In this document: positions 1-64,000 of the stretch, one piece after another
Layout: the number at the start of each line of letters is the position of its first letter
Position numbering within the stretch: position 1 is the first letter of the stretch
DNA from: Actinomycetes bacterium
GTDB taxonomy: Bacteria > Actinomycetota > Acidimicrobiia > Acidimicrobiales > Acidimicrobiaceae
Assembly (NCBI GenBank): GCA_021805205.1
Contig: JAJZFV010000015.1
Coordinates: forward strand, 107,190 to 171,189
Direction: 5' to 3'
DNA: 64,000 nucleotides
Notes under the pieces: generated by a model
What the model saw: the letters and a program-made list of their open reading frames with translations, nothing else
Told to the model about the DNA's origin: nothing
Databases searched by the model: none
Program-made: the position numbers and the translations under genes

Positions 1-2459
1 TTTTCGCCGAAGATCGCTCTAAGAAGTCGCTCTTCTGGGGTCAGCTCAGTTTCACCCTTAGGGGTTACTTTGCCTACCAGAATATCGTTAGGACCTACCT
101 CGGCACCGATTCGGATTATTCCACGCTCGTCGAGATCAGAGAGGATCTCCTCAGAGAGGTTTGGAATATCTCTGGTGATCTCCTCGGGCCCAAGACGGGT
201 CTCGCGAGCATCAGTCTCGTGCTCGTCTATGTGGATCGAGGTAAGTACATCATCCTTGACCAAACGCTCAGAGAGGATGATCGCGTCTTCGTAGTTGTAA
301 CCCTCCCATGGCATGAACGCAACTAGCAAGTTCTTACCGAGAGCCAGATCTCCGAAGTGAGTCGCCGGGCCATCTGCAAGAACAGATCCCTTTTCAACTC
401 GGTCACCAACATTTACCACTACCTTCTGGTTGTAGCAGGTATTTTGGTTCGAACGTCGGAATTTAGCGATCGAGTAGATCTTGCGACCAAGAACCCGACC
501 ATAGCGATCGGTCTCACCAACCTCGTATTCGACGGTAACTCTGTCGCCGCTTACGTCGGTAACGAGGCCGACGCCCTCTGCCATAACCACGTCACCAGCG
601 TCACGGGCAGCGCGGGACTCTACGCCAGTGCCGATGTATGGTGCTTCAGGCACCAACAGCGGAACCGCCTGCTTTTGCATGTTTGCACCCATGAGCGCTC
701 TGTTAGCGTCGTCGTGCTCAACGAATGGAATCAAAGAAGTTGAAACTGATACGATCTGCTTTGGAGAGACGTCCATCAACTGGACTTCCTTGGCTGAAAC
801 ATAGTCGATCTCGGAGGTCGAGCCATAGGAGGTGGTGTCGACGCCAACTCGAACCTCAGCACCAACTGGGCCTCTTCGCACGAGAACCTTATCGTCGATA
901 AATCGGCCGCTGGCATCGAGAGGTGCGTTAGCCTGAGCGATAACAAACTGCTCTTCGGCGTCGGCGGAGTAGTACTCAACCTCATCGGTTACAACGCCGT
1001 CGACTACCTTGCGGTAAGGCGTCTCGATAAAGCCGAATTCATTAATTTTGGCATAGCTAGCGAGCGCACCGATTAGTCCAATATTTGGACCTTCTGGCGT
1101 CTCGATGGGACACATTCTTCCATAGTGAGAGGTGTGAACGTCGCGAACTTCGAAGCCAGCACGCTCCCTGGAAAGTCCACCAGGTCCAAGTGCATTGAGG
1201 CGCCGCTTATGAGCCAATCCAGATAGTGGATTTACTTGGTCCATGAACTGACTCAACTGCGAAGTAGCAAAAAACTCTTTTATAGCAGCGGTAACAGGGC
1301 GAATGTTGATCAGAGTCTGCGGAGTAATTGCCTCGACGTCTTGAGTCGACATCCTCTCCTTGACCAAACGCTCCAAGCGAGATAGACCAAGACGTAGCTG
1401 GTTTTGAATGAGTTCGCCGACGTTACGAATACGACGGTTCGCGAAGTGGTCCTGATCATCCAGACGGTAACCCTGCTTTTGGGCTACGAGTGAGAGCATG
1501 TAGGAGATTGCGGCGAGAATCTCAGCTGGGCAAAGAGTCGTATCGGTGTCCCCGGGAGGGGTTAGCTCGACACCGAGCACCTCGGAGAGGCGTTCGATCT
1601 CGTCACCAAGTTTACGGGAGAGCTTGTACCTACCAACTCGGGTAAGGTCATAGCGCTTTGAGGAGAAAAAAGAGCTTTCGAAGTAGCTACGTGCCGCCTC
1701 GACGTTTTGAGGATCGCTTGGTCGAACTCTCTTAAGAATCTCAAGCAGTGCTTCGTCTTGGGTCTTAGCGATGTTCTTGTCTTTGGCCCATTGGTCTGCC
1801 AAAAAGTCGTACTCGGCTACGAATTTCTCGAGCAACTCCGGATCATCGTATCCTAGGGCGCGAATTAGGGTGAAGATAGAGATACGACGCTTGCGGGCTA
1901 CACGAGCTCCAGCATTTAGTTCCCGTCCTGGCTTTGCCTCAACATCGAACTCTAACCATTCACCGCGATAGGCGTGAATCGTTCCCGAAACAACAGTCTT
2001 GGCCTCACGACCCTTTTGGAAGATAATTCCTGGTGACCTAACCAACTGCGACACTACGACGCGCTCAGTTCCATTAATGATGAAGGTACCGCGCTCGGTC
2101 ATGATCGGGAAGTCGCCCATGAAGACCGTGTGCTCTTTGAGCTCGCCTGTAGTCTTATTTATAAAGGTCGCCTTCACGAAGATCGGAGCCTGATACGTGA
2201 GATCTCTCTCCTTGCAGTGCTCTTCGGTATGCTTTGGCTCCGGAACCAAATCAGGGTCATCGGGATCGAAGCTGAGCTCGAGAGCCAACTTTCCCGAAAA
2301 ATCTTCGATTGGGCTTAATTCAGCGAAGGCTTCAGAGAGCCCCTTCTTCAAAAACCACTCGAAAGACTCCCTTTGGATCGAGATAAGATCTGGAAGAGGC
2401 AACACCTCTTCAAGATTTGCAAACGAATACCGCTCGATAGAACGAGATCTAGAGGTCAA
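1..2459 (-). CDS. rpoB: RNA polymerase beta subunit, 3' end cut by window edge
   Basis: Catalytic beta subunit of RNA polymerase. About 819 codons are present; the C-terminal third lies left of the window. The N-terminus reads [16 protein letters not shown] followed by [13 protein letters not shown], typical of actinobacterial RpoB. I place the start at the TTG at 2459-2457: it has GGGAG about ten bases upstream, and an in-frame stop lies further upstream. The rifampicin-binding cluster is visible at roughly 1180-1260 (SQFMDQ, then [14 protein letters not shown]), followed by [11 protein letters not shown] and [11 protein letters not shown]. The residue equivalent to E. coli Ser531 is Asn (codon at 1196-1194, residue 422 here). 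It lies downstream of rplL with a hairpin in the gap. Confidence 0.97.
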
Positions 2460-2592
2460 TTGATACTCTCCCAGCTCGAGTAGAGGTGATTTTAGACGTG
2501 ACTCGCCAAGGACTCTTGCTAACTACCAGTAGGTGAAAGAGGGCGAGGCTATTTAGGTGCACGACAACCAATCAGTTTATACGCAAAGACAC

Positions 2593-2629
2593 AAAGATGA
2601 GCCTATCCCATTGGGATAGACTCATCTTT
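2593..2629 (-). terminator. Hairpin between rplL and rpoB, probable attenuator
   Basis: AAAGATGAG at 2593-2601 pairs with CTCATCTTT at 2621-2629. Inside it, CTATCCC pairs with GGGATAG around a 3-base loop, giving a stem of about 16 pairs with one mismatch. Read on the minus strand the tail is only moderately T-rich, so partial read-through into rpoB is expected, as is usual for the rplL-rpoB attenuator. The T-run is better on the plus strand, but no plus-strand gene leads into it. Confidence 0.7.
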
Positions 2630-2739
2630 TTATTTAAGTATGTCGCCGCTACGTCTCCGACGCGGCTATCTATAGTTAGAAAGAATAGCGACTTTAGGTT
2701 ACCGAAGCAACCAATCCCGGCAAATTCTCGCTTGACTAG

Positions 2740-3123
2740 CTACTTCAACTCTACAGTTGCGCCAGCTGACTCAAGCTGAGCCTTAGCCTTCTCGGCATCT
2801 TCCTTCGAGACCTTCTCAAGAACAGCCTTAGGAGCAGCTTCAACTAGATCCTTGGCTTCTTTTAGACCTAGGCTTGTTAGGCCACGGACTTCCTTGATGA
2901 CCTGGATCTTGGTCTCGCCAACGCTGACTAAGACAACGTCAAACTCATCTTGCTCTTCAGCTGCAGGAGCTGCATCTCCACCGGCACCAGCTGGCGCTGC
3001 GGCGAAGGCGACTGGAGCAGCAGCGGTAACGCCAAACTTCTCCTCGAAGGCCTTGAGTAGCTCACTGAGCTCTAGGACGGTCATACCAGCGATAGATTCG
3101 AGGATCTCTTCTGTAGTTGCCAT
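2740..3123 (-). CDS. rplL: 50S ribosomal protein L7/L12
   Basis: Stalk protein of the large subunit that recruits translation GTPases. It has 127 residues, the usual length. The N-terminal dimerisation helix ([27 protein letters not shown]) is followed by an Ala/Pro/Gly-rich hinge at about 35-56 and the C-terminal domain with [18 protein letters not shown] and [10 protein letters not shown]. It lies 117 bases downstream of rplJ and upstream of rpoB, separated from rpoB by a hairpin. Confidence 0.98.
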
Positions 3124-3240
3124 TTTAGGTTATACCTTTCTTATTTTCTAAATTTGCACTCACGAGAGCAGCAGTGCCGACTCTTGAGGCAGAGGTCGCG
3201 AGCCCTTTGCTAAGCGACCAAACTTGCTAGACCACTGCTA

Positions 3241-3774
3241 TTAAGCCGCTTCGTCCCGACGCTTGTCGACCAAGGCCGAAAGAGCGTAAGCGAAGTTTTG
3301 TGGAAGTGCCTTGAGGACGTATGCGAAGTCCCGCATTGGTGCAGCCATAACGCCTGCGATCTGACCAAGAAGAACGTCCCTCGAGGGAAGATCAGCTAAT
3401 GCTAGTGCACCAGCTCCATCGATTACCGAAGATCCTAGGACCCCAGCCTTGACGACGAGGTTTGCATTGCCCTTGGCAAATTCCTTGACCACCTTTGCAA
3501 CTTCAACGGCGTCTGCTTCCACAAAAGCAAGAGCAGTTGGACCCTCCAGGTAACCGTCGAGTCCATCAAGGCCAGCTTCATGGGCGGCGATCTTAATCAA
3601 GGTATTTTTGTATATCTTGAAAGAACCACCAACGCCCTTTAGCTGACGTCGAAGATTTTCTAGATCCGAGACCTTCAAGCCTCGATACTCCGTCAAGATT
3701 ACCGCCGCAGAATTGTTGAAGCGCTCAGTAAGCTCCTCAACTATCGCAACCTTGCCGGGACGCGGATTTTCCAT
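3241..3774 (-). CDS. rplJ: 50S ribosomal protein L10
   Basis: L10 forms the base of the L7/L12 stalk and in many bacteria represses its own mRNA. It has 177 residues, starting MENPRPGKVAIVEELTERF with the typical AAVILTEYRGLKVSDLENLRRQL segment, TLIKIA and a central GPTALAF. The C-terminal helix that binds L12 dimers is present. The gene is preceded by a terminator-like hairpin (3794-3821), the usual site of L10-leader control. Confidence 0.97.
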   Translation of the reverse strand: MENPRPGKVAIVEELTERFNNSAAVILTEYRGLKVSDLENLRRQLKGVGGSFKIYKNTLIKIAAHEAGLDGLDGYLEGPTALAFVEADAVEVAKVVKEFAKGNANLVVKAGVLGSSVIDGAGALALADLPSRDVLLGQIAGVMAAPMRDFAYVLKALPQNFAYALSALVDKRRDEAA

Positions 3775-3793
3775 ACCCTACTCCTAAATAAAA

Positions 3794-3821
3794 AACTGCC
3801 ACGGATATATCCATGGCAGTT
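3794..3821 (-). promoter_or_regulatory. L10-leader-type attenuator hairpin upstream of rplJ
   Basis: AACTGCCA (3794-3801) and TGGCAGTT (3814-3821) form an 8-bp stem. Read on the minus strand it is followed directly by a run of T (TTTTTTATTT) and then the rplJ ribosome-binding site AGGAG. This is the layout of an intrinsic terminator inside a ribosomal-protein leader, between rplA and rplJ. The upstream L10-binding kink-turn was not modelled. Confidence 0.65.
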
Positions 3822-3911
3822 CACCTAAACTTGCTGTCCCCTATTCAGGTGGTTTCCCTTAAGAACCTGAAGTCTCCGGCGACTGCCCTATAAAAATCTT
3901 TTGCGAAGAGG

Positions 3912-4616
3912 CTACTCTTCTTCGCTAGCACGCATTCTGTTGGTATCGACCTTGACACCAGGTCCCATCGTTGGCGAGATTGTAACGCTTCTGAAGTAGC
4001 GTCCTTTAGCTGAGGAAGGCTTAGCCCTCGATAATTCATCGATAACCGCACGAAAGTTACTCAAAATCGCCTCTTTGTCGAAGGAGGCCTTACCAATTGG
4101 AACCTGCACGTTTCCAACTCGATCGGTTCGATATTCAACACGACCACCTTTGAACTCGCGAACCGCACGACCAACGTCTGTCGTTACAGTTCCGGTCTTT
4201 GGGTTTGGCATTAGGCCACGAGGCCCCAAGACGCGACCAAGCTTACCAACTTGACCCATCAGATCGGGGGTAGCAATTGCGATATCGAAGTCAAGGAAAC
4301 CTTCGGATTGAATCCGATTCACTAAATCATCGGCACCAATAACATCGGCGCCCGCCTCTCGAGCTTCAATCGCAGCATCTCCTGCGGCAAATACAGCCAC
4401 ACGAACGTCTTTACCGGTTCCAGCAGGCAGAGATACTGTACCTCTAACGATCTGGTCGGCCTTTCTCGGGTCAACACCGAGTCGAACCGCGAGCTCAATC
4501 GACTCATCAAACTTTGCAGTTGCCAACTTCTTGGCAGTCTCAACCGCTTCGTGAGGAAGGTTCAGTCGCTCTCGGTCATACGACGCGAGAAGCGCCTTCA
4601 TACGCTTATTTGCCAT
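3912..4616 (-). CDS. rplA: 50S ribosomal protein L1
   Basis: Binds 23S rRNA at the L1 stalk near the E site and, in many bacteria, represses the rplK-rplA mRNA. It has 234 residues, the normal length, with [30 protein letters not shown] near the N-terminus, the central [10 protein letters not shown] and [28 protein letters not shown] block, and the C-terminal [34 protein letters not shown] signature. It lies 32 bases downstream of rplK. Confidence 0.98.
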
Positions 4617-4648
4617 TATCTATAATCTCCCAAATTTAGGACCGGTAA

Positions 4649-5074
4649 TTAGTTGACCTTAATTCCCATCGAGCGAGCTGTTCCAGCAATCTGCTTCTTA
4701 GCCGCTTCAATGTCATAGGCGTTAATATCCGGCATCTTGGTTCTAGCGATTTCTTCGAGTTGGCTTTCACTGATAGTTCCAGCTACAACTCGCTTATTTG
4801 TTGCCGACCCTTTCGCAACACCTGCAGCTTGCCTTAGCAGAACAGGCGTCGGAGGGGTCTTTAGGACGAAGGTAAAGGAACGATCGTCAAAGATAGTAAC
4901 TTCTACTGGGATGACCGTTCCACGCTGTGCCTCCGTGGCTGCATTGTACTGCTTGCAGAACTCCATCGTTTGAATACCATGAGGTCCAAGTGCGGTACCA
5001 ACCGGAGGCGCAGGTGTCGCGGCTCCCGCTGGGAGTTGAATCTTTACAACAGCTGTTACTCTACGCTTTGCCAT
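4649..5074 (-). CDS. rplK: 50S ribosomal protein L11
   Basis: Component of the GTPase-associated centre, needed for factor-dependent GTP hydrolysis and the stringent response. It has 141 residues, the family length. Visible landmarks are [24 protein letters not shown] in the N-terminal domain, which forms the thiostrepton site with 23S r[12 protein letters not shown], and the C-terminal RNA-binding domain with [26 protein letters not shown] and AGTARSMGI. It is the first ribosomal gene after nusG. Confidence 0.98.
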
Positions 5075-5102
5075 AATCTTTTTCGTTCCACTGACTTAGA
5101 GA

Positions 5103-5163
5103 GTCGACATTTTTGCCAACAAAATAACTTAAACAATCTACAGTGCAGACGCTGTAGGTCGAC
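5103..5163 (-). promoter_or_regulatory. Possible leader structure upstream of rplK
   Basis: The 109-base nusG-rplK gap holds CTACAG (5138-5143) paired with CTGTAG (5152-5157). GTCGAC occurs on the far left (5103-5108) and again immediately to the right (5158-5163), allowing a longer alternative pairing. L1 autoregulation acts on this leader in other bacteria. No match to the 23S mimic was established, so the role is inferred. Confidence 0.3.
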
Positions 5164-5183
5164 CGCTTTTCACAAATTGGCTA

Positions 5184-5864
5184 CTATACCTTAGCAACTT
5201 GCGAAAATTCGAGCTCAACTGGAGTCTCTCGTCCAAAGATATTGACGAGAACCTTCAACTTGAGGTGATCTTCGTTGATCTCCGATATAATACCCGTCAA
5301 TCCTTCAAAGGCACCGTCTTTGACCGTGACCGGATCGCCCAGTTGATACTCGAGAGAGGTTTTGGTCTTCCTCGGGCTCTCGCGAACTTCAGTCGAGAAG
5401 TTCATTACTGATTCGACTTCTTTGCGACTCAGTGGCGTCGGTCGGCTTCCCATTCCAACAAATCCCGTCACCCCTGGAGTGTGCCTAATTACGTCCCATG
5501 TCTGATCATCAAGGTCGGCACGAACCATAATGTATCCAGGAAACACCTTCTTTTGCGAGGTAACCCTTTTACCATTTTTGATTTCAGTGACATCTTCCAT
5601 CGGTATGAAGATGTCATAGATTCGGTCTTCTACCTCCATAGACATCATTCGAGTCTCGAGGTTGGACTTTACCTTATTTTCGTAACCCGAATAGGAGTGA
5701 ATAACATACCAGTCACCGGGTAGATCAAATGGCGAAATGATCGGTTCAGCATCTTCGACCAGTTCCACATCTTCACGAACGTACTCAAGCTGACCGGTAG
5801 ATACAGGCGCAGCTATAACGTCACCCAGGGGAGCCTCTGGCTCCTCTTCAAAAAAGTCACTCAT
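5184..5864 (-). CDS. nusG: Transcription termination/antitermination factor NusG
   Basis: Binds RNA polymerase and couples it to Rho or ribosomes. It has 226 residues. An acidic N-terminal extension of about 50 residues, common in Actinobacteria, precedes the NGN domain (about 52-145: [40 protein letters not shown]). The C-terminal KOW domain is at about 170-226 ([21 protein letters not shown], ending in [11 protein letters not shown]). It is 35 bases downstream of secE and co-oriented with the ribosomal genes. Confidence 0.98.
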
Positions 5865-5899
5865 ACTCTGCTTCCTAGCTTTAAGTTATCTATCTAAAC

Positions 5900-6193
5900 T
5901 CATCCGAAGAGGAAGAGCACTGCCTTTGAGAAGACAAAGTTAAGGCCGAATATCAACGCGATAAGAAGCGTAAGGGTTACAAAAACCACAGTTGAGTAGT
6001 TGACAACAACCTTGCGAGTCGGCCAATTGACCTTCGATAACTCTTCACCTACCTCTTTGAGGTAGCCTCTCGGAGTCACTCTTCTTGACTCTGGCAAATT
6101 CTTTTGGCTCGCGGCACGACGATTTGGAGCTGGTCGCGATGCTTCAGTCTGCGCTTGCTGGCGCGCCATTAATCTTTTTGTTTGACGATTCAT
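5900..6193 (-). CDS. secE: Preprotein translocase subunit SecE
   Basis: Essential single-span subunit that clamps SecY in the Sec channel. It has 97 residues. A basic, hydrophilic N-terminal tail of about 50 residues is followed by the conserved amphipathic segment YLKEVGEELSKVNWPTRKVV and one membrane span at about 68-95. Its place between tRNA-Trp and nusG is the standard bacterial arrangement. Confidence 0.96.
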   Translation of the reverse strand: MNRQTKRLMARQQAQTEASRPAPNRRAASQKNLPESRRVTPRGYLKEVGEELSKVNWPTRKVVVNYSTVVFVTLTLLIALIFGLNFVFSKAVLFLFG

Positions 6194-6230
6194 AATCCGA
6201 TCCTCGTTTGAGGTGCCGACCTACTCTGAG

Positions 6231-6303
6231 CAGGGCAGGAGGGACTCGAACCCCCAACCCCCGGTTTTGGAGACCGGTGCTCTACCAATTGAGCTACTAC
6301 CCT
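6231..6303 (-). tRNA. tRNA-Trp (anticodon CCA)
   Basis: On the minus strand the cloverleaf is complete. The 7-bp acceptor pairs AGGGTAG with CTGCCCT, and the anticodon arm CCGGT-CTCCAAA-ACCGG gives anticodon CCA. The T-loop is TTCGAGT and the discriminator is G. The CCA tail is not encoded. It sits directly upstream of secE, a conserved position. Confidence 0.96.
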
Positions 6304-6439
6304 ACAACGACGCGCAAATGCGAGCCTACGCTAAAATTTAGCATGAATAAGTCTAAATGAATAACCGCGTAACCGATCCCCTAATGGAGATCTAATTTCA
6401 TCAACGTAGCCATAGGCTGCCCCTATATCTTGGATAGTA

Positions 6440-7024
6440 ATGACCAACTCCAGCAAATTGCCGCTTCACCAGATCGACAAAGCTCATATCAGGGACTTAG
6501 TGAGTCAAGCGAAAGCTGGAAGCAAAGATGCGTTCGATGAGTTGGTACGCATCACATATCCTCGACTTCTCTCTGTCTCGATACGTCTCACGGGCAACGC
6601 CGAAGACGCCAAAGACGTCCTTCAAGAGGCCTATATCCGAGCCTTTAGATCGATCAAGAATTATCGAGAAGAGGCCAACTTTTGGAATTGGATGCAGGCC
6701 ATAATTCGAAATGTAGCCTCATCCCTCCTCGCTCGGGCACGTAGACGGCGATTTGAAGTGATCGACGGAACGGAGTCGAGTGACCTTTCGTTAACCAAGA
6801 ACTATATGGATCAGGACATCGTGGACTCTATCGACCTCGAAGAGGCTATGGACGAGCTTCCTTCAGAGATGAAGCGACTCGTCCTCCTGAAGGACTTTTA
6901 CGGTCTAGAGCATTCCGAAATTGCCCATCGCCTATCCATTTCCGAAGCCAACGCTAAGGTGCGGTTACATCGAGCTAGAAACGCATTAAAACTCCGCCTC
7001 GAGCAGAGACTGCCGAAGAGATAA
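6440..7024 (+). CDS. ECF-type RNA polymerase sigma factor
   Basis: Group 4 (ECF) sigma-70 family protein of 194 residues. Region 2 spans about 27-95, with DELVRITYPRLLSVSIRLTGN, EDAKDVLQEAYIRAFRSI and FWNWMQAIIRNVA. Region 4 is at about 130-185, with LPSEMKRLVLLKDFYGLEHSEIA and the helix-turn-helix ISEANAKVRLHRARNALK. No region 3 is present. No anti-sigma gene lies next to it: the upstream neighbour is tRNA-Trp on the other strand and the downstream one is rpmG, also opposite. What it controls is unknown. The ATG at 6440 has only a weak GGAT upstream. Confidence 0.9.
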   Translation: MTNSSKLPLHQIDKAHIRDLVSQAKAGSKDAFDELVRITYPRLLSVSIRLTGNAEDAKDVLQEAYIRAFRSIKNYREEANFWNWMQAIIRNVASSLLARARRRRFEVIDGTESSDLSLTKNYMDQDIVDSIDLEEAMDELPSEMKRLVLLKDFYGLEHSEIAHRLSISEANAKVRLHRARNALKLRLEQRLPKR

Positions 7025-7028
7025 AAAA

Positions 7029-7051
7029 GGCCCCTCCGTCTTGGAGGGGCC
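7029..7051 (-). terminator. Intrinsic terminator of rpmG, shared with the sigma gene
   Basis: A perfect 9-bp GC-rich stem (GGCCCCTCC with GGAGGGGCC, 5-base loop) is followed on the minus strand by TTTTTTAT. That makes it a strong terminator for rpmG. It begins five bases after the sigma factor stop codon, so it may also end that transcript, although the plus-strand tail lacks a T-run. Confidence 0.85.
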
Positions 7052-7075
7052 CCATAAAACGAACTTCACAAAGAG

Positions 7076-7240
7076 TTATCTGGTCTCTTTGTGGGTTGTA
7101 TGGGAACGATCCCAACGGCAATACTTCTTCATCTCAATACGCTCACGATCATTTATTCTGTTCTTAGTCGTGATGTAATTACGACGCTTGCAGGTCTCGC
7201 AAGCCAAAGTGACTTTAATACGCTTTTCGTTCTTTGCCAT
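7076..7240 (-). CDS. rpmG: 50S ribosomal protein L33
   Basis: A 54-residue ORF beginning [22 protein letters not shown] and ending [17 protein letters not shown]. Length and sequence are those of L33. The first zinc-ribbon knuckle (CETC, residues 14-17) is intact. In the second, only the first Cys is present (YCRWDRSH), where zinc-binding forms have CxxC. The position between the tRNA-Thr/tRNA-Met pair and secE is typical for actinobacterial rpmG. It ends at the GC-rich terminator. Confidence 0.93.
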
Positions 7241-7321
7241 TTTCTATCCCTAAATCAAAAGACCAATTTTCAGGCCTCACCAACTTGGTTGAGGTTGGAG
7301 AAACTCCGCATCAACCACGAG

Positions 7322-7395
7322 TAGCGGCGGTCGGACTCGAACCGACGACCCCACGATTATGAGCCGTGTGCTCTAACCACCTGAGCTACGCCGCC
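7322..7395 (-). tRNA. tRNA-Met (anticodon CAT), elongator type
   Basis: The minus strand folds with acceptor GGCGGCG/CGCCGCT (one terminal G-U pair), anticodon stem CACGG/TCGTG, loop CTCATAA and T-loop TTCGAGT. The initiator hallmark of three G-C pairs in the anticodon stem is absent, so elongator Met is the best call. A lysidine-modified tRNA-Ile also carries CAT but is less likely given the place next to tRNA-Thr and rpmG. Confidence 0.93.
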
Positions 7396-7399
7396 AGAG

Positions 7400-7472
7400 A
7401 GCCCCCTGTCGGAATCGAACCGACGACCCCATCCTTACCATGGATGTGCTCTGCCGTCTGAGCTAAGGGGGC
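7400..7472 (-). tRNA. tRNA-Thr (anticodon GGT)
   Basis: Minus-strand cloverleaf with acceptor GCCCCCT/AGGGGGC, anticodon arm CATCC-ATGGTAA-GGATG giving GGT, and T-loop TTCGATT. CCA is not encoded. It lies four bases from tRNA-Met and is probably processed from the same transcript. Confidence 0.96.
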
Positions 7473-7569
7473 TCGACAAAAGTCAGCATATAAGCATATA
7501 TGGCCCGACTCCGAATGTAGCCTATTTGCAATCAATTGATTGCAACTTGGATAGGCAACTTCGTAAGCA

Positions 7570-8079
7570 ATGAATATAGACGACATCTATGCCACACGCT
7601 CCGTAACGCTTCGAGACACTGAAGCCCTAATGACGATCTATAACAGAGAGGTCGTGGGGTCTAGGGTCACCTTAGATCTCGTGCCAAGAAGCATATCCCA
7701 GCAACGCGCATGGATAGAGGAGCACCAAGGTGTTTACCCTGCATTGATCGCCTATAACAAAAGCAACGAAGACGTAGTCGGCTTTGCATCTGTCTCCCCG
7801 TATCGCATTCGACCGGGTTACTCTACAACCGTTGAAAACTCTATCTACATAGCCCCAGATCACCAAGGAAAGGGACTGGGGAAATATCTCCTTGCGGCGA
7901 TATTAGATGAGGCGGCTCACCACGGCTTTCATGCTTGTATCGCTAGAGTTGCGGCAGATCACGTAGCTTCAATAGCCCTGCACAAGTCATTAGGTTACTT
8001 CGAAGTAGGAATCGAACGAGAGATAGGTCGGAAGTTTGGAAAGTGGATCGATATGCTGCTGCTGGAAAAACTTCTCTAG
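7570..8079 (+). CDS. GNAT acetyltransferase, phosphinothricin-acetyltransferase-like
   Basis: A 169-residue GNAT-fold N-acetyltransferase. The acetyl-CoA loop is QGKGLG at 99-104, preceded by the beta-strand ENSIYIAPDH. The C-terminal half carries CIARVAADHVASIALHKSLGYFEVGIEREIGRKFGKWIDMLLLEK, the pattern of the PAT/Bar subfamily that acetylates phosphinothricin, methionine sulfone or related amino acids. The real substrate is not shown by the sequence. It is a single gene, divergent from the tRNA-Thr transcript. Confidence 0.88.
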   Translation: MNIDDIYATRSVTLRDTEALMTIYNREVVGSRVTLDLVPRSISQQRAWIEEHQGVYPALIAYNKSNEDVVGFASVSPYRIRPGYSTTVENSIYIAPDHQGKGLGKYLLAAILDEAAHHGFHACIARVAADHVASIALHKSLGYFEVGIEREIGRKFGKWIDMLLLEKLL

Positions 8080-8101
8080 GCGAACTCTAGCTTTACTTCT
8101 C

Positions 8102-8737
8102 CTATGGAGTTTCTAGAACTCTCCAGAGATACCAAGTAGCCATAGAGCCAACTGGGGTGAATTCATCTGCTAACTCCTTCAGATCGCCGTAAGTGGGGGT
8201 TCCGGCTAAACCTTTTAGCTTTTGATACCCTTTCCTTACTCCAAGATCTAAAGGGGCCCAAACGTCGTGTCGCCCTAGGTCAAATAGAAGGAACATCTGC
8301 GCAGACCATTGGCCAAATCCAAAAAGAGAGGTGATTATCTTCACGACGCCTTCGTCGTCGGCTGACAAGACCGATGTTATGAACTCGGGGTCTGTTGTAA
8401 AGACCGTCGCTAGTTCACTGATAGCTCGCTGCTTTGACTTTGAGAGTCCGACCTTTGAAAGATCCTCCGCTGATAGTTCGAGAACCTTTATCGCCTCTAA
8501 GGTTCCGTCGCAAACTTCGATAAGCCTAGCTTCGATAACTGATGCAACCCTGGTCGATAGCTGTTGATGAATAACCTTTCGAGCTAAGTTGGCAAAGAGT
8601 TCTTCGCTCTGTACTTGGCTGAACTGGGCTGTAAGCATCGGCGGGAGCCCAGAGGAAGTGATAACCTCATGGAAGTCATTGTCGATAGAGCAGAGCCTGT
8701 TAAGCTCGCCATATCCGTGTTCTTTACAAGTTTTCAA
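8102..8737 (-). CDS. DNA-3-methyladenine glycosylase II-like (HhH-GPD) enzyme
   Basis: Base-excision repair glycosylase of the AlkA branch of the HhH-GPD superfamily, 211 residues, without the extra N-terminal domain of E. coli AlkA. Landmarks are KVIHQQLSTRVASVIEARL, SAEDLSKVGLSKSKQRAISELA and the HhH motif near ITSLFGFGQWSAQMFLLFDLGR. The catalytic Asp is in VWAPLDLGVRKGYQ (about 170). Its start overlaps the last 14 bases of the upstream mannosyltransferase gene, so the two are probably translationally coupled. Confidence 0.88.
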   Translation of the reverse strand: MKTCKEHGYGELNRLCSIDNDFHEVITSSGLPPMLTAQFSQVQSEELFANLARKVIHQQLSTRVASVIEARLIEVCDGTLEAIKVLELSAEDLSKVGLSKSKQRAISELATVFTTDPEFITSVLSADDEGVVKIITSLFGFGQWSAQMFLLFDLGRHDVWAPLDLGVRKGYQKLKGLAGTPTYGDLKELADEFTPVGSMATWYLWRVLETP

Positions 8738-10253
8738 AGCTACGTGCTAAAACTAAGTCAATTCTGCCAGCGCTATTGATGATGGGAAGAAGTTCTGCTG
8801 CGCGGGAGACTTTGAGTCTGCTCGCAACAAAGACAACCGCTGCTATCGCTGCGAGCGAGTATCCGGTCCAGGCCACGATAGAAGGTCCATCGGGTAATCC
8901 AAGGACCATTCCAAGTATCGAGACAAAGACGATAGCAGAAGTCGTGCGGATAGTTGGCTTCATCGCCAAAACCATCAATCCCCAAGTTATGTACCAAGGC
9001 TGAATAACCGGTCCTAGAAGTACCACTGCTAGCAATGACAGGCCGACCGCCTTTTCGAAGCCCAAAGTCGAGATGTTGTAGACAAGGTAGAGAGTGATCA
9101 AAGCGGCCAAAAGAAGACCCAGGCCCCGGAAGAGCGTAAGCAGCAAGCCAAATGAACCGTGGATGCCAAACAAACCGACGAAGCGCGAAAGCCACGCGGC
9201 AACGATTGTCGTCGGAACTGCCGGGGAGACAACCGTACCTGGAGTGCTTAGGTTATGGATCCACCCCCAGCCAACACCTGAAGCTACAGTAAATCCCGCG
9301 AGTGTCGCGATCATTACGGCACCATGCTTGATCGCCGGCACAATCTTCGAAACCAAATTGCGCTCTGGTGTTGAAAGAAATGCGATCGCGGCTACCGCAA
9401 CGATGACTGGAACTTTGACTGAGGCCCCTGCTGTTATCGCGAAAGTGGCCAAATAATGGTGGTTCCTTTTGAACGCCCAAACCCCAAGTGCAAGTCCAAG
9501 CATCATAATCGCATCGTTATGAGCTGACGAAGCCAAGTGATAGACGAAGATGGGGTTCATCCCTACAAGCACTAGAGCCAGCTTCGGATCATATCCTGCA
9601 ATCTTGGCAACCTTCATCGCTACGGCTGCTATCGCAATTACGACACCAATGGATAAGGCACGAAGAATGAGCATGGTCACGAAGGCATCATGGCCGCTCA
9701 AGACAGCGCTAGCGCCCGCGATCCAAAGGAAGAGTGGCCCATAGGGCGCAGGGGCATTGCCCCAAAATGGATCAACCGTGTTTAGGTAAGGAGTTGCTCC
9801 AAGAATATTTGGACCATAAAGGTATGGGGAGATGTGGCGCGAAACCATCTCACCGATAGCAGCATAGCTGTAAACATCACGTGAGAACAGTGGACCCGCT
9901 ATCAAGAGCGGTATAAACCACCACAGCGAAGTAACAAGAAGAAACTTTGTGGTGACACTCTTAGCAACCACCGCCCTGACGATCTGGAACCAGCTCACCA
10001 GGACTGCGAGAAGTCCAAGGTAAAGGATGACTTGAGCAATGTAGGACGGAACTTGATCAAAGACAAATGGCGAACCTTGGATCCCAATGAACCAAGATCC
10101 AACCGGCTTCGAAGTGAAGGGCGAGCCAGGAGCCAAAGATCCAAGAACGATCATCATGGAGCCGGCGAATCCAAGGTACCGAATTTGAGCGAGGCTAGGA
10201 GACAATAAGCGATGTCGGATATTCTCGGACAATTCCAATGTGGACTGGTTCAC
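8724..10253 (-). CDS. MptB-like polyprenyl-phosphomannose-dependent mannosyltransferase
   Basis: A GT-C-fold integral membrane protein of 509 residues with about 12 hydrophobic segments. The conserved first-loop acidic motif is FSRDVYSYAAIGEMV, followed by SPYLYGPNILG and a PAPYGPLFLW segment, as in the alpha-1,6-mannosyltransferases MptA/MptB of mycobacteria and corynebacteria. Those enzymes extend lipomannan-type glycolipids from polyprenyl-phosphate-mannose on the outer membrane face. AHNDAIMMLGLALG is also typical. The exact acceptor here is unknown. The gene is transcribed with the AlkA-like gene. Confidence 0.85.
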   Translation of the reverse strand: MNQSTLELSENIRHRLLSPSLAQIRYLGFAGSMMIVLGSLAPGSPFTSKPVGSWFIGIQGSPFVFDQVPSYIAQVILYLGLLAVLVSWFQIVRAVVAKSVTTKFLLVTSLWWFIPLLIAGPLFSRDVYSYAAIGEMVSRHISPYLYGPNILGATPYLNTVDPFWGNAPAPYGPLFLWIAGASAVLSGHDAFVTMLILRALSIGVVIAIAAVAMKVAKIAGYDPKLALVLVGMNPIFVYHLASSAHNDAIMMLGLALGVWAFKRNHHYLATFAITAGASVKVPVIVAVAAIAFLSTPERNLVSKIVPAIKHGAVMIATLAGFTVASGVGWGWIHNLSTPGTVVSPAVPTTIVAAWLSRFVGLFGIHGSFGLLLTLFRGLGLLLAALITLYLVYNISTLGFEKAVGLSLLAVVLLGPVIQPWYITWGLMVLAMKPTIRTTSAIVFVSILGMVLGLPDGPSIVAWTGYSLAAIAAVVFVASRLKVSRAAELLPIINSAGRIDLVLARSFENL

Positions 10254-10398
10254 TAAAAATTCCTACCAAACAAATTCTTCAATTAGCCTCGTCCTGCTAA
10301 CTCTTTCGCGTCGAGTACGATGCTGTGCTAAAAGATACAACACCCTAAGACTAATCGGCATTTCCTTAGAATTATTTGAGAATCTAGTCTTCGAATTG

Positions 10399-10480
10399 TG
10401 GGCCGGGTAGGGTTCGAACCTACGTAGGCATAACCGGCAGATTTACAGTCTGCTCCCTTTGACCGCTCGGGCACCGACCC
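10399..10480 (-). tRNA. tRNA-Tyr (anticodon GTA)
   Basis: Class II tRNA of 82 bases on the minus strand. The acceptor is GGGTCGG/CCGGCCC, the anticodon arm GCAGA-CTGTAAA-TCTGC gives GTA, and a long variable arm and T-loop TTCGAAC follow. The discriminator is A. It is divergent from the yajQ-like gene, which starts 28 bases away. Confidence 0.96.
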
Positions 10481-10507
10481 ACTGTGTTTGGAATATCCTA
10501 TATTATC

Positions 10508-10996
10508 GTGCCTACATTTGATGTCGTTTCCGAAGTAAACATTCAAGAAGTACGCAACGCGGTTGATCAGGCTCAACGAGAAGCTACAACGCGTTTTGAC
10601 TTCAAAGATACAAACTCAATCATTGAGTACTCAGACGATGAGATTAAGCTTTCATCTTCTTCTCGAGACAGAATCGCTGCTCTTCTCGTGGTCCTTGAGG
10701 AGAAACTCGTCAAGCGAGGAGTTTCTCTAAAGAGCCTCGATCGAGGTGAGGTCATCGAAGGAGGGCGAGGCGTATGCCGCCAAACGATTAAAGTCGTTGC
10801 GGGCATTTCAACCGAAAAAGCAAAGGCGATAAACAAATTCATCAAGGATGCCGCAATAAAGGGTGTGAGTGGTTCGATTCAAGGCGATTCGCTACGAGTA
10901 TCTGGTAAAAAGCGTGACGATCTGCAGTTGGTTATTGGAAAACTAAAAGAGGCCGACTTCGGTATTCCATTGCAGTTCAACAACTTCAGGGATTAG
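10508..10996 (+). CDS. YajQ-family nucleotide-binding protein
   Basis: A 162-residue cytoplasmic protein of the UPF0234/YajQ family with two ferredoxin-like folds. Some members bind c-di-GMP (established for Xanthomonas), others bind tRNA or nucleotides. I start at the GTG at 10508 because the protein then begins MPTFDVVSEVN, the canonical family start. The longer frame to 10484 would run to within four bases of the tRNA-Tyr gene. Family signatures are ATTRFDFKDTNS, RGVSLKSLDRG and the C-terminal DLQLVIGKLKEADFGIPLQF. Confidence 0.93.
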   Translation: MPTFDVVSEVNIQEVRNAVDQAQREATTRFDFKDTNSIIEYSDDEIKLSSSSRDRIAALLVVLEEKLVKRGVSLKSLDRGEVIEGGRGVCRQTIKVVAGISTEKAKAINKFIKDAAIKGVSGSIQGDSLRVSGKKRDDLQLVIGKLKEADFGIPLQFNNFRD

Positions 10997-11014
10997 CTAG
11001 AGCACCTCGCAAAA

Positions 11015-11518
11015 TCAATAGTACCCCGAATGGATATATAGACTTGGAAGTCCGAGACGCCGATACATCTCAACGTTGCTGGGGTCATCGTCGAGACAAA
11101 GGTGTATTCTCAAACCCAAATCGAGAAGTCGCTTTGTTTCAAACTCTTTGAACTTCGTCGCCAGCATATAATCTCCATCGGGTCGGCTAATTAGAAGATC
11201 CCACCGAATCGAATTTCGCCCAAGCCAATTTACGGTTAGCTCTGCGATCGCTGAAGGTCGTCCCGTCAGAAGCACAACCACTACCTTGTGATCGAGGAGC
11301 TCAAGAAGCCTCTTAACCTCCTCGATCACCTCATCTTCTGCTGAAGCCGCAAAAAAAAGTTGCCACTTCTTCGGTCGCTGCTCTAAGTAGTGTTGTCGCT
11401 TACTTGCATTTGCTAAAACTCCGTCGATGTCAACGATCACCGCTTCGCTTCCGCTAGGGATCGACGAGGCGAATTGCCAATGTGGAGGTATGGTAAAGTC
11501 AGAATCGAACAACCTCAA
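11015..11518 (-). CDS. HAD-superfamily phosphatase, polynucleotide-kinase-phosphatase-like
   Basis: A 167-residue HAD hydrolase. Motif I is VIVDIDGVLA with Asp30 and Asp32, motif II is VVLLTGRPS, and the acidic motif IV is CLDDDPSNVEMYRRLG. The compact cap-less layout, with short inserts after motif I, resembles the phosphatase domain of T4 Pnkp and related bacterial proteins. No kinase domain is attached, so a repair role is only a suggestion. It is convergent with yajQ (18-base gap) and divergent from the large fusion gene. Confidence 0.75.
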   Translation of the reverse strand: MRLFDSDFTIPPHWQFASSIPSGSEAVIVDIDGVLANASKRQHYLEQRPKKWQLFFAASAEDEVIEEVKRLLELLDHKVVVVLLTGRPSAIAELTVNWLGRNSIRWDLLISRPDGDYMLATKFKEFETKRLLDLGLRIHLCLDDDPSNVEMYRRLGLPSLYIHSGYY

Positions 11519-11610
11519 TTCCCCTCTGGCCTAGAAATAACGTGTCTATGTGCCGATTAGCCTATAGGGACAGATAGTCGAATCCAAAGACGGCGCTTCT
11601 ACTGCTGACG

Positions 11611-14610
11611 TTGCCTGTGGCCGAGATAAGGAGCACTCAATTGCAAGATGGACGAATTCTCCCAAGAGAAGGCGTCGCAGACGAGGCAAGACTCAATGTT
11701 GAATTCGGAAGCAGAGTAATCGTAGCTTCCAACCTCTTTATAAAGAGAGCCTCGACCACGCGTGAAGAGCTCCGAAAGTTTTCTAGTTACCTAGCAACAG
11801 TCGATGGACCTGGTCACTTAATTATTGCGGGAAATCTATTCGACTTGACCGACGTCGGAGCCAATTCAATCGACGATATCATCGAAGATAACAGCGACTT
11901 CTTTAGCTCAATCGAAACTCTGATTGTCGAGCGAGGCTTTGACCTTTCCTTGATACCAGGGTCAAAAGATCTGGAACTGTCGTCCCTTTGTGACCAATCG
12001 ACAAAGTTCACTGAAAGGTTCAATCCAAATATTTCGTCAAAGTTCATCCTCGACGTGCAGACCGCGACAGGCGCTCGCCAAATCGTAGTCGCGGCCGATC
12101 TAAGAGGAATCTCCTCCGGCGAGGAGGATCAAAAGCTAGCTGAAGCCGTCCAAAAAGATCGCTTATTCTTTGAGTTTTTACCACGCATAGCACGACGGAG
12201 CAGATGGCTAGATGGTATCGAGTTCATTGACAATCCAAACCTCGCATCGCGATTTGTTGCCTCCCGTGTCTTCTACCGCCAAGCTCTGCGCTATCTGCCT
12301 TTTTTACTCCTACCGCTCTTTATCTCTTATTTGATCCGAATACCCATATTTCTTTCGATTGCGAACATCGCCCACCTCAAGAACAAAGTGACCACCGATT
12401 CGAACCTTATTCGTTTAGGCGCCTTGGCTACTGCTATTGATGCAATCGCCATCCTCATAATCGCATCACTAATAATTCGAAGGGTCTACTCGTCAATAAT
12501 CGGCACATCGCTGAACGACATCGCTGCAGACAGCGACCCAAATGCGACGACACGAATGGCCGCACTTGAAACTATCGACGACTTCACAGTCGGAATCATC
12601 ATCGGCGAAAGCATAAACGCCGAGTTAACCGAATTACTTGAAGGGTTTTTTGCATCTCCGGGCTCAGTGGCAACAACGTACCATGAGTCGAGGTCGCGAC
12701 TCGGACTACCAACCGTATTCCAACCTCATCTCAATTGCACCTGGATTGAGATACAGCCCGGCGCAAAGATTAGGGTTCGCCTCTACTCTCAAACTGAAGA
12801 GGCTCGACTTCGACACCTTGGGGAGCGCATAGCACGCCTAGGAATGCACGACAAGAATGCTGGAATCAGAATTCTGGCGGCCTATCCAGGTGGTGAAAAC
12901 TACCACAAGGTTCCCGACATAGAACGCAACAGTCTTGCGAGGCCGCGGCGTCTCATCTCTCTAGCAGTCTTCGCGGTTGGGGTGATCGATCTGATTTCGA
13001 CTCTCGCTCCCCCATTTCATATGCGACTACAACTCGTAACTGAATTTTTACCTATCTCGATCCCAGTCCTGGCAAATGCTATCGCCGCAATGGAATCAAT
13101 CGGGCTGATAGCTCTCTCAAGTGGCCTTAGGAGGGGTCAAAGGAGCGCCTTCATTCTGACCCTAGGTTTAGCCTCAACGATGGTAGCCACCAACCTAATA
13201 AAAGGTGCCGACGTTGAAGAGTCGATCTTAACCCTTATTCTTACAATCTCACTGATTGCGTCGAGGCGATCATTTCGCGCACCAACGAATCGTGAATCTT
13301 TGGCCAAAGGACTGCTACGGATACCTATCTTCTGGCTACTTGTGGCTTTGGCTGCCACCGCCACTTTGAAGGTAGAACTATCCATCTTCTCGAGGAGTTC
13401 TAATCTTTCACTTCCTCGTACATTCGAAGCGGTAGCGCAGCGAATGTTCGGAGTCCAAAGCATTCCGCTACCACACTTGATAGACGAGTTTCTTACTCCA
13501 TCGTTGGCCGTAGCTTCCCTCTCCCTCTTTGCGCTCCTGGTCTTCAGAGGATTTAGGCCTGTGGTCGAAATTGGAGTCTCAAAGTATTCACTTAGCCATC
13601 GATCCAATCAAAGTGCCAAAGACGTAGTGACTAAATACTCCTCATCGACCCTTGACTACTTCGCCCTCCGCGACGATAAGGTCTATTTCTTCGCCTACAA
13701 CTGCGTGATTGCGTACGCAGTTATTGGTACAGTTGCTCTAGTCTCTCCTGACCCAATAGGGCCTCCTGCCACCAGCAAACAAGCTTGGAATGCGTTTAGA
13801 ACCTTCGTTGCTAATAAGGGTTGGACGATTGCAGTTCTCGGAGCTGGTGAAGAGTGGCTCGGGACCTACGCCGCTTCCGGCCTTCGGTCGATCTACATCG
13901 GCGACGAGGCGGTAGTTGAGGTGGAGAACTTCACCCTCGCAGGAAATAGAAACAAATCTCTTCGTCAAGCAGTGAACCGAATGCGCAATTACGGTTATTC
14001 GATCGAGTTCGCCAAGCCCACTGAAATAGATGAGGCGATCCAAAGTCAACTCCTAGAGGTCCTAACGAAATCAAGAAGAGGTGGGGTAGAGAGGGGATTC
14101 TCGATGACTCTCGGACGCTTCCTCGATGAACGGGACGATAACCTTTTGTTGACGATCTGCCACGGTCCAAACGGGGATGTAGTCGGCTTCTGTCAATGGG
14201 TGCCAGCACCAGGAATACTTGGCTACTCCCTTGACCTCATGAGAAGAGATCTGGGGGAGCACCCCAACGGATTGACCGACTTGATGGTGGTGGCAACCAT
14301 TGAACATCTAAAGGAACAAGGGTTCAAGGGGCTTTCCCTCAACTTTGCAACAATGAGGGCTATCATCGCCGGAGATAGCGAAGACGCACTTTCAACACGT
14401 GTAGAGCGATGGTTTCTAAAACGCTTATCTGACACCATGCAGATAGAAAGCCTGTGGCGATTTAACTCTAAGTTCAGTCCCACTTGGCTTCCCCGCTATC
14501 TAGTCTACGAATCACCCGATACCCTTCCTCAGGTTGCAATTGCGATAGCGAGGGCCGAGTCATTTTGGGAACTCCCTATTATTGGCAAGTTTCTAACGCC
14601 CAAGGCTTAG
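11611..14610 (+). CDS. Membrane protein: degenerate metallophosphoesterase fused to MprF-like (DUF2156) domain
   Basis: A 999-residue protein. Residues 35-350 resemble a calcineurin-like phosphoesterase, but all four metal motifs appear lost: NLF at 41-43 for DLH, GNLFD at 74-78 for GDLFD, GSKD at 117-120 for GNHD, GESI at 332-335 for GHTH. Two membrane spans (about 228-290) sit within this domain. A second group of hydrophobic spans follows at about 440-660. The C-terminal 320 residues match the DUF2156 aminoacyl-lipid synthase domain of MprF/LysX (VALVSPDPIGPP, DLMVVATIEHLKEQGFKGLSLNFA). The start is TTG 11611 or GTG 11617. Aminoacyl-phosphatidylglycerol synthesis is plausible but unproven. 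The 3' end overlaps the convergent patatin gene by 18 bases. Confidence 0.78.
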   Translation: MPVAEIRSTQLQDGRILPREGVADEARLNVEFGSRVIVASNLFIKRASTTREELRKFSSYLATVDGPGHLIIAGNLFDLTDVGANSIDDIIEDNSDFFSSIETLIVERGFDLSLIPGSKDLELSSLCDQSTKFTERFNPNISSKFILDVQTATGARQIVVAADLRGISSGEEDQKLAEAVQKDRLFFEFLPRIARRSRWLDGIEFIDNPNLASRFVASRVFYRQALRYLPFLLLPLFISYLIRIPIFLSIANIAHLKNKVTTDSNLIRLGALATAIDAIAILIIASLIIRRVYSSIIGTSLNDIAADSDPNATTRMAALETIDDFTVGIIIGESINAELTELLEGFFASPGSVATTYHESRSRLGLPTVFQPHLNCTWIEIQPGAKIRVRLYSQTEEARLRHLGERIARLGMHDKNAGIRILAAYPGGENYHKVPDIERNSLARPRRLISLAVFAVGVIDLISTLAPPFHMRLQLVTEFLPISIPVLANAIAAMESIGLIALSSGLRRGQRSAFILTLGLASTMVATNLIKGADVEESILTLILTISLIASRRSFRAPTNRESLAKGLLRIPIFWLLVALAATATLKVELSIFSRSSNLSLPRTFEAVAQRMFGVQSIPLPHLIDEFLTPSLAVASLSLFALLVFRGFRPVVEIGVSKYSLSHRSNQSAKDVVTKYSSSTLDYFALRDDKVYFFAYNCVIAYAVIGTVALVSPDPIGPPATSKQAWNAFRTFVANKGWTIAVLGAGEEWLGTYAASGLRSIYIGDEAVVEVENFTLAGNRNKSLRQAVNRMRNYGYSIEFAKPTEIDEAIQSQLLEVLTKSRRGGVERGFSMTLGRFLDERDDNLLLTICHGPNGDVVGFCQWVPAPGILGYSLDLMRRDLGEHPNGLTDLMVVATIEHLKEQGFKGLSLNFATMRAIIAGDSEDALSTRVERWFLKRLSDTMQIESLWRFNSKFSPTWLPRYLVYESPDTLPQVAIAIARAESFWELPIIGKFLTPKA

Positions 14611-15618
14611 CACCTCGCAGATGCAATCAATTTCTCGGTCGTAGATTCGTACCCAATTCTCAGCATCAACGTGAAGTGCCTCTAGATTGCGAACTGATGT
14701 ATCGTCAATAGCCTCATTTGCATAATCAAGATGTCCCTGGATGCGGCGATAAAGTCCCCTACCAAGAATCTCTCTTAGCTGCCAATCGACCACTTCAGAA
14801 CTGCCCTCAATAAGAACGTGAAGTATCTCCTTAGCCCAATGTGCTGCTCCCCAATTAAGATCAGACTTACGCCTTGTTGGGTGATCCGACACCCCAGTCC
14901 CAATGCTAACGATAAAAGGGCGTCGATCAGGAGCAACTTTGACTGAGTGAGCATAGGCGCACATTGCTGGATTATTTGCTGCCATTACGCCATCGATAAA
15001 AGACCGATCTCCATCCAGTCCGCCGTCTATGCGGGCTGGATCAAAGTAGGTTGGAGCCGCCGTAGTTGAACGAGCCGCCAACCAAAATGGAACATCGCCC
15101 ATCGCATTTCCACGGGCGTCAAATCTAGACCATATGACTACGTCGCGAGCCAAAAGGTCATACGAAGTAACAAGAGTGTCGCAGATGGCTTGCGAGAGCA
15201 TCGTCTCACCAAAGTAACTATGGAGATACCTTTCAAACGACTCCGAGTGGTATCGCTCATGCATTATCCCAAAAGATGCCGCTCCACGCCTCACGAAGAT
15301 ATTCTTCTCCGCTTGCTCGAATACCCTAATCAAATTGGCCGCTCTTGCGGCAGGTTCACCCGTTGACCCCGGGGCAGCGATCGCAAGCGCCAGGAGACCA
15401 CCGGTTGATGTTCCTGCAATTAGATCAAAGAGCTCCGAAGAAAACTTTCCTGTTCTTTCTTCGATTTCGGAAATTATACGAGCAGTTATTAGGCCTCTAA
15501 TTCCGCCCCCATCAAGTGACAAGACGCGAAAATAATCCTCTTCTAACGGCGGCAACGGCGCAGAATCATGTTCCCGTAGATTAGGTCTGAGACCGACACT
15601 CTTGGCATCCCATAGCAA
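14593..15618 (-). CDS. Patatin-like phospholipase
   Basis: Lipid acyl hydrolase with a Ser-Asp dyad, 341 residues. The oxyanion loop is DGGGIRG (36-42), the nucleophile elbow is GTSTG (Ser71), and the catalytic Asp lies in FIDGVMAANNP (about 208). There is no signal peptide or membrane span, so it is probably cytoplasmic. The C-terminal 80 residues (RIQGHLDYANEAIDDTSVRNLE) are as in cPLA2-like patatins of the CapV/YjjU-type clade. No cyclic-nucleotide synthase lies beside it, so I do not call it an anti-phage effector. The start is the TTG at 15618 behind GAGGTG. Confidence 0.87.
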   Translation of the reverse strand: MLWDAKSVGLRPNLREHDSAPLPPLEEDYFRVLSLDGGGIRGLITARIISEIEERTGKFSSELFDLIAGTSTGGLLALAIAAPGSTGEPAARAANLIRVFEQAEKNIFVRRGAASFGIMHERYHSESFERYLHSYFGETMLSQAICDTLVTSYDLLARDVVIWSRFDARGNAMGDVPFWLAARSTTAAPTYFDPARIDGGLDGDRSFIDGVMAANNPAMCAYAHSVKVAPDRRPFIVSIGTGVSDHPTRRKSDLNWGAAHWAKEILHVLIEGSSEVVDWQLREILGRGLYRRIQGHLDYANEAIDDTSVRNLEALHVDAENWVRIYDREIDCICEVLSLGR

Positions 15619-15707
15619 TTTACACCTCGCCCTTACTCCATTGCAACGTTACCAAAAGAATAAGATCAGTTCGATATGAAATACGAATAGAGGAATTAGT
15701 CGACTAG

Positions 15708-17294
15708 CTAGAAGAGTAGGTGTGCCTCGTTAGCCATCTGGCTCAATGGTCCTGCGATGATACCAAAACCAATGGTGAAGGCCAGCGAGATAAAGACCAC
15801 AACGTATGTCATTGGATCGATGTCAAGTCTCGAATCTACAGCAGAAGTCGCAAGCGCGACTCCTCCTCCAGAAATCTGTTGCGAGTCATTGGATCCAGAG
15901 AATGCACCGACTGAAAACTCAGAGGAGCTTCGCTTGGAAAATACCGTTGCAACAATTCTGAGGTAAAAGAATGCGGCAACTACCGCACTGAGCATCGCAA
16001 TCACGGCTAACACGTAGCTATGAGCGCTCACTGTGGCGGCAACTACCGAAAACTTCGCTATCAATCCAGTTGTAAGGGGCGCACCAGCCTGAGCAACTAA
16101 AAATACAGCAAGAGCAAATGCGATAAATGGTGACCGTTCGAAGAGGCCACGAAGATCACTTAGCGGAACACCGCCTACCTCGGGGTCTTCAAATACCGAG
16201 ATAATAGCAAACGTAGCAATGATTACGAAGGTATAGGAGATTAGATAGTAAAGCGAGGCCGATGCACCGCTTGCAGTACCGGCTGCGACACCTAACATTA
16301 CAAAGCCGGCGTGGTTTATCGATGAGTAAGCGAGCATTCGCTTTACATCCTTTTGGATCAACGCTAGAGCTGCGCCAAAGACCATCGTTAATCCAGCCAA
16401 CACCCAAAGGATTGGGCGCCACTGATTCGAAATAGTTGGAAATGCGGTCAGCAAGACACGTAGTAAACCTGCAAATCCAGCAGCTTTGGCTGCAGCCGCC
16501 ATGAATCCTGTTGAGACAGATGGCGAACCTTGATATACGTCAGGGGTCCAAAGGTGGAACGGAACCGCTGCAACTTTGAAGGCAAACCCAACGATCAAAA
16601 GAGCAATTCCAGCTAGAAGAACACCGTTGTTAGTGATTGTGTTTGCCGCAAGGTATCCCGCAATCTTAGCTATGTTGGTGCTTCCCGTTGCTCCGTACGT
16701 AAGTGCTATTCCGTACAGAAAGATAGCCGAGGAGAAGCCGCCGAGGATGAAGTACTTCAATCCGGCCTCGCCGGATCTGGAGTTTCGCTTCTCAAATGCC
16801 GCAAGTACATAGAGTGCAATAGAGAGGATCTCAAGACCGATAAATATTACGATCAGATCGCCCGCACTAGCCAAAAGCATCGCACCAGACGACGACAACA
16901 ATAAAAGACCTTGGAACTCAACGACGCCAACGTTACTCTTGGCAAGGTAACTTCCAGCAGCAAGCGACCCGAGTAGCGCCGCCGAAGAGATCGTAATCAT
17001 CATGAAGACAGAAAAACCGTCGAGAGTGATCGATCCAGCGATAGCACGATATGCGCCATGGGACCGAAATTGGCTCCACAAGACGATGGAATCGACCAAC
17101 GAAATGGCCGCAATCGCCGTTGAGAGCAATGTCACCACTTCACGTCGACGCGTCGTCGGGAAAAGCGATGTCACTACCATGATCAAGAGTGTTCCGACTA
17201 CAAGGATTAACTCTGGTCCAATCGACTTATAGGAGATCGACGGGAACTGAATAACCGATCCCTGTGCTATTGTTCCAAGAAGTCCGACACTCAT
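15708..17294 (-). CDS. nuoN: NADH-quinone oxidoreductase subunit N
   Basis: Antiporter-like proton-pumping subunit of respiratory complex I, 528 residues with about 14 membrane spans. The conserved broken-helix region KVAAVPFHLWTPDVYQGSP and the following QKDVKRMLAYSSINHAGFVMLG are present, with pump Lys and Glu residues in the expected helices. Last gene of the nuo operon; its start overlaps the nuoM stop by one base. Confidence 0.97.
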   Translation of the reverse strand: MSVGLLGTIAQGSVIQFPSISYKSIGPELILVVGTLLIMVVTSLFPTTRRREVVTLLSTAIAAISLVDSIVLWSQFRSHGAYRAIAGSITLDGFSVFMMITISSAALLGSLAAGSYLAKSNVGVVEFQGLLLLSSSGAMLLASAGDLIVIFIGLEILSIALYVLAAFEKRNSRSGEAGLKYFILGGFSSAIFLYGIALTYGATGSTNIAKIAGYLAANTITNNGVLLAGIALLIVGFAFKVAAVPFHLWTPDVYQGSPSVSTGFMAAAAKAAGFAGLLRVLLTAFPTISNQWRPILWVLAGLTMVFGAALALIQKDVKRMLAYSSINHAGFVMLGVAAGTASGASASLYYLISYTFVIIATFAIISVFEDPEVGGVPLSDLRGLFERSPFIAFALAVFLVAQAGAPLTTGLIAKFSVVAATVSAHSYVLAVIAMLSAVVAAFFYLRIVATVFSKRSSSEFSVGAFSGSNDSQQISGGGVALATSAVDSRLDIDPMTYVVVFISLAFTIGFGIIAGPLSQMANEAHLLF

Positions 17295-18838
17295 CAGTGT
17301 GTCACCTTTCCACTTACATTCAATTTAGCAACGGCTGCAGGTGCATTCTTAGCCGCATCAACATGACTTATTAGGGCATTTACAGATGGCGTGATCCTGC
17401 TAAGAAGCGGGCGAGGATAAACCCCGACTAAGACCACTAACAGAACTAGCGGAGCGAGTATCGAAATTTGACGAACACTCAAATCGAGGCTCTTTGAAGA
17501 GGCATCCTCCGTAATAACCACCTCTTTTGAGCCATGAAAGATCTGCTGATAGCTCCAGAGCATATAGACGGCACTCAAGATAACACCGGTGGTGGCAACT
17601 ACCGCCCACCACCTGTGACCAGAGAATGTCCCCAAGAGGATCATAAATTCACCAACGAAGCCGCTAAGTCCAGGTAGTCCCACAGACGACATTACAAAGA
17701 GGGTAAAGATACCGGCCAATATTGGAAGCTTCTTTTGAAGTCCACCCATCTTCGACATATCAAAGATGTCAGTCCTGGCGTAAAGATAACCCACGAGCAA
17801 AAATAACGCTGCTGTGTAAATACCGTGGTTTATCATCTGCAGAACACCGCCGGCAGCTCCGATCGATGTCAAACCGAAGATGCCAAGGATTATAAATCCC
17901 ATGTGCGAGAGGGAGGAGTAAGCCAACATGCGCTTTACATCCTTTTCTCCCGCCGCTACTATTGCGCCGTAGATGATGCCGATAACTGCCAGGGTAAGAA
18001 TCAGCGGTGTAAAGGCGATAGTTGCGCTAGGGAAGAGCGAAAGGTCGAAACGCAAGATACCGTAGGTGCCAAGCTTTGCCATAACGGCGGCCAAAACCAT
18101 AACTCCTGCCGTTGGGCTCTGGCGGTACGCATCTGGCGACCAAGTGTGGAATGGAAACATTGGTGCTTTGACCGCAAATGCCGCAGTGAAGGCTGCAAAT
18201 AACCACTTCTCTGTGCTAGAGGCCATCGAAGTATTCATCAGCTTCGTAATATCAAAGGTAATGGGATGGCCTTGGCTCGCATGAATAAAGACCAGCGCCA
18301 ACATTCCAACCAATAACAACGCTGAGCCGAGGAAGGTATAGACGAAGAACTTTATTGCGGCAGGACCACTCTTTTCGTACCCCCAAGATCCAATGATGAA
18401 GTAAGTAGGGATAAGAGTCAACTCGAAGGTTACGAAGAATGCAAAGAGATCGATACTCAGGAAGCTACCGAAGCACGCTGCTTCAAGTAGTAGCAGCCAC
18501 GCGGCAAAGGACTTCGAATTGCCCTTTTCTCCTGCACCTATGTATGCGATTGGGAAGATAACTGCAGTCAGAAGAACCAAGAAGAGCGAAATTCCGTCGA
18601 TGCCCATCTTCCATGAAATTCCAAAGGCGGGAATCCACGAGTAACTCGATACAAATTGATAACCCGAAAGTCCAGCCTTGAATGAGATCGCCACTACAGC
18701 TGCACCTAGGAGTAGGGCCAACATAGATACTGAAGTTATGGCTTGAGTGACCTTTCTTGGCGTTGACTTTGGTAGAACTGCGAGTAACAGTGCCACAACT
18801 GCGGGAAAGAATATCAGTGCTTCTACAAGTGATGTCAT
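17294..18838 (-). CDS. nuoM: NADH-quinone oxidoreductase subunit M
   Basis: Second antiporter-like subunit, 514 residues. Diagnostic segments are WKMGIDGISLFLVLLTAVIFPIA, VTFELTLIPTYFIIGSWG (carrying the pump Glu), KAPMFPFHTWSPDAYRQSPT and GEKDVKRMLAYSSLSHMGFI. It lies between nuoL and nuoN, 40 bases after nuoL. Confidence 0.97.
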   Translation of the reverse strand: MTSLVEALIFFPAVVALLLAVLPKSTPRKVTQAITSVSMLALLLGAAVVAISFKAGLSGYQFVSSYSWIPAFGISWKMGIDGISLFLVLLTAVIFPIAYIGAGEKGNSKSFAAWLLLLEAACFGSFLSIDLFAFFVTFELTLIPTYFIIGSWGYEKSGPAAIKFFVYTFLGSALLLVGMLALVFIHASQGHPITFDITKLMNTSMASSTEKWLFAAFTAAFAVKAPMFPFHTWSPDAYRQSPTAGVMVLAAVMAKLGTYGILRFDLSLFPSATIAFTPLILTLAVIGIIYGAIVAAGEKDVKRMLAYSSLSHMGFIILGIFGLTSIGAAGGVLQMINHGIYTAALFLLVGYLYARTDIFDMSKMGGLQKKLPILAGIFTLFVMSSVGLPGLSGFVGEFMILLGTFSGHRWWAVVATTGVILSAVYMLWSYQQIFHGSKEVVITEDASSKSLDLSVRQISILAPLVLLVVLVGVYPRPLLSRITPSVNALISHVDAAKNAPAAVAKLNVSGKVTH

Positions 18839-18878
18839 CTTTTAGTACCAATCTCAAATCTAAAATCAATCTTCGCCA

Positions 18879-20774
18879 TTAGAAGGAAGCCCTCGTGACT
18901 ACATATCCCAAAAGAATTACCACGCCAAGCGAAATCACAAGAGCGTAAGAGCGTACGTAGCCATTTTGCAGTCGTCTCATAATTCCGGCGCTGGACTGAA
19001 CCAGATTGGCTCCACCCACCACCGCACCGTCGATCACCATTGGATCTACGAAGCCGTTCAACTCCTCTGCAACCTTCTCCCCCTGTCGAGCGAAGAGAAA
19101 GTTAAGGAGATCATCGATACCCCAACCCCTTCTAAGAATGTTGCGCTCGAGTCCAGGATTTGTTGCGCTTCGCAACCAGAAACGCGACGCCACGAAGATT
19201 CCTATCGCTGCGAATACTACGTCACCAGCCTCCAACAGGACCTTGGTTCCTCCTCCGAAGGTCAATTGGCGTTGAGCATTTCCAAATACCGGGATTAGCC
19301 AATTGGTCAAAAAGTCAGTACTTGAACTAAGTCCAAGGTTCAAGAGTCCGCCAAGGATCGAAAGGATCGCAAGAATTATCAATGGATAGGTCATCAACTT
19401 CGGAGATTCATGGGGATGAAAGTCACCAGCCTCCTTGTAGCGTGCCCCCCCAAAGAAGACAAGGTAAACTTCGCGACCCATGTAGTAAGCGGTCAACACC
19501 GCCGTTATCGCACCAAAAAGCCACAGGATAGGGCTCTTTGAATATGCAGCTAATAGTACATCACCCTTCGAGAAAAATCCCGAAAATGGAGGAACACCAG
19601 CTATTGACAACCAAGCTATTACAAAGGTAAATCCCGTGATCGGCATCACTTTATAAAGGGCTCCCATCTTTTTGATGTCCTGCTCGTCGTTCATCGCGTG
19701 TATAACCGAGCCAGAGCCCAAGAAGAGGAGTGCCTTATAGAAGGCGTGAGTTACCATCAAAAATATCGCCGCTACGTAGGCTCCACTACCAATTCCAAGG
19801 AACATATAGCCCAACTGCGAAACGGTGGAATAGGCGAGCACCTTCTTGATATCGTTTTGAGCCGTGGCCGCCATCGCCGCGATAAATGCCGTAGCAACGC
19901 CCACGATCGCAATCGTGGTTGATGCGACAGTAGACAGATGGATAATCGGAGCAATACGGGCCATCAGGTAGACACCTGCGGTGACCATCGTCGCTGCGTG
20001 GATGAGCGCCGAAACCGGAGTCGGGCCCTCCATGGCATCGACTAGCCATACGAACAACGGCACCTGAGCTGACTTTCCTGCGGCCCCAACGAAGAGTAGA
20101 AGTGCAATTACCGTTGCTTGATGAGGTGAAACCATCAAGGTGCCAGAGCCAAGGGTCGATCCAAGAACTGTGTGGTAGTCGAGAGACTTTACAACATCAA
20201 ATATGTAGAACATTCCAAGGAGGTATCCAAAGTCACCAACGCGGTTGATGATGAATGCCTTCTTGCCTGCCGAAGCGGCGCTATCTCTGTGGAACCAGAA
20301 GGAGATTAACCAGTAGGAACAGGCTCCTACGCCCTCCCAGCCCAGGAACGCGACTACGAAGTTGTTTGCCAGAACCAGGACCAACATCGAAAAGACGAAA
20401 AGGTTCAGGTAGACAAAAAATGTCTTCATTCGCGGATCATGCTCCATGTAAGCGATGGAGTAGGCGTGGATCAGCGTCGCAACTCCAGTGACAAACAGAA
20501 TCATGACCGATGACAATGGATCTAAGTAAAGGCCGAAGTGAACACTTAGTGATCCCCCTGCGAACCAAGTGAAGATATTGGTGTCAATAACTCGGTTTGC
20601 TGATGCCAAGGAGAGCAAGTGGAGATACTCGACGACCGCGATAACAAATGCCGCTCCAACTGCAAAAGTAGCTAGTGCACCACTTACCTTGCGTGGTAAT
20701 CGAGCACCAAAGAAAAGATTTATAAAAAAACCAGCTAGAGGAAGAACTGGAACAAGGACCAACAGAGAATTCAC
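18879..20774 (-). CDS. nuoL: NADH-quinone oxidoreductase subunit L
   Basis: Largest antiporter-like subunit, 631 residues, with the long C-terminal amphipathic helix that spans NuoM and NuoN. Motifs seen are FLGWEGVGACSYWLISFW, KSAQVPLFVWLVDAMEGPTPVSALIHAATMV and QNDIKKVLAYSTVSQLGYM. The start codon is GTG. It lies 6 bases downstream of nuoK. Confidence 0.97.
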   Translation of the reverse strand: MNSLLVLVPVLPLAGFFINLFFGARLPRKVSGALATFAVGAAFVIAVVEYLHLLSLASANRVIDTNIFTWFAGGSLSVHFGLYLDPLSSVMILFVTGVATLIHAYSIAYMEHDPRMKTFFVYLNLFVFSMLVLVLANNFVVAFLGWEGVGACSYWLISFWFHRDSAASAGKKAFIINRVGDFGYLLGMFYIFDVVKSLDYHTVLGSTLGSGTLMVSPHQATVIALLLFVGAAGKSAQVPLFVWLVDAMEGPTPVSALIHAATMVTAGVYLMARIAPIIHLSTVASTTIAIVGVATAFIAAMAATAQNDIKKVLAYSTVSQLGYMFLGIGSGAYVAAIFLMVTHAFYKALLFLGSGSVIHAMNDEQDIKKMGALYKVMPITGFTFVIAWLSIAGVPPFSGFFSKGDVLLAAYSKSPILWLFGAITAVLTAYYMGREVYLVFFGGARYKEAGDFHPHESPKLMTYPLIILAILSILGGLLNLGLSSSTDFLTNWLIPVFGNAQRQLTFGGGTKVLLEAGDVVFAAIGIFVASRFWLRSATNPGLERNILRRGWGIDDLLNFLFARQGEKVAEELNGFVDPMVIDGAVVGGANLVQSSAGIMRRLQNGYVRSYALVISLGVVILLGYVVTRASF

Positions 20775-20780
20775 TCGAAC

Positions 20781-21086
20781 TTACCCTTCCAAGATGTGTA
20801 GATCGTCAGCGGTTACGCCAACTCGTCGTCTAAAGATCGAAACTATGATTCCCAATCCCACTACGACCTCAGCGGCAGCTACCACGAGAACGAAGAAGAC
20901 CAGAACTTGACCGCCGATATCTCCTAGCATCCGAGAGAAGGTTACGAACGACAGGTTCACCGCATTCAACATCATCTCGACCGACATAAACATAACAATT
21001 ACGTTCTTACGTACCAAGACCCCAATTACTCCCAGCGAAAAAAGTATCGCCGACAGAATTAAGTACCAATTACCGGGAACCGTCAT
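20781..21086 (-). CDS. nuoK: NADH-quinone oxidoreductase subunit K
   Basis: Three-span membrane subunit of 101 residues, the family length, with the buried Glu in [20 protein letters not shown] that takes part in proton transfer. The C-terminal third ([28 protein letters not shown]) is conserved. It overlaps nuoJ by four bases, so translation is probably coupled. Confidence 0.96.
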
Positions 21087-21748
21087 ACTTCGTAGACCTC
21101 ATCATCATTTTTTGAACTTTGCTCCTTTGGAGCTCGCTTCTCCGTCTCCTCCGCAGCGAACAAAGAAACCTCATCCTCTGGTGCCTCCAAAGCCTCGTCA
21201 ACGTTCACCACTACGCGCTTCGAAAGATAGACCGCAGATAGAACGGCGATAACCAAGAGGATGGCCGTAGCTTCGAATGGGAGAAGGTATGTGCTAAAGA
21301 CAACTTGAGCGATTTTGAATACATTGTCTGAGGAGTTTCCGATCGGGCCATTTGCTGCCTTGGCACCGGTAGCCCACGTAGCGTGGGCCAAGATTAATAT
21401 CTCGCCTAAGGTCACGACACCAGCCACAGCAGCGAGTGGACGTTGAGCACGGATCCTCTCACGCGAAAATACCTCAGCGCGATCGACTCCAAGGAGCATG
21501 ATCACGAACAAGAAGAGTACTACGATCGCACCGGCGTAGACAATAATCTGCACAGCCGCTAGAAATTGAGCGTTCTGTTCAATAAATAGCGTCGCTATCC
21601 CGAACATCGTCATCACCAAAGAGAGGGCCGAATGGACTGGATTTCGATATGAGATGACGCCGATTCCGCCGGCAACGACCACTAGGGCCGCTGCCAAGAA
21701 TACGATCAAATCTGGCTTGGCAATAGCAGTTAGTAAAAGAGGGACCAA
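21083..21748 (-). CDS. nuoJ: NADH-quinone oxidoreductase subunit J
   Basis: Five-span membrane subunit with the conserved [29 protein letters not shown] helix. I start at the TTG at 21748: it follows the nuoI stop by one base and has GGGAAGG nine bases upstream. The alternative GTG at 21769 would overlap nuoI by 20 bases. The C-terminal 45 residues are hydrophilic and charged ([23 protein letters not shown]), longer than in E. coli. Confidence 0.92.
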
Positions 21749-21749
21749 T

Positions 21750-22433
21750 TTATCGAACCTTCCCGCCACTTTGTCGACTTATGCGATCAGCTTTTACCAC
21801 GCGAATCGAAAATGGATTCTTTACATTTATCCTCTCGTCAACGCTCTGACCGTTTTCAGGATCACGAGTGCCATAACCGAGTTCATTTGACCAATGGACA
21901 ATTCCTTCGAACTCCTCGTCGCCCGATGGAGAGGTCGCCCGCATCCAGCCTGAAGTAGCTAGATCGTCACCTTCGTGCCAATCTTCCCAAGGCATCTTCT
22001 GTGGAGTACCGTCATCTTGCACCACCAGTTCGCTCTTGGTGTAGATCGCGTCGTCGCGGGAGGTGAACGAAAACTCAAATAGCTTCGATTCAGTTATTGC
22101 CTCAGTTGGGCAAGCCTCGACGCATAGATCGCAGTGGATGCAACGGAGGTAGTTGATTTCGTAGACAAATCCATAACGCTCTCCAGGTGAAACTGGATCA
22201 TCAAGGGAATTATCTGCACCCCTAACGTAGATACATCCAACTGGACAAACCCCCGCACACAGCTCGCATCCAATGCACTTTTCCATTCCATCTTCGTAGC
22301 GGTTGAGCACGTGGCGACCGTGGAAACGCTGTGGCTTCGGACGCTTTTCCTCTGGATACTGCTTAGTTACACGGGGCTCAGAGATCTGTTTGAAAGTAAC
22401 TTTGAATCCCTTAAAGCCATCGAAGACGCCCAC
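21750..22433 (-). CDS. nuoI: NADH-quinone oxidoreductase subunit I
   Basis: Peripheral-arm subunit holding two [4Fe-4S] clusters, N6a and N6b. The two ligand sets are CIGCELCAGVCPVGCI and CIHCDLCVEACPTEAI. It has 227 residues, longer than E. coli NuoI, with an extended C-terminus after the second cluster (HEGDDLATSGWMRATSPSGDEE). It overlaps the nuoH stop by one base. Confidence 0.97.
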   Translation of the reverse strand: MGVFDGFKGFKVTFKQISEPRVTKQYPEEKRPKPQRFHGRHVLNRYEDGMEKCIGCELCAGVCPVGCIYVRGADNSLDDPVSPGERYGFVYEINYLRCIHCDLCVEACPTEAITESKLFEFSFTSRDDAIYTKSELVVQDDGTPQKMPWEDWHEGDDLATSGWMRATSPSGDEEFEGIVHWSNELGYGTRDPENGQSVDERINVKNPFSIRVVKADRISRQSGGKVR

Positions 22434-23638
22434 TATTGATCCCCTCCTAATGTTCCCTTACGAGGACTCTCTTGTCTAAATGTGGTGACAATATCGACTT
22501 CATTCGACTCTTTACCTACCGCTACAGCTCTGAGTAGAGCCGCGCCGGCCACGATGAATACTGCAAATAGGACAAAGCCGTAGACCTTAGAGATCTGCAT
22601 CGCCCCAACCAGCAGTAGCCAGGCGAGTGAGATCGGAATCAGAACCTTCCAACCCAAATCCATCAACTGGTCGTAACGGAGTCTTGGAAGCGCTGCCCTG
22701 AACCATACGTATGCGAAGAGGAAGACTCCCGTCTTTATCAGGAACCAAATGATGGGCCAAATAAATGATGGACCAAAGAGAATAGGACCGTCGGGACCTC
22801 CAAGGAAGAGTGTCACGATAACCGCCGACATAGTAATGGTATTCATGAATTCGGCGAGGAAAAAGAGTGCGAATCGGATCGATGAGTACTCAGTGTGAAA
22901 ACCACCTACCAACTCCTGCTCTGCCTCTGTCAGGTCAAATGGAGGTCGGTTGAGTTCAGCTGTAACCGCGATCAAAAAGATGACAAAAGGCACGACCCCA
23001 AGGCGAATCAGATTCCACTTTGGGATGATGCCAAAGTACGAACCAGCTTGGGCTGCCACGATATCGCGAGTTCCTAACGATCCTGTCACCAAGACAACAG
23101 TTGCAACAGTCAAGCCCATCGCGGCCTCATATGAGATCATCTGGGCCGAAGCGCGAACCGAGCCGATAAGCGGATACTTAGACCCCGATGACCACCCGGC
23201 AAGCATCGTTCCATAGACCGCAACCGAAGACATTGCGAGAACGAAAAGAATTCCCATAGGAGGATCGGCTACCTGCAATTCGACCGTGTGGCCAAAGATG
23301 TGCACCGTTCCACCTATCGGAACCACCGTAAAGATCAGAAAGGCTGGAATAAGGGTTAGGTATGGGGCCAACTTAAAGACAAATCTCTCGGAACGATCTG
23401 GAATCAGGTCTTCTTTGAAGAAGAGCTTGATTCCATCTGCCAGAGTTTGAAGGATCCCGAATGGTCCTGCCCGATTAGGACCGATACGGTTCTGCATATC
23501 CGAGATCAGCTTTCGCTCGAACCAGATCATCAACATAACCGATACCATTAGGGCCACAAAGGCCACCAAGACTTTTACTATCACGATTAGGACTACGCCG
23601 ATGGAGATGTGTCCGAGAAAGAGTGGGTCTTGCCCCAT
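22433..23638 (-). CDS. nuoH: NADH-quinone oxidoreductase subunit H
   Basis: Membrane subunit next to the quinone-binding chamber, 401 residues with about eight spans. Conserved cytoplasmic loops are ERKLISDMQNRIGPNRAGPFGILQTLADGIKLFFKED and the quinone-site loop AELNRPPFDLTEAEQELVGGFHTEYSS. The tail after the last span is hydrophilic and about 35 residues long. It overlaps nuoG by one base. Confidence 0.97.
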   Translation of the reverse strand: MGQDPLFLGHISIGVVLIVIVKVLVAFVALMVSVMLMIWFERKLISDMQNRIGPNRAGPFGILQTLADGIKLFFKEDLIPDRSERFVFKLAPYLTLIPAFLIFTVVPIGGTVHIFGHTVELQVADPPMGILFVLAMSSVAVYGTMLAGWSSGSKYPLIGSVRASAQMISYEAAMGLTVATVVLVTGSLGTRDIVAAQAGSYFGIIPKWNLIRLGVVPFVIFLIAVTAELNRPPFDLTEAEQELVGGFHTEYSSIRFALFFLAEFMNTITMSAVIVTLFLGGPDGPILFGPSFIWPIIWFLIKTGVFLFAYVWFRAALPRLRYDQLMDLGWKVLIPISLAWLLLVGAMQISKVYGFVLFAVFIVAGAALLRAVAVGKESNEVDIVTTFRQESPRKGTLGGDQ

Positions 23639-26175
23639 TATTTATCTCCCAAAGTTACGAACGTCGCATTCGCTGACGAATCAACAATATTCAAAAGGTC
23701 GTGGTTTGCGCCAATTCGGAGACGAATGGTATTTTTGGGAAGCGAACCATCGACCTTGTAACCAACCTCCACCTCTTTGCCATCGCCTCTTCTCAACGTG
23801 ACGGTATCACCAACCCGATCAGAGTCGATCAGATCAGGGGCAATGTAGGCGACAGCCTCAGAGGTGAGGCTCCTCATAGCCTCAGAGGCATCCAGTTGAG
23901 CACTTGGTGCGTACAAGGGCTTCTCGACTAAGATCCGGATCTTACCTGAATCTGTGGGCGAAATACCTAGGTCGAAGGATGGTTCGAAGTTGACATGCGC
24001 AGCGCGCCTCGAACCGTCGTTTACAAGTGGAGTCACCTCTTCTTCAGCGATATAGGTGATCGCCGGCCCCACTTTTTCTGTTGACAGGAGCCCCGGGGTC
24101 GCCACCGGATCCAACCTTCGCCTTGCCTTTAGCGCTACTTCGGTCGTCGAAAGTGGAACTACGACGCCGTCAGCAAATCGATCCGAAGAGAGCATATTGT
24201 AGGTGAGGTTTCCAAAGGTAGAGCAGTTAGATACTATCTCTTGAAAGATCTCGCTTGGTTCGTACTTACCCAAGTCGATTCCAATTTCACGAGCAATCTC
24301 ATTTGCTATAACAGAGGGCTCTTGCGATAGCCCCTTGGGAGTAACACGAGCAGAGACTCGAGTAACTCGACCCTCAATATTGGTAGTAGTTCCGTCGTAC
24401 TCACCTGCTGCAACCACTGGGAGCACAACTTCGGCCAAATCAGTGATCTTTGACCGCAGACTTGCAACAGAGACGACCGTCGAGGACGACAGAGCTCGGT
24501 CAACTAAGTCGCTAGGAAGGGTAGAGGCGTTGAGATCTTCATCTAACAAGAAAAGGAGGGTCTCCTTTGAAGCCGCAAGCTCCAGGATCTCGACTATGTT
24601 GCTGGCGCCAAAGGCTGAAAGCTTACTTGTCACCCTGCCGTAAGAAAAACCGGGAATAGCTCCTAGCTCGTAGGCGCCGCGAATATTCCCAGAGCCCATC
24701 ACGTGAAGGAAGGATAGTTTGGGAATCCGATTCAGAAGGCGGGAGGCTATGCGCTCAATCAAGTTGCTGCTAGCTCCGTAACTTGCACGTCCAAGGACAA
24801 AGGTAGGCATATCGAGGAGGTTCAAGTCATCCAATACCTTGGACAACCTCTCGGCAGCCGATGACTCGATAGAAACTCCCTCGAGGAATTGGGCAAACTC
24901 AAGCTGAGATATCGCAATACGCTCTGAAATCTTGGAGACCTCAGTCACCGTCTCAGATATTTCGATTATGCGAGCACCCGCCCTCTTGGCTTCCACGAGC
25001 CTTAGATAGAGAACAGGTAGAGCCTCTTTTAGATCCTGCGAAGAGATCACTATCAAAGGGGAACTCATAACTTGATTTATTGTCGCAGAGGTAGTTCCAA
25101 AGATCAGAGACGGAGAAACATCCCCGCCGACCCTTGCCTCTATCGATCCGGTGCCGATCGCCTCACGAGCAAGTTTGACAAATGAGTAGATTCCCTCGTT
25201 AGTAAAGTTTGAACCACCGATAAAGGCGACTGGCACCGACCTATTCTGGGCATCTTTGATCAAGGATGCGACCTTTGTAAGAGCCTCTTTCCAAGTTACC
25301 TCGAGTACACCTTCCCTGCCCCTAAGCAAAGGCTTGGCAATACGGTGTTCGGAGTTAGTCGATTCGTAACCAAAGCGACCACGATCACAGAGCCACGAAT
25401 GGTTTACGGCCTCGCTATCGACGCCAAGATATCGAGTTATCTCACCCCGGGAACTTTGCACCGAGATACGGCACCCGAGAGAACATGTAGTACAGGTCGA
25501 TTCGCTCTGGTCGAGATCCCAAGGGCGAGCCTTGAATCGATAGGGCTTTGCGGTAAGTGCTCCCACCGGGCATATTTGAACTGTGTTTCCGGAGAAGTAA
25601 GAGGAAAATGGGTGGTCAGGAAATGTGGCCACCTCTGTATGGTCGCCTCTCCCTACGAATTCGATAAGCGGATCTAATGCAACCTCACTGGCAAATCTTG
25701 TGCAACGATCGCATTGGATACAACGCTCTCTGTCTAGGTAGACCAGAGAGGAGAGGGCTATCGGCTTTTCAAAGTGGCGCTTTTCTTCTACGAAACGGGA
25801 CTCGCCCGGACCATACGAAAGAACCTGGTCCTGAAGCGGACACTCCCCACCCTTGTCGCAAACTGGGCAGTCGAGGGGGTGATTCACAAGCAGAAATTCA
25901 AGCACACCATTCTGTGCCTTCTTCACCTTGGGAGAATCTGTTACTACTTCCATTCCGGGGGTAACTGTCAGGTAGCACGATGGAGATAAAGAAAAGCCAC
26001 GCGGACCCTTTACCTCAACTAGACACATTCTGCACACCCCAACCGAGGGCATATGGGGATGGTAGCAAAAGCGTGGAATATAGACACCATTGCGCTCTGC
26101 GGCTGCGATAATCAATTCACCCGGTTCGGCCGCAATCTCTTTACCGTCAAGGATAAAGGTAATTTCATCTGCCAT
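23638..26175 (-). CDS. nuoG: NADH-quinone oxidoreductase subunit G
   Basis: Iron-sulfur subunit of 845 residues with a molybdopterin-oxidoreductase-like fold. Cluster N1b ligands are in CYHPHMPSVGVCRMCLVEV and the following Cys. The His-type N5 region is RHFEKPIAL with CPVCDKGGECPLQD before it, and N4 ligands are CIQCDRC and CPVGALT. A further CTTCSLGC set (CxxCxxxC, about 228-235) corresponds to the N7 cluster of some bacteria. The C-terminal half is weakly conserved. It overlaps nuoF by 11 bases. Confidence 0.96.
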   Translation of the reverse strand: MADEITFILDGKEIAAEPGELIIAAAERNGVYIPRFCYHPHMPSVGVCRMCLVEVKGPRGFSLSPSCYLTVTPGMEVVTDSPKVKKAQNGVLEFLLVNHPLDCPVCDKGGECPLQDQVLSYGPGESRFVEEKRHFEKPIALSSLVYLDRERCIQCDRCTRFASEVALDPLIEFVGRGDHTEVATFPDHPFSSYFSGNTVQICPVGALTAKPYRFKARPWDLDQSESTCTTCSLGCRISVQSSRGEITRYLGVDSEAVNHSWLCDRGRFGYESTNSEHRIAKPLLRGREGVLEVTWKEALTKVASLIKDAQNRSVPVAFIGGSNFTNEGIYSFVKLAREAIGTGSIEARVGGDVSPSLIFGTTSATINQVMSSPLIVISSQDLKEALPVLYLRLVEAKRAGARIIEISETVTEVSKISERIAISQLEFAQFLEGVSIESSAAERLSKVLDDLNLLDMPTFVLGRASYGASSNLIERIASRLLNRIPKLSFLHVMGSGNIRGAYELGAIPGFSYGRVTSKLSAFGASNIVEILELAASKETLLFLLDEDLNASTLPSDLVDRALSSSTVVSVASLRSKITDLAEVVLPVVAAGEYDGTTTNIEGRVTRVSARVTPKGLSQEPSVIANEIAREIGIDLGKYEPSEIFQEIVSNCSTFGNLTYNMLSSDRFADGVVVPLSTTEVALKARRRLDPVATPGLLSTEKVGPAITYIAEEEVTPLVNDGSRRAAHVNFEPSFDLGISPTDSGKIRILVEKPLYAPSAQLDASEAMRSLTSEAVAYIAPDLIDSDRVGDTVTLRRGDGKEVEVGYKVDGSLPKNTIRLRIGANHDLLNIVDSSANATFVTLGDK

Positions 26176-27484
26176 AGGGGCAACCGCCTTCTTTGATATG
26201 AATCAAAAATTCGTCACGAAACATCTTGATGCCAGCAACTACTGACGATGGGATCGATGGTCCAAGCACACAGATTGTGGTCTGCGCTGGGGGCCATGAA
26301 AGACCAGGTGCGATATTATCGCAGGCGTCTAGGAGCATGTCGAGGTCGGACTCTCGTCCGGCACCCATCTCAATGCGGCGCATCATCTTCTCAATCCATC
26401 CCGAACCTTCACGACAGGGAGTGCATTGACCACATGACTCTCGATGAAAGAACTTTGTAATTCTCCATGCCGCCCTCACCATACAGGTATGGTCGTCCAT
26501 CATTACAATTGAGCCGGATCCGAGCATCGAACCCGCCTTTGCCACGTCATCTTGAGCCAATGGCAGATCAAGCTGGTCGGGGCCGAACCAAGGAGCAGAT
26601 ACGCCTCCGGGTATGAACGCCTTAACGTTCCTGCCCATACGCATTCCACCGCCGTACTCCGGCTTATAGACGAGATCTCGAAATGTGAGCTTTGCCATCT
26701 CTACTTCGTAGTTGCCCGGTCGGTTGACATGCCCTGCAAGAGCAAATATTCGGGTTCCGGTGGACCTACCAACGCCGAGGCTCGCAAATGCAGCACCGCC
26801 ATTATTTACAATCCATGGCATGTTCGACATTGATTCAACGTTATTTACGATGGTAGGGGCACCATATAGACCTATGACCGCTGGGAAAAATGGGGGCTTG
26901 ATCCTGGGGTAGCCACGCTTGCCTTCGAGGGACTCGATCAAAGCGGTCTCTTCCCCACATATGTAGGCACCGGCGCCGGGATGTACCACCAGGTCTAATG
27001 AGAAGCCACTTCCGAATATATCTCGACCCAACGCTCCGTAGCTGTAGGCCTCATCTATAGCCCGCTGAACTCGCTCCAAGCCTAGGGCGAACTCACCGCG
27101 AATGTAGATGAATGCCCTTGCTGCACCTACGGCATATGCGGTGATAATGGTACCCTCTACCAATTGGTGAGGGTCCCCTTCGATCAGCATATGGTCCTTG
27201 AAGGTCGCTGGCTCCGATTCATCACCATTTACAACTAGGTATCGAAGCGGTGAGTTTTTTAGCATCGACCACTTACGCCCCACTTCAAATCCTGCACCAC
27301 CACGACCTAAAAGGTTTGAAGTCATAACTTCGGCTTGAATCTCTTCTGGGGTCATTGTGGTCAATGCTTTACGAAGCGCTGAATACCCTCCGGTGGTTAG
27401 GTAGGTCTCCAAAGTGTGGGAACCTTCAATGCCAATGCGAGACGTTACGATCTTAGGGACGGTTCTCTCTAAAGTTTCTTCCAT
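26165..27484 (-). CDS. nuoF: NADH-quinone oxidoreductase subunit F
   Basis: NADH- and FMN-binding subunit, 439 residues. Nucleotide motifs are LLGRGGAGFEVGRKW and GDESEPATFKD, with EETALIESLEGKRGYPRIKPPF. The N3 [4Fe-4S] ligands are in ESCGQCTPCREG with the distal Cys in TTICVLGPS. It is the entry point for electrons from NADH. The gene starts immediately after nuoE. Confidence 0.98.
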   Translation of the reverse strand: MEETLERTVPKIVTSRIGIEGSHTLETYLTTGGYSALRKALTTMTPEEIQAEVMTSNLLGRGGAGFEVGRKWSMLKNSPLRYLVVNGDESEPATFKDHMLIEGDPHQLVEGTIITAYAVGAARAFIYIRGEFALGLERVQRAIDEAYSYGALGRDIFGSGFSLDLVVHPGAGAYICGEETALIESLEGKRGYPRIKPPFFPAVIGLYGAPTIVNNVESMSNMPWIVNNGGAAFASLGVGRSTGTRIFALAGHVNRPGNYEVEMAKLTFRDLVYKPEYGGGMRMGRNVKAFIPGGVSAPWFGPDQLDLPLAQDDVAKAGSMLGSGSIVMMDDHTCMVRAAWRITKFFHRESCGQCTPCREGSGWIEKMMRRIEMGAGRESDLDMLLDACDNIAPGLSWPPAQTTICVLGPSIPSSVVAGIKMFRDEFLIHIKEGGCPYGR

Positions 27485-28104
27485 TAGTTCTGAGCCTGGG
27501 CCTTTCGTTGTGCAATCGCCGCATCGCTTACCGCACGCTCTTGTAGAACCTCTTCCATCGTTAGAGCGATCGGGGCACTTCTCTCTTGGCGAATTAAAGT
27601 ACCGTGAGACGGTACCTCATCGACAAGTTTTCCTTCGCGAAGATCGTCGATGAGGCTATCGAAGGCCTCTTCATCGACTGGGCCAAAGAAGCGGTAGTTA
27701 ACCTGAAGCGCCGGAGCCTTATTGCAATGGGCAATGCACTCCATGTCCTCCAGGGTGAACAATCCGTCTTCGGTAGTTCCACCCGGGGCCACCCCTAACT
27801 TTTCTTCTGCATGCTCGAGTAGCTCTTCGCCACCCTGTAAAAGGCATGCGATATTGGTGCACACCCCTACTAGGTACTTGCCGACGGGCTCGGTATGCAA
27901 CATATCGTAGAACGAGGCCGTCCCATATACCTCCGCCGGGGTTACTCCTACTAGCTCTGCGATCTCGATCATCAAATCTTCCCTCAGGTACCCCGCCTGT
28001 TCTTGTGCCAAGTGGCAGAGGGGAATCAGAGCAGAGCGAACTTGGGGGTAAAGCGAGCAGATCTTCTCTGCTCTGGCTCTCATTTCAGGGGTAAATCCAC
28101 TCAT
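27484..28104 (-). CDS. nuoE: NADH-quinone oxidoreductase subunit E
   Basis: Thioredoxin-fold subunit carrying the N1a [2Fe-2S] cluster, 206 residues. The ligands are in VGVCTNIACLLQGG (C-x4-C) and MECIAHCNKAPALQVN (C-x3-C). The last 50 residues form a charged tail not found in E. coli NuoE. It overlaps nuoD by four bases. Confidence 0.96.
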   Translation of the reverse strand: MSGFTPEMRARAEKICSLYPQVRSALIPLCHLAQEQAGYLREDLMIEIAELVGVTPAEVYGTASFYDMLHTEPVGKYLVGVCTNIACLLQGGEELLEHAEEKLGVAPGGTTEDGLFTLEDMECIAHCNKAPALQVNYRFFGPVDEEAFDSLIDDLREGKLVDEVPSHGTLIRQERSAPIALTMEEVLQERAVSDAAIAQRKAQAQN

Positions 28105-29492
28105 CTATCTACTTCTCCCATAACCGGGTCGATCGATGATGTGATAGCGACAGCATCAGCGATCAAAGAACCACTCAACATCGTTGGTAATGCCTGGAGG
28201 TTGACAAAGGACGGTCCACGGATATGCATTCTGAACGGCTTCGCACTTCCATCTGAAACCATGTAGCAACCAAGTTCGCCCCTCGGTGATTCAACTGCAA
28301 CATAGGTCTCACCTGGTGGAACGTGGATTCCCTCGGTAAACAACTTGAAGTGGTGGATTAGCGCCTCCATCGATTCGTCGATGCGCTTACGCGGGGGTGG
28401 AGTAACCTTCTTGTCGAGGATGCGGTAAGGTCCAGATGGCATCTTATCGATTATCTGCGAGATGATTCTGCACGATTCCCGCAGCTCCGCCAAACGAACT
28501 GCATAGCGGTCGAAGGTGTCACCCACACTTCCAACAATAACGTCGAATTCGACTTGGTCATAGGCGAGATATGGCATATCTTTGCGAAGATCCCAAGCAA
28601 CCCCAGTCGATCTAAGAAGGGGGCCGGTCGCAGATAGCGAGATGGCCTCCTCTTGGGTGATTATTCCAATTCCCTCCGTGCGCTCGCGAAAGATCGGCTG
28701 ACCGGTGAGCATGTCGTTATATTCATCGAGTCGCATTGGAATCGTCTCAACGATGGCATGAACGTCGTCGTACCATCCATCTGGTAGGTCAGCTGCCACA
28801 CCGCCTGGGCGAATGTAGTTATGGTTCATTCGCAAACCGGTTACCTTCTCCAAGAAGGCAAGAACCATCTCTCGATCTCTAAATCCGTAGATCATCATTG
28901 AAGTTGACCCGAGGTCCATACCGTTGGTCGCCATCCACATCAAGTGGGAAGAGAGGCGATTCAACTCCGACATCAACATTCTGATCCAGACTGCTCTCTC
29001 AGGAACTTCGATTCCAAGGAGAGATTCAGCCGCTAGAGAGAAGACCAGTTCGTTGTTTAGAGGCGAGAGGTAGTCCATTCGGGTGACGTTGGTTGAACCT
29101 TGAATGTAACTGAGCCCCTCGGCAGTCTTTTCCATACCGGTGTGAAGATAGCCTATGACCGGCTTGGTTCGAAGAACAGTCTCACCTTTGAGCTCCATCA
29201 TAAGGCGGAGAACGCCATGGGTTGACGGGTGCTGAGGGCCCATATTGATGATCATGGTCTCATCCTCTGAGATCTCGATATCAACGTCGCCGGAGTCAAG
29301 AATCATACCTTCGGACATCCGAAGGACGCTCCCCTTCTCGCGCCTCAATTCGTTCTCTTCAGTACCTCCCCGAAGGAACATCTCCTGAGGTCCCTCTGAG
29401 GTGTTGGCTATTGGAAGTTCGACTTCTTCTTCGAAGTTGACGCCTTCGAATTCGTACTCGCCATCTGTGCTTTCGGATATCTGCTTTACCAT
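28101..29492 (-). CDS. nuoD: NADH-quinone oxidoreductase subunit D
   Basis: Quinone-site 49-kDa-type subunit, 463 residues from the chosen start. The core begins with MIINMGPQHPSTHGVLRLMMELKGE and includes GYLHTGMEKTAEG, PGGVAADLPDGWYD and the C-terminal GRGELG-like segment ESPRGELGCYMVSDG. I start at the ATG at 29492 (MVKQISES): it follows the nuoC stop and has AGATAGG upstream. The longer frame to 29546 would overlap nuoC by 47 bases. About 65 acidic residues precede the conserved core, which is longer than usual. Confidence 0.93.
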   Translation of the reverse strand: MVKQISESTDGEYEFEGVNFEEEVELPIANTSEGPQEMFLRGGTEENELRREKGSVLRMSEGMILDSGDVDIEISEDETMIINMGPQHPSTHGVLRLMMELKGETVLRTKPVIGYLHTGMEKTAEGLSYIQGSTNVTRMDYLSPLNNELVFSLAAESLLGIEVPERAVWIRMLMSELNRLSSHLMWMATNGMDLGSTSMMIYGFRDREMVLAFLEKVTGLRMNHNYIRPGGVAADLPDGWYDDVHAIVETIPMRLDEYNDMLTGQPIFRERTEGIGIITQEEAISLSATGPLLRSTGVAWDLRKDMPYLAYDQVEFDVIVGSVGDTFDRYAVRLAELRESCRIISQIIDKMPSGPYRILDKKVTPPPRKRIDESMEALIHHFKLFTEGIHVPPGETYVAVESPRGELGCYMVSDGSAKPFRMHIRGPSFVNLQALPTMLSGSLIADAVAITSSIDPVMGEVDR

Positions 29493-29499
29493 TTGCAAC

Positions 29500-29961
29500 C
29501 TATCTGATCGAGGTCGATGATTTGAATTGAACTGGGACTCTTCCAACGGAGTAGTCCTTCCGCAACGGATGGCCCTCCCACCCTTCGGGCATCAATATTC
29601 GAGTGAGATCGGGATGCTCTTCAAAGACGATTCCGAAGAGGTCATAGGCCTCTCGTTCCATAGCTTCTGCCCCTTGATATATGTCGTATATAGATCTAAT
29701 AGTGCAATCGTTCTCTGGAACCTGGACTCGAATCCTAACTCGCTCACGGTCTTGGAGGGAGATGAGATTGACCACGACTTCGAAGCGCTCGGGGACGACG
29801 CCATCGGGAAGAGTATGACTCTCATTGCCAAGATAATCAACTGCGCAAAGGTCGGATAGGAACTCAAAAGAGGACTCTTTCAGCTCGGTGATGAGCTCAA
29901 AGTACTGTTCGCGACTGGGAAAATAACTACCCTTTTCGTCTCTCAAAACAACTTCAATCAT
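29500..29961 (-). CDS. nuoC: NADH-quinone oxidoreductase subunit C
   Basis: The 30-kDa-type peripheral-arm subunit, 153 residues. It shows FEFLSDLCAVDYLG, FEVVVNLISLQDRERVRIRVQVPEND and the signature EREAYDLFGIVFEEHPDLTRILMPEGWEGHPLRKDY. It is a stand-alone NuoC, not fused to NuoD. It overlaps nuoB by one base. Confidence 0.96.
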   Translation of the reverse strand: MIEVVLRDEKGSYFPSREQYFELITELKESSFEFLSDLCAVDYLGNESHTLPDGVVPERFEVVVNLISLQDRERVRIRVQVPENDCTIRSIYDIYQGAEAMEREAYDLFGIVFEEHPDLTRILMPEGWEGHPLRKDYSVGRVPVQFKSSTSIR

Positions 29962-30542
29962 TATTTGCCCGCAATCCTTACTGGTTGGCGCGAGTCGATT
30001 CTTCCCGGACCATTAACTGCCTTCTTCGAGGGCTCGAGTAAGATCTGTGCGCCGTTTCCACTTGCGGTACGTCGCTTTGCGATGTCTCCAGTTCGAATCA
30101 TCTCATGGAGGGTCAAGATTGCGTGCATCAACGTCTCAGGGCCTGGGGGACATCCAGGTGCATAGACATCAACCGGAACGATCTGATCCACACCTTGAAC
30201 AATGGCGTAGTTGTTGAACATTCCTCCAGTAGATGCGCATACGCCCATGGAAATGACCCACTTTGGCTCCATCATCTGGTCGTAGACCTGACGAAGGACC
30301 GGCGCCATCTTTTGTGATACTCGTCCGGCGACGATCATAAGGTCCGCCTGTCGAGGAGAAGCCCTAAAGACCTCCATGCCGAAACGAGCCAAGTCAAAGT
30401 CGGCCGCACCTGCTGACATCATCTCAATTGCACAGCAAGCTAGACCAAAGGTTGCAGGCCATACGCTATTTCGCCGTGCCCATCTAACCAAATTCTCAAT
30501 ATTGCCAGTTAAAAAATTGTGGTTGAGACTCTCTAAACCCAC
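29961..30542 (-). CDS. nuoB: NADH-quinone oxidoreductase subunit B
   Basis: Carries cluster N2, which passes electrons to quinone. It has 193 residues with the tandem Cys of [11 protein letters not shown] and the other ligands in [18 protein letters not shown] and [48 protein letters not shown] is also diagnostic. It lies 66 bases after nuoA. Confidence 0.97.
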
Positions 30543-30608
30543 GTAAACCTCCGGGTATGGTTACCGCTCCCATGGCTATTACAGCACAAAGCGGAAAATC
30601 TAAAGGAT

Positions 30609-31052
30609 CTATACTTGCTCGCTCGTCGAGGGAACTCGCCGTACGGTGTTGTTGGCGTCTCTAACGGGATATGGCGTCTGCTGGATGAACTTCTTGGTCG
30701 GACCCCAATCAAGGGCTCCATTGGAGATCATGTAGACAAAGGAGGCGAAGACAACTACAGCGAAGACGATCATCTCTGAGAGTCCAAAGGAACCCAGTTG
30801 ATGAAAGTAGACCGCGAATGGATAAAGAAAGATAATTTCAATATCGAAGATAATGAAGATCATGGCGATTAGGTAAAACCGAACTGGGAATCTAGCCGCA
30901 GGCTCCCTCTGGGGGACGATTCCGCACTCATAAGGAGCAAGCTTCGCCGCAGTCGGCTTCTTGGGTGCAAGTAACCCCGAAGCAACAAACGACCCCGCTG
31001 CGAAGGCAACACCCAAGATAATCATGACCAAAATGGGTAGGTACGACGCCAT
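30609..31052 (-). CDS. nuoA: NADH-quinone oxidoreductase subunit A
   Basis: Three-span membrane subunit, first gene of the nuo operon. I start at the ATG at 31052 (MASYLPILVM, 147 residues) because it has GAGAGGTGA upstream; the frame extends to 31103 without a good site. Conserved parts are YECGIVPQREPAARFPVRFYLIAMIFIIFDIEIIFLYPFAV. A hydrophilic tail of about 30 residues after the last span is longer than in most NuoA. Confidence 0.95.
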   Translation of the reverse strand: MASYLPILVMIILGVAFAAGSFVASGLLAPKKPTAAKLAPYECGIVPQREPAARFPVRFYLIAMIFIIFDIEIIFLYPFAVYFHQLGSFGLSEMIVFAVVVFASFVYMISNGALDWGPTKKFIQQTPYPVRDANNTVRRVPSTSEQV

Positions 31053-31313
31053 CTTGAAAAAATCACCTCTCTGTAGACGTAATGGGGATGGCGCATTTCG
31101 CACCCCTAGAAGAAGAAACCCTCTAGGAACTTCCCCTTACCCTTTAATGTCTACCACTAAAGCTACCTAAAATGCCAAACGACTCCATCTCGGTAACGTG
31201 CTTATTCCCTAAATTTAAAGTTTTTGATATAAATTGTTCATCTCAATTTGGCCTCCTCTAACTAGGAATTATGCCACCGCAAATAGAGTCGCAATCTCAT
31301 CTAGGATCTAGGC
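31053..31313. promoter_or_regulatory. Intergenic region between nuoA and the flavoprotein gene
   Basis: A 261-base divergent gap. Its middle (about 31195-31260) is markedly AT-rich and must hold the nuo promoter on the minus strand and the flavoprotein promoter on the plus strand. I could not fix -35/-10 boxes with confidence and see no riboswitch-like structure. Confidence 0.4.
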
Positions 31314-32603
31314 GTGGAGTCAAATCGAATCAAATGTGACGTGTTGGTAATTGGAGCCGGACCTGCCGGTGCATCGGCATCGTACTGGTTGGCAAAATCA
31401 GGCTTCAATGTGATGACGGTGGAGAGAAAAAAGTTTCCTCGAGAAAAGACTTGTGGCGACGGCCTCACCCCGAGATCGGTCTATCAACTCGAAGCTATGG
31501 GAATGGCGCAATTTCTCGCAACAACTCATAAGTATCAAGGCCTTCGTACGGTAGCTTTCGGCAAGGAGATGGAGCTCACCTGGCCATCACACCCAGAACT
31601 TCCAGAGGTAGGTTATGTAGTTACGCGCTACCGCCTCGACGAAGCGGTAGCTATGAATGCAGTGGATGCCGGGACCAAGCTTCTCACTTATCACGAAGCG
31701 GTAGATCTAACCCTTGACGATGAATACCAAGTGCGCCAGGTGGAGATAGTAAACAAGGCAACGAATGAAAAGATCTTTGTAGAGCCGCGGTATCTTATTG
31801 TCGCCGATGGCTCCAACTCACGAATTGGACGTATGCTCGGGGCAAGCCGAGATAGAGACCTTCCGATGGGACTTGCCCTGAGAGGATACTTCTCATCTCC
31901 CCTAGCATCAGATCCTTACATCGAATCCCATCTCGATATCCGGAGCGATACTGGAGAGATACTCCCTGGATATGGCTGGATCTTTCCACTCGGAGACGGG
32001 AGAGTCAATGCAGGAATTGGCCTCCTCTCGACCCTCGGCAAGTGGAAAGAGGTAAATACGACCAAGCTGATGGAGGCGTTCGTCAAAGGAGCTCCGAAGA
32101 GATGGGGACTATCGATCGATGACCCGATCTACAAGGGCACCGGAGGAAAGCTACCCATGGGACTGTCTATCTCGCCGCGTTCGGGAGGTAACTACCTCAT
32201 GGCCGGTGACGCTACTGGCTCGATCAATCCAATGAATGGAGAGGGAATTGCCTATGGTTACGAGACCGGAAGGGCCGCAGCTTCGATAATCACCGACTGC
32301 ATTTCACTAAATGACCCAACCATCATCGCGCGCTATAACCAGCTCCTCGAAGAGACTTACGGCGAATACTATAAATTTGCACGCTCATTCGTAAAACTCA
32401 TCGGGAACCCCATGGTCATGCGTACTGCGGTTGGCCTTGGCATCAACTCTAAAGTAGTGATGAGACCGGTCGTCCGTATAATGGCAAACCTGATGCGCCC
32501 TGACCATCTGGGGCCATCAGAGGCACTTTTCAGGGCAGGGGTTGCCGCAATTGACGCCAAGGACCGCGTAACGACACTACTTAGAGGCGGTTCGCCTCGA
32601 TAA
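31314..32603 (+). CDS. Geranylgeranyl reductase family FAD oxidoreductase, probable menaquinone reductase
   Basis: A 429-residue flavoprotein. The FAD Rossmann motif is VLVIGAGPAGASASYWLA near the N-terminus, with the family signature FPREKTCGDGLTPRSVYQLEAMGM. A second FAD segment is YLMAGDATGSINPMNGEGIAYGYETGR. In mycobacteria the homologue MenJ saturates one isoprene unit of menaquinone. Its place beside the complex I operon, whose acceptor is menaquinone in Actinobacteria, supports that role, but an archaeal-lipid-type reductase cannot be excluded by sequence alone. The start is GTG. The 3' end overlaps convergent hemL by 23 bases. Confidence 0.85.
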   Translation: MESNRIKCDVLVIGAGPAGASASYWLAKSGFNVMTVERKKFPREKTCGDGLTPRSVYQLEAMGMAQFLATTHKYQGLRTVAFGKEMELTWPSHPELPEVGYVVTRYRLDEAVAMNAVDAGTKLLTYHEAVDLTLDDEYQVRQVEIVNKATNEKIFVEPRYLIVADGSNSRIGRMLGASRDRDLPMGLALRGYFSSPLASDPYIESHLDIRSDTGEILPGYGWIFPLGDGRVNAGIGLLSTLGKWKEVNTTKLMEAFVKGAPKRWGLSIDDPIYKGTGGKLPMGLSISPRSGGNYLMAGDATGSINPMNGEGIAYGYETGRAAASIITDCISLNDPTIIARYNQLLEETYGEYYKFARSFVKLIGNPMVMRTAVGLGINSKVVMRPVVRIMANLMRPDHLGPSEALFRAGVAAIDAKDRVTTLLRGGSPR

Positions 32604-33867
32604 AGGCTGCAACGTCACCCGCCGCTGCACTAGCGATGTCGATGGTCCACTCAATGTCGTCCCAACTGTGCGCTAGCGAAGGGAAGATTACCTCGTAGCT
32701 TCCCGGCGCTAACGCCACTCCGCGCTTGAGCATCGAATTAAAGAAGACACTGTAAAGACCGCTATTTCCCGATACCTTCGACTCCTCATAGTTCTTCGGG
32801 GCGTAGTCGAGAAAGAAGATACCTAGCAACGATTCAACGTATGGAATTGTGACTGCGACTCCAACGTCCGAAAAAACCTTTGTCAAACCCTCGGCAAGCG
32901 CCTTAGCTCGTCCCGCGAGCATCAAGTAACTAGAGTCGTCGAGCTTAGAAAGCGCAGCTATGCCGGCGGCAGTTGCAACTGGATTTCCCGATAATGTACC
33001 GGCTTGATATACAGGACCGACCGGCGCAACCTTCTCCATTATCTCTGCTCGGCCACCAAATGCTCCAATTGGCAGACCACCTCCGATTACCTTACCAAAT
33101 GTCCACATATCAGGAGTAACTCCAAAGTAACCAGATGCACCACCCATTGAGAGGCGAAATCCAGTGATGACTTCATCGAAGATTAGTACGGCTCCCACAC
33201 GATCGCATTCGGCACGCAGCCCCTCCAAAAAGCCTTCTTGTGGGGCAACTAGATTCATATTTGCAGCAACGGGTTCGACGATCACCGCTGCGACTGTTTC
33301 ATCTAGAGTCGGAACCTGGTTGTAAGGAAGTACAACCGTAGACGATACCGCAGCGATTGGAATACCCGCTGAATCTGGCAACGATAGCGTCGCAACGCCG
33401 CTTCCCGCTCCCGCCAAAAGAGCATCCGAGTGGCCGTGGTAACAACCATCGAACTTTACGATCTTGTCGCGTCCGGTAAACCCTCTAGCCACCCTTAGCG
33501 CAGACATAGTCGCCTCAGTGCCGCTAGAACAAAGACGGACCATCTCAAGGCCGGTTACTCTTTCGGTTATCAACTTGGCAATTGCGACTTCATTGGGCGT
33601 TGGAGCGCCAAAAGTCGAGCCTTTAGCAGCTGCAGCCACGATCGCCCCTACAACGTCTTCATCTGCATGGCCAAGGATTGAAGCCCCGTAGGACTGAACG
33701 TAGTCAAGATATCGACGACCCTCAACGTCAAAGACATAGGCACCCTTTCCGCGATCCACAAAGTATGGAGTTCCACCTCCGACCGAACGAAATGCTCGAA
33801 CCGGAGAATTTACTCCCCCTGGTATCAGGCGCTGAGCTTCTTCGAAGAGTTCCTTATTAGTCGCCAA
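32581..33867 (-). CDS. hemL: Glutamate-1-semialdehyde 2,1-aminomutase
   Basis: PLP enzyme that makes 5-aminolevulinate from glutamate-1-semialdehyde in the C5 haem pathway. It has 428 residues, starting LFEEAQRLIPGGVNSPVRAFRSVGG. The PLP pocket includes SSGTEATMSALRVARG and YHGHSDALL. LIFDEVITGFR is followed by the Schiff-base Lys in FGKVIGGGLPIGAFGG. It is the last gene of the haem cluster, separated from hemB by a chemoreceptor gene. Confidence 0.98.
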   Translation of the reverse strand: MATNKELFEEAQRLIPGGVNSPVRAFRSVGGGTPYFVDRGKGAYVFDVEGRRYLDYVQSYGASILGHADEDVVGAIVAAAAKGSTFGAPTPNEVAIAKLITERVTGLEMVRLCSSGTEATMSALRVARGFTGRDKIVKFDGCYHGHSDALLAGAGSGVATLSLPDSAGIPIAAVSSTVVLPYNQVPTLDETVAAVIVEPVAANMNLVAPQEGFLEGLRAECDRVGAVLIFDEVITGFRLSMGGASGYFGVTPDMWTFGKVIGGGLPIGAFGGRAEIMEKVAPVGPVYQAGTLSGNPVATAAGIAALSKLDDSSYLMLAGRAKALAEGLTKVFSDVGVAVTIPYVESLLGIFFLDYAPKNYEESKVSGNSGLYSVFFNSMLKRGVALAPGSYEVIFPSLAHSWDDIEWTIDIASAAAGDVAAFIEANRL

Positions 33868-33944
33868 CTTTGCTACCTTTCCAACTGCATCAACATTCTA
33901 AAAGAATGAGCTTACTCTCGAAAAATAGCTAGTTGAGGGGTGAG

Positions 33945-35609
33945 TTAGCCGCGGTAACCGAGACGAAATGCACCCCAGTGCTTTCCATCTACATATATTG
34001 GTGCTGACACGTCCTTCATAACAACGTATTTCCCAGCGCCAAGATCCCGACGATAGACCTGAACTAGAAATTCATCTGTCGACTTGGCCCCATTTTGAGC
34101 GACTGGATCATCGAAGATCCTTCTGTTTCTCGAGTGTAAGTTATCCCAGATCGGATCTCCCGTAGGGGGCTCGGAGTAGACCTTATTGTGGGTCCCTATG
34201 TAGCCTGACGAGTCGATAGCTGCGCAAAATACAATCCTACGGTCAGAGGCCAGAATCCGCTCTTGAATCGCTGGCAGGACTACGTCGGTAAAGTCGACAA
34301 ATTTAGTATTGTACTTTTCCGGATCTGTATCGGGAATCAGCACATAATCCTGATCAAATAAATTTCGCCGAGAGATCAAGCCATCACGGATCGATCTTTC
34401 GAAGAGACTCCCTACCTCTAACGCTGCGTTGATCACAATATCGGTGAATATATAGTCAACCGTCTTCACTCCAGATCGAACCGTCTGATTAACCAAGGTC
34501 TTTGCTAGTTCTGAAACCTGCAGCGTAAGGTCTTTAGTATCTGCTAGTAGTAGACCAGAATCCGAAACCTCTTCAGAGAGTTCGCTCAACGAATCGGCAA
34601 ATTGTTTCACCTCCGCCGCTGATTCAATCGCATTCCGAGCGATACTTCTCATACCTTCATCAGTACCAGCAAGAGATATCTCAACATCCGAAATCGCATC
34701 TCCCATCGACGAAGTTGCGACTTCTGCACGTTCAGCCATAGCCTTAGCCACGAGAGCGTCGTCGCAGAGTGCGCCGATGCGATTCTTTAGCTCTTTTGCG
34801 GTATCAGCAGACTCACCAGCAGCTTTGATAGTTTGGTCAGCAAGTTGACGAATTGAATTCGCAATAACCGCGAAAGACGACCCGGCCTCCCCCGATCTCA
34901 TCGCTTCAATTCGAGCGTTTAACGCAAGAATATGGGTCTGCTGGGCGATTCGAGAGATGACATTTGTAACCTCACCAATTCCACCGGCCACAACACCAAG
35001 ATCCTGAAGCTCTTGTGCCGTGGTACCAACCCATTCAATAAGACTTTTAATTTCAGCGATCGCTTCGTTGACTTCGTCGCGGGTAGTGCCGATCTTCTCC
35101 GAGAGGATTTGGGTTGCATTTTGTGCATCCTCTGCCCCAAGTGCGACTTGAGTATTTCTTTGAGATAGGCCATTCACAATACCGCTCAAAGCGTTCACTT
35201 GATCGATCTGACCTAGCAGTGATGCAGATACCTCGTCAACGACACCGGCCATCTCAGCAATCCGGGTGCCCAAATTAGAGGCAGCGACTGCAATTTTATT
35301 CAAAACAACTTGATTATCGGATGTATCGCCCTTGTTTGCGACGCCCCTGCTTTGGGTTGCAGGAGGAGCAGTTTCAGTAGATGTTGGCGCTAGTATTTCT
35401 GCGGTTTCATCAATTAGAGGTGAGGCCAAGTTGCTCTCGCTTGCTCGCCCAAATGACTCAGGATCGGGACGCTCAATAATGGGAGAGGGCGAAGGAACGA
35501 TCTTTTCACCCCGAGGCCTCCTAGTTCGGGCAGCAACTGAACCCTCTGCCTTACTATTGGCCCCGTCTCCGCTACCACCAATAACTGGCGAAGCTTCCGT
35601 AGTAGTCAT
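33945..35609 (-). CDS. Cytosolic methyl-accepting chemotaxis-type protein with C-terminal sensor-like domain
   Basis: A 554-residue soluble protein with no membrane span. The N-terminal 100 residues are low-complexity. A coiled-coil signalling domain follows (about 105-365), with the receptor hairpin tip readable as [43 protein letters not shown]. The last 170 residues form a Cache/PAS-like domain ending [33 protein letters not shown] and [12 protein letters not shown], as in other soluble receptors. I start at the ATG at 35609 behind AGAGAGGA; the frame extends nine codons upstream. It sits between hemB and hemL. No che genes are in view. Confidence 0.85.
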
Positions 35610-35674
35610 CGATGAAATTCCTCTCTGAGAGAACATTCAAGACAATGTGCTATGAACGTAGACTCTTAGGTTTA

Positions 35675-35702
35675 TCATCGGACTTGAGCGAACCGATCTT
35701 TA
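35675..35702 (-). promoter_or_regulatory. Possible FliA/WhiG-class promoter of the chemoreceptor gene
   Basis: Read on the minus strand, TAAA (35702-35699) is followed after 16 bases by TCCGATGA (35682-35675). The consensus for sigma-28/WhiG holoenzyme is TAAA, 15 bases, then GCCGATAA. The core CCGAT matches, the spacing is one base long, and two flanking positions differ. It would start transcription about 60 bases before the ATG. An 8-bp inverted repeat CCGATCTT/AAGATCGG (35693-35718) overlaps the -35 part. Confidence 0.35.
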
Positions 35703-35746
35703 CTTAAACCAAGATCGGCCCGTCCGGGCGAGCCCTTCGCGAAGAG

Positions 35747-36727
35747 CTAAGCCAAGATCTCATCGATGCGATGGGCAAAGTAAGTAAGAATCGAACTGGC
35801 TCCGGCACGTTTGATCGCCACCAAACTCTCATAAGCTATCGCCGCTTCATCGATGTAACCGGCAACTCCTGCGGCCTTGATCATTGAATACTCTCCAGAG
35901 ACTTGATATGCAGCAACTGGAACGCTAACCAGATTTCGCACCGATCGGATGATGTCAAGGTACATTCCCGCAGGTTTGACCATTACCATGTCCGCACCTT
36001 CAGCTATATCGAGTTCAACCTCCGTAATAGCTTCAGAGACATTCCTGAAGTCTTGTTGATATCCCTTGCGGTCCCCACCATTTGCTATCGAAACGTTAAC
36101 CGCCTCGCGGAATGGACCGTAAAGTCCCGAGGCGTACTTGATCGAGTAGGCAAGAATTCCAACGTTGGTAAAGCCCGCAGAATCAAGGGCGCCTCTGATG
36201 TAGCCAACCTGTCCATCCATCATCCCTGATGGACCTACGAAATCGACTCCGGCCCTCGCTTGCGATAGAGCCATCCTGCCATAGAGCTCTAGAGTTGCGT
36301 CGTTATCGACACAACCCCTATCGTCTAATACTCCGCAGTGGCCGTGGTCAGTAAATTCATCTAGACAAAGATCGGCCATGACTAATGCATTCTCGCCAAA
36401 CTCGTCCTTAAACGCAGCTATGGAGCGGGAGGTGATATTGTCATCGGAGTAGCCCCTACTGCCTCGGGAATCCTTTTCAGCTGGAACCCCAAAGATCATG
36501 AAGGACTTTACTCCAGTAGAAAAAACTCTTCGCGCCTCTTTCACGGCCGACTCAAGGTCGTATTGAAAGATCCCTGGCAATGTTGAAAGGGGGATAGGCT
36601 TATCGATGCCCTCTCGGACAAAGAGAGGAAGTATTAGCTCAGCCGGAGCGACAGAGACCTCTGCCACAAGATCCCGAACCGCAACGGTGGATCTCAATCT
36701 ACGGGGCCTTCGAATTATTTGACTCAT
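35747..36727 (-). CDS. hemB: Delta-aminolevulinic acid dehydratase (porphobilinogen synthase)
   Basis: Condenses two 5-aminolevulinates to porphobilinogen. It has 326 residues. Active-site lysines lie in GILAYSIKYASGLYGPFREAV and ADMVMVKPAGMYLDIIR. The metal-site segment reads MADLCLDEFTDHGHCGVLDDRGCVDND, with the Cys-containing pattern of zinc-type enzymes. KGYQQDFRN is present. It belongs to the hemACDB cluster. Confidence 0.97.
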   Translation of the reverse strand: MSQIIRRPRRLRSTVAVRDLVAEVSVAPAELILPLFVREGIDKPIPLSTLPGIFQYDLESAVKEARRVFSTGVKSFMIFGVPAEKDSRGSRGYSDDNITSRSIAAFKDEFGENALVMADLCLDEFTDHGHCGVLDDRGCVDNDATLELYGRMALSQARAGVDFVGPSGMMDGQVGYIRGALDSAGFTNVGILAYSIKYASGLYGPFREAVNVSIANGGDRKGYQQDFRNVSEAITEVELDIAEGADMVMVKPAGMYLDIIRSVRNLVSVPVAAYQVSGEYSMIKAAGVAGYIDEAAIAYESLVAIKRAGASSILTYFAHRIDEILA

Positions 36728-36782
36728 ACAACTATGTTATTTCGAGGTTGGTGAAACGTCAACGCAACTCGTATCCTCGATC

Positions 36783-38255
36783 TCAAAGCGCTCCAACTAA
36801 TGCAGCTAGTACATCGTCGTCGCTCGGGCGGGAAGCAACCACGACATTGGTAGCCCCAAGTTCATTGAGTTTCTCATTGGTCGTGCCTCCGACAGCCACT
36901 ATGACTCCTTGATAGCTGCCGTAAAAAGATGGGGGAAGCACTTCAGCTTGGCTAGGTGAATAGACGAGGAGGGCGTCGGTACCGAGAATCAGTTCAAGAT
37001 CATCGCCAGTCGGGATGTTCTGGGTAACCTCATAGCTGACAAGGGTTCTAAGTGTTCCACTCAACTCCTCATTGAGACGATCGAGGCGACTGGAACTAAC
37101 TTTGGAGCTACAGGGATATAGAACTATGCCCAAGTCACCGCCAAAGTCACGTATCGCGTCCTGAATGACTTCGACCGCACCGGCTGAACCGACCAAATCA
37201 GCCTTCACCTTGTAGCCCTCTAAGGTGCGAGCAGTCTCACGACCTACCACCAATATCTTCACCCCAGCCAATGACCTAAGGTCGTCGATCGATTTCATTA
37301 GAGCTAAAACCGCACGTTTTGAGGTTAGAAGAAGGGTCTGAAAGTCACGAGTAACCTCTACGACATTCGATAGTGTGGCTAAGGCTTCTTCATTGAAGTC
37401 AAAACTGATGGCTTCAAATATTGTTGGCCGTGCACCTAGAGATGTAACCGCGTCGGCAACTTTGATGGAATCTTGCGAAGCTCTGAGAATCGCCACCCGA
37501 CGACCGAAGAGGGGCCTATTTTCAAAGAAATCTACATTTAGATCTGCCACTTTCCCGACCACAATTGTCGCAGGGGATTTAAGAGCAGTAGCCCCCAAGG
37601 CTCCAAGGGTAGTTCGAACCGTCTTTTGCTCTGGTCGACTTCCAAGGCGAATAGCAGCTACCGGCGTCATAGGATCCATTCCAGCTTCGATAAGTCTTTC
37701 AGCTAGAAAGGCGCGATTTGCGACACCCATCAAAATCACGATCGTGGCATCTATCGCCACTAACGCGTCAAAGTCGATATCCGCATGGGTGCCTCCGATC
37801 TTGTGACCAGTCAAGATTACCACTTTATTCGAGACGCCTCGATATGTCACCGGAACCCCGGCATAGGCCGGAACTGCAAGAGCGGAGGTAACTCCAGGCA
37901 CCACATCATAAGCGATACCTGATGCGCGAAGGAGATCCGCCTCTTCTCCTCCCCTGCCAAAAAGAAATGGGTCGCCTCCTTTGAGGCGGACGGTCAAGTT
38001 GTACTTTGATGCGCAAGCGACGAGAATGTCGTTGATTTCTTCTTGAAGAAGCGGCCTATCGGGTCTTTTCCCAACATCTATAAGTTCGGTTTCCGGACCA
38101 CAAAGTTCAAGAATAGACTCATCAGCCAGGTAGTCATATACGACACAGTCGGCTTCTCTGAGGAGCTGCTGCCCCCTCACGGTTAGAAGTCCTGGATCAC
38201 CCGGGCCGGCACCTACTAGAACGACTGTATTTCGACCTAAAAACAAATCCAGCAC
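36783..38255 (-). CDS. Fused uroporphyrinogen-III C-methyltransferase / uroporphyrinogen-III synthase
   Basis: A 490-residue CobA-HemD fusion, a common actinobacterial arrangement. Residues 1-245 are the SAM-dependent methyltransferase: VVLVGAGPGDPGLLTVRG, VVYDYLADESIL, RLKGGDPFLFGRGGEEA, VVPGVTSALAVPAYAGVPVTYR. Residues 250-490 are HemD, with the weak sequence conservation usual for that family (GRRVAILRA, LLTSKRAVLALMKSI, LVYSPSQAEVL). One protein thus makes uroporphyrinogen III and diverts part of it to sirohaem or cobalamin. It lies 30 bases downstream of hemC. Confidence 0.95.
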   Translation of the reverse strand: MLDLFLGRNTVVLVGAGPGDPGLLTVRGQQLLREADCVVYDYLADESILELCGPETELIDVGKRPDRPLLQEEINDILVACASKYNLTVRLKGGDPFLFGRGGEEADLLRASGIAYDVVPGVTSALAVPAYAGVPVTYRGVSNKVVILTGHKIGGTHADIDFDALVAIDATIVILMGVANRAFLAERLIEAGMDPMTPVAAIRLGSRPEQKTVRTTLGALGATALKSPATIVVGKVADLNVDFFENRPLFGRRVAILRASQDSIKVADAVTSLGARPTIFEAISFDFNEEALATLSNVVEVTRDFQTLLLTSKRAVLALMKSIDDLRSLAGVKILVVGRETARTLEGYKVKADLVGSAGAVEVIQDAIRDFGGDLGIVLYPCSSKVSSSRLDRLNEELSGTLRTLVSYEVTQNIPTGDDLELILGTDALLVYSPSQAEVLPPSFYGSYQGVIVAVGGTTNEKLNELGATNVVVASRPSDDDVLAALVGAL

Positions 38256-38285
38256 CCCTATGACTAAAGACCAGGATGGGCCGAC

Positions 38286-39188
38286 CTAGTCCTTCTCGGC
38301 CTCCATCAGCAACTCGCTTCCACCCTCAGAGAGAATAAGTGCTCCGAGGTTACTGCCAAGAAGCTTAGGGTCTCGACCGCTTTGGCCTCGCTCGATTACT
38401 CTGCTACCGTCAAGAGCAGCAATAAGTGCGCTCAAATGTATTTGGCCGGCATTGACAGTAGCAAATGCACCGATCGGTAGGGTGCATCCACTACCCATTT
38501 GACTTAGAAATCCACGTTCGGCCTCGACCGCAAGTTGCGTAGGTCGATCATTTACCTCAAAGAGGATCGAAGCTACCCGATCGTCGTCACATCGTCGTTC
38601 AACGGCAATTGCACCCTGTCCGACTTGTGGCATAAACTCATCTACCTCGAAAACCTGCCGATCTACATCTACCAACTCGAGGCGCTCGAGGGCTGCATTT
38701 GCCATAACTATGGCGTCCACTTCACGAAGTCGGACAAGGCGAGTCGCTATATTTCCTCTCAATTCCACGACCTCAAGATCGGGTCGAAGCATCTTGAGCA
38801 GCGCCTTTCTTCGAGTAGAACCAGTTGCAACAACGGCACCAATCTTTAGGCCAGCAATGTCGGAACCGACTAAGCAATCCCTGGGATCGCCTCGTTCAAT
38901 GAAAGTATCAACTACGGTCTCGACCGGCAACTTTGCTGGAATGTCTTTGGCACTGTGGACGGCAATGTCGGCTTCGCCACGGATCACCGCAGCCTGCACT
39001 TCTTTTACAAAGATTCCAGAGCCGCCAATTACGCTAAGCGGAGATTGGAGGTCTAGGTCTCCACCTGAATGAACCTTAACCAGTTCGTATGGGACGCCGA
39101 GGCGTTCTCCAACTAAGTTTGCTTGAAATAGTGCCAGCTTCGAAGAGCGTGTCGCTATCTTTATCAATCGACTACCCATTACCTTCAA
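38286..39188 (-). CDS. hemC: Hydroxymethylbilane synthase (porphobilinogen deaminase)
   Basis: Polymerises four porphobilinogens. It has 300 residues with IKIATRSSKLALFQANLVGE, FVKEVQAAVIRGEADIAVHSAKDIPAKLP and GDPRDCLVG. The dipyrromethane cofactor Cys is in FLSQMGSGCTLPIGAFA, with MPQVGQGAIAVE before it. The listed start is a TTG that overlaps the hemA stop (TTGA). The in-frame ATG at 39179 (MGSRLIKIA) is an equally good candidate. Confidence 0.97.
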   Translation of the reverse strand: MKVMGSRLIKIATRSSKLALFQANLVGERLGVPYELVKVHSGGDLDLQSPLSVIGGSGIFVKEVQAAVIRGEADIAVHSAKDIPAKLPVETVVDTFIERGDPRDCLVGSDIAGLKIGAVVATGSTRRKALLKMLRPDLEVVELRGNIATRLVRLREVDAIVMANAALERLELVDVDRQVFEVDEFMPQVGQGAIAVERRCDDDRVASILFEVNDRPTQLAVEAERGFLSQMGSGCTLPIGAFATVNAGQIHLSALIAALDGSRVIERGQSGRDPKLLGSNLGALILSEGGSELLMEAEKD

Positions 39189-40435
39189 TCGATGTCAAAT
39201 AAGTAGGTGATGGCGTCAATAAGCCTCTCCGAACGATCCTTGCTGGCGGACTTGAGCTTTGAGACCGGACCATGCAATATCTTGGCGACTGCCCCTGCAA
39301 GTACCTGCTCCACCAACTTGGTCTCGTCCTCGTCTAGAGCCGCCAGCTTGCCTCTAAATCTCTCCAGCTCCGCGACTTTAATGTCCTCAGCCATCTTGTA
39401 GAGGGCGCTCACCGTTGGCTTTACAACTTCGTTGACCGCGTCATTATTGTAGAACTTTGATACCTCTTCGTCGATTATTACCCTTGCATAGTAGACCTGT
39501 CCGCGCCGCTTTTCCATCTCCTCGTCGAGATAGGCATAAACGTCGTCCATATCTATTACAGACAGTCCGTCGATGCCTTTGACCTCGGTTCCAACGTTTC
39601 TTGGAACACCTAAATCAACGATCAATGGGGATTGTGCCTTACCGATAGCCATACTCGCAGCTACAACACCGTTCATAATTGGCGATGGAGACGATGTCAC
39701 AAAGAAGGCACAGTCGACCTTCGAAAGCGCCTGTTGCCAGTCGTCAAACGAAACTGCTAGACCATCTTCCTTTGCAACAAAGTTTCGCGCTTTTGAGTCG
39801 TCACGATTTGAGACATAGGTTGTAATTCCCTTGTCGATTAATCCGCAGGCGACCTTGGAACCGAGTTCGCCAAGGCCAACGACCAAGGCTGATTCAACTG
39901 ATCCGATTCTTGACATGGCAAGGTCGATTGCGGCGTAAGCCGAAGATGTGGTTCCTTGGGATATGGAGGTCTCACTTCGGACTCGCTTGCCAACCTCAAA
40001 GCTCTTTTGGAATACCCTTTCGAGACGCCCCTTAGCTTGGTGGCTCCCCTTGGCTCGAAAGAATCCGCGACGGACCTGACCGATTATTTCGCTCTCCCCG
40101 ACGATCTTTGACTCGATTCCAGAGGTCAAGGAGAAGAGGTGGCGGATAGAACCTTGGTCGTAGTAGACCCGGCTTACCTCGGTTGCAACGTCTTTCGAGA
40201 CTTTGAGCGAAGTTGAGATGGCTTCAATGATCTGCTCTACTCCACTGTGGAATTGATCGACCACCGCGAAGACTTCACTTCTAGCGCAGGTATTTATGAC
40301 CACCACTTCATCGACGGATTCCAGTGAGGAAATCCTCTTGCTTAATTCGCCTGCAGCATCATCGTCGAGAGCAAATTCATCAAAAGCATCCGAGCCGATC
40401 TCATCCTGAGTTACACCAACAGCTACAAAAGGCAT
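39185..40435 (-). CDS. hemA: Glutamyl-tRNA reductase
   Basis: First step of the C5 pathway: NADPH-dependent reduction of Glu-tRNA to glutamate-1-semialdehyde. It has 416 residues. The nucleophile Cys is in VVINTCARSEVFAVVDQFH, followed by YDQGSIRHLFSLTSGIESKIVGESEIIGQVR. The NADPH fold shows ALVVGLGELGSKVACGL and PLIVDLGVPRNVG, and the C-terminal dimerisation helices follow. It is the first gene of the haem cluster. Confidence 0.97.
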   Translation of the reverse strand: MPFVAVGVTQDEIGSDAFDEFALDDDAAGELSKRISSLESVDEVVVINTCARSEVFAVVDQFHSGVEQIIEAISTSLKVSKDVATEVSRVYYDQGSIRHLFSLTSGIESKIVGESEIIGQVRRGFFRAKGSHQAKGRLERVFQKSFEVGKRVRSETSISQGTTSSAYAAIDLAMSRIGSVESALVVGLGELGSKVACGLIDKGITTYVSNRDDSKARNFVAKEDGLAVSFDDWQQALSKVDCAFFVTSSPSPIMNGVVAASMAIGKAQSPLIVDLGVPRNVGTEVKGIDGLSVIDMDDVYAYLDEEMEKRRGQVYYARVIIDEEVSKFYNNDAVNEVVKPTVSALYKMAEDIKVAELERFRGKLAALDEDETKLVEQVLAGAVAKILHGPVSKLKSASKDRSERLIDAITYLFDID

Positions 40436-40727
40436 GCCACGAACCTACTTAAATCTTCCTCGACGCTAGCAACTTCATTAGCGTCACAATTGTCAAACTG
40501 CCCCAAGTAGTGAATCCGCGTCTGCGACGACAAAATCACCACATCCAACGAACGCTCCGAAAAGAACTTACCATACCATTACCTTTTCGTAGCATCCCTA
40601 CTCTTAGCTACCGCTAATTTTAGTTGACCATTGCAACCAAATTGGGGCGACAAAAGTCCTTATCGGCAGTTGCCTTTGGCACCTGTGGCAACTTTGTCAG
40701 TAATTATCACCTATCGTTAAAGTCACA
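40436..40727. other. Gene-free divergent interval upstream of hemA
   Basis: 292 bases between hemA (minus) and a plus-strand membrane protein. It must carry both promoters. The only clear structure is an inverted repeat, GACGCTA (40462-40468) with TAGCGTC (40479-40485), about 30 bases before the hemA start. No riboswitch fold was recognised. Confidence 0.4.
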
Positions 40728-41381
40728 ATGATTGAAGTCAGCACCGCAGCAATAGCCGCATTGATGGGCGTTATCTTTACGCTATCTACATTCGAGCGCT
40801 GGATCGCAAAGAAGAAGCCTCACGAGCTAGCTTGGACGATCTCACTGTCGCTCTTTGTCGTCGCGGCCTTCGCTCTAGCCATCGGTGCCCAGGGTGGCTG
40901 GACTCACCTTACCTTCAAGATCTTCTATCTCTTTGGAGCAATCCTAAACGTCCCCTTCCTTGGAGTTGGAACGGTCTACCTTCTATTTGGTAAGCGAACC
41001 GGTGATATCTGCCTAGGGGCAGTCTTAGCCTTCTCGTTCCTCTCGATCGGCCTAATTATCTCGCAACCATTCATATCACCCCTGCCGGTTCACCAGTTAG
41101 CACAGGGTTCAAAGGTCTTCGGACCGCTTCCCCGTATTTTGGCCGGAGTCGGATCGGGAGTTGGTGCTACGGTAGTATTCGTGGGTGCAGCAGTATCCTT
41201 TTTCAAGTCCAAGGTGCTTCGATTTCGGATCTCGAACTTACTAATCGCCCTCGGAACCGCAATCACAGGTGCAAGTGGCCTTTTGAACTCGATCGGAAAC
41301 GCCATGGAGGCATTTTCAATCACCTTAGCCCTTGGCATTTCCGTTATATTCCTAGGATTCCTAACAGCAGTTACCGCTTAG
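40728..41381 (+). CDS. Hypothetical membrane protein, about seven spans
   Basis: A 217-residue protein of unknown family. Hydrophobic segments are at about 5-20, 34-53, 64-86, 93-112, 135-160, 165-187 and 194-216. The short loops carry few charged residues apart from ERWIAKKKPHE and FFKSKVLRFR, which suggest cytoplasmic faces by the positive-inside rule. No catalytic motif is visible. The start ATG lies about 290 bases from divergent hemA, and the 3' end overlaps convergent proC by 11 bases. Confidence 0.75.
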   Translation: MIEVSTAAIAALMGVIFTLSTFERWIAKKKPHELAWTISLSLFVVAAFALAIGAQGGWTHLTFKIFYLFGAILNVPFLGVGTVYLLFGKRTGDICLGAVLAFSFLSIGLIISQPFISPLPVHQLAQGSKVFGPLPRILAGVGSGVGATVVFVGAAVSFFKSKVLRFRISNLLIALGTAITGASGLLNSIGNAMEAFSITLALGISVIFLGFLTAVTA

Positions 41382-42162
41382 ACATCTCTTTCGACTTATG
41401 GGCTGCGGCTTTGATCCCCTCCGAGATGGCATTGCGAAGTCCGGCCTTCTGCATCGCCTGGGTCGCCACTATCGTAGTTCCACCAGGTGACGAGACGTTG
41501 AGGCGCAATCTTCGGGTATCTGAATTATCAATAAGCAGCGCACCAGATCCGAGCATCGTTTCACGTACCAATTGGGTCGCTATTTCAGCTGTGAGGCCTA
41601 GCTCCACACCTGCATCTACCATTGCCTCTACGATTAAGAAGAAGTAGGCGGGTCCACTTCCAGAGAGTGCTGTGACTGCATCGAACTTATTCTCGGGGAG
41701 CCATAGTCGCTGCCCAACTGAGTCGAAGATCTCATTTGCGAAAGCGACATCGTCGTGCGTGATCGTCGGCGAAGCGGCTAAAGCCGTTATGCCCTTTCCA
41801 ATTTGGGCCGGGGTATTTGGCATAGCTCTCACAATACGTACTGAATCGCCCGCAATATCACGCATCGCGGCGATGGATAGGCCTGCGACGATAGAGATGA
41901 GCAGAAAATCTTCCGAGGTTTCGCTGATCGCCTCGATTACACCTCGTGCGACATCCGGCTTAGTCGCAACCATGTAGCTCTTTGAGCTCTCAATAGTTGC
42001 TGATATCGAAACTAAGGGCAATGTGTCCGACAATTTTTGACGAAGATCCTCTTCTCGTTCCACAATCAAAATGGAACGGGAGGTGGCAAACCCTGCCTTT
42101 ACCAATCCGGCAGCGATTGCGCCACCCATCTTTCCTCCGCCGATAATCGCTAAATCAAACAT
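41371..42162 (-). CDS. proC: Pyrroline-5-carboxylate reductase
   Basis: Last step of proline synthesis, NAD(P)H-dependent. It has 263 residues. The dinucleotide fold begins LAIIGGGKMGGAIAAGLVKAGF. VRAMPNTPAQIGKGITAL and the signature VTALSGSGPAYFFLIVEAMVDAGVELGL follow, and the C-terminal block reads LRLNVSSPGGTTIVATQAMQKAGLR. It is a single gene; the next minus-strand gene upstream starts 33 bases away from a different pathway. Confidence 0.97.
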   Translation of the reverse strand: MFDLAIIGGGKMGGAIAAGLVKAGFATSRSILIVEREEDLRQKLSDTLPLVSISATIESSKSYMVATKPDVARGVIEAISETSEDFLLISIVAGLSIAAMRDIAGDSVRIVRAMPNTPAQIGKGITALAASPTITHDDVAFANEIFDSVGQRLWLPENKFDAVTALSGSGPAYFFLIVEAMVDAGVELGLTAEIATQLVRETMLGSGALLIDNSDTRRLRLNVSSPGGTTIVATQAMQKAGLRNAISEGIKAAAHKSKEMSKR

Positions 42163-42194
42163 GCTCTAGATCATATATGCGAAGAATATAAGGC

Positions 42195-42653
42195 TTACTT
42201 GTGCAGCTTATATTGCCCTTCAAACCCGATTGACATCATCTTTGGAAACAGATCGTCAACATAAGTCAAAATACTGGCTATGACTTCGGATACATCTGTT
42301 TCATCGAAGTTAGCGGTGGCCACCGAACCAACCAGGTAAATTGCATCTTCAACACCGACTTCGAACCGCAGCGGCTCGACTCTACTTTGAACCCGCAACA
42401 TATATTCAAAGAGCAGTCCGGCGTTCGATTCAGGAAATGGCATCAAGTAAGAGTCGAGGCGAATCGTCCTCTCCATAATTTCAATCTTGATTCCAATCAC
42501 ATCTTTTGATGAACCTTGAAACCTAAGGTAGAAGAGGCCGTCATTAACTATCTCAAATGACAGTGCGGACGAAACTATACCTAATGAATGCAGAGTGGAA
42601 ACCAGCTTCTTAGTTTGAATCTGGAGCTGTTCAGCTCTAACCAACTTAGGCAT
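42195..42653 (-). CDS. YbjN-domain protein
   Basis: A 152-residue cytoplasmic protein of the YbjN / type-III-secretion-chaperone-like fold. It shows IKIEIMERTIRLDSYLMPFPESNAGLLFEYMLRVQSRVEPLRFEVGVEDAIYLVG, the usual pattern in actinobacterial members, which are regularly encoded next to mshA. The function is unknown. The ATG lies one base after the mshA stop, so the two are co-transcribed. Confidence 0.8.
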   Translation of the reverse strand: MPKLVRAEQLQIQTKKLVSTLHSLGIVSSALSFEIVNDGLFYLRFQGSSKDVIGIKIEIMERTIRLDSYLMPFPESNAGLLFEYMLRVQSRVEPLRFEVGVEDAIYLVGSVATANFDETDVSEVIASILTYVDDLFPKMMSIGFEGQYKLHK

Positions 42654-43898
42654 TTAGCTGCACTTCATAAGTCTCGAATTTGCGAGTTCGATCGAGATCT
42701 TTTCAGCGATACGCGCTGAGGAGCGCCAAGAAAAGTTTTTTGACCTCGAGTGGCCATTTGCCCCAAACGACCTCTTAGTAGCTGGATTTCTCAAGAATAT
42801 TCCAACTGCTCTGGCAAAAGAGGAAGGATGGCGCTCCGCTACCAAAATACCAGTTACTCCATCTACGACCAAAGACTTCAGGCCCCCGACACAAGATGCA
42901 ACAACAGGTGTTCCGCACGACATCGCCTCTAAAGCGACCAAACCAAAGGATTCTGTCCTTGATGGAACAACCAGTACGTCCGCCGCGCGATAGTAAGAGG
43001 CAAGCTCATACTGAGGAACAGCATCTCTGAGTATGACCCTCTCCGAGATGCCACTCTCCATGGCAACCTTTACGCACTTTTCAAGTTCACTGTGGCCAAG
43101 GTGGCCCGACGGTCCACCGACGACGACAAGGTGCAGGCTCGGGTCGTTCTTGGCTAGCTCACGGAAAGATTCGAATGCTAGAGAGAGTCCCTTCAGAGGT
43201 TGGATACGCCCGACATAAAGCATGATGTTGGCCTGAATCGGAAGGTCGGTTGCGACTCTCGCCATCTCTCTGCTACCGGGAGCAAAGATTGCATCGTCGA
43301 CTCCAAGAGGAAGAACCTTTATCCTAGATTTTTCGACCCCGAGAGCCTCGTAGATATCGGAGGCCTCTTGGTGGCATGATGCGAGAATATAATCAGAACA
43401 TCCAGCTACCTCATCTTCGGCCTGTATTCGAATCTCTGAGGCAAGAAGGTCATCTGCCACCGCACGACCCTTCATCTTTACCTTTTCGATAGTGTGAAAC
43501 GTCGTTATCATAGGGCGGTTTAAACGGTGCTTGAGGCGGTGGCCAATGAGTCCTGATATGTAGTAGTTTGAGTGGATAACGTCGGGAACTAGCTCTGGAT
43601 ATAGGCCAAACCTAGCCATCACATTGTCGGCAAACTCGTCTACTAGATCCAAAAGCTCTTCCTTCGCCACTGGGGCGAGTGGGCCCGCAGGTATGAAGTG
43701 CATTGTAAATCCAGGCTCTATTCGCCGGGTTGCTTCAGCCAACTCACTCGTAGCTCGAGTATAAACATCAACTTCATGACCACGCCGAGCCAAAGCGGAA
43801 GCCAAGCGACCTACGTATACGTTCATTCCACCACCGTCGCCAACCCCGGGTTGATCTAAAGGTGATGTGTGCATCGAAATCATCGCAAATCTCGTCAT
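42654..43898 (-). CDS. mshA: D-inositol-3-phosphate glycosyltransferase (mycothiol biosynthesis)
   Basis: GT4 retaining glycosyltransferase that joins UDP-GlcNAc and inositol-3-phosphate, the first step to mycothiol. It has 414 residues. The N-terminal ISMHTSPLDQPGVGDGGGMNVYVGRLASALARRGHEVDVYTR is the MshA signature, not just general GT4. The donor domain has LYVGRIQPLKGL, SFGLVALEAMSCGTPVVASCVGGL and the E-x7-E motif. Its presence predicts mycothiol as the main thiol. Confidence 0.93.
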   Translation of the reverse strand: MTRFAMISMHTSPLDQPGVGDGGGMNVYVGRLASALARRGHEVDVYTRATSELAEATRRIEPGFTMHFIPAGPLAPVAKEELLDLVDEFADNVMARFGLYPELVPDVIHSNYYISGLIGHRLKHRLNRPMITTFHTIEKVKMKGRAVADDLLASEIRIQAEDEVAGCSDYILASCHQEASDIYEALGVEKSRIKVLPLGVDDAIFAPGSREMARVATDLPIQANIMLYVGRIQPLKGLSLAFESFRELAKNDPSLHLVVVGGPSGHLGHSELEKCVKVAMESGISERVILRDAVPQYELASYYRAADVLVVPSRTESFGLVALEAMSCGTPVVASCVGGLKSLVVDGVTGILVAERHPSSFARAVGIFLRNPATKRSFGANGHSRSKNFSWRSSARIAEKISIELANSRLMKCS

Positions 43899-44009
43899 GA
43901 ACCGCCCGTCAACGCTCTAGCTAAAAGAATTATTGCTATCTCTAACGTCATATGTGACTAAGTTGTTTCGCATTGCGAGAACTACCGCCCAAACGAAGCT
44001 AACTTCGGG

Positions 44010-44567
44010 TTATTTTCCCGAGTCAAGAAATCGGTTGAGGAGCGAATCAACCATCGCAGGCTCGGTTCTGTAGCGCACAACCAGCTCTGCATTTATCACA
44101 TCTATGGCTGCAAATACCTTTTTGCGCAGTCCTGATAGATAGTGCTCAACCTCAATCAAGGCTTGCTTCTCACGCACTTCTTCGCTTACTTCGCCCTTAA
44201 CCCGTGCTGACGCCTCGACAATTAAAGCCGAAAGTTCACCCTCCACTTGATCAATTTGTTCTTGAGAGATGTCAGCATCGACGAACCTTCCGAAAGAACT
44301 TTGACCGGCTTGGGAGTTGATTGCACTTTTGAGTAAACTTATCTCTTCATCTGACTTTGCAGCACCCAATTGGGCGGGATCAAGGTCTAGAGTATCGATC
44401 CGTCCTTGGATCATACGGCGAGCAAACGAGATCTTGACCTCGGTCTCTTCAGCTAGCTTCTTGGTTGCCTTGAGTTGTTCGGTCGGAAGTGAGTCAAGAG
44501 TTCCACCATTTACGGCGCTCTCATAGACACTGGTTACGGCTGCTTCTAGCGAATGATCCATGACCAT
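44010..44567 (-). CDS. rsiG: RsiG-like c-di-GMP-binding anti-sigma factor
   Basis: A 185-residue, mostly helical protein. Residues 43-58 match the RsiG motif E(X)3S(X)2R(X)3Q(X)3D exactly: E43, S47, R50, Q54, D58. A second copy is at 141-156: E141, S145, R148, then Phe152 in place of Gln, and D156. In Streptomyces, RsiG carries two such motifs, binds c-di-GMP and holds the sporulation sigma factor WhiG; the Rubrobacter form has one motif and works as a dimer. The partner sigma is not in this window. The gene lies 39 bases downstream of sodX on the same strand. The assignment rests on the motif and length. Confidence 0.78.
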   Translation of the reverse strand: MVMDHSLEAAVTSVYESAVNGGTLDSLPTEQLKATKKLAEETEVKISFARRMIQGRIDTLDLDPAQLGAAKSDEEISLLKSAINSQAGQSSFGRFVDADISQEQIDQVEGELSALIVEASARVKGEVSEEVREKQALIEVEHYLSGLRKKVFAAIDVINAELVVRYRTEPAMVDSLLNRFLDSGK

Positions 44568-44606
44568 ATCTTAGACGCATTTCATGGGCGGCATAATAAA
44601 GAGGGG

Positions 44607-44945
44607 TTACCGTTTGATTAGGGAGAAGAAAGTCGGTGAATAAATGAAGATTGCACGACCTTCTACAGATGAATCTCGAACATCTCCAAAGTGACGTGAG
44701 TCGATCGAAACACCTTCATTATCCCCGATCAAAGATATTTTTTGACCATTCACGATAGCGCCAATTCGTTTAACTAAAAGATTTCGCGAATCTCGCGGAT
44801 CCTTGGCAACCACAATTGCTCCCTTGGTAAGAACAAAGCGCCTCGGCATAGCAATGCACAAAAGACGATCTCCTCCCTCAAGGGTTGGCACCATTGAGGA
44901 ACCCTTCACCGTCACCCTAAAAATCAAACGCCACCTTATGGACAT
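44607..44945 (-). CDS. sodX: Nickel superoxide dismutase maturation protease
   Basis: Signal-peptidase-like (S26) serine protease that removes the SodN propeptide. It has 112 residues and no membrane anchor. The catalytic Ser is in VKGSSMVPTLEGGD (Ser17) and the Lys in NLLVKRIGA (Lys59). LIGDNEGVSIDSRHFG matches the SodX/S26 C-terminal box. The divergent sodN neighbour supports the specific assignment over a general signal peptidase. Confidence 0.88.
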   Translation of the reverse strand: MSIRWRLIFRVTVKGSSMVPTLEGGDRLLCIAMPRRFVLTKGAIVVAKDPRDSRNLLVKRIGAIVNGQKISLIGDNEGVSIDSRHFGDVRDSSVEGRAIFIYSPTFFSLIKR

Positions 44946-45087
44946 CGCATTCTCACAAATTCAAGTAAACATCTACGCCTTTGTCCATTTGTGGAAGAAA
45001 GCGAGGGTAAAAATCGATGTAGATTGTTGGATGAAACATTAGTTGCTCGCTCTAGCGTGCTTCGACATCAGACACAAGGAGTCAACA

Positions 45088-45480
45088 TTGAAGATCTCTA
45101 ACATATTCAAACCACGAAACGCATCGGCACACTGCGATCTCCCTTGCGGCGTATACGATCCAGCTCAAGCTCGTATAGAAGCAGAGTCAGTGAAGGCATG
45201 CATGGAAAAGTTCAATGCATCAGAAGATGTAACCTTCCGCGAAAGAGCAGTGAGAATCAAGGAAGATCGCGCTGAACTCGTAAAGCACCACCTGTGGGTT
45301 CTCTGGACCGACTACTTCAAGCCAGCACACCTAGAGGCTAACCCACAGCTTCACGACCTTTTTTGGTCAGCCACTAAGAGCGCTGGCGAGGCAAAGAAGA
45401 CCAACGACGTTGCCGTAGCTGAACGACTTCTCTCCGAGATTGAGCAGATCAACACCATCTTCTGGGATACCAAGAAGTAG
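45088..45480 (+). CDS. sodN: Nickel-containing superoxide dismutase precursor
   Basis: Cytoplasmic NiSOD that dismutates superoxide as a hexamer. It has 130 residues. I start at the TTG at 45088: AAGGAG lies six bases upstream and the predicted propeptide is then 14 residues (MKISNIFKPRNASA), as in Streptomyces. Cleavage leaves the nickel hook HCDLPCGVYDP, with ligands His1, Cys2 and Cys6 of the mature enzyme. The helical bundle follows. A longer in-frame start at 45043 is less likely. An imperfect inverted repeat GC-CGCT/AGCG-GC (45045-45060) lies in the leader. It is divergent from sodX. Confidence 0.96.
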   Translation: MKISNIFKPRNASAHCDLPCGVYDPAQARIEAESVKACMEKFNASEDVTFRERAVRIKEDRAELVKHHLWVLWTDYFKPAHLEANPQLHDLFWSATKSAGEAKKTNDVAVAERLLSEIEQINTIFWDTKK

Positions 45481-45506
45481 CTTCCACCAAGTTTGAGTGA
45501 TAACGA

Positions 45507-45544
45507 GGGAAAGGGGAGGGGCTATGCAGCCCCTCCCCTTTCCC
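45507..45544 (+). terminator. Strong terminator after sodN
   Basis: A perfect 16-bp GC-rich stem, GGGAAAGGGGAGGGGC with its complement, around a 6-base loop. It is followed on the plus strand by TTTC. It lies 27 bases after the sodN stop and between convergent genes, so it probably insulates both. Confidence 0.85.
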
Positions 45545-45584
45545 TTTCATATTGATGTTGAGAAAAAAATACCCTTTAGATCTG

Positions 45585-46415
45585 CTAATGACCAACGCCT
45601 AGGCCGGCCCCAAACAACTTGGTCCAAGGCGCTATCGTCGTGTAAAGCGCAAGAGCAAGTAGCAAGCCCGAACCAACTGCAATTGCCATAACAGTAAGTC
45701 TGGCATTTTTCCCTCGCACCGCAAGTGAAGAAAACTTTAGCGATCCGAACGATCTCAAACCCATATCGCCAAAGAACTGGTAGGAAGCCCGAGGAATATA
45801 GCTGACAACGTGCAAAGCAGTAAGGCCGAACCAAAGAACGAAGCTCACCTGATGGATCTGCTTCCAACTCACAGCGCTCTGCGAATAAGGTCCAACGACC
45901 ATTAGAGCGACACCTGAGACAAATAGTAATGTCGTCGCCAATACCAGAAATGGAGCGGCGATTCGGAGCAAAGTATGTGGAGGTCCGGCAGCTTTGTACT
46001 TTGGATCCTTGGTGTAGTACTTGAAAAACCTGAATCCTGTTGAAAACATCTTGAAGATGAGAGGCGGAATCAACATATATCCAAGGATTGCGTGCAGTGT
46101 GAAAAGCTGACCTATCGCAGGAACCGTGATTCCAATCACAAATAGTTCTACAAAGATTACGAGGCCGATCGAAGAGGTAAGACGCATATTTGCCAACACT
46201 GTTCGCTTTGGCTCTTTGTCGTCACCAGTTGGATTTACAATCTCTTCTAAAATTGGGGCAACAGGAGAAGACGAGCTACTACTCACGTAAAGAGGACGTC
46301 CATTTGGCGCGATTTGTTCTGGTGAGTTGCCGACTTGAGAGCTCGGTATTCGAGACTCAATCCTCACTGGCTTAGATCGAGATCGCATCTGCGAAGAGTC
46401 GTTGCTACTTTCCAT
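45585..46415 (-). CDS. Four-span cytochrome b561-like membrane protein
   Basis: A 276-residue protein. The first 80 residues are Ser-rich and hydrophilic. Four or five spans follow, at about 82-105, 110-130, 152-175, 188-208 and 240-265. Membrane histidines occur in FTLHAILGYML and in SWKQIHQVSFVLWFGLTALHVVSYI, the spacing expected for two b-haems as in DUF4405/b561-type proteins. It is probably an electron carrier in the membrane; partner and substrate are unknown. It is convergent with sodN. Confidence 0.65.
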   Translation of the reverse strand: MESSNDSSQMRSRSKPVRIESRIPSSQVGNSPEQIAPNGRPLYVSSSSSSPVAPILEEIVNPTGDDKEPKRTVLANMRLTSSIGLVIFVELFVIGITVPAIGQLFTLHAILGYMLIPPLIFKMFSTGFRFFKYYTKDPKYKAAGPPHTLLRIAAPFLVLATTLLFVSGVALMVVGPYSQSAVSWKQIHQVSFVLWFGLTALHVVSYIPRASYQFFGDMGLRSFGSLKFSSLAVRGKNARLTVMAIAVGSGLLLALALYTTIAPWTKLFGAGLGVGH

Positions 46416-46569
46416 ACATAAACCACACTTTTAGTACTAACCAACGTATTATCTATAATCGGTCAATCTGAAGCCGAGATTAATGGTAACGAGTCTTACA
46501 CGCCTTCGAGAGGTAGGTAACCTACTGCCTATAGTTCAACCGAGTCGTGCTAAATTAATCTAGGCGAAT

Positions 46570-46642
46570 GCCCTCCTGGCGCAATGGTTAGCGCAACGGA
46601 CTTTTAATCCGGCGGTTCTGGGTTCGAGTCCCAGGGGGGGCA
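46570..46642 (+). tRNA. tRNA-Lys (anticodon TTT)
   Basis: Plus-strand cloverleaf with acceptor GCCCTCC/GGGGGGC (one G-U pair), anticodon arm CGGA-CTTTTAA-TCCG giving TTT, T-arm CTGGG-TTCGAGT-CCCAG and discriminator A. CCA is not encoded. It stands alone and is followed by an atypical glycosyltransferase gene. Confidence 0.96.
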
Positions 46643-46783
46643 CTAGCCATATCACGCTCCTAATCGGAAGCAGATCCTACCCAGTCGACCTGAGAAAAAA
46701 TCTTGCTGAGTGATTTCAGTAAAGTTTCTTGAATCCATGGTAAATTATCTGGTAAATCGGCAAGTTGCCCAAGTGGGAGTCAT

Positions 46784-47938
46784 ATGTACGCTTTTGGAAT
46801 CTGCATCGGCTCAGAGGAGAAGTACCAGAATTACGTCCTCTCTTCGATCTCAAAATTCACAGAATCCGGGGCAATTGTTGTAGAAACCCGAAATCAACAA
46901 TCGATTCATTTGGCGTACAACAGCATCATAAATAAAGTTAGGGACATTCCTGACGTTGAAGGCCTAATTTTACTTCATGATGACATGGAGGTGCTTGATA
47001 ACGACTTGCTTAATAAGCTTTCAAGAGCCTTTAGCATTCCTGACGTTGCAATCGTAGGGGCTGTTGGCGCAATAAACGTAAGCACTTTAGCTTGGTGGTT
47101 AGGTGAGGTAAGAGGGGTCATGCAAGACACCCAAGTAAAGGTAAAACACACCGAGGCACCTCATGAAGTCGATACACTCGATGGATGCTTTTTAGCGTTG
47201 TCACCTTGGGCCATAAATAACATCAAATTCGATAGCGATGGGTACAGCGGCTTTCACGGCTACGACGCCGATATTTGCTTCTCGGCACGAGCTGCTGGTA
47301 AGAAGGTAATGTGGGAACAATTCGATCTTTTTCATCACAGCAAAGGTGGGGTAGGCAACGTAGAGTCCTGGGCGGGCAACAACGATGTCTTCAGAGCCAA
47401 GTGGGTACTTGACGCCCCTAAACATAATGCTCGTTCAGTTACCGATAAAGAAAACCCGGTAATGCTTCATATCGGCATTAACTTTAGTAACAGACAAGGA
47501 TGGAGCCGTCTCGAGGATGCTGCAGGAGTAGATTCGCCACAAAAACTACCAGATCAATTGCCATGGTCGTTTGAGGATTCATCAGTCGATGCCATTTTCG
47601 CAAATAATGCACTTCAAAAAGTGGCAACAGGTTTGGATCGTATCAATTTCATGAATGAATGCTGGAGAATACTCAAACCAGGCGCCAGCATCGAAATTGT
47701 AGTTCCAAGGTTTCCAAGCTCGCTTTCGATCGCTGATCCTACAAATATGTCGCTATGGCTACCCGAATCATTTTCCTACTTCACTGGGAACGGATCAGTA
47801 CAACCTCATGATCAAGTTCGACTCTGGAAGATGGAATTTATGCTTGGAAGTGATTTTGAAATACGGGCGATCTTAGTCAAACCGAATTTCAACTCCAACG
47901 GTGATATATACCCTGAATGCGTCACGGTTATAAAATAA
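46784..47938 (+). CDS. Glycosyltransferase (GT2-like) fused to methyltransferase-like domain
   Basis: A 384-residue two-domain protein. Residues 1-215 look like the Glyco_tranf_2_5 type: FGICIGSEEKYQNYVLSSI, the acidic donor motif GLILLHDDMEVLD and DTLDGCFLALSPWAI, then GYSGFHGYDADICFSARAAGKKVMWEQFDLFHHSKGG. Residues 225-384 resemble a class I SAM methyltransferase core (LPWSFEDSSVDAIFANNALQKV, MNECWRILKPGASIEIVVPRF), but the glycine-rich SAM motif I is not clear, so it may be inactive. There are no membrane spans. Composition is more AT-rich than its neighbours. The sugar and acceptor are unknown. Confidence 0.75.
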   Translation: MYAFGICIGSEEKYQNYVLSSISKFTESGAIVVETRNQQSIHLAYNSIINKVRDIPDVEGLILLHDDMEVLDNDLLNKLSRAFSIPDVAIVGAVGAINVSTLAWWLGEVRGVMQDTQVKVKHTEAPHEVDTLDGCFLALSPWAINNIKFDSDGYSGFHGYDADICFSARAAGKKVMWEQFDLFHHSKGGVGNVESWAGNNDVFRAKWVLDAPKHNARSVTDKENPVMLHIGINFSNRQGWSRLEDAAGVDSPQKLPDQLPWSFEDSSVDAIFANNALQKVATGLDRINFMNECWRILKPGASIEIVVPRFPSSLSIADPTNMSLWLPESFSYFTGNGSVQPHDQVRLWKMEFMLGSDFEIRAILVKPNFNSNGDIYPECVTVIK

Positions 47939-48612
47939 TTATGGCTCAACCGAGATCAGGTAGATCGCTTTGAATCTCTCAACTTTACGCTACACGGTTC
48001 TCCGTAATTACAAGGAAAATGCACACACTTTTGTTGCGTCTAGAGAGGAAGAGCCTTGTGTAAGTTTCGCATTAAATTCGAGAATAACGCAGTCGATCTA
48101 GCAGAGCACTGGACACGCATAAATTAGGCAGATAGCTGGAGTATCTGACTCCACAAAAGTAGCGCCAAATAAATTCTTCCATAACGCTCTGAGAGCAAAA
48201 AGCTAACGCCTATGAAAGATCGAACCCGGTAGGGAAGATCAACCGTAGCAGCAAAGAGGTGAGTACGAGGTCTCTCAAGCTCGAGGTTTCGGATTGCAAT
48301 CTAGATAACCTTGTAAGTGGACTATTTTCATCACGAGTGGTACCCATATAACTCTTAAAGCTCAAAGATAAACGTAGCGGGGAAAGTGGATAAGTTTCTA
48401 AATCGCCGCTGACACTTCGCATCACAAGACGGTATCACCCATATTGGTTCTCTCTTTATTGCCGTCAGGTACATTTCTGCAAAGCAATAAAAGAACTGTC
48501 CGCCAAGGACGTTGTCAAGGCACCACATATTTTCGTCATGAAAATCGCGCTTCTATCTGCAATAATAAGGCTCCATCAGCTATAGATCTTAGAGAACCAA
48601 TTGGTTGGAAGG
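47939..48612. other. Gene-free AT-rich stretch
   Basis: About 670 bases after the glycosyltransferase-methyltransferase gene. The only open frames are short (under 75 codons), overlap on opposite strands, and lack ribosome-binding sites or recognisable products. No tRNA, repeat or transposase remnant was found by eye. It may be decayed coding sequence or hold an unrecognised small RNA. Confidence 0.4.
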
Positions 48613-48614
48613 GC

Positions 48615-48680
48615 TTGTCCGACGGAATAAAACTTTTACTATTTCGATTATGATAGTTGCATACGCAACTATTTCGGAGG
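48615..48680 (+). promoter_or_regulatory. Promoter with palindromic operator candidate before the pirin gene
   Basis: A perfect inverted repeat, ATAGTTGC (48653-48660) and GCAACTAT (48665-48672) around ATAC, lies just before the ribosome-binding site CGGAGG (48675-48680). A plausible promoter is TTGTCC (48615-48620), 16 bases, TACTAT (48637-48642), which would put the palindrome over the first transcribed bases. The shape is that of a MarR- or PadR/TetR-type operator. No such regulator gene lies next to it. Confidence 0.5.
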
Positions 48681-48684
48681 AAAA

Positions 48685-49641
48685 ATGCCAGCCGTTACCG
48701 TAGAAGATCTTTTGGTACTTCCAAGACTCCGCCGCATCGACACCACTATTGAGCTCCCGAGGAAGGTAATTTCAGTAACTACCGCTCCTAAGGGTTACGA
48801 AGGTGAAGGTTTTCCAGTACGCCGAGCCTTCGCTGGCGTTAGCGCGGCAGACCTCGATCCCTTCATCCACATGGATCAAATGGGTGAAGTAGAGTACGCC
48901 CCGGGCGAACCCAAGGGGACTCCTTGGCATCCACACCGCGGCTTTGAAACTGTAACGTATATGATCGACGGCACCTTCGTTCATCAAGACTCAACTGGTG
49001 GCGGCGGGGTGATTCAAAATGGCGCTACACAATGGATGACGGCCGGCGCCGGCATTCTCCACATTGAGACTCCACCCGAATCACTAGTCGTCTCCGGTGG
49101 GCTGTTCCACGGAATTCAGCTTTGGGTCAACCTCCCAGCTTCCAAGAAGTTCTCAACTCCGCGTTATCAAAACCTAGAAGGTGATGACGTAAAATTGCTC
49201 ACCTCTCACGACGGTTCGTCACTGATCAGAGTTGTTGCGGGAAGTCTCGAATCATATCAGGGGCCTGGCTCTACCATGACTCCCATAACCTTCATTCACG
49301 CTACAGTCGAATCCGGTTCACAGCTTGAACTTCCCTGGCCGAAGGATTACAACTCGCTTATCTACGTCCTCGACGGTGAGGGCAGTGTTGGCGCCGAAAA
49401 TGCAAAGATAAAGACTGGCAATTTAGCGCTTCTCAAAGGCGGCGACTACTTGTCGTTGCGCTCCAAGAGCTCCTCAAAGGGAGAGAAGTTAGAGGTTCTT
49501 GTCCTCGGAGGTGCACCGATCCGCGAACCAATCGCATGGCACGGACCCTTCGTAATGAATACACGGGATGAACTTATTCAGGCATTTGAGGACTACCAGT
49601 CCGGGCGCATGGGACAGATTCCACCCCAATATCACTTCTAG
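48685..49641 (+). CDS. Pirin family protein
   Basis: Bicupin iron protein of 318 residues. The metal set is visible as His82 and His84 in WHPHRGFETVTYM and His126/Glu128 in AGAGILHIETP, with the same spacing as in pirin. TQWMTAGAG is diagnostic. Some bacterial pirins have quercetin 2,3-dioxygenase activity and others act as redox-responsive regulators; the sequence does not decide. It is preceded by GGAGG and a strong palindrome, so expression is probably induced by a small molecule or oxidant. Confidence 0.92.
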   Translation: MPAVTVEDLLVLPRLRRIDTTIELPRKVISVTTAPKGYEGEGFPVRRAFAGVSAADLDPFIHMDQMGEVEYAPGEPKGTPWHPHRGFETVTYMIDGTFVHQDSTGGGGVIQNGATQWMTAGAGILHIETPPESLVVSGGLFHGIQLWVNLPASKKFSTPRYQNLEGDDVKLLTSHDGSSLIRVVAGSLESYQGPGSTMTPITFIHATVESGSQLELPWPKDYNSLIYVLDGEGSVGAENAKIKTGNLALLKGGDYLSLRSKSSSKGEKLEVLVLGGAPIREPIAWHGPFVMNTRDELIQAFEDYQSGRMGQIPPQYHF

Positions 49642-49648
49642 GGAAATA

Positions 49649-49681
49649 CCCCGCGGTTATCTCCCTAACCTAACCGCGGGG
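49649..49681. terminator. Bidirectional terminator between pirin and thioesterase genes
   Basis: CCCCGCGGTTA (49649-49659) pairs perfectly with TAACCGCGGGG (49671-49681). The thioesterase stop codon lies inside the right arm and the pirin stop is eight bases before the left arm, so it serves both convergent genes. T-runs are weak on both sides. Confidence 0.7.
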
Positions 49682-50458
49682 TTCAACAAACAACGACTGC
49701 AAACTTCGAGCGATCAAACGCCCTCCTTGGGTTACTGTGCAACGTGTAATTCCGCCCCCAGTCTCCGATATTTCGCTCTTAGCGTCCAAGGTAAAGGGTA
49801 CCGAAGGAGTAGGTAGGGATAAAAGGCTGACCATCATATCTACCGGGACAAAAGTCCACCTGCCAATGGGTAGCACCTGAGATAGTCCATTTGCCGAATC
49901 AAGCATAAGCAGCATTTCACTCACTCCACTTGCCTCACGACCAAACACGAGGGGAATCCTGGGAGTACAGTGAACTCTGGCATCTCCCATCTCATAAAAT
50001 CCACCCCGTTCAAATCGCCATTCGATATTTGAGATATAGGGAAACTCCACTAGAGGAGCTACGGGGAGCTGATGGAATTGAACTGGGGTCAGCACGTCAG
50101 CGGACTCGTTTTGAACTTCAGGGGATCTCCCTAATTGACCTCTGCGCCACCACATTCGCGCCATCAAAGAGGCAGTTCCATCTACGATGAGTTCTCCCTC
50201 TACGAGAGATACCTTGTATCCGCCTCGAACTTCACGAACTTTCACCTCAACCTTACCGAGGGGAACCGGTCGCAAAAACTCGATTGAAATCTTTGCAACC
50301 TCTCTTCCGTCTCCAGGGGACCTTCTCATCATTTCATCGATTAAGAGCGCACACGGTGGCCCTCCATGCTGGGCGTTTGGAGACCATGGCCCAATAGTAG
50401 CTTTATTTGCCACAAAATGATCTTGGTCCAACATCGAAAAAAAACTGAGATCCGACAA
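49670..50458 (-). CDS. Acyl-CoA thioesterase family protein (double hotdog)
   Basis: A 262-residue TesB-like protein. The N-terminal hotdog has ATIGPWSPNAQHGGPPCALLIDEMMRRSP and EVAKISIEFLRPVPLGKVEVKVREVRGGYKVSLVEGEL. The second hotdog is in the C-terminal half, ending SLFVEPRG. The GGPPCALL segment is typical of actinobacterial members, many of unknown substrate. It lies 39 bases downstream of the MFS transporter gene stop, same strand. Confidence 0.82.
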   Translation of the reverse strand: MSDLSFFSMLDQDHFVANKATIGPWSPNAQHGGPPCALLIDEMMRRSPGDGREVAKISIEFLRPVPLGKVEVKVREVRGGYKVSLVEGELIVDGTASLMARMWWRRGQLGRSPEVQNESADVLTPVQFHQLPVAPLVEFPYISNIEWRFERGGFYEMGDARVHCTPRIPLVFGREASGVSEMLLMLDSANGLSQVLPIGRWTFVPVDMMVSLLSLPTPSVPFTLDAKSEISETGGGITRCTVTQGGRLIARSLQSLFVEPRG

Positions 50459-50497
50459 GTTAACTCCAACTTCTAGTTGCTCGCCGAAGGTATCCTA

Positions 50498-51742
50498 CTA
50501 GCGCGCCGAAATTGCTTCTCGCCGAAAGACCGATCGGATTGCGAGCCCCAAAGATGCGGCAATGAATCCGAGCCAAGGAATCGAACCGTACCCGAAGTGC
50601 GTGTAGAAGAGAGTCGAAATCACCGAGCCAATCGATCCACCCGCAAAGTACGAGGTCATATAAACCCCTGTAACCCGGCTTCTCGACTCTGGCATGACAG
50701 CATAGATGGCTGCCTGATTAGCTAAATGAGATCCTTGAACACCAAAATCGAGCACGATTGCCGCGGCAATAAAGAGGATCAAGCTACCCTTTCCCACTGC
50801 TAGGAGAAGGTACGAAAGGGCGACTAACGCTATTCCTACCCAAGAGACGTAAAACCTATACCCTCGATCGGAGAGAGATCCAGCTAGGCGCGACGAAAGG
50901 GTTCCTGCCAGGCCCACGAGAGCCACCAAGCCAATTTGAAGCGAATTCAAGTGAAAGTGCTGACCTAGCCAGAGCGCCGAGGTATTCCAAAAGATTGAAA
51001 AGGTCATGAACTGAAAGAATCCCAGGGAGCATGCAACCCTCAAGGAGTGACTCGACTTCAAGGTCGTCACTAGAGACGCCAGAAGTTCACCATAAGAGAG
51101 ATTAGGAGCGACTATGTTGGACGGAATTCGTTTGACGGCGAAAAGGGCAAGAACAACCATAGCTACCGCCGCTATAGCGAAGAGGAATCTCCATCCGAGA
51201 TAGAGAGCGGTGATGCCCGAGACTGTCCTAGCAAGTAGAACACCCGCGAGCAATCCACTCATCGCCACAGAGACCGCCGACGCACGATCACCATCGGGTG
51301 CCAATGAGGCCACGAGGCCGATCGTCATCTGGGTAACCACACCTGTGATTCCGATCATAAACGCACTAGCAAATAGCATCGTCAGATTAACAGATGCCGA
51401 AGTCAAAGCTAAAGCGACCCCAGCCAAGATCATCATTGCGGTTATGAGGCGGCGCCGATTTACCATGTCTCCAAGTGGAACAAGGAAGATTAGCCCCAAT
51501 GCATAACCGATCTGCGTGATCGCCGTGCCCACGGATACATTCGATGCGCTCACATGAAACGCGCTTGCAACCGATCCGTAGATCGGTTGGAGGTAGTAGG
51601 TGCTAGCCACCGATATGCCGGCGGTTACTGCAAAAAATAGTGGTCGAAACTTCGTGGTACTTCTCAACTCAAACAACTTAAAACTCACAATTACTTTATT
51701 AATGATCCTATTTGGTAAATAGTGAACTATGTAACATCTCAC
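50498..51742 (-). CDS. MFS transporter (YnfM-like drug/solute exporter)
   Basis: Twelve-span major facilitator protein. The loop 2-3 motif reads GYALGLIFLVPLGDMVNRRRLITAMM, and a YYLQPIYGSVASAF segment follows span 1. SMSGLLAGVLLAR in span 5 resembles the antiporter motif C. The family exports drugs or metabolites by proton exchange. The frame opens at a GTG at 51742 (414 residues); an in-frame GTG at 51688 (396 residues) gives a more typical N-terminus, so the true start is uncertain. It is divergent from the secreted protein gene 43 bases away. Confidence 0.85.
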   Translation of the reverse strand: MRCYIVHYLPNRIINKVIVSFKLFELRSTTKFRPLFFAVTAGISVASTYYLQPIYGSVASAFHVSASNVSVGTAITQIGYALGLIFLVPLGDMVNRRRLITAMMILAGVALALTSASVNLTMLFASAFMIGITGVVTQMTIGLVASLAPDGDRASAVSVAMSGLLAGVLLARTVSGITALYLGWRFLFAIAAVAMVVLALFAVKRIPSNIVAPNLSYGELLASLVTTLKSSHSLRVACSLGFFQFMTFSIFWNTSALWLGQHFHLNSLQIGLVALVGLAGTLSSRLAGSLSDRGYRFYVSWVGIALVALSYLLLAVGKGSLILFIAAAIVLDFGVQGSHLANQAAIYAVMPESRSRVTGVYMTSYFAGGSIGSVISTLFYTHFGYGSIPWLGFIAASLGLAIRSVFRREAISAR

Positions 51743-51785
51743 TATTAGTAGTAAACAACATCACCAATTGTGACGATATGAAGGT

Positions 51786-52880
51786 ATGAAGCTAGCATGG
51801 AAGACGCCAATAATTGCAAAAGCCACTGCCGCAGTAGTCCTTCCCTTCACCACCGTTGTGGCCGCTCACACTGCTGGAACAAATATAACTTCAACTACTA
51901 ATCCAGCTCAGAGCATAAATATAAACAGCAGCCCCATCGTCCTTCCGACGCCAATCGCACCTACGTCCACCTCAATAGCGACAACACAGACCTCCAATAC
52001 GTCAACCTCATCTTTGCCACAAGCAGTGGTAAATTCGTCAACCACTTCAGAGTTAGCGACTACCTCATCCTCTCCAGTTGCGCCAAAGAGTAGCCCAACC
52101 ACCGCCAGATCTAACCCCAGCTTCATAGCAGGAAGTAGGACACCTTCTGCAAGTCCAGCGCCTCCCGCACCGTCCCAAACAGTTGCGCCGCAGAGTCCAA
52201 CTACATCAGCTACGCCAGCGACATCGCTACCGACTACGACCGCTTTAGCACCAACCACTACATCTCCCGCTCCTCAAATCGGCACCATAGGATATTCAGG
52301 ATTTGCCCAAGGTGCACCAGCGGCCATGGGGCAAGCATACGGCAGTTGGATCCCGGACTTTAATGGCTACGGATCTATTGAAAGAGTCAACGATCCAGTT
52401 CTAGGCGACTCTCTCAACCTAACTCCAGCCACAGCGACGAGTCCTTCTGCCACTCACTCAGCGCTGGTAACGACTACTAATAATTATGGAGACTTTAACG
52501 CCACCTTTACTTACAGAACGGTGGCACAGCTTCGAACTGGATCAGCCCCAAATCCGTGGGAGGTAGGGTGGGTGCTCTTCCATTACAGCAACAACACCCA
52601 CTTCTACTATTTTCTAGCAAAGCCCACTGGATGGGAATTGGGAAAAGAAGACCCCTCCTATCCCGGGAACCAAAGGTTTATGGTCACCGGATCCACACCA
52701 TTCCCAGTCGGAAATACTTACAAGATAAATGTCGTAATGACCGGAGCCACAATTTCAGTGAGCGTCAACGGGACACCGATCGTTACATATACCGACACCC
52801 AATCGCCATATACCAGTGGTTCTCTTGCCCTATACGACGAGGACTCCTCAGTTGACTACGCCCCAATCGTCGTCAACTAA
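51786..52880 (+). CDS. Secreted Ser/Thr/Pro-rich protein with jelly-roll domain
   Basis: A 364-residue exported protein. The N-terminus (MKLAWKTPIIAKATAAVVLPFTTVVAAHTA) is a signal peptide with a probable AHA-type cleavage site. About 130 residues of Ser/Thr/Pro-rich linker follow. Residues 175-364 form a beta-rich domain of the laminin-G/3-keto-disaccharide-hydrolase kind, with WEVGWVLFHYSNNTHFYYFLAKPTGWELGKEDPSYPGNQRFM. It probably binds or acts on a surface polysaccharide. It faces the polysaccharide gene block from the opposite strand. Confidence 0.72.
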   Translation: MKLAWKTPIIAKATAAVVLPFTTVVAAHTAGTNITSTTNPAQSININSSPIVLPTPIAPTSTSIATTQTSNTSTSSLPQAVVNSSTTSELATTSSSPVAPKSSPTTARSNPSFIAGSRTPSASPAPPAPSQTVAPQSPTTSATPATSLPTTTALAPTTTSPAPQIGTIGYSGFAQGAPAAMGQAYGSWIPDFNGYGSIERVNDPVLGDSLNLTPATATSPSATHSALVTTTNNYGDFNATFTYRTVAQLRTGSAPNPWEVGWVLFHYSNNTHFYYFLAKPTGWELGKEDPSYPGNQRFMVTGSTPFPVGNTYKINVVMTGATISVSVNGTPIVTYTDTQSPYTSGSLALYDEDSSVDYAPIVVN

Positions 52881-53191
52881 TCCATAGCTCTTGCTTTATC
52901 GATTCGCTTTGGTATTAAATGATTTGATCTCTCAAAATAACATTGGCATTATCGCTTCGTTCAAGGAGTAAAAACAGGTGTCAATTTGAGAACCTAGCTT
53001 TTGTTCGGGGACTTCGTTTGAGCTCCATGTCGACCATCCACTAAATTCAGAAAATTCCACTGTTCCTAAGTACTCTTCAGCATGTAGCGCAAACCGAACG
53101 CTTGAAGAAGCTACGACTTAGCTCAATTGCGGATCTCTAAGCAGTACCATCAACGCATTCGGAGTACTCGTTAGATGGAGATAGCAATTCC
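52881..53191. other. Convergent gene-free interval
   Basis: 311 bases between two convergent genes. I see no open frame with a start site, no strong terminator hairpin and no repeat. Confidence 0.4.
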
Positions 53192-55246
53192 TCAAAACGT
53201 TGCGATCACAGATACTCGCCCGGCAGGTAGCTTTACCCAAAAGCCGCCATTTGGATCAGGAGTAGCACTGACAGCAATTGGAGCGGCGCTCGCAGTAATC
53301 GACTTAGGATCCTGCGAAAGAAGCGCATAGACCGTTGAACGGGAGTAGTAATCAAAAAAGATCTTGTTCGACGATAACGTGCGCGCATTCCCCAAATTGG
53401 CATCTATGGAGAGAAGGCCTGGAGATAGCGAGGGGCCTTTAGACCAAACAAGGCTGTGAGTTCCTTGCGGTACCACGGCTATCCCATCGGAAGTGGGCCA
53501 ATTAGATCCGTCAACTTTGAGTTGTCCGTATGAAGAGGGAGCGGTCACCTTGATTGGAAAGTTTGTTATTACTCCAGTGGGCGTTTCAGAAACGCTCCCG
53601 GCCACTGCATAGTTCAAATTTGATAGATCATAGGTTCCGATGGTACCTAACGCGTAGAAGTCGACCTTTGAATTCACCCTCCCAGCCTCCATGGCAGTAA
53701 GATCGAGCTCTCCCATAGTTGGATATGCGGTGGGCTTGGTTGAGGTGCCTCTATCAATAACGTTTACATCAATTGAATAGTTGGCCGGCGAAACTAAGTG
53801 GCTGACTTTGCTATTCACGGCCATATAGCGATTTGGCCCCCTGGACCAGACCGTGTATGGATCTTCGACTTGCAGCTGAGCTCCAGCATTATTTGCCACT
53901 TGTGCCAAAAGCGACATATTTGAGCCGATGTTCATCGCCTCAGTGGGATCCAAGGTGTCATCGATGATCGTCAACTCCTTGTCCATACTTGCAGCATTTG
54001 GGAGGGTATTTACCTTAGATAGCAACTCGGAGTCGATTTGAGCAACTAACTTCTCCCTGAAATTAATAAAGCCAGTTCGGTCAAGGAAAGGATCTCCACC
54101 GAATTGTGCAAGTGCAGTCGGAGAGAAAGGCGTCGCTGTCTTTGGGTGGGCAAGAGACTCAAAGTACATTTCGGCGAAGTTTACCCCATCCCAAGAGTAA
54201 GAAGAAAGAACCTTGGAGAACTGACTCCATGCAATATTGAAACAAGCAGGATCCTCAAGTGCAATAAGCTCTCGCCAATCTCCGATCGCAGCCTGACCCG
54301 ACTCGTTTATTTCTCTACAATTTGGGTACTGCTGCCACGTATAGGCATTCACAAAGGGGGGTTCGAGCCAAGCGTAAACCAGTATTCCGCGACTATGGAG
54401 AGCATCTATCAAAGATTGGTATGGATAATTTGAACTCGGATTCGAAAATCCAAAGTTCCACGCAGCAAGTTCAACAGATCGAACTCCGACCAGATCAGAG
54501 GCGATTTGTGCAAAATTGAACTTTAGATTAGCTGGAAGAACTCCTGGATCGAGGTAGACCGTCGTCTGAAGTGATTGGGGACCGCGCGTAGCTCCAAGGA
54601 ACTCGCCCACCATACGCCCGAGCGAAGGAAGGATTTCGTATCCATTACGACCGTTAGCAAATGGATCAAACGAGGTGGCAAGTAGTTTGCCCGAGCTATA
54701 AGATTTGCTAATTGCAATCGACATTCTGCGTCCACCGCTATCGGCCGTTGCAATCGAAACAGTTAAATCGCTACCGGTAAATACAGTTAGCTCCCCTTGA
54801 AAGTTGACGGGTACCGAAAGATTTGGATCCGACACCGAAGTCACGCCTATCGCAGTCCTCGATAGCGCCAATTTGAATGATCTGTCCATTGCAGGCGAGA
54901 GAAGTACTATTCGCCCCCCCTTTGCAGTCCAATTCTCTACTTCGGTGATTTGCGAGCTATCTAAACGTGAATCGTTCAGAACTACTAAGTTCCGATACGC
55001 CCCTAAATCAGAGGTCGATCCCATGTACCCCACATATCCCGCAGATCTTAACAGATTCAGGAATCTCGGACCCTCAGATGCGGAACCAAAGACTAAGACT
55101 GGATTAGATGCCGGCCACGCTGAGATCGGGGTTGGGGCACTTGCGGTCACCCGCGGCGAGGTTCCGCAAGAGGCTAATACCGATGTAATGAGGGCAACCA
55201 CCACTAATGGCAAGTAGACCCTTCGGAAGCGCATTAACAAACTCAT
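53192..55246 (-). CDS. Lipoprotein with PgaB-hydrolase-like barrel domain
   Basis: A 684-residue lipoprotein from the ATG at 55246; the frame opens at 55348 inside the upstream gene, and 55234 is another option. The lipobox is SVLASC (Cys27). Residues 40-120 form a Rossmann/GATase-like segment (NPVLVFGSASEGPRFLNLLRSAGY, WTAKGGRIVLLSP). At about 230-420 there is a TIM-barrel-like stretch: TVYLDPG, FNFAQIASDLVGVRSVELAAWNFG, SLIDALHSRGILVYAWLEPPFV, SYSWDGVNFAEMYFES. This order resembles the C-terminal hydrolase domain of PgaB. The C-terminal 200 residues are probably beta-rich. The gene follows the glycosyltransferase. Catalytic residues were not proven. Confidence 0.65.
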   Translation of the reverse strand: MSLLMRFRRVYLPLVVVALITSVLASCGTSPRVTASAPTPISAWPASNPVLVFGSASEGPRFLNLLRSAGYVGYMGSTSDLGAYRNLVVLNDSRLDSSQITEVENWTAKGGRIVLLSPAMDRSFKLALSRTAIGVTSVSDPNLSVPVNFQGELTVFTGSDLTVSIATADSGGRRMSIAISKSYSSGKLLATSFDPFANGRNGYEILPSLGRMVGEFLGATRGPQSLQTTVYLDPGVLPANLKFNFAQIASDLVGVRSVELAAWNFGFSNPSSNYPYQSLIDALHSRGILVYAWLEPPFVNAYTWQQYPNCREINESGQAAIGDWRELIALEDPACFNIAWSQFSKVLSSYSWDGVNFAEMYFESLAHPKTATPFSPTALAQFGGDPFLDRTGFINFREKLVAQIDSELLSKVNTLPNAASMDKELTIIDDTLDPTEAMNIGSNMSLLAQVANNAGAQLQVEDPYTVWSRGPNRYMAVNSKVSHLVSPANYSIDVNVIDRGTSTKPTAYPTMGELDLTAMEAGRVNSKVDFYALGTIGTYDLSNLNYAVAGSVSETPTGVITNFPIKVTAPSSYGQLKVDGSNWPTSDGIAVVPQGTHSLVWSKGPSLSPGLLSIDANLGNARTLSSNKIFFDYYSRSTVYALLSQDPKSITASAAPIAVSATPDPNGGFWVKLPAGRVSVIATF

Positions 55247-55271
55247 TCGCGACGATAACTGTAACTGTACT

Positions 55272-56792
55272 CTAACGAGATTGCTCACCTTGCTCCACAT
55301 CAGACCAGAGAAATCCAAGGCCACGTGCACCGCTATCTCGCCGGACAAGCCGGTTCAAAAGCTCTGGTGGAAGCTCTTGATTCAAAAGATCAATATCGTC
55401 TAGCGTAAACTCGCCACGCCTATTGTGGGCATTTTCTACTTCAACTACTCGAGGCTCAGAGCCAAATGACATGACTGTTCTTCTCTCCTGACGCTTCACC
55501 AGTCTCCCCTTTGATGCTTCGTACGGGTCGAGTATTGCAGCTTGCTTTGTAAATCGAGAAGTCTTAGACCAGCCCTTCTTCCTAAAAACAATACGAAAAA
55601 TAGCCTTCCATCCTGAGATGAACCATATGTAGGAGTAGAAAACGTAAAGGTGTGCGTAGTAGAGACCACGGATCACCGAAATTTCAGGTGTTGCCTTCAG
55701 ATAAAGATAGGCGTAGACCGGAGCGAATCCAAAAGAGAAGACGTAGACGAGTATTAAAGGTAGACCATAGTTTGACGTGACTGCGTGGAAATATCTCATC
55801 GGCTCAGCAATGAGGATCAAGATGTTGGCAAAAAGTACTGCGAAGATCGAAAGTGAAAGAAGAAGAACCGTTAATGGACCCGTCAGATTGTATAGTAGGT
55901 CGATCGTCGCTCCGGGAGATAACTTAGCCTTGATGATACGGGGGAAGTGATACCAGCACTGAAGATGCCCCTGGAACCACCGCGTTCTCTGGCGGATTAA
56001 TTTTGAAAAAGAGGTAACTCCCTGCTGCGACACGAAGGTATCTTGACAGAAGGCATTCAACCATCCGCGTTCGATCAACTTCAGACCAAGATCTAAATCT
56101 TCAGTCAGAAGGTTAGACCAAGGAGCTTCTCCTAGGTCTGCCAGTCCACTTAGCCTATTGAACTGCCCATTTCCACCTAATCCAGAGGATCCTATTTGGT
56201 GCCTTGCTCTTTGGAATATCTCAGTAAAGACAAGAAACTCAAAGTCCTGCATCCGCGCCAAGATCGACTTTGCCGAGTTATACATTCGTACACCAATTTG
56301 AACCGCGGCGACCTTTGGATCATCGAAGTAAGGTGCGACCTTGCTAAGTGCGTCACTTTGCAATCTGCCGTCGGCGTCGACGATTACGATCACAACCTTG
56401 TCCGGATCGCTCGCAATTATTTCAGGGGAAGAGGTGATGGCTCGATAAGCGGCATTAAGTGCTTCACCTTTACCCTTCCTTGCCTCCGGAAGTTCTCGCC
56501 TAAGAAGAGAGACTCTTCGGTCAAAGTACCGCGAGACGACTTCAAAGGTATCGTCGTCGGAAGCATCATCGATAACAACAACGCTCTTATTAGAGTATGG
56601 AATCTCTAAGAGTCGGTCGAGGCTCTTACCTATAACTTTGCCTTCATTTAGACATGGCAAAAGGAAGATGAAGTGAATGTCTTCATTGGAACGTTCGACC
56701 TCAGGTAGTGATTTTTTAGTACGTGAAAGTATTACGTACCCGATACCGTAGACCAAAAAGGCAAATATCAAAATTGGAGTTACATAACGCAC
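55272..56792 (-). CDS. Processive family-2 glycosyltransferase (polysaccharide synthase)
   Basis: A 506-residue membrane enzyme of the cellulose-synthase/PgaC/NodC type. One span lies at 1-24, then the catalytic domain: Asp75/76 (VVVIDDASDD), DAD at 139-141, TEDLD at 230-234 and the QxxRW box QRTRW at 268-272. Three to four C-terminal spans follow (about 295-415). A 90-residue hydrophilic tail has no recognisable PilZ domain. It should polymerise a sugar nucleotide and pass the chain across the membrane. UDP-GlcNAc is the likeliest donor by analogy with PgaC, but this is not shown. Confidence 0.87.
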   Translation of the reverse strand: MRYVTPILIFAFLVYGIGYVILSRTKKSLPEVERSNEDIHFIFLLPCLNEGKVIGKSLDRLLEIPYSNKSVVVIDDASDDDTFEVVSRYFDRRVSLLRRELPEARKGKGEALNAAYRAITSSPEIIASDPDKVVIVIVDADGRLQSDALSKVAPYFDDPKVAAVQIGVRMYNSAKSILARMQDFEFLVFTEIFQRARHQIGSSGLGGNGQFNRLSGLADLGEAPWSNLLTEDLDLGLKLIERGWLNAFCQDTFVSQQGVTSFSKLIRQRTRWFQGHLQCWYHFPRIIKAKLSPGATIDLLYNLTGPLTVLLLSLSIFAVLFANILILIAEPMRYFHAVTSNYGLPLILVYVFSFGFAPVYAYLYLKATPEISVIRGLYYAHLYVFYSYIWFISGWKAIFRIVFRKKGWSKTSRFTKQAAILDPYEASKGRLVKRQERRTVMSFGSEPRVVEVENAHNRRGEFTLDDIDLLNQELPPELLNRLVRRDSGARGLGFLWSDVEQGEQSR

Positions 56793-56893
56793 TTCAGCAC
56801 CCTTTTACTGATTTCACTATGTATTTCGACAGCAAATTGCGCCACCTAAATCCTGTAGTAATTCACTCGGACACTTTCGCCACATTATTAAAA

Positions 56894-56936
56894 AAGTGGG
56901 GCGATCAAGTCTTAGCAAGACCTCATCGCCCCACTT
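56894..56936 (-). terminator. Intrinsic terminator after the DUF2334 gene
   Basis: A 12-bp perfect stem, AAGTGGGGCGAT with ATCGCCCCACTT, contains an inner GTCTT/AAGAC stem. On the minus strand it is followed by TTTTTTAATAA. It lies just after the DUF2334 gene and about 100 bases before the glycosyltransferase start, so the two are separate or attenuated transcripts. Confidence 0.88.
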
Positions 56937-56948
56937 AGTTTTGTTGGT

Positions 56949-58778
56949 TTAGAAAGTAGTTGTACTCTGTTGACCCAACAGTGTCGTTGGCGATACAAAG
57001 TTGTAACCGAGAGCCTTGATTCCGCTTACGATTTGTGTCAGAGGGGTAGTTCCATAGCTTGGATCGTAGAAGAAGCTGGCAAAACCGTCGCGAACAACCA
57101 GATTTGCCTTCGCCTCAGCGATAATATCAGCGGGTAGGCGAGGTGGGTGATTGTTGAGCATGACTGGCTCGTAATCGCCTAAATTCTCTGGAATTACGGT
57201 CGTTCCATAAAGGTCATGGACCTCATACGGGAAGAACTGACCAACGAGTTCGTTGTAATTCGGAGCCGCAGGGTTGCTGAGCTGACCGCCAAAGTAAAGA
57301 CGACGATCATAGTTGGCCGTTCCGGTGTTACTTCCGAAGTACTTAGCGAAAACCTGGTAGTCGACTGACGAGGCTGCGTAGTGTGGCGTAACCCAGAACT
57401 TCGGACGGGGAAGATCGACCGACTGAATCTCAGAGAGCCCAGCCGATACCCGGCTAGATGCCCATGAAGCGCTGTCATTAGGAACTGGACCCTCAAAGAT
57501 CACCCAATCGGTATTTTGACATGGAGAAACAAAGTTGTAGGGATAGCTGTTCGTCGTCGAACATTGACCACGGTAGAACTCGAAGTCATCTGCACTTGTT
57601 CCATCATAGGGATTGGCAATATTTGAGTACTGGTGGGTATAACCCTCCATCGCCAAGTTGCCACCTAACCGAATCATCTCCTTTAGCGTCTTTACAAAGG
57701 TAGCCGCCTGAGGTGAGTTGAGCGGGATATTTGTAGGCGTACCATTACTGTAGGTTCCCAGAGGATCAAGCCAGTGAGGAATCAAGTTGATGCTAAAGGG
57801 TACGTGCTGAGAGTGAAGGTATCTAGCAACATCCAGTAGTTGTGTCGTAGAGTCGTTCACATTGACGTCTTCGAGACGAACAAGGGCACGGTGACTTGAG
57901 GCGTTAGGCATCAATGTAGCGTCAATTAGATCTGCCAAAACTAGATAACGATCATTCTCGGCGATATAAGAGAGGGGGTTTTCTCCTACGAAGGTGATGT
58001 TGCTCGATTGAATGGCGTATGGAAATGAGCTATTACCTCCAGCACGAGCTTGGCTCTGACAAGCTACTGCCGTGCCAGTCGAAGAGGTGCAGTTAGCCAT
58101 CGCAAGGATGTTCACCCTCGATGGATTGGTAATGTTGGCACCAATTACCGCCCCAGAGAGAACATTTCGATTGATGGTTTCACCCTTGTAAGAGACAGAG
58201 GTGATGTTGTCGTTATCGAAGTAACTCGTAGATGGATCCCAACCGTACTTATTTTCAAAGGCGGTCGTAGCGGCCGCCGAGGAGTTATCTAGCTCCCATG
58301 CGTTCTCGCCAAGCCAGAGAACAGGAGTCGAAGATGTAGTTACATCCGTAATCATTGCTTGAGGAAGCGGCTCGTTGTAGGTTGAGCCGATGTATATCAC
58401 TAAGTTAAACTTCGAGGCTTCCCCCGCCACATAGTCAGTGGCCGGCTGGGCGACAACCATTCCACCGTGGCTGGCCAAGTTTCCGGCCAGGATGGCATAC
58501 ATTTGCCCTAGATAACCCCAAGGACCAGTGACGTCGTAAAGGACTAAGGTTTTGTTCGGCTCGGATGTAGTGCCCCAAACAGTAGACCCTGGCGCAAGAG
58601 ATTGCAGTGACTTTGCGATCTGCTGGGGATCTGATGAACTTGTTGTGGCCGAGGCTGCCCTAGGCAAGGACGTCAATGCCGTCAGAGTCGCAGTAGATGC
58701 GAGAATTCCAGCCGTCGCAACCCTAACTCCGGTTCCAGCTCCTAGGAGCCTTCCGAATCCCTTCCGTGAAATTCGCAT
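56949..58778 (-). CDS. Secreted DUF2334 (polysaccharide-deacetylase-like) protein
   Basis: A 609-residue exported protein. The N-terminus (MRISRKGFGRLLGAGTGVRVATAGILA) has an arginine-rich start and hydrophobic core ending near AASA. Residues 75-175 form a Rossmann/GATase-like segment. The DUF2334 region (about 290-590) shows ALVRLEDVNVND, VPFSINLIPHW, MEGYTHQYSN, WVTPHYAAS and LNNHPPRLP, the acidic and His positions shared with carbohydrate esterases. It should act outside the membrane, possibly deacetylating the product of the neighbouring synthase. It ends at a strong terminator. Confidence 0.8.
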   Translation of the reverse strand: MRISRKGFGRLLGAGTGVRVATAGILASTATLTALTSLPRAASATTSSSDPQQIAKSLQSLAPGSTVWGTTSEPNKTLVLYDVTGPWGYLGQMYAILAGNLASHGGMVVAQPATDYVAGEASKFNLVIYIGSTYNEPLPQAMITDVTTSSTPVLWLGENAWELDNSSAAATTAFENKYGWDPSTSYFDNDNITSVSYKGETINRNVLSGAVIGANITNPSRVNILAMANCTSSTGTAVACQSQARAGGNSSFPYAIQSSNITFVGENPLSYIAENDRYLVLADLIDATLMPNASSHRALVRLEDVNVNDSTTQLLDVARYLHSQHVPFSINLIPHWLDPLGTYSNGTPTNIPLNSPQAATFVKTLKEMIRLGGNLAMEGYTHQYSNIANPYDGTSADDFEFYRGQCSTTNSYPYNFVSPCQNTDWVIFEGPVPNDSASWASSRVSAGLSEIQSVDLPRPKFWVTPHYAASSVDYQVFAKYFGSNTGTANYDRRLYFGGQLSNPAAPNYNELVGQFFPYEVHDLYGTTVIPENLGDYEPVMLNNHPPRLPADIIAEAKANLVVRDGFASFFYDPSYGTTPLTQIVSGIKALGYNFVSPTTLLGQQSTTTF

Positions 58779-58888
58779 TTTAACTCCAAATTACTTGCGA
58801 TCCAATATGGTTGAATATTACTATTAGTGGTTTGTAAATATCTTATTATGAGGTAAAACTTCATAAAATCTTAGAAAAACAACGATTT
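58779..58888. other. AT-rich spacer with weak hairpin
   Basis: 110 very AT-rich bases between the DUF2334 gene and the small LAFTG protein gene. AGGTAAAA near 58851 can pair with TTTTACCT near 58891, with a loop of about 30 bases. It could serve as a weak terminator for the small gene. Promoter elements for the DUF2334 gene should also lie here. Confidence 0.3.
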
Positions 58889-59095
58889 TTACCTGTTGAA
58901 AACCTTTAGCACAGCACCGAGGACTACTAAACCTGCCACGAGTAGCGAATATCCCCCAAGGGCAAAACCGGTAAAGGCTAGCGCGCTGTGAGAAACTCCT
59001 GTAGTTTGACTTGCTGCAATAGTAGAGATAACGCTGCCTAGAGTTGTTCCAGTAACGCTTCCTAATGTTGTCAATGTAGTGCTTACGCCCGACAT
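58889..59095 (-). CDS. Small protein with LAFTG sorting signal
   Basis: A 68-residue ORF from the ATG at 59095; the frame opens further up at 59200, but that start is less convincing. Residues 1-36 are Ser/Thr/Gly-rich. The C-terminus is LAFTG (39-43), then a hydrophobic stretch LLVAGLVVLGAVL and the charged end KVFNR. This is the form of a sorting signal for class E sortases, which prefer LAxTG, and such a sortase gene lies 3.6 kb upstream. No clear N-terminal signal peptide is visible, which is odd for a sortase substrate. Confidence 0.6.
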   Translation of the reverse strand: MSGVSTTLTTLGSVTGTTLGSVISTIAASQTTGVSHSALAFTGFALGGYSLLVAGLVVLGAVLKVFNR

Positions 59096-59272
59096 CTCAT
59101 TACCATCCTCTCCTACTCTCGACACTAGGCGTCGGAGCAGATGACTCTTAGAAGAATCTAATATGTCCTTAAGTTTATCACTAAAAATGACGATAACCAC
59201 TTTTTGCGGTTTTATTTTGAATTCTGTATTACTTTCGAACCTTCAAACCACTCATAGAGACAAATTCGATAC

Positions 59273-60895
59273 CTATTGACGGTACCAGTTGCGCAAAGCA
59301 GCTATTAGTTGGGGTGAAGAGGCGTACTCCTCAGCAAAGTACCACCAAAAAGGACCAGATGAGACACTGAATGGAAGAGAAAGTAAGAGTCCCATATAGG
59401 TAGTTACCGTTGACGCTTTTGAAGAATCACTTACCGAAGGCGATCCCCACCACCACGATCCAGTGACACCACTACCTCCGTATCCCAGCTCACCGATGTA
59501 AATGCTCTGATTAGGGAAGTAAACCGTATGCAGTGTGGTCATTGCTCTGTAGAAGGAAGCTCCCAATGGGGCCTCCTGTGGATACATAGAAATACCCACC
59601 GACGTAAGCTTCGAAATCTCGGTTGGAGTCAAATTCGTATTGACCCAATTAAAGATGGAGTGCGATGCGTCGTCTTCACCCAATTGCCAATATAACGTCA
59701 AATAAAGGGGGGTCGAAGAGAGACTTGCTGCTTCATCGATTGCATATGCCACCTTGGCTCCAACCTGTGGCCCCAACCAGTTTCCGTTAACTTCGTTACC
59801 AACTTCCCAAACATCAACATGTTGCAAGGTACTCAAAATTTGATCGATCCGACTTTGATAACGCGCATATGAATACGATGCCATGTATTGTGAGTCCATC
59901 AATTCGATCATTACCGAGATGGACATCGAATGTGCGAGATCGATAGCACTTTGATATTGACTAAGTGGAACGCCTGGATCGATCACAATTCGGACCATCG
60001 CTCTCGATGGAAACGTCGACCTTACCGCATTAAGAGTTGAGGAAAGGTTATCAAGCGTATCTATGGTCACAGAGTATCGAAATTGGCTATCTTCAACACC
60101 TCCAATTCGATTCGTTGCAATTGAATTGGCAACATCCAACGAGAGATCGACGGCCTGATTTAGTTGTTGCTGATTTACAGAGGAGCCAAGCGTCGGATCA
60201 ATATCGCTTTGCAGTTGAGTAAATGACTCGCTCTGCGACTGCGAAAGAGGATATGAATTTGCCTTTGCCATCGCAGCAATTTGCACAAGCTGAGATCTAA
60301 TACACAATGCATCGAGATTGAAACTACCACCCCCTGGAAGATCGCATATCAAATTCGAATATCCACGATCACTGGGCCATGCAAAAGATATTGCCGCTGG
60401 AGAGATCGAAAGATCGACTGCAACAGTGGTGGGACCTTGGTAGAAAGGGCCCAGATCCACTACTTGCAAGGTTGATGGATTCAAGGTTGCATCGTCGTAA
60501 CCGTTATTTCCCGTATTATTCGACTCTAAGGAACGAAATTGTCTAAAGGAATAAAGACCTCCCCCACTTTGGTACATCGCAAGGTTGGCAGTACCGGCCC
60601 CAGATGGTGGGAGCAAAGCGATTTGGGGCAAAGTGGAGATCGTCGAAGGGCTCGTCGGAGCGACCCGCGAAGACGATTGAGACGATGTTGGAGCCTCAAC
60701 CGCTTGTGGACTATTTGTCGTTGCCGATGTCGAGGTTGGGTTCGACGGCTCAGTTGCCTTCAATGTCGATAGAGGACCTGGATTCGAAAACTTAGGCGGG
60801 CCACCTCCGCATGATGTTAGAACAAAGGCTGCCGCAAGAAGCAAAGCAAAAAAGGTTGAAACCTTTCGCTGAATTGACTCCTTGTTCCTAGGCAA
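59273..60895 (-). CDS. Lipoprotein with clan GH-A-like glycosidase domain
   Basis: A 540-residue lipoprotein. The lipobox is FVLTSC (Cys29), followed by about 65 residues of Ser/Thr/Pro linker. The catalytic module spans about 270-540. VWEVGNEVNG holds the Asn367-Glu368 pair expected for the acid/base of clan GH-A barrels, and IYIGELGYGG holds Glu469 as the likely nucleophile. The exact GH family is not clear. It may trim or cut the locally made polysaccharide. Next upstream is the wecB-like gene. Confidence 0.7.
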   Translation of the reverse strand: MPRNKESIQRKVSTFFALLLAAAFVLTSCGGGPPKFSNPGPLSTLKATEPSNPTSTSATTNSPQAVEAPTSSQSSSRVAPTSPSTISTLPQIALLPPSGAGTANLAMYQSGGGLYSFRQFRSLESNNTGNNGYDDATLNPSTLQVVDLGPFYQGPTTVAVDLSISPAAISFAWPSDRGYSNLICDLPGGGSFNLDALCIRSQLVQIAAMAKANSYPLSQSQSESFTQLQSDIDPTLGSSVNQQQLNQAVDLSLDVANSIATNRIGGVEDSQFRYSVTIDTLDNLSSTLNAVRSTFPSRAMVRIVIDPGVPLSQYQSAIDLAHSMSISVMIELMDSQYMASYSYARYQSRIDQILSTLQHVDVWEVGNEVNGNWLGPQVGAKVAYAIDEAASLSSTPLYLTLYWQLGEDDASHSIFNWVNTNLTPTEISKLTSVGISMYPQEAPLGASFYRAMTTLHTVYFPNQSIYIGELGYGGSGVTGSWWWGSPSVSDSSKASTVTTYMGLLLSLPFSVSSGPFWWYFAEEYASSPQLIAALRNWYRQ

Positions 60896-60941
60896 TTGCT
60901 CTCAACTCCGACCTTCTATTGACTGAAACTTCGATGGTAAC

Positions 60942-62096
60942 TTATTGGTCACCATAGATAAAGTCGGCTGGTCGATCGCCCGCACCAAAAAGCCACTTTA
61001 TTGCATCGACAGAGCGAGGAGCAGCCTTACCGTCGCCGAATGGATTCGACCGATGCGCTATCGAACTGTAGTAGTCGCTATCATCAAGCAGTCTCGCGAT
61101 CTCTCGAGCGACATTATGCGGATCCGTTCCCACCAGCTTTGCGACTCCGGCGGATATGGCTTCTGGCCTCTCCGTTGTGTCCCTAGCGACTAGCACGGGC
61201 TTTCCTATTGAAGGAGCCTCTTCTTGAATGCCACCACTATCGGTAAGGATAAGTGTCGCACCATTCATCAACCTACAAAAGTCGACGTAAGGTGCTGGCG
61301 AGATAATCTTTACGTTGCGAGCTCCATCTAGGCCACTCCTCATTGCACTTTGAACCAATTCATTCGGGTGCAACGGAAGAACTAGATCGTAATAAGGATA
61401 TCTCTTGGCTATTTCTCCCAGCGCCTTTGATACCTGAGCCATCGGTTCACCCCATGACTCCCTTCGATGCATTGTTACGAGGATGTATCGTCTGCCAGAA
61501 GCAAGTATCGTCGGTACTTCCTCCGTTTCCATCTCATAGTCGCCATTGACAACGTCGAGCAGAGCATCGATAACCGTATTTCCAGTTGTCACGATACTTT
61601 CAACAGGCGTTGCCTCATTTATCAGGTTTTGGGCTGCCAGAGCAGTTGGAGCCAGGTGCAGATCAGCAAGTTGTGAGGTGATTCGACGATTTATCTCTTC
61701 GGGGAAAGGTGAATACGGATTCGAAGTCCTCAAACCCGCCTCCAAGTGGACAACCTTAGTCTTTGCATAAAACGACGCAAGTGCCAACACAAAAGTAGTC
61801 GTGGTATCTCCTTGTACAACTACAACGTCGGGGGAGATCTTTTCGATAGCCGTAGTCGCAAGTTCCATAAGTTTAGAGGTGAGCTCACCGAGCGAGTTTG
61901 TATTACGAATTAGCTCCAATTCGAGGGTTGGCTCGATCGAAAATACGTCTAGCACCTGTCGCAGGATCGAAGTGTGTTGTCCGGTTGTGACCACACTGAC
62001 GTCAAAGAGTGAATCTCGTTGAAGCGACTTTACCATGGGCGCCATCTTGATCGCTTCAGGACGCGTACCGAACCCTACCAATGTCCGAATAGTCAA
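60942..62096 (-). CDS. wecB: UDP-N-acetylglucosamine 2-epimerase (non-hydrolysing)
   Basis: Interconverts UDP-GlcNAc and UDP-ManNAc. It has 384 residues, GT-B fold. Signatures are GTRPEAIKMAPMVK near the N-terminus, VVQGDTTTTFVLALASFYAKTKVVHLEAGLRT and PFPEEINRRITSQLADLHLAPT. The C-terminal half has VTMHRRESWG, LILTDSGGIQEEAPSIGKPVLVARDTTERPEA and GTDP. In this block it suggests that ManNAc or a derivative enters the polymer or a linkage unit. The gene lies 34 bases after the small lipoprotein gene. Confidence 0.95.
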   Translation of the reverse strand: MTIRTLVGFGTRPEAIKMAPMVKSLQRDSLFDVSVVTTGQHTSILRQVLDVFSIEPTLELELIRNTNSLGELTSKLMELATTAIEKISPDVVVVQGDTTTTFVLALASFYAKTKVVHLEAGLRTSNPYSPFPEEINRRITSQLADLHLAPTALAAQNLINEATPVESIVTTGNTVIDALLDVVNGDYEMETEEVPTILASGRRYILVTMHRRESWGEPMAQVSKALGEIAKRYPYYDLVLPLHPNELVQSAMRSGLDGARNVKIISPAPYVDFCRLMNGATLILTDSGGIQEEAPSIGKPVLVARDTTERPEAISAGVAKLVGTDPHNVAREIARLLDDSDYYSSIAHRSNPFGDGKAAPRSVDAIKWLFGAGDRPADFIYGDQ

Positions 62097-62130
62097 TGAA
62101 CTCCCCTAAACGTACTGTAAATTCCAATTT

Positions 62131-62661
62131 TCAACATCCACTCGGAACGTTATCGACGCCGAAGAGTATCGACTTAACATTCCCAGTAGAGTCCAGAATG
62201 AATGCAGCATATGGATCATGTCCTAGAAATTTAGAAAATTTTTCGACTGTGCACAGGGCACCTTTTTTAGTTGCAACCACGACCGTCGATGGTGGCATAA
62301 AATCCCTTGCTAGTGCCGAAGCCAACTTCAAGGGAATCGAGGGTGTGAGAGCAAAGGTAAAACCGAGAACAACACCATCTTGAATATTCAATGCCGAGTA
62401 GGTATCTCGCCCATCTGAAAGTCTGGGCCAGTATCCATTCGGGTTATTGGGATCCAAGGTATGGGATAGGTTCCAACTTTGAATTGTGGCGCCAAAATTC
62501 GAAAGCTTAACATTGGGTAGGGTGGTCGACGTGGTGACCGCTGTAGAAGAGACAGAGGAGGCAACGGTCGAGCTCGACGAAAAGCCACAAGCGGCGAGAA
62601 CGGCAGCCGAAATCCAGAGAAATAAAAGTTGGGATGCAGAACTCTTGCGAAAACACTCCAT
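62131..62661 (-). CDS. Hypothetical lipoprotein
   Basis: A 176-residue protein of unknown family. The signal is LLFLWISAAVLAAC with the lipobox VLAAC (Cys25), followed by a Ser/Thr-rich linker to about residue 50. The small C-terminal domain contains WPRLSDGRDTYSALNI and FLGHDPYAAFILD with two more cysteines (CTVEKF and the last residue), which could pair. Its ATG overlaps the sortase stop by one base, so the two are co-transcribed. Confidence 0.7.
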   Translation of the reverse strand: MECFRKSSASQLLFLWISAAVLAACGFSSSSTVASSVSSTAVTTSTTLPNVKLSNFGATIQSWNLSHTLDPNNPNGYWPRLSDGRDTYSALNIQDGVVLGFTFALTPSIPLKLASALARDFMPPSTVVVATKKGALCTVEKFSKFLGHDPYAAFILDSTGNVKSILFGVDNVPSGC

Positions 62662-63551
62662 CAGAAACTACCTGGCAAAAATCGCCCGCCGAAGAAGAAG
62701 GCCACTAACCACAATAAGTACGAAATCGACAAAAGGGTAGAGAAGAAGAAGTAGCGACGCCTCTTTGTAAAAAGCGAAATTGCAATCATCGACAACAACA
62801 CGGCAGGAACCAACGCAAGTAGTGCTCCAACGATACTACGGCCACTTATAGATGACGAGGTGGCTACGGTTGTGCGTCTCGAGGTAACTACAGCAGACTT
62901 CGAATATACGCTACCACTTAACTTCGCAGTAACCACCAAGCGAGTAGTGGCTGAAAATCGAGGATTGCAAGTAGTTAGAGTCAGCGTTGGTTCGGCCGTT
63001 GTAGCCAAAACACTGGTATTCGACGGCGATACAACAGTCGAACCGGTAACTAAGTAAGTGAATTGTCCGGCATGCGTGGTCAAGATCACCTTATCGCCCG
63101 GAGAGAGTTTATCTAAGTTGTAAAAAGGAGCGCCATAGGTCGTTCGATGACCCGCGATTGATACATTGCCGCTTTGCCCAGGTAACGCCGTTCCAAGATA
63201 ATGGCCCGGCCCCTCGATTAAATCAGCCTCGGAGGTTCCTTGAACGAAGGCCATGCTTAACCCGATCTTCGGTATTGCAATTGAGCCGATCACAGAACCT
63301 TCGGATATGGCCCCATAAGTGCCGGACGCTACTTGACGTTCAAAAGTCGAAAGAAGAGACCTTTGGGTAATCGAGGTGAGAAGGTTGGTTCCCCAAAGCA
63401 TAAAAACGATAAAAAGCACCACTACTGTTGATAAGTAGAGCAGATAACTTGAAAGTAGCGCTACGCCGTCACTCTTTCGGCGTCGTATCTTAACCATGTC
63501 GCGCGCCGTAATTTCAAGTTGACTCACTTGATCTTTAACCATTTCCCACAA
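62661..63551 (-). CDS. Class E sortase
   Basis: Cysteine transpeptidase that joins LAxTG proteins to the cell wall. It has 296 residues in the frame listed (TTG at 63551; the ATG at 63542 is also possible). It is anchored by an N-terminal span (about 34-58). The catalytic triad is His135 (SIAGHRTTYGAPF), Cys195 (LTLTTCNPRFS) and Arg204 (ATTRLVV). ISEGSVIGSIAIPKIGL and EGPGHYLGTALPGQSGNVSIAGHR are family signatures. A C-terminal pair of spans (about 230-295) is typical of class E enzymes. The LAFTG protein at 58889-59095 is the obvious local substrate. Confidence 0.92.
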   Translation of the reverse strand: MWEMVKDQVSQLEITARDMVKIRRRKSDGVALLSSYLLYLSTVVVLFIVFMLWGTNLLTSITQRSLLSTFERQVASGTYGAISEGSVIGSIAIPKIGLSMAFVQGTSEADLIEGPGHYLGTALPGQSGNVSIAGHRTTYGAPFYNLDKLSPGDKVILTTHAGQFTYLVTGSTVVSPSNTSVLATTAEPTLTLTTCNPRFSATTRLVVTAKLSGSVYSKSAVVTSRRTTVATSSSISGRSIVGALLALVPAVLLSMIAISLFTKRRRYFFFSTLLSISYLLWLVAFFFGGRFLPGSF

Positions 63552-63729
63552 CTATCTCAAAGATCACAAATAACACCGCCCTATATTTCGGCAGAAATAG
63601 AGGTCGCCATAAAATTTCTGTTCCCACAATCGAACGAGCCCAACAATAATGTAAACAATACTCGCATAGATTGATATTGATCGAAACAGCTTCGAGTCTC
63701 TGCCACCGCGCACAAGGGAGCTATAGAAC
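63552..63729. promoter_or_regulatory. Divergent interval, sortase operon and right-edge gene
   Basis: 178 bases between the sortase start (minus) and a plus-strand gene. It should hold both promoters. Small minus-strand frames here (63564-63776 and 63742-63927) run through the start of the plus-strand gene and lack product similarity. Confidence 0.35.
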
Positions 63730-64000
63730 TTGAGATATGTGTTAGCTGCTATAGGCGCAGTCCTTTTCGCGACCACCGTGGCAAGCGTACTTCGGACACT
63801 GGTTATTCCCGGTGGCTTTGTTACCAGAACATCGCGCTCGATCGATGCAGTTGTAATCCGGGTGTATCACTTCTTTACAAAGCGTAATAATCGGTACGTC
63901 CGGAAGAATTCGATTCTCTCCTCGCAACCAGCAGCAAACTTATTCCTCACCCTCACGACTTGGATGCTTACATTCCTTACTGCCACAACTCTGCTTCTAG
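63730..64000 (+). CDS. Membrane protein, ion-channel-like, cut by right edge
   Basis: An open frame that runs off the window without a stop, 90 codons seen. The start is the TTG at 63730, with AAGGGAG nine bases upstream. The protein begins MRYVLAAIGAVLFATTVASVLRTLVIPGG, one span with the SVLRTLVIP motif. A basic loop (VYHFFTKRNNRYVRKN) and a second span (ANLFLTLTTWMLTFLTATTLL) follow. This opening resembles actinobacterial two-pore potassium-channel-like membrane proteins, but the pore is beyond the edge. Confidence 0.6.
   Translation, partial: MRYVLAAIGAVLFATTVASVLRTLVIPGGFVTRTSRSIDAVVIRVYHFFTKRNNRYVRKNSILSSQPAANLFLTLTTWMLTFLTATTLLL

Follow-up and report, generated by a model that had tools for sequence, protein, structure and literature searches.

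A conserved eight-gene exopolysaccharide-type block with a sortase and a LAFTG mini-protein in an Acidithrix-type bacterium

The DNA analysed here (the window, a stretch of 64,000 nucleotides) belongs to an Acidithrix-type bacterium and ends where its contig of 171,189 bases ends, in an assembly of 2.6 Mb that is 89% complete. It carries a conserved block of eight genes, all on the minus strand, running from a sortase gene (63551) to a barrel lipoprotein gene (53192), with a jelly-roll protein gene beyond the latter:

62661..63551, minus strand: class E-type sortase, 296 aa, TTG start (PF04203; H135, C195, R204; three hydrophobic segments)
62131..62661, minus strand: small lipoprotein, 176 aa, lipobox LAAC, with orthologues seen in four genus relatives only
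60942..62096, minus strand: non-hydrolysing UDP-GlcNAc 2-epimerase (WecB), 384 aa (TIGR00236)
59273..60895, minus strand: GH-A-like lipoprotein (LTSC), 540 aa, a possible glycosidase, with N367-E368 and E469, which we take to be GH-A-type motifs
58889..59095, minus strand: LAFTG mini-protein, 68 aa
56949..58778, minus strand: DUF2334 protein, 609 aa, likely secreted, with a Rossmann/GATase-like half and a CE4-fold half; predicted de-N-acetylase
55272..56792, minus strand: membrane GT2 synthase, 506 aa, with DADG, TED and QRTRW (QxxRW) motifs
53192..55234, minus strand: barrel lipoprotein (LASC), 680 aa, starting with the M at 55234, with a Rossmann-like domain, a PgaB-like (beta/alpha)8 barrel and C-terminal beta domains
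51786..52880, plus strand: jelly-roll protein, 364 aa, likely secreted, with a Ser/Thr/Pro linker and a LamG/jelly-roll domain

Read from the sortase to the barrel gene, the intergenic gaps are -1, 34, 46, 177, 110, 156 and 34 bases, and because these gaps are short and the strand is shared, the eight genes look like one transcription unit. A promoter and terminator scan returned fewer sites than shuffled sequence and was uninformative. Every gene named in a preliminary description of this DNA was found as an open frame, and the block that it had placed nearly all on one strand comprises the eight minus-strand genes; the jelly-roll gene, described there as divergent, is convergent with the block across a gap of 311 bases.

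Several of the proteins were assigned to families above the curated cut-offs: the sortase (PF04203, 117.7 bits, cut-off 26.6), WecB (TIGR00236, 412.1 bits, cut-off 210.15), the DUF2334 protein (PF10096, 150.7 bits, cut-off 26), the synthase (PF13641, GT2, 111 bits) and the jelly-roll protein (PF06439, 32.5 bits), the last a possible glycan-binding or glycan-cleaving partner. The best sortase class was class E (NF033747, 152.5 bits, just under the cut-off of 160). In the Pfam and NCBIfam scans no family above cut-off was found for the barrel lipoprotein, the GH-A-like lipoprotein, the mini-protein or the small lipoprotein, the sole match of the barrel lipoprotein being DUF4350, below cut-off. 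Lipobox-type N-termini are present in three block proteins. The mini-protein consists of a 38-aa Ser/Thr-rich head, the LAFTG motif, one hydrophobic helix and a short basic tail, with no evident signal peptide. Its presence bears out the preliminary description. A 103-aa reading of the frame is over-extended: four orthologous ORFs and a public gene call on this contig (P0200) agree on 68 aa.

Five of the 12 genus genomes, the source genome among them, were found to carry the block. Near full-length synthase orthologues (68–90% identity) occur in 4 of the 11 other genomes, and the DUF2334 gene occurs within the genus in exactly those four. Gene order is kept in all four, at about 45–93% identity per gene, which argues that the block is not a chance arrangement. 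In three of them (L031, L032, L033) the order is sortase, lipoprotein, WecB, GH-A-like lipoprotein, mini-protein, DUF2334 protein, synthase, barrel lipoprotein and convergent jelly-roll gene, the last cut by the contig end in L032; in the fourth (L034, genome G009) the GH-A gene is absent, with no ORF longer than 76 aa at its place. The other seven genus genomes, several of them incomplete, gave no DUF2334 match and either no synthase match or one of at most 59 bits. Class-wide, a synthase match at E ≤ 1e-40 was found in 15 of 296 genomes. Phylum-wide, DUF2334 was matched at E ≤ 1e-60 in 3 of 396 genomes including the source genome; the two other loci (L200 and L201, the latter a stretch of only 3.5 kb) were without synthase or WecB.

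Outside the genus, the barrel profile recovered 319 relatives in named genomes, and the analysis continued with the best 80. Two of these loci, L050 (Thermoflexaceae, Chloroflexota) and L052 (unclassified), carry relatives of the jelly-roll protein, WecB, sortase, DUF2334 protein, synthase and barrel protein within ~11 kb. The L050 sortase (Pfam, 76 bits) scores higher as class C (55 bits) than as class E (42 bits), and L050 also has a GH26-family protein at a place similar to that of the GH-A-like lipoprotein gene, a likeness of position that need not mean homology. The co-conservation predicted in the preliminary description, sortase included, is thus seen in four genus relatives and in these two loci outside the genus.

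In the predicted structure of the barrel lipoprotein, the top fold match is the C-terminal hydrolase fold of PgaB, in agreement with the resemblance first noted, and residues D349, E355, D425, D458 and D489 are invariant. The DUF2334 protein, first described as deacetylase-like, has a predicted CE4 fold. Compared with the CE4 triad (D + HxxxH), D304 and H382 are kept and the first histidine is replaced by E378. In a 41-row alignment this position is E in 23 rows and H in 18, the metal-binding-type H occurring in other-phylum relatives, and the activity or the metal of the window protein may differ. In sequence, neither protein resembles E. coli PgaB (hhalign probability 0.3 for the barrel protein and 0.1 for the DUF2334 protein), and PDB sequence searches with both proteins and their profiles returned no useful relative.

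The two domains are found joined elsewhere. DUF2334 and the barrel are fused as one protein, mostly of ~1,320 aa, in 21 of the best 80 barrel loci, from Ignavibacteria, Bacteroidetes, Desulfobacteraceae, Elusimicrobia and Acidobacteria. A GT2 gene follows the fused gene in 20 of the 21 (L073 ends at a contig edge), and WecB lies within the available stretch of 10. A fusion of this kind elsewhere is a classic sign of joint action, here of two proteins that are separate in the window, and it fits the earlier suggestion of PgaB-like activities split over two proteins. Against joint action, 51 of the 79 aligned barrel proteins fall outside both groups, fused and split, the barrel often standing alone: two of these (L072, L104) run into a contig edge and have a GT2 gene after them, and the remainder showed no DUF2334 and no glycosyltransferase except for a 17-bit match in L060. 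The fusion beside a GT2 gene in several diderm phyla is itself a probable PgaB-like polymer system, for which no name was found in the literature searched.

These observations raise the possibility that the block works as a PNAG (Ica/Pga-type) system in a cell with one membrane, in which the GT2 enzyme would make poly-beta-1,6-GlcNAc, the DUF2334 protein would deacetylate it and the barrel protein would trim it, with WecB and the sortase as unrelated neighbours. Besides the barrel fold, this is favoured by the alignment of the synthase profile with E. coli PgaC (99.5% probability, 24% identity) and by the two fused-locus glycosyltransferases tested (L068, L061), for which PgaC_IcaA is the best model at 168 bits. 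The window synthase, however, reaches only 83.2 bits with PgaC_IcaA (TIGR03937, cut-off 422.3), and its best family is NF053846, the XrtP-associated glycosyltransferase (312 bits, below the cut-off of 520); WecB recurs in 15 of 19 strong-synthase loci; and the barrel and DUF2334 proteins lack sequence similarity to PgaB. We therefore regard PNAG as unlikely, and the PNAG-like pathway of the preliminary description is, for PNAG proper, unsupported. A tie of the synthase to cellulose, which would have spoken against that description, did not emerge (CelA, 27.8 bits, cut-off 699.1). A NodC-type synthase was likewise rejected (28.9 bits, cut-off 550), and the list of 20 NCBIfam models for the window synthase includes none for hyaluronan synthase. 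The exopolysaccharide-type character of the eight-gene block, as first proposed, is supported.

The motifs DADG and QxxRW are present in 11 of 11 aligned synthases, and TED in 10. In a 40-row tree, from which L032, L175, L177, L179 and the truncated L096 synthase were omitted, the single-membrane set of 17 rows forms one branch (support 99/99) and 19 fused-locus synthases form another (100/100). L170 and L171 join the six sortase-bearing rows (86/94). E. coli PgaC, the reference, sits on a very long branch, for which long-branch joining is possible. The gene content was counted in 19 strong-synthase loci, a set without the weak synthase loci L177–L181 (141–156 bits), the barrel-scan loci L045 and L047–L049 (the same loci as L031–L034) and L046 (a fragment at a contig edge, holding only the barrel and jelly-roll genes). 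Alongside the 15 with WecB, 12 have the mini-protein, 12 a sortase or exosortase, 8 DUF2334 and 7 the barrel. DUF2334 and the barrel are absent from most, so neither is essential to the synthase module. The weak loci gave a WecB-like match in 5 of 5 and a mini-protein in 0 of 5.

Five of the outside loci (L035, L036, L037, L039 and L173) have an exosortase/archaeosortase-family protein that adjoins or overlaps the synthase (TIGR04178, 24.5–35.3 bits, cut-off 23; the XrtP, XrtR and XrtS models score below cut-off). Each also has, within 4 kb, an ORF of 54–80 aa that combines LAFTG or LAATG with a hydrophobic helix and a basic tail. L170 has WecB, DUF2334, synthase and mini-protein together, its contig ending 1.3 kb beyond, where a sorting enzyme is possible. 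No mini-protein was found in L038, L171, L174, L175 or L176, the contigs of L175 and L176 ending just upstream of the synthase. A control scan of 1.26 Mb of other loci contained no such mini ORF, its one match lying inside a 1,319-aa protein. Among 60 relatives, nine mini-protein matches exceeded 40 bits, all beside a synthase (a match in 9 of the 10 genomes with a synthase against 0 of the 50 without; Fisher 6.8e-10, uncorrected for relatedness). As seven of the nine helped to build the profile, their scores are so by construction and the absence elsewhere is the informative part. Weaker matches (≤33.5 bits) occur in many other genomes, mostly in frames of more than 100 aa, as generic sorting signals would. 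A public search with the mini-protein scored at least 7,993 candidates and gave at least 24 proteins among the matches listed, called 'hypothetical protein' where named; three of these 24 (97–109 aa) look like ordinary secreted proteins.

This distribution bears on a second alternative, that a separate surface-protein operon, made up of the sortase, mini-protein and small lipoprotein, is by chance transcribed with the polymer genes, and that the mini-protein is a small wall protein of a generic kind. Class E sortases act on many substrates, and the assembly contains two further sortases, given which the block sortase need not be dedicated to the block. The small lipoprotein and the sortase were not found in the five exosortase-type loci, and the mini-protein was looked for and not found in L050 and L052, where a sortase is present. 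On the other hand, the sortase gene of L050 and of L052 is part of the same cluster, and outside the genus the mini-protein tracks the synthase even beside an exosortase-like enzyme. We regard a separate operon as unlikely, if slightly less so than PNAG.

The block WecB is the only 2-epimerase copy found in the 89%-complete assembly. A single nucleotide-sugar dehydrogenase scored above cut-off, and it looks like the UDP-glucose type. A sole WecB beside the synthase, together with this single dehydrogenase, suggests UDP-ManNAc itself as donor or co-donor, within the limits of an incomplete assembly, and the clustered epimerase would point to ManNAc more than to GlcNAc alone. A third alternative, in line with the frequent presence of ManNAc in wall polymers, is a secondary cell-wall polymer or protein-decorating glycan in place of a biofilm matrix, with WecB feeding ManNAc and the synthase glycosylating the sorted mini-protein or an exosortase substrate. 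In its favour, the exosortase-type loci encode secreted-looking proteins with C-terminal membrane anchors, the head of the window mini-protein is Ser/Thr-rich, and seven aligned mini-proteins from outside the genus begin Met-Tyr (for L170 and L173 this start was picked inside a longer ORF). QxxRW-type GT2 synthases are usually processive, however, and PgaB- and PelA-type folds accompany exopolysaccharide systems, and we consider this third reading improbable.

With gene set, gene order, recurrence in other lineages, matched mini-protein and synthase distribution and predicted folds as the direct observations, we think it probable, though well short of certain, that the block makes a de-N-acetylated amino-sugar polymer, likely held at the cell wall by the sortase and mini-protein. 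Judging from family membership, WecB would convert UDP-GlcNAc to UDP-ManNAc, and the membrane synthase would polymerise HexNAc (likely ManNAc, alone or with GlcNAc) and thread the chain out. Outside the membrane, the DUF2334 protein would strip some acetyl groups to leave free amines, which would be cationic as in PNAG and Pel, and the barrel and GH-A-type lipoproteins would bind, guide or trim the chain, like PgaB in the diderm periplasm. The sortase would then cut LAFTG between T and G and join the mini-protein to an amine of the wall or the polymer, fixing the synthase output to the surface. Sortases form amide bonds to amines, and we speculate that a sorting transpeptidase, a class E sortase in this block and an exosortase in relatives, joins the LAFT end of the mini-protein to a polymer amine bared by the DUF2334 protein, the mini-protein being the covalent foot or primer of a synthase-made polysaccharide. 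This is a long shot, but if true it would define a new class of glycan anchored to the wall, one whose synthesis needs no lipid-linked repeat units. To our knowledge, the exosortase nucleophile and the means by which single-membrane bacteria keep synthase-made polymers on the surface are open questions; the presence of a small sorted protein alongside a single synthase clade, whether next to a sortase or to an exosortase-like protein, offers a genetic handle on both.

Compared with known systems, the block shares with PNAG loci (PgaABCD/IcaADBC) a membrane GT2 enzyme with QxxRW, a deacetylase and a PgaB-type barrel. PgaB and the fused proteins of the diderm loci unite the last two, which are separate in the window, the block synthase belongs to another GT2 family, WecB, the sortase and the mini-protein are added, and no PgaA or PgaD was recognised among the nine window proteins. 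Relative to the Gram-positive Pel operon (pelDEADAFG in the available text of PMC7112168), the block has a 2-epimerase instead of a 4-epimerase and a GT2 enzyme instead of PelF, and a Pfam scan of the nine proteins recognised no PelD, E, F or G. By the tests made, the block is a real, conserved system that is neither PNAG, Pel nor cellulose. The available part of a synthase-operon survey (PMC7112194) contains neither the word 'sortase' nor the word 'epimerase', and the accessible text of an iron-snow metatranscriptome study that includes Acidithrix (PMC8305228) reports pgaBC-type transcripts, not tied to Acidithrix.

The literature searched yielded no description of a polymer synthase paired with a sortase or mini-protein, no account of XrtP with an exosortase or of an exosortase–glycosyltransferase–sortase link in Actinobacteria, LAFTG only in an apparently unrelated context, and hardly any mention of DUF2334; the combination with sortase and epimerase, unrecognised from any described system in the preliminary description, was not found described there either, the one match being a probiotic-genome paper. 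A protein–sugar bond has a precedent in type IX secretion, where, in the available text of PMC7468200, PorU, an implicated sortase, amide-links a protein C terminus to the linking sugar of A-LPS, with a seryl or glycyl group on C-2 as the bridge once the putative deacetylase VimE has removed the acetyl. That system is diderm and uses other enzymes, and in the block such a bond is hypothesised only. The XrtP/XrtR/XrtS-like exosortase loci (NF053846, NF012139, NF012138, NF033767) share the synthase clade and a LAFTG-type mini-protein with the block, and WecB lies nearby in two of five; they differ in their exosortase-like sorting enzyme, where the window has a sortase and no exosortase gene among its nine proteins (Pfam and NCBIfam scans), and no DUF2334 or barrel was found in the five. 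PEP-CTERM/EpsH exosortase systems, as presented in the available part of PMC1569441, likewise tie protein sorting genetically to exopolysaccharide genes, but they belong to bacteria with an outer membrane, usually have several substrates per genome and include no sortase. The block thus links two fields usually kept apart, synthase-dependent exopolysaccharides and protein sorting by sortases or exosortases, and appears to work like PgaB and PgaC with a sorted mini-protein, as a variant of synthase-dependent exopolysaccharide systems.

Divergently from the sortase gene of the window begins a further gene, incomplete as it runs past the window end. In three of the genus relatives that carry the block (L031, L033 and L034), the sortase is adjoined by a conserved protein of 363-381 aa; one of the three was tested against Pfam and no family was found.

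Window 63730-63999, + strand: start of the gene divergent from the sortase
L031:1416-2507: conserved protein adjoining the sortase
L033:17649-18773: conserved protein adjoining the sortase
L034:2714-3859: conserved protein adjoining the sortase

The block of relative G009 (L034) is otherwise kept and lacks the GH-A lipoprotein gene (L034:6769-8000), the 1.2 kb at its place containing no ORF longer than 76 aa. Elsewhere in the window's own genome, a weak sorting-signal match (17.6 bits, G000:C40:368820-368894) lies within a 687-aa frame, and a similar match was found in the genome G008. The product of this frame is possibly an additional sortase substrate.

In three other loci, among them L037, assigned to Ferrimicrobium acidiphilum through its mini-protein P0189, the synthase is accompanied by an exosortase-like protein, an LAFTG mini-protein and a protein that looks secreted and bears a membrane anchor at its C terminus. 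The latter gave a PVV-CTERM match under the cut-off in L036 and L037, and the UDP-GlcNAc 2-epimerase WecB is encoded close by in L035 and L036.

L035:13619-17996: exosortase-type locus
L036:2556-9370: exosortase-type locus
L037:3055-9697: exosortase-type locus

Relatives of the barrel lipoprotein, mostly from Acidobacteria, occur in L051, L054-L060 and many Bryobacterales loci, with neither DUF2334 nor a clear synthase match in the stretch examined around each.

In several diderm phyla, DUF2334 and the barrel are fused in one protein, mostly of ~1,320 aa, with a GT2 gene next after it and WecB often adjoining.

DUF2334-barrel fusion: L061, L063, L068-L070, L073, L079, L081, L083, L084, L087
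DUF2334-barrel fusion: L089, L094, L096, L098, L102, L103, L109, L111, L112, L118

Near by in six loci of the compared set (L061, L070, L084, L104, L111 and L118) is a protein family of 352-677 aa, whose one tested member matched no Pfam family, and which gives the impression of an outer-membrane barrel. The loci joining the fusion to GT2 probably represent a PgaB-like polymer system.
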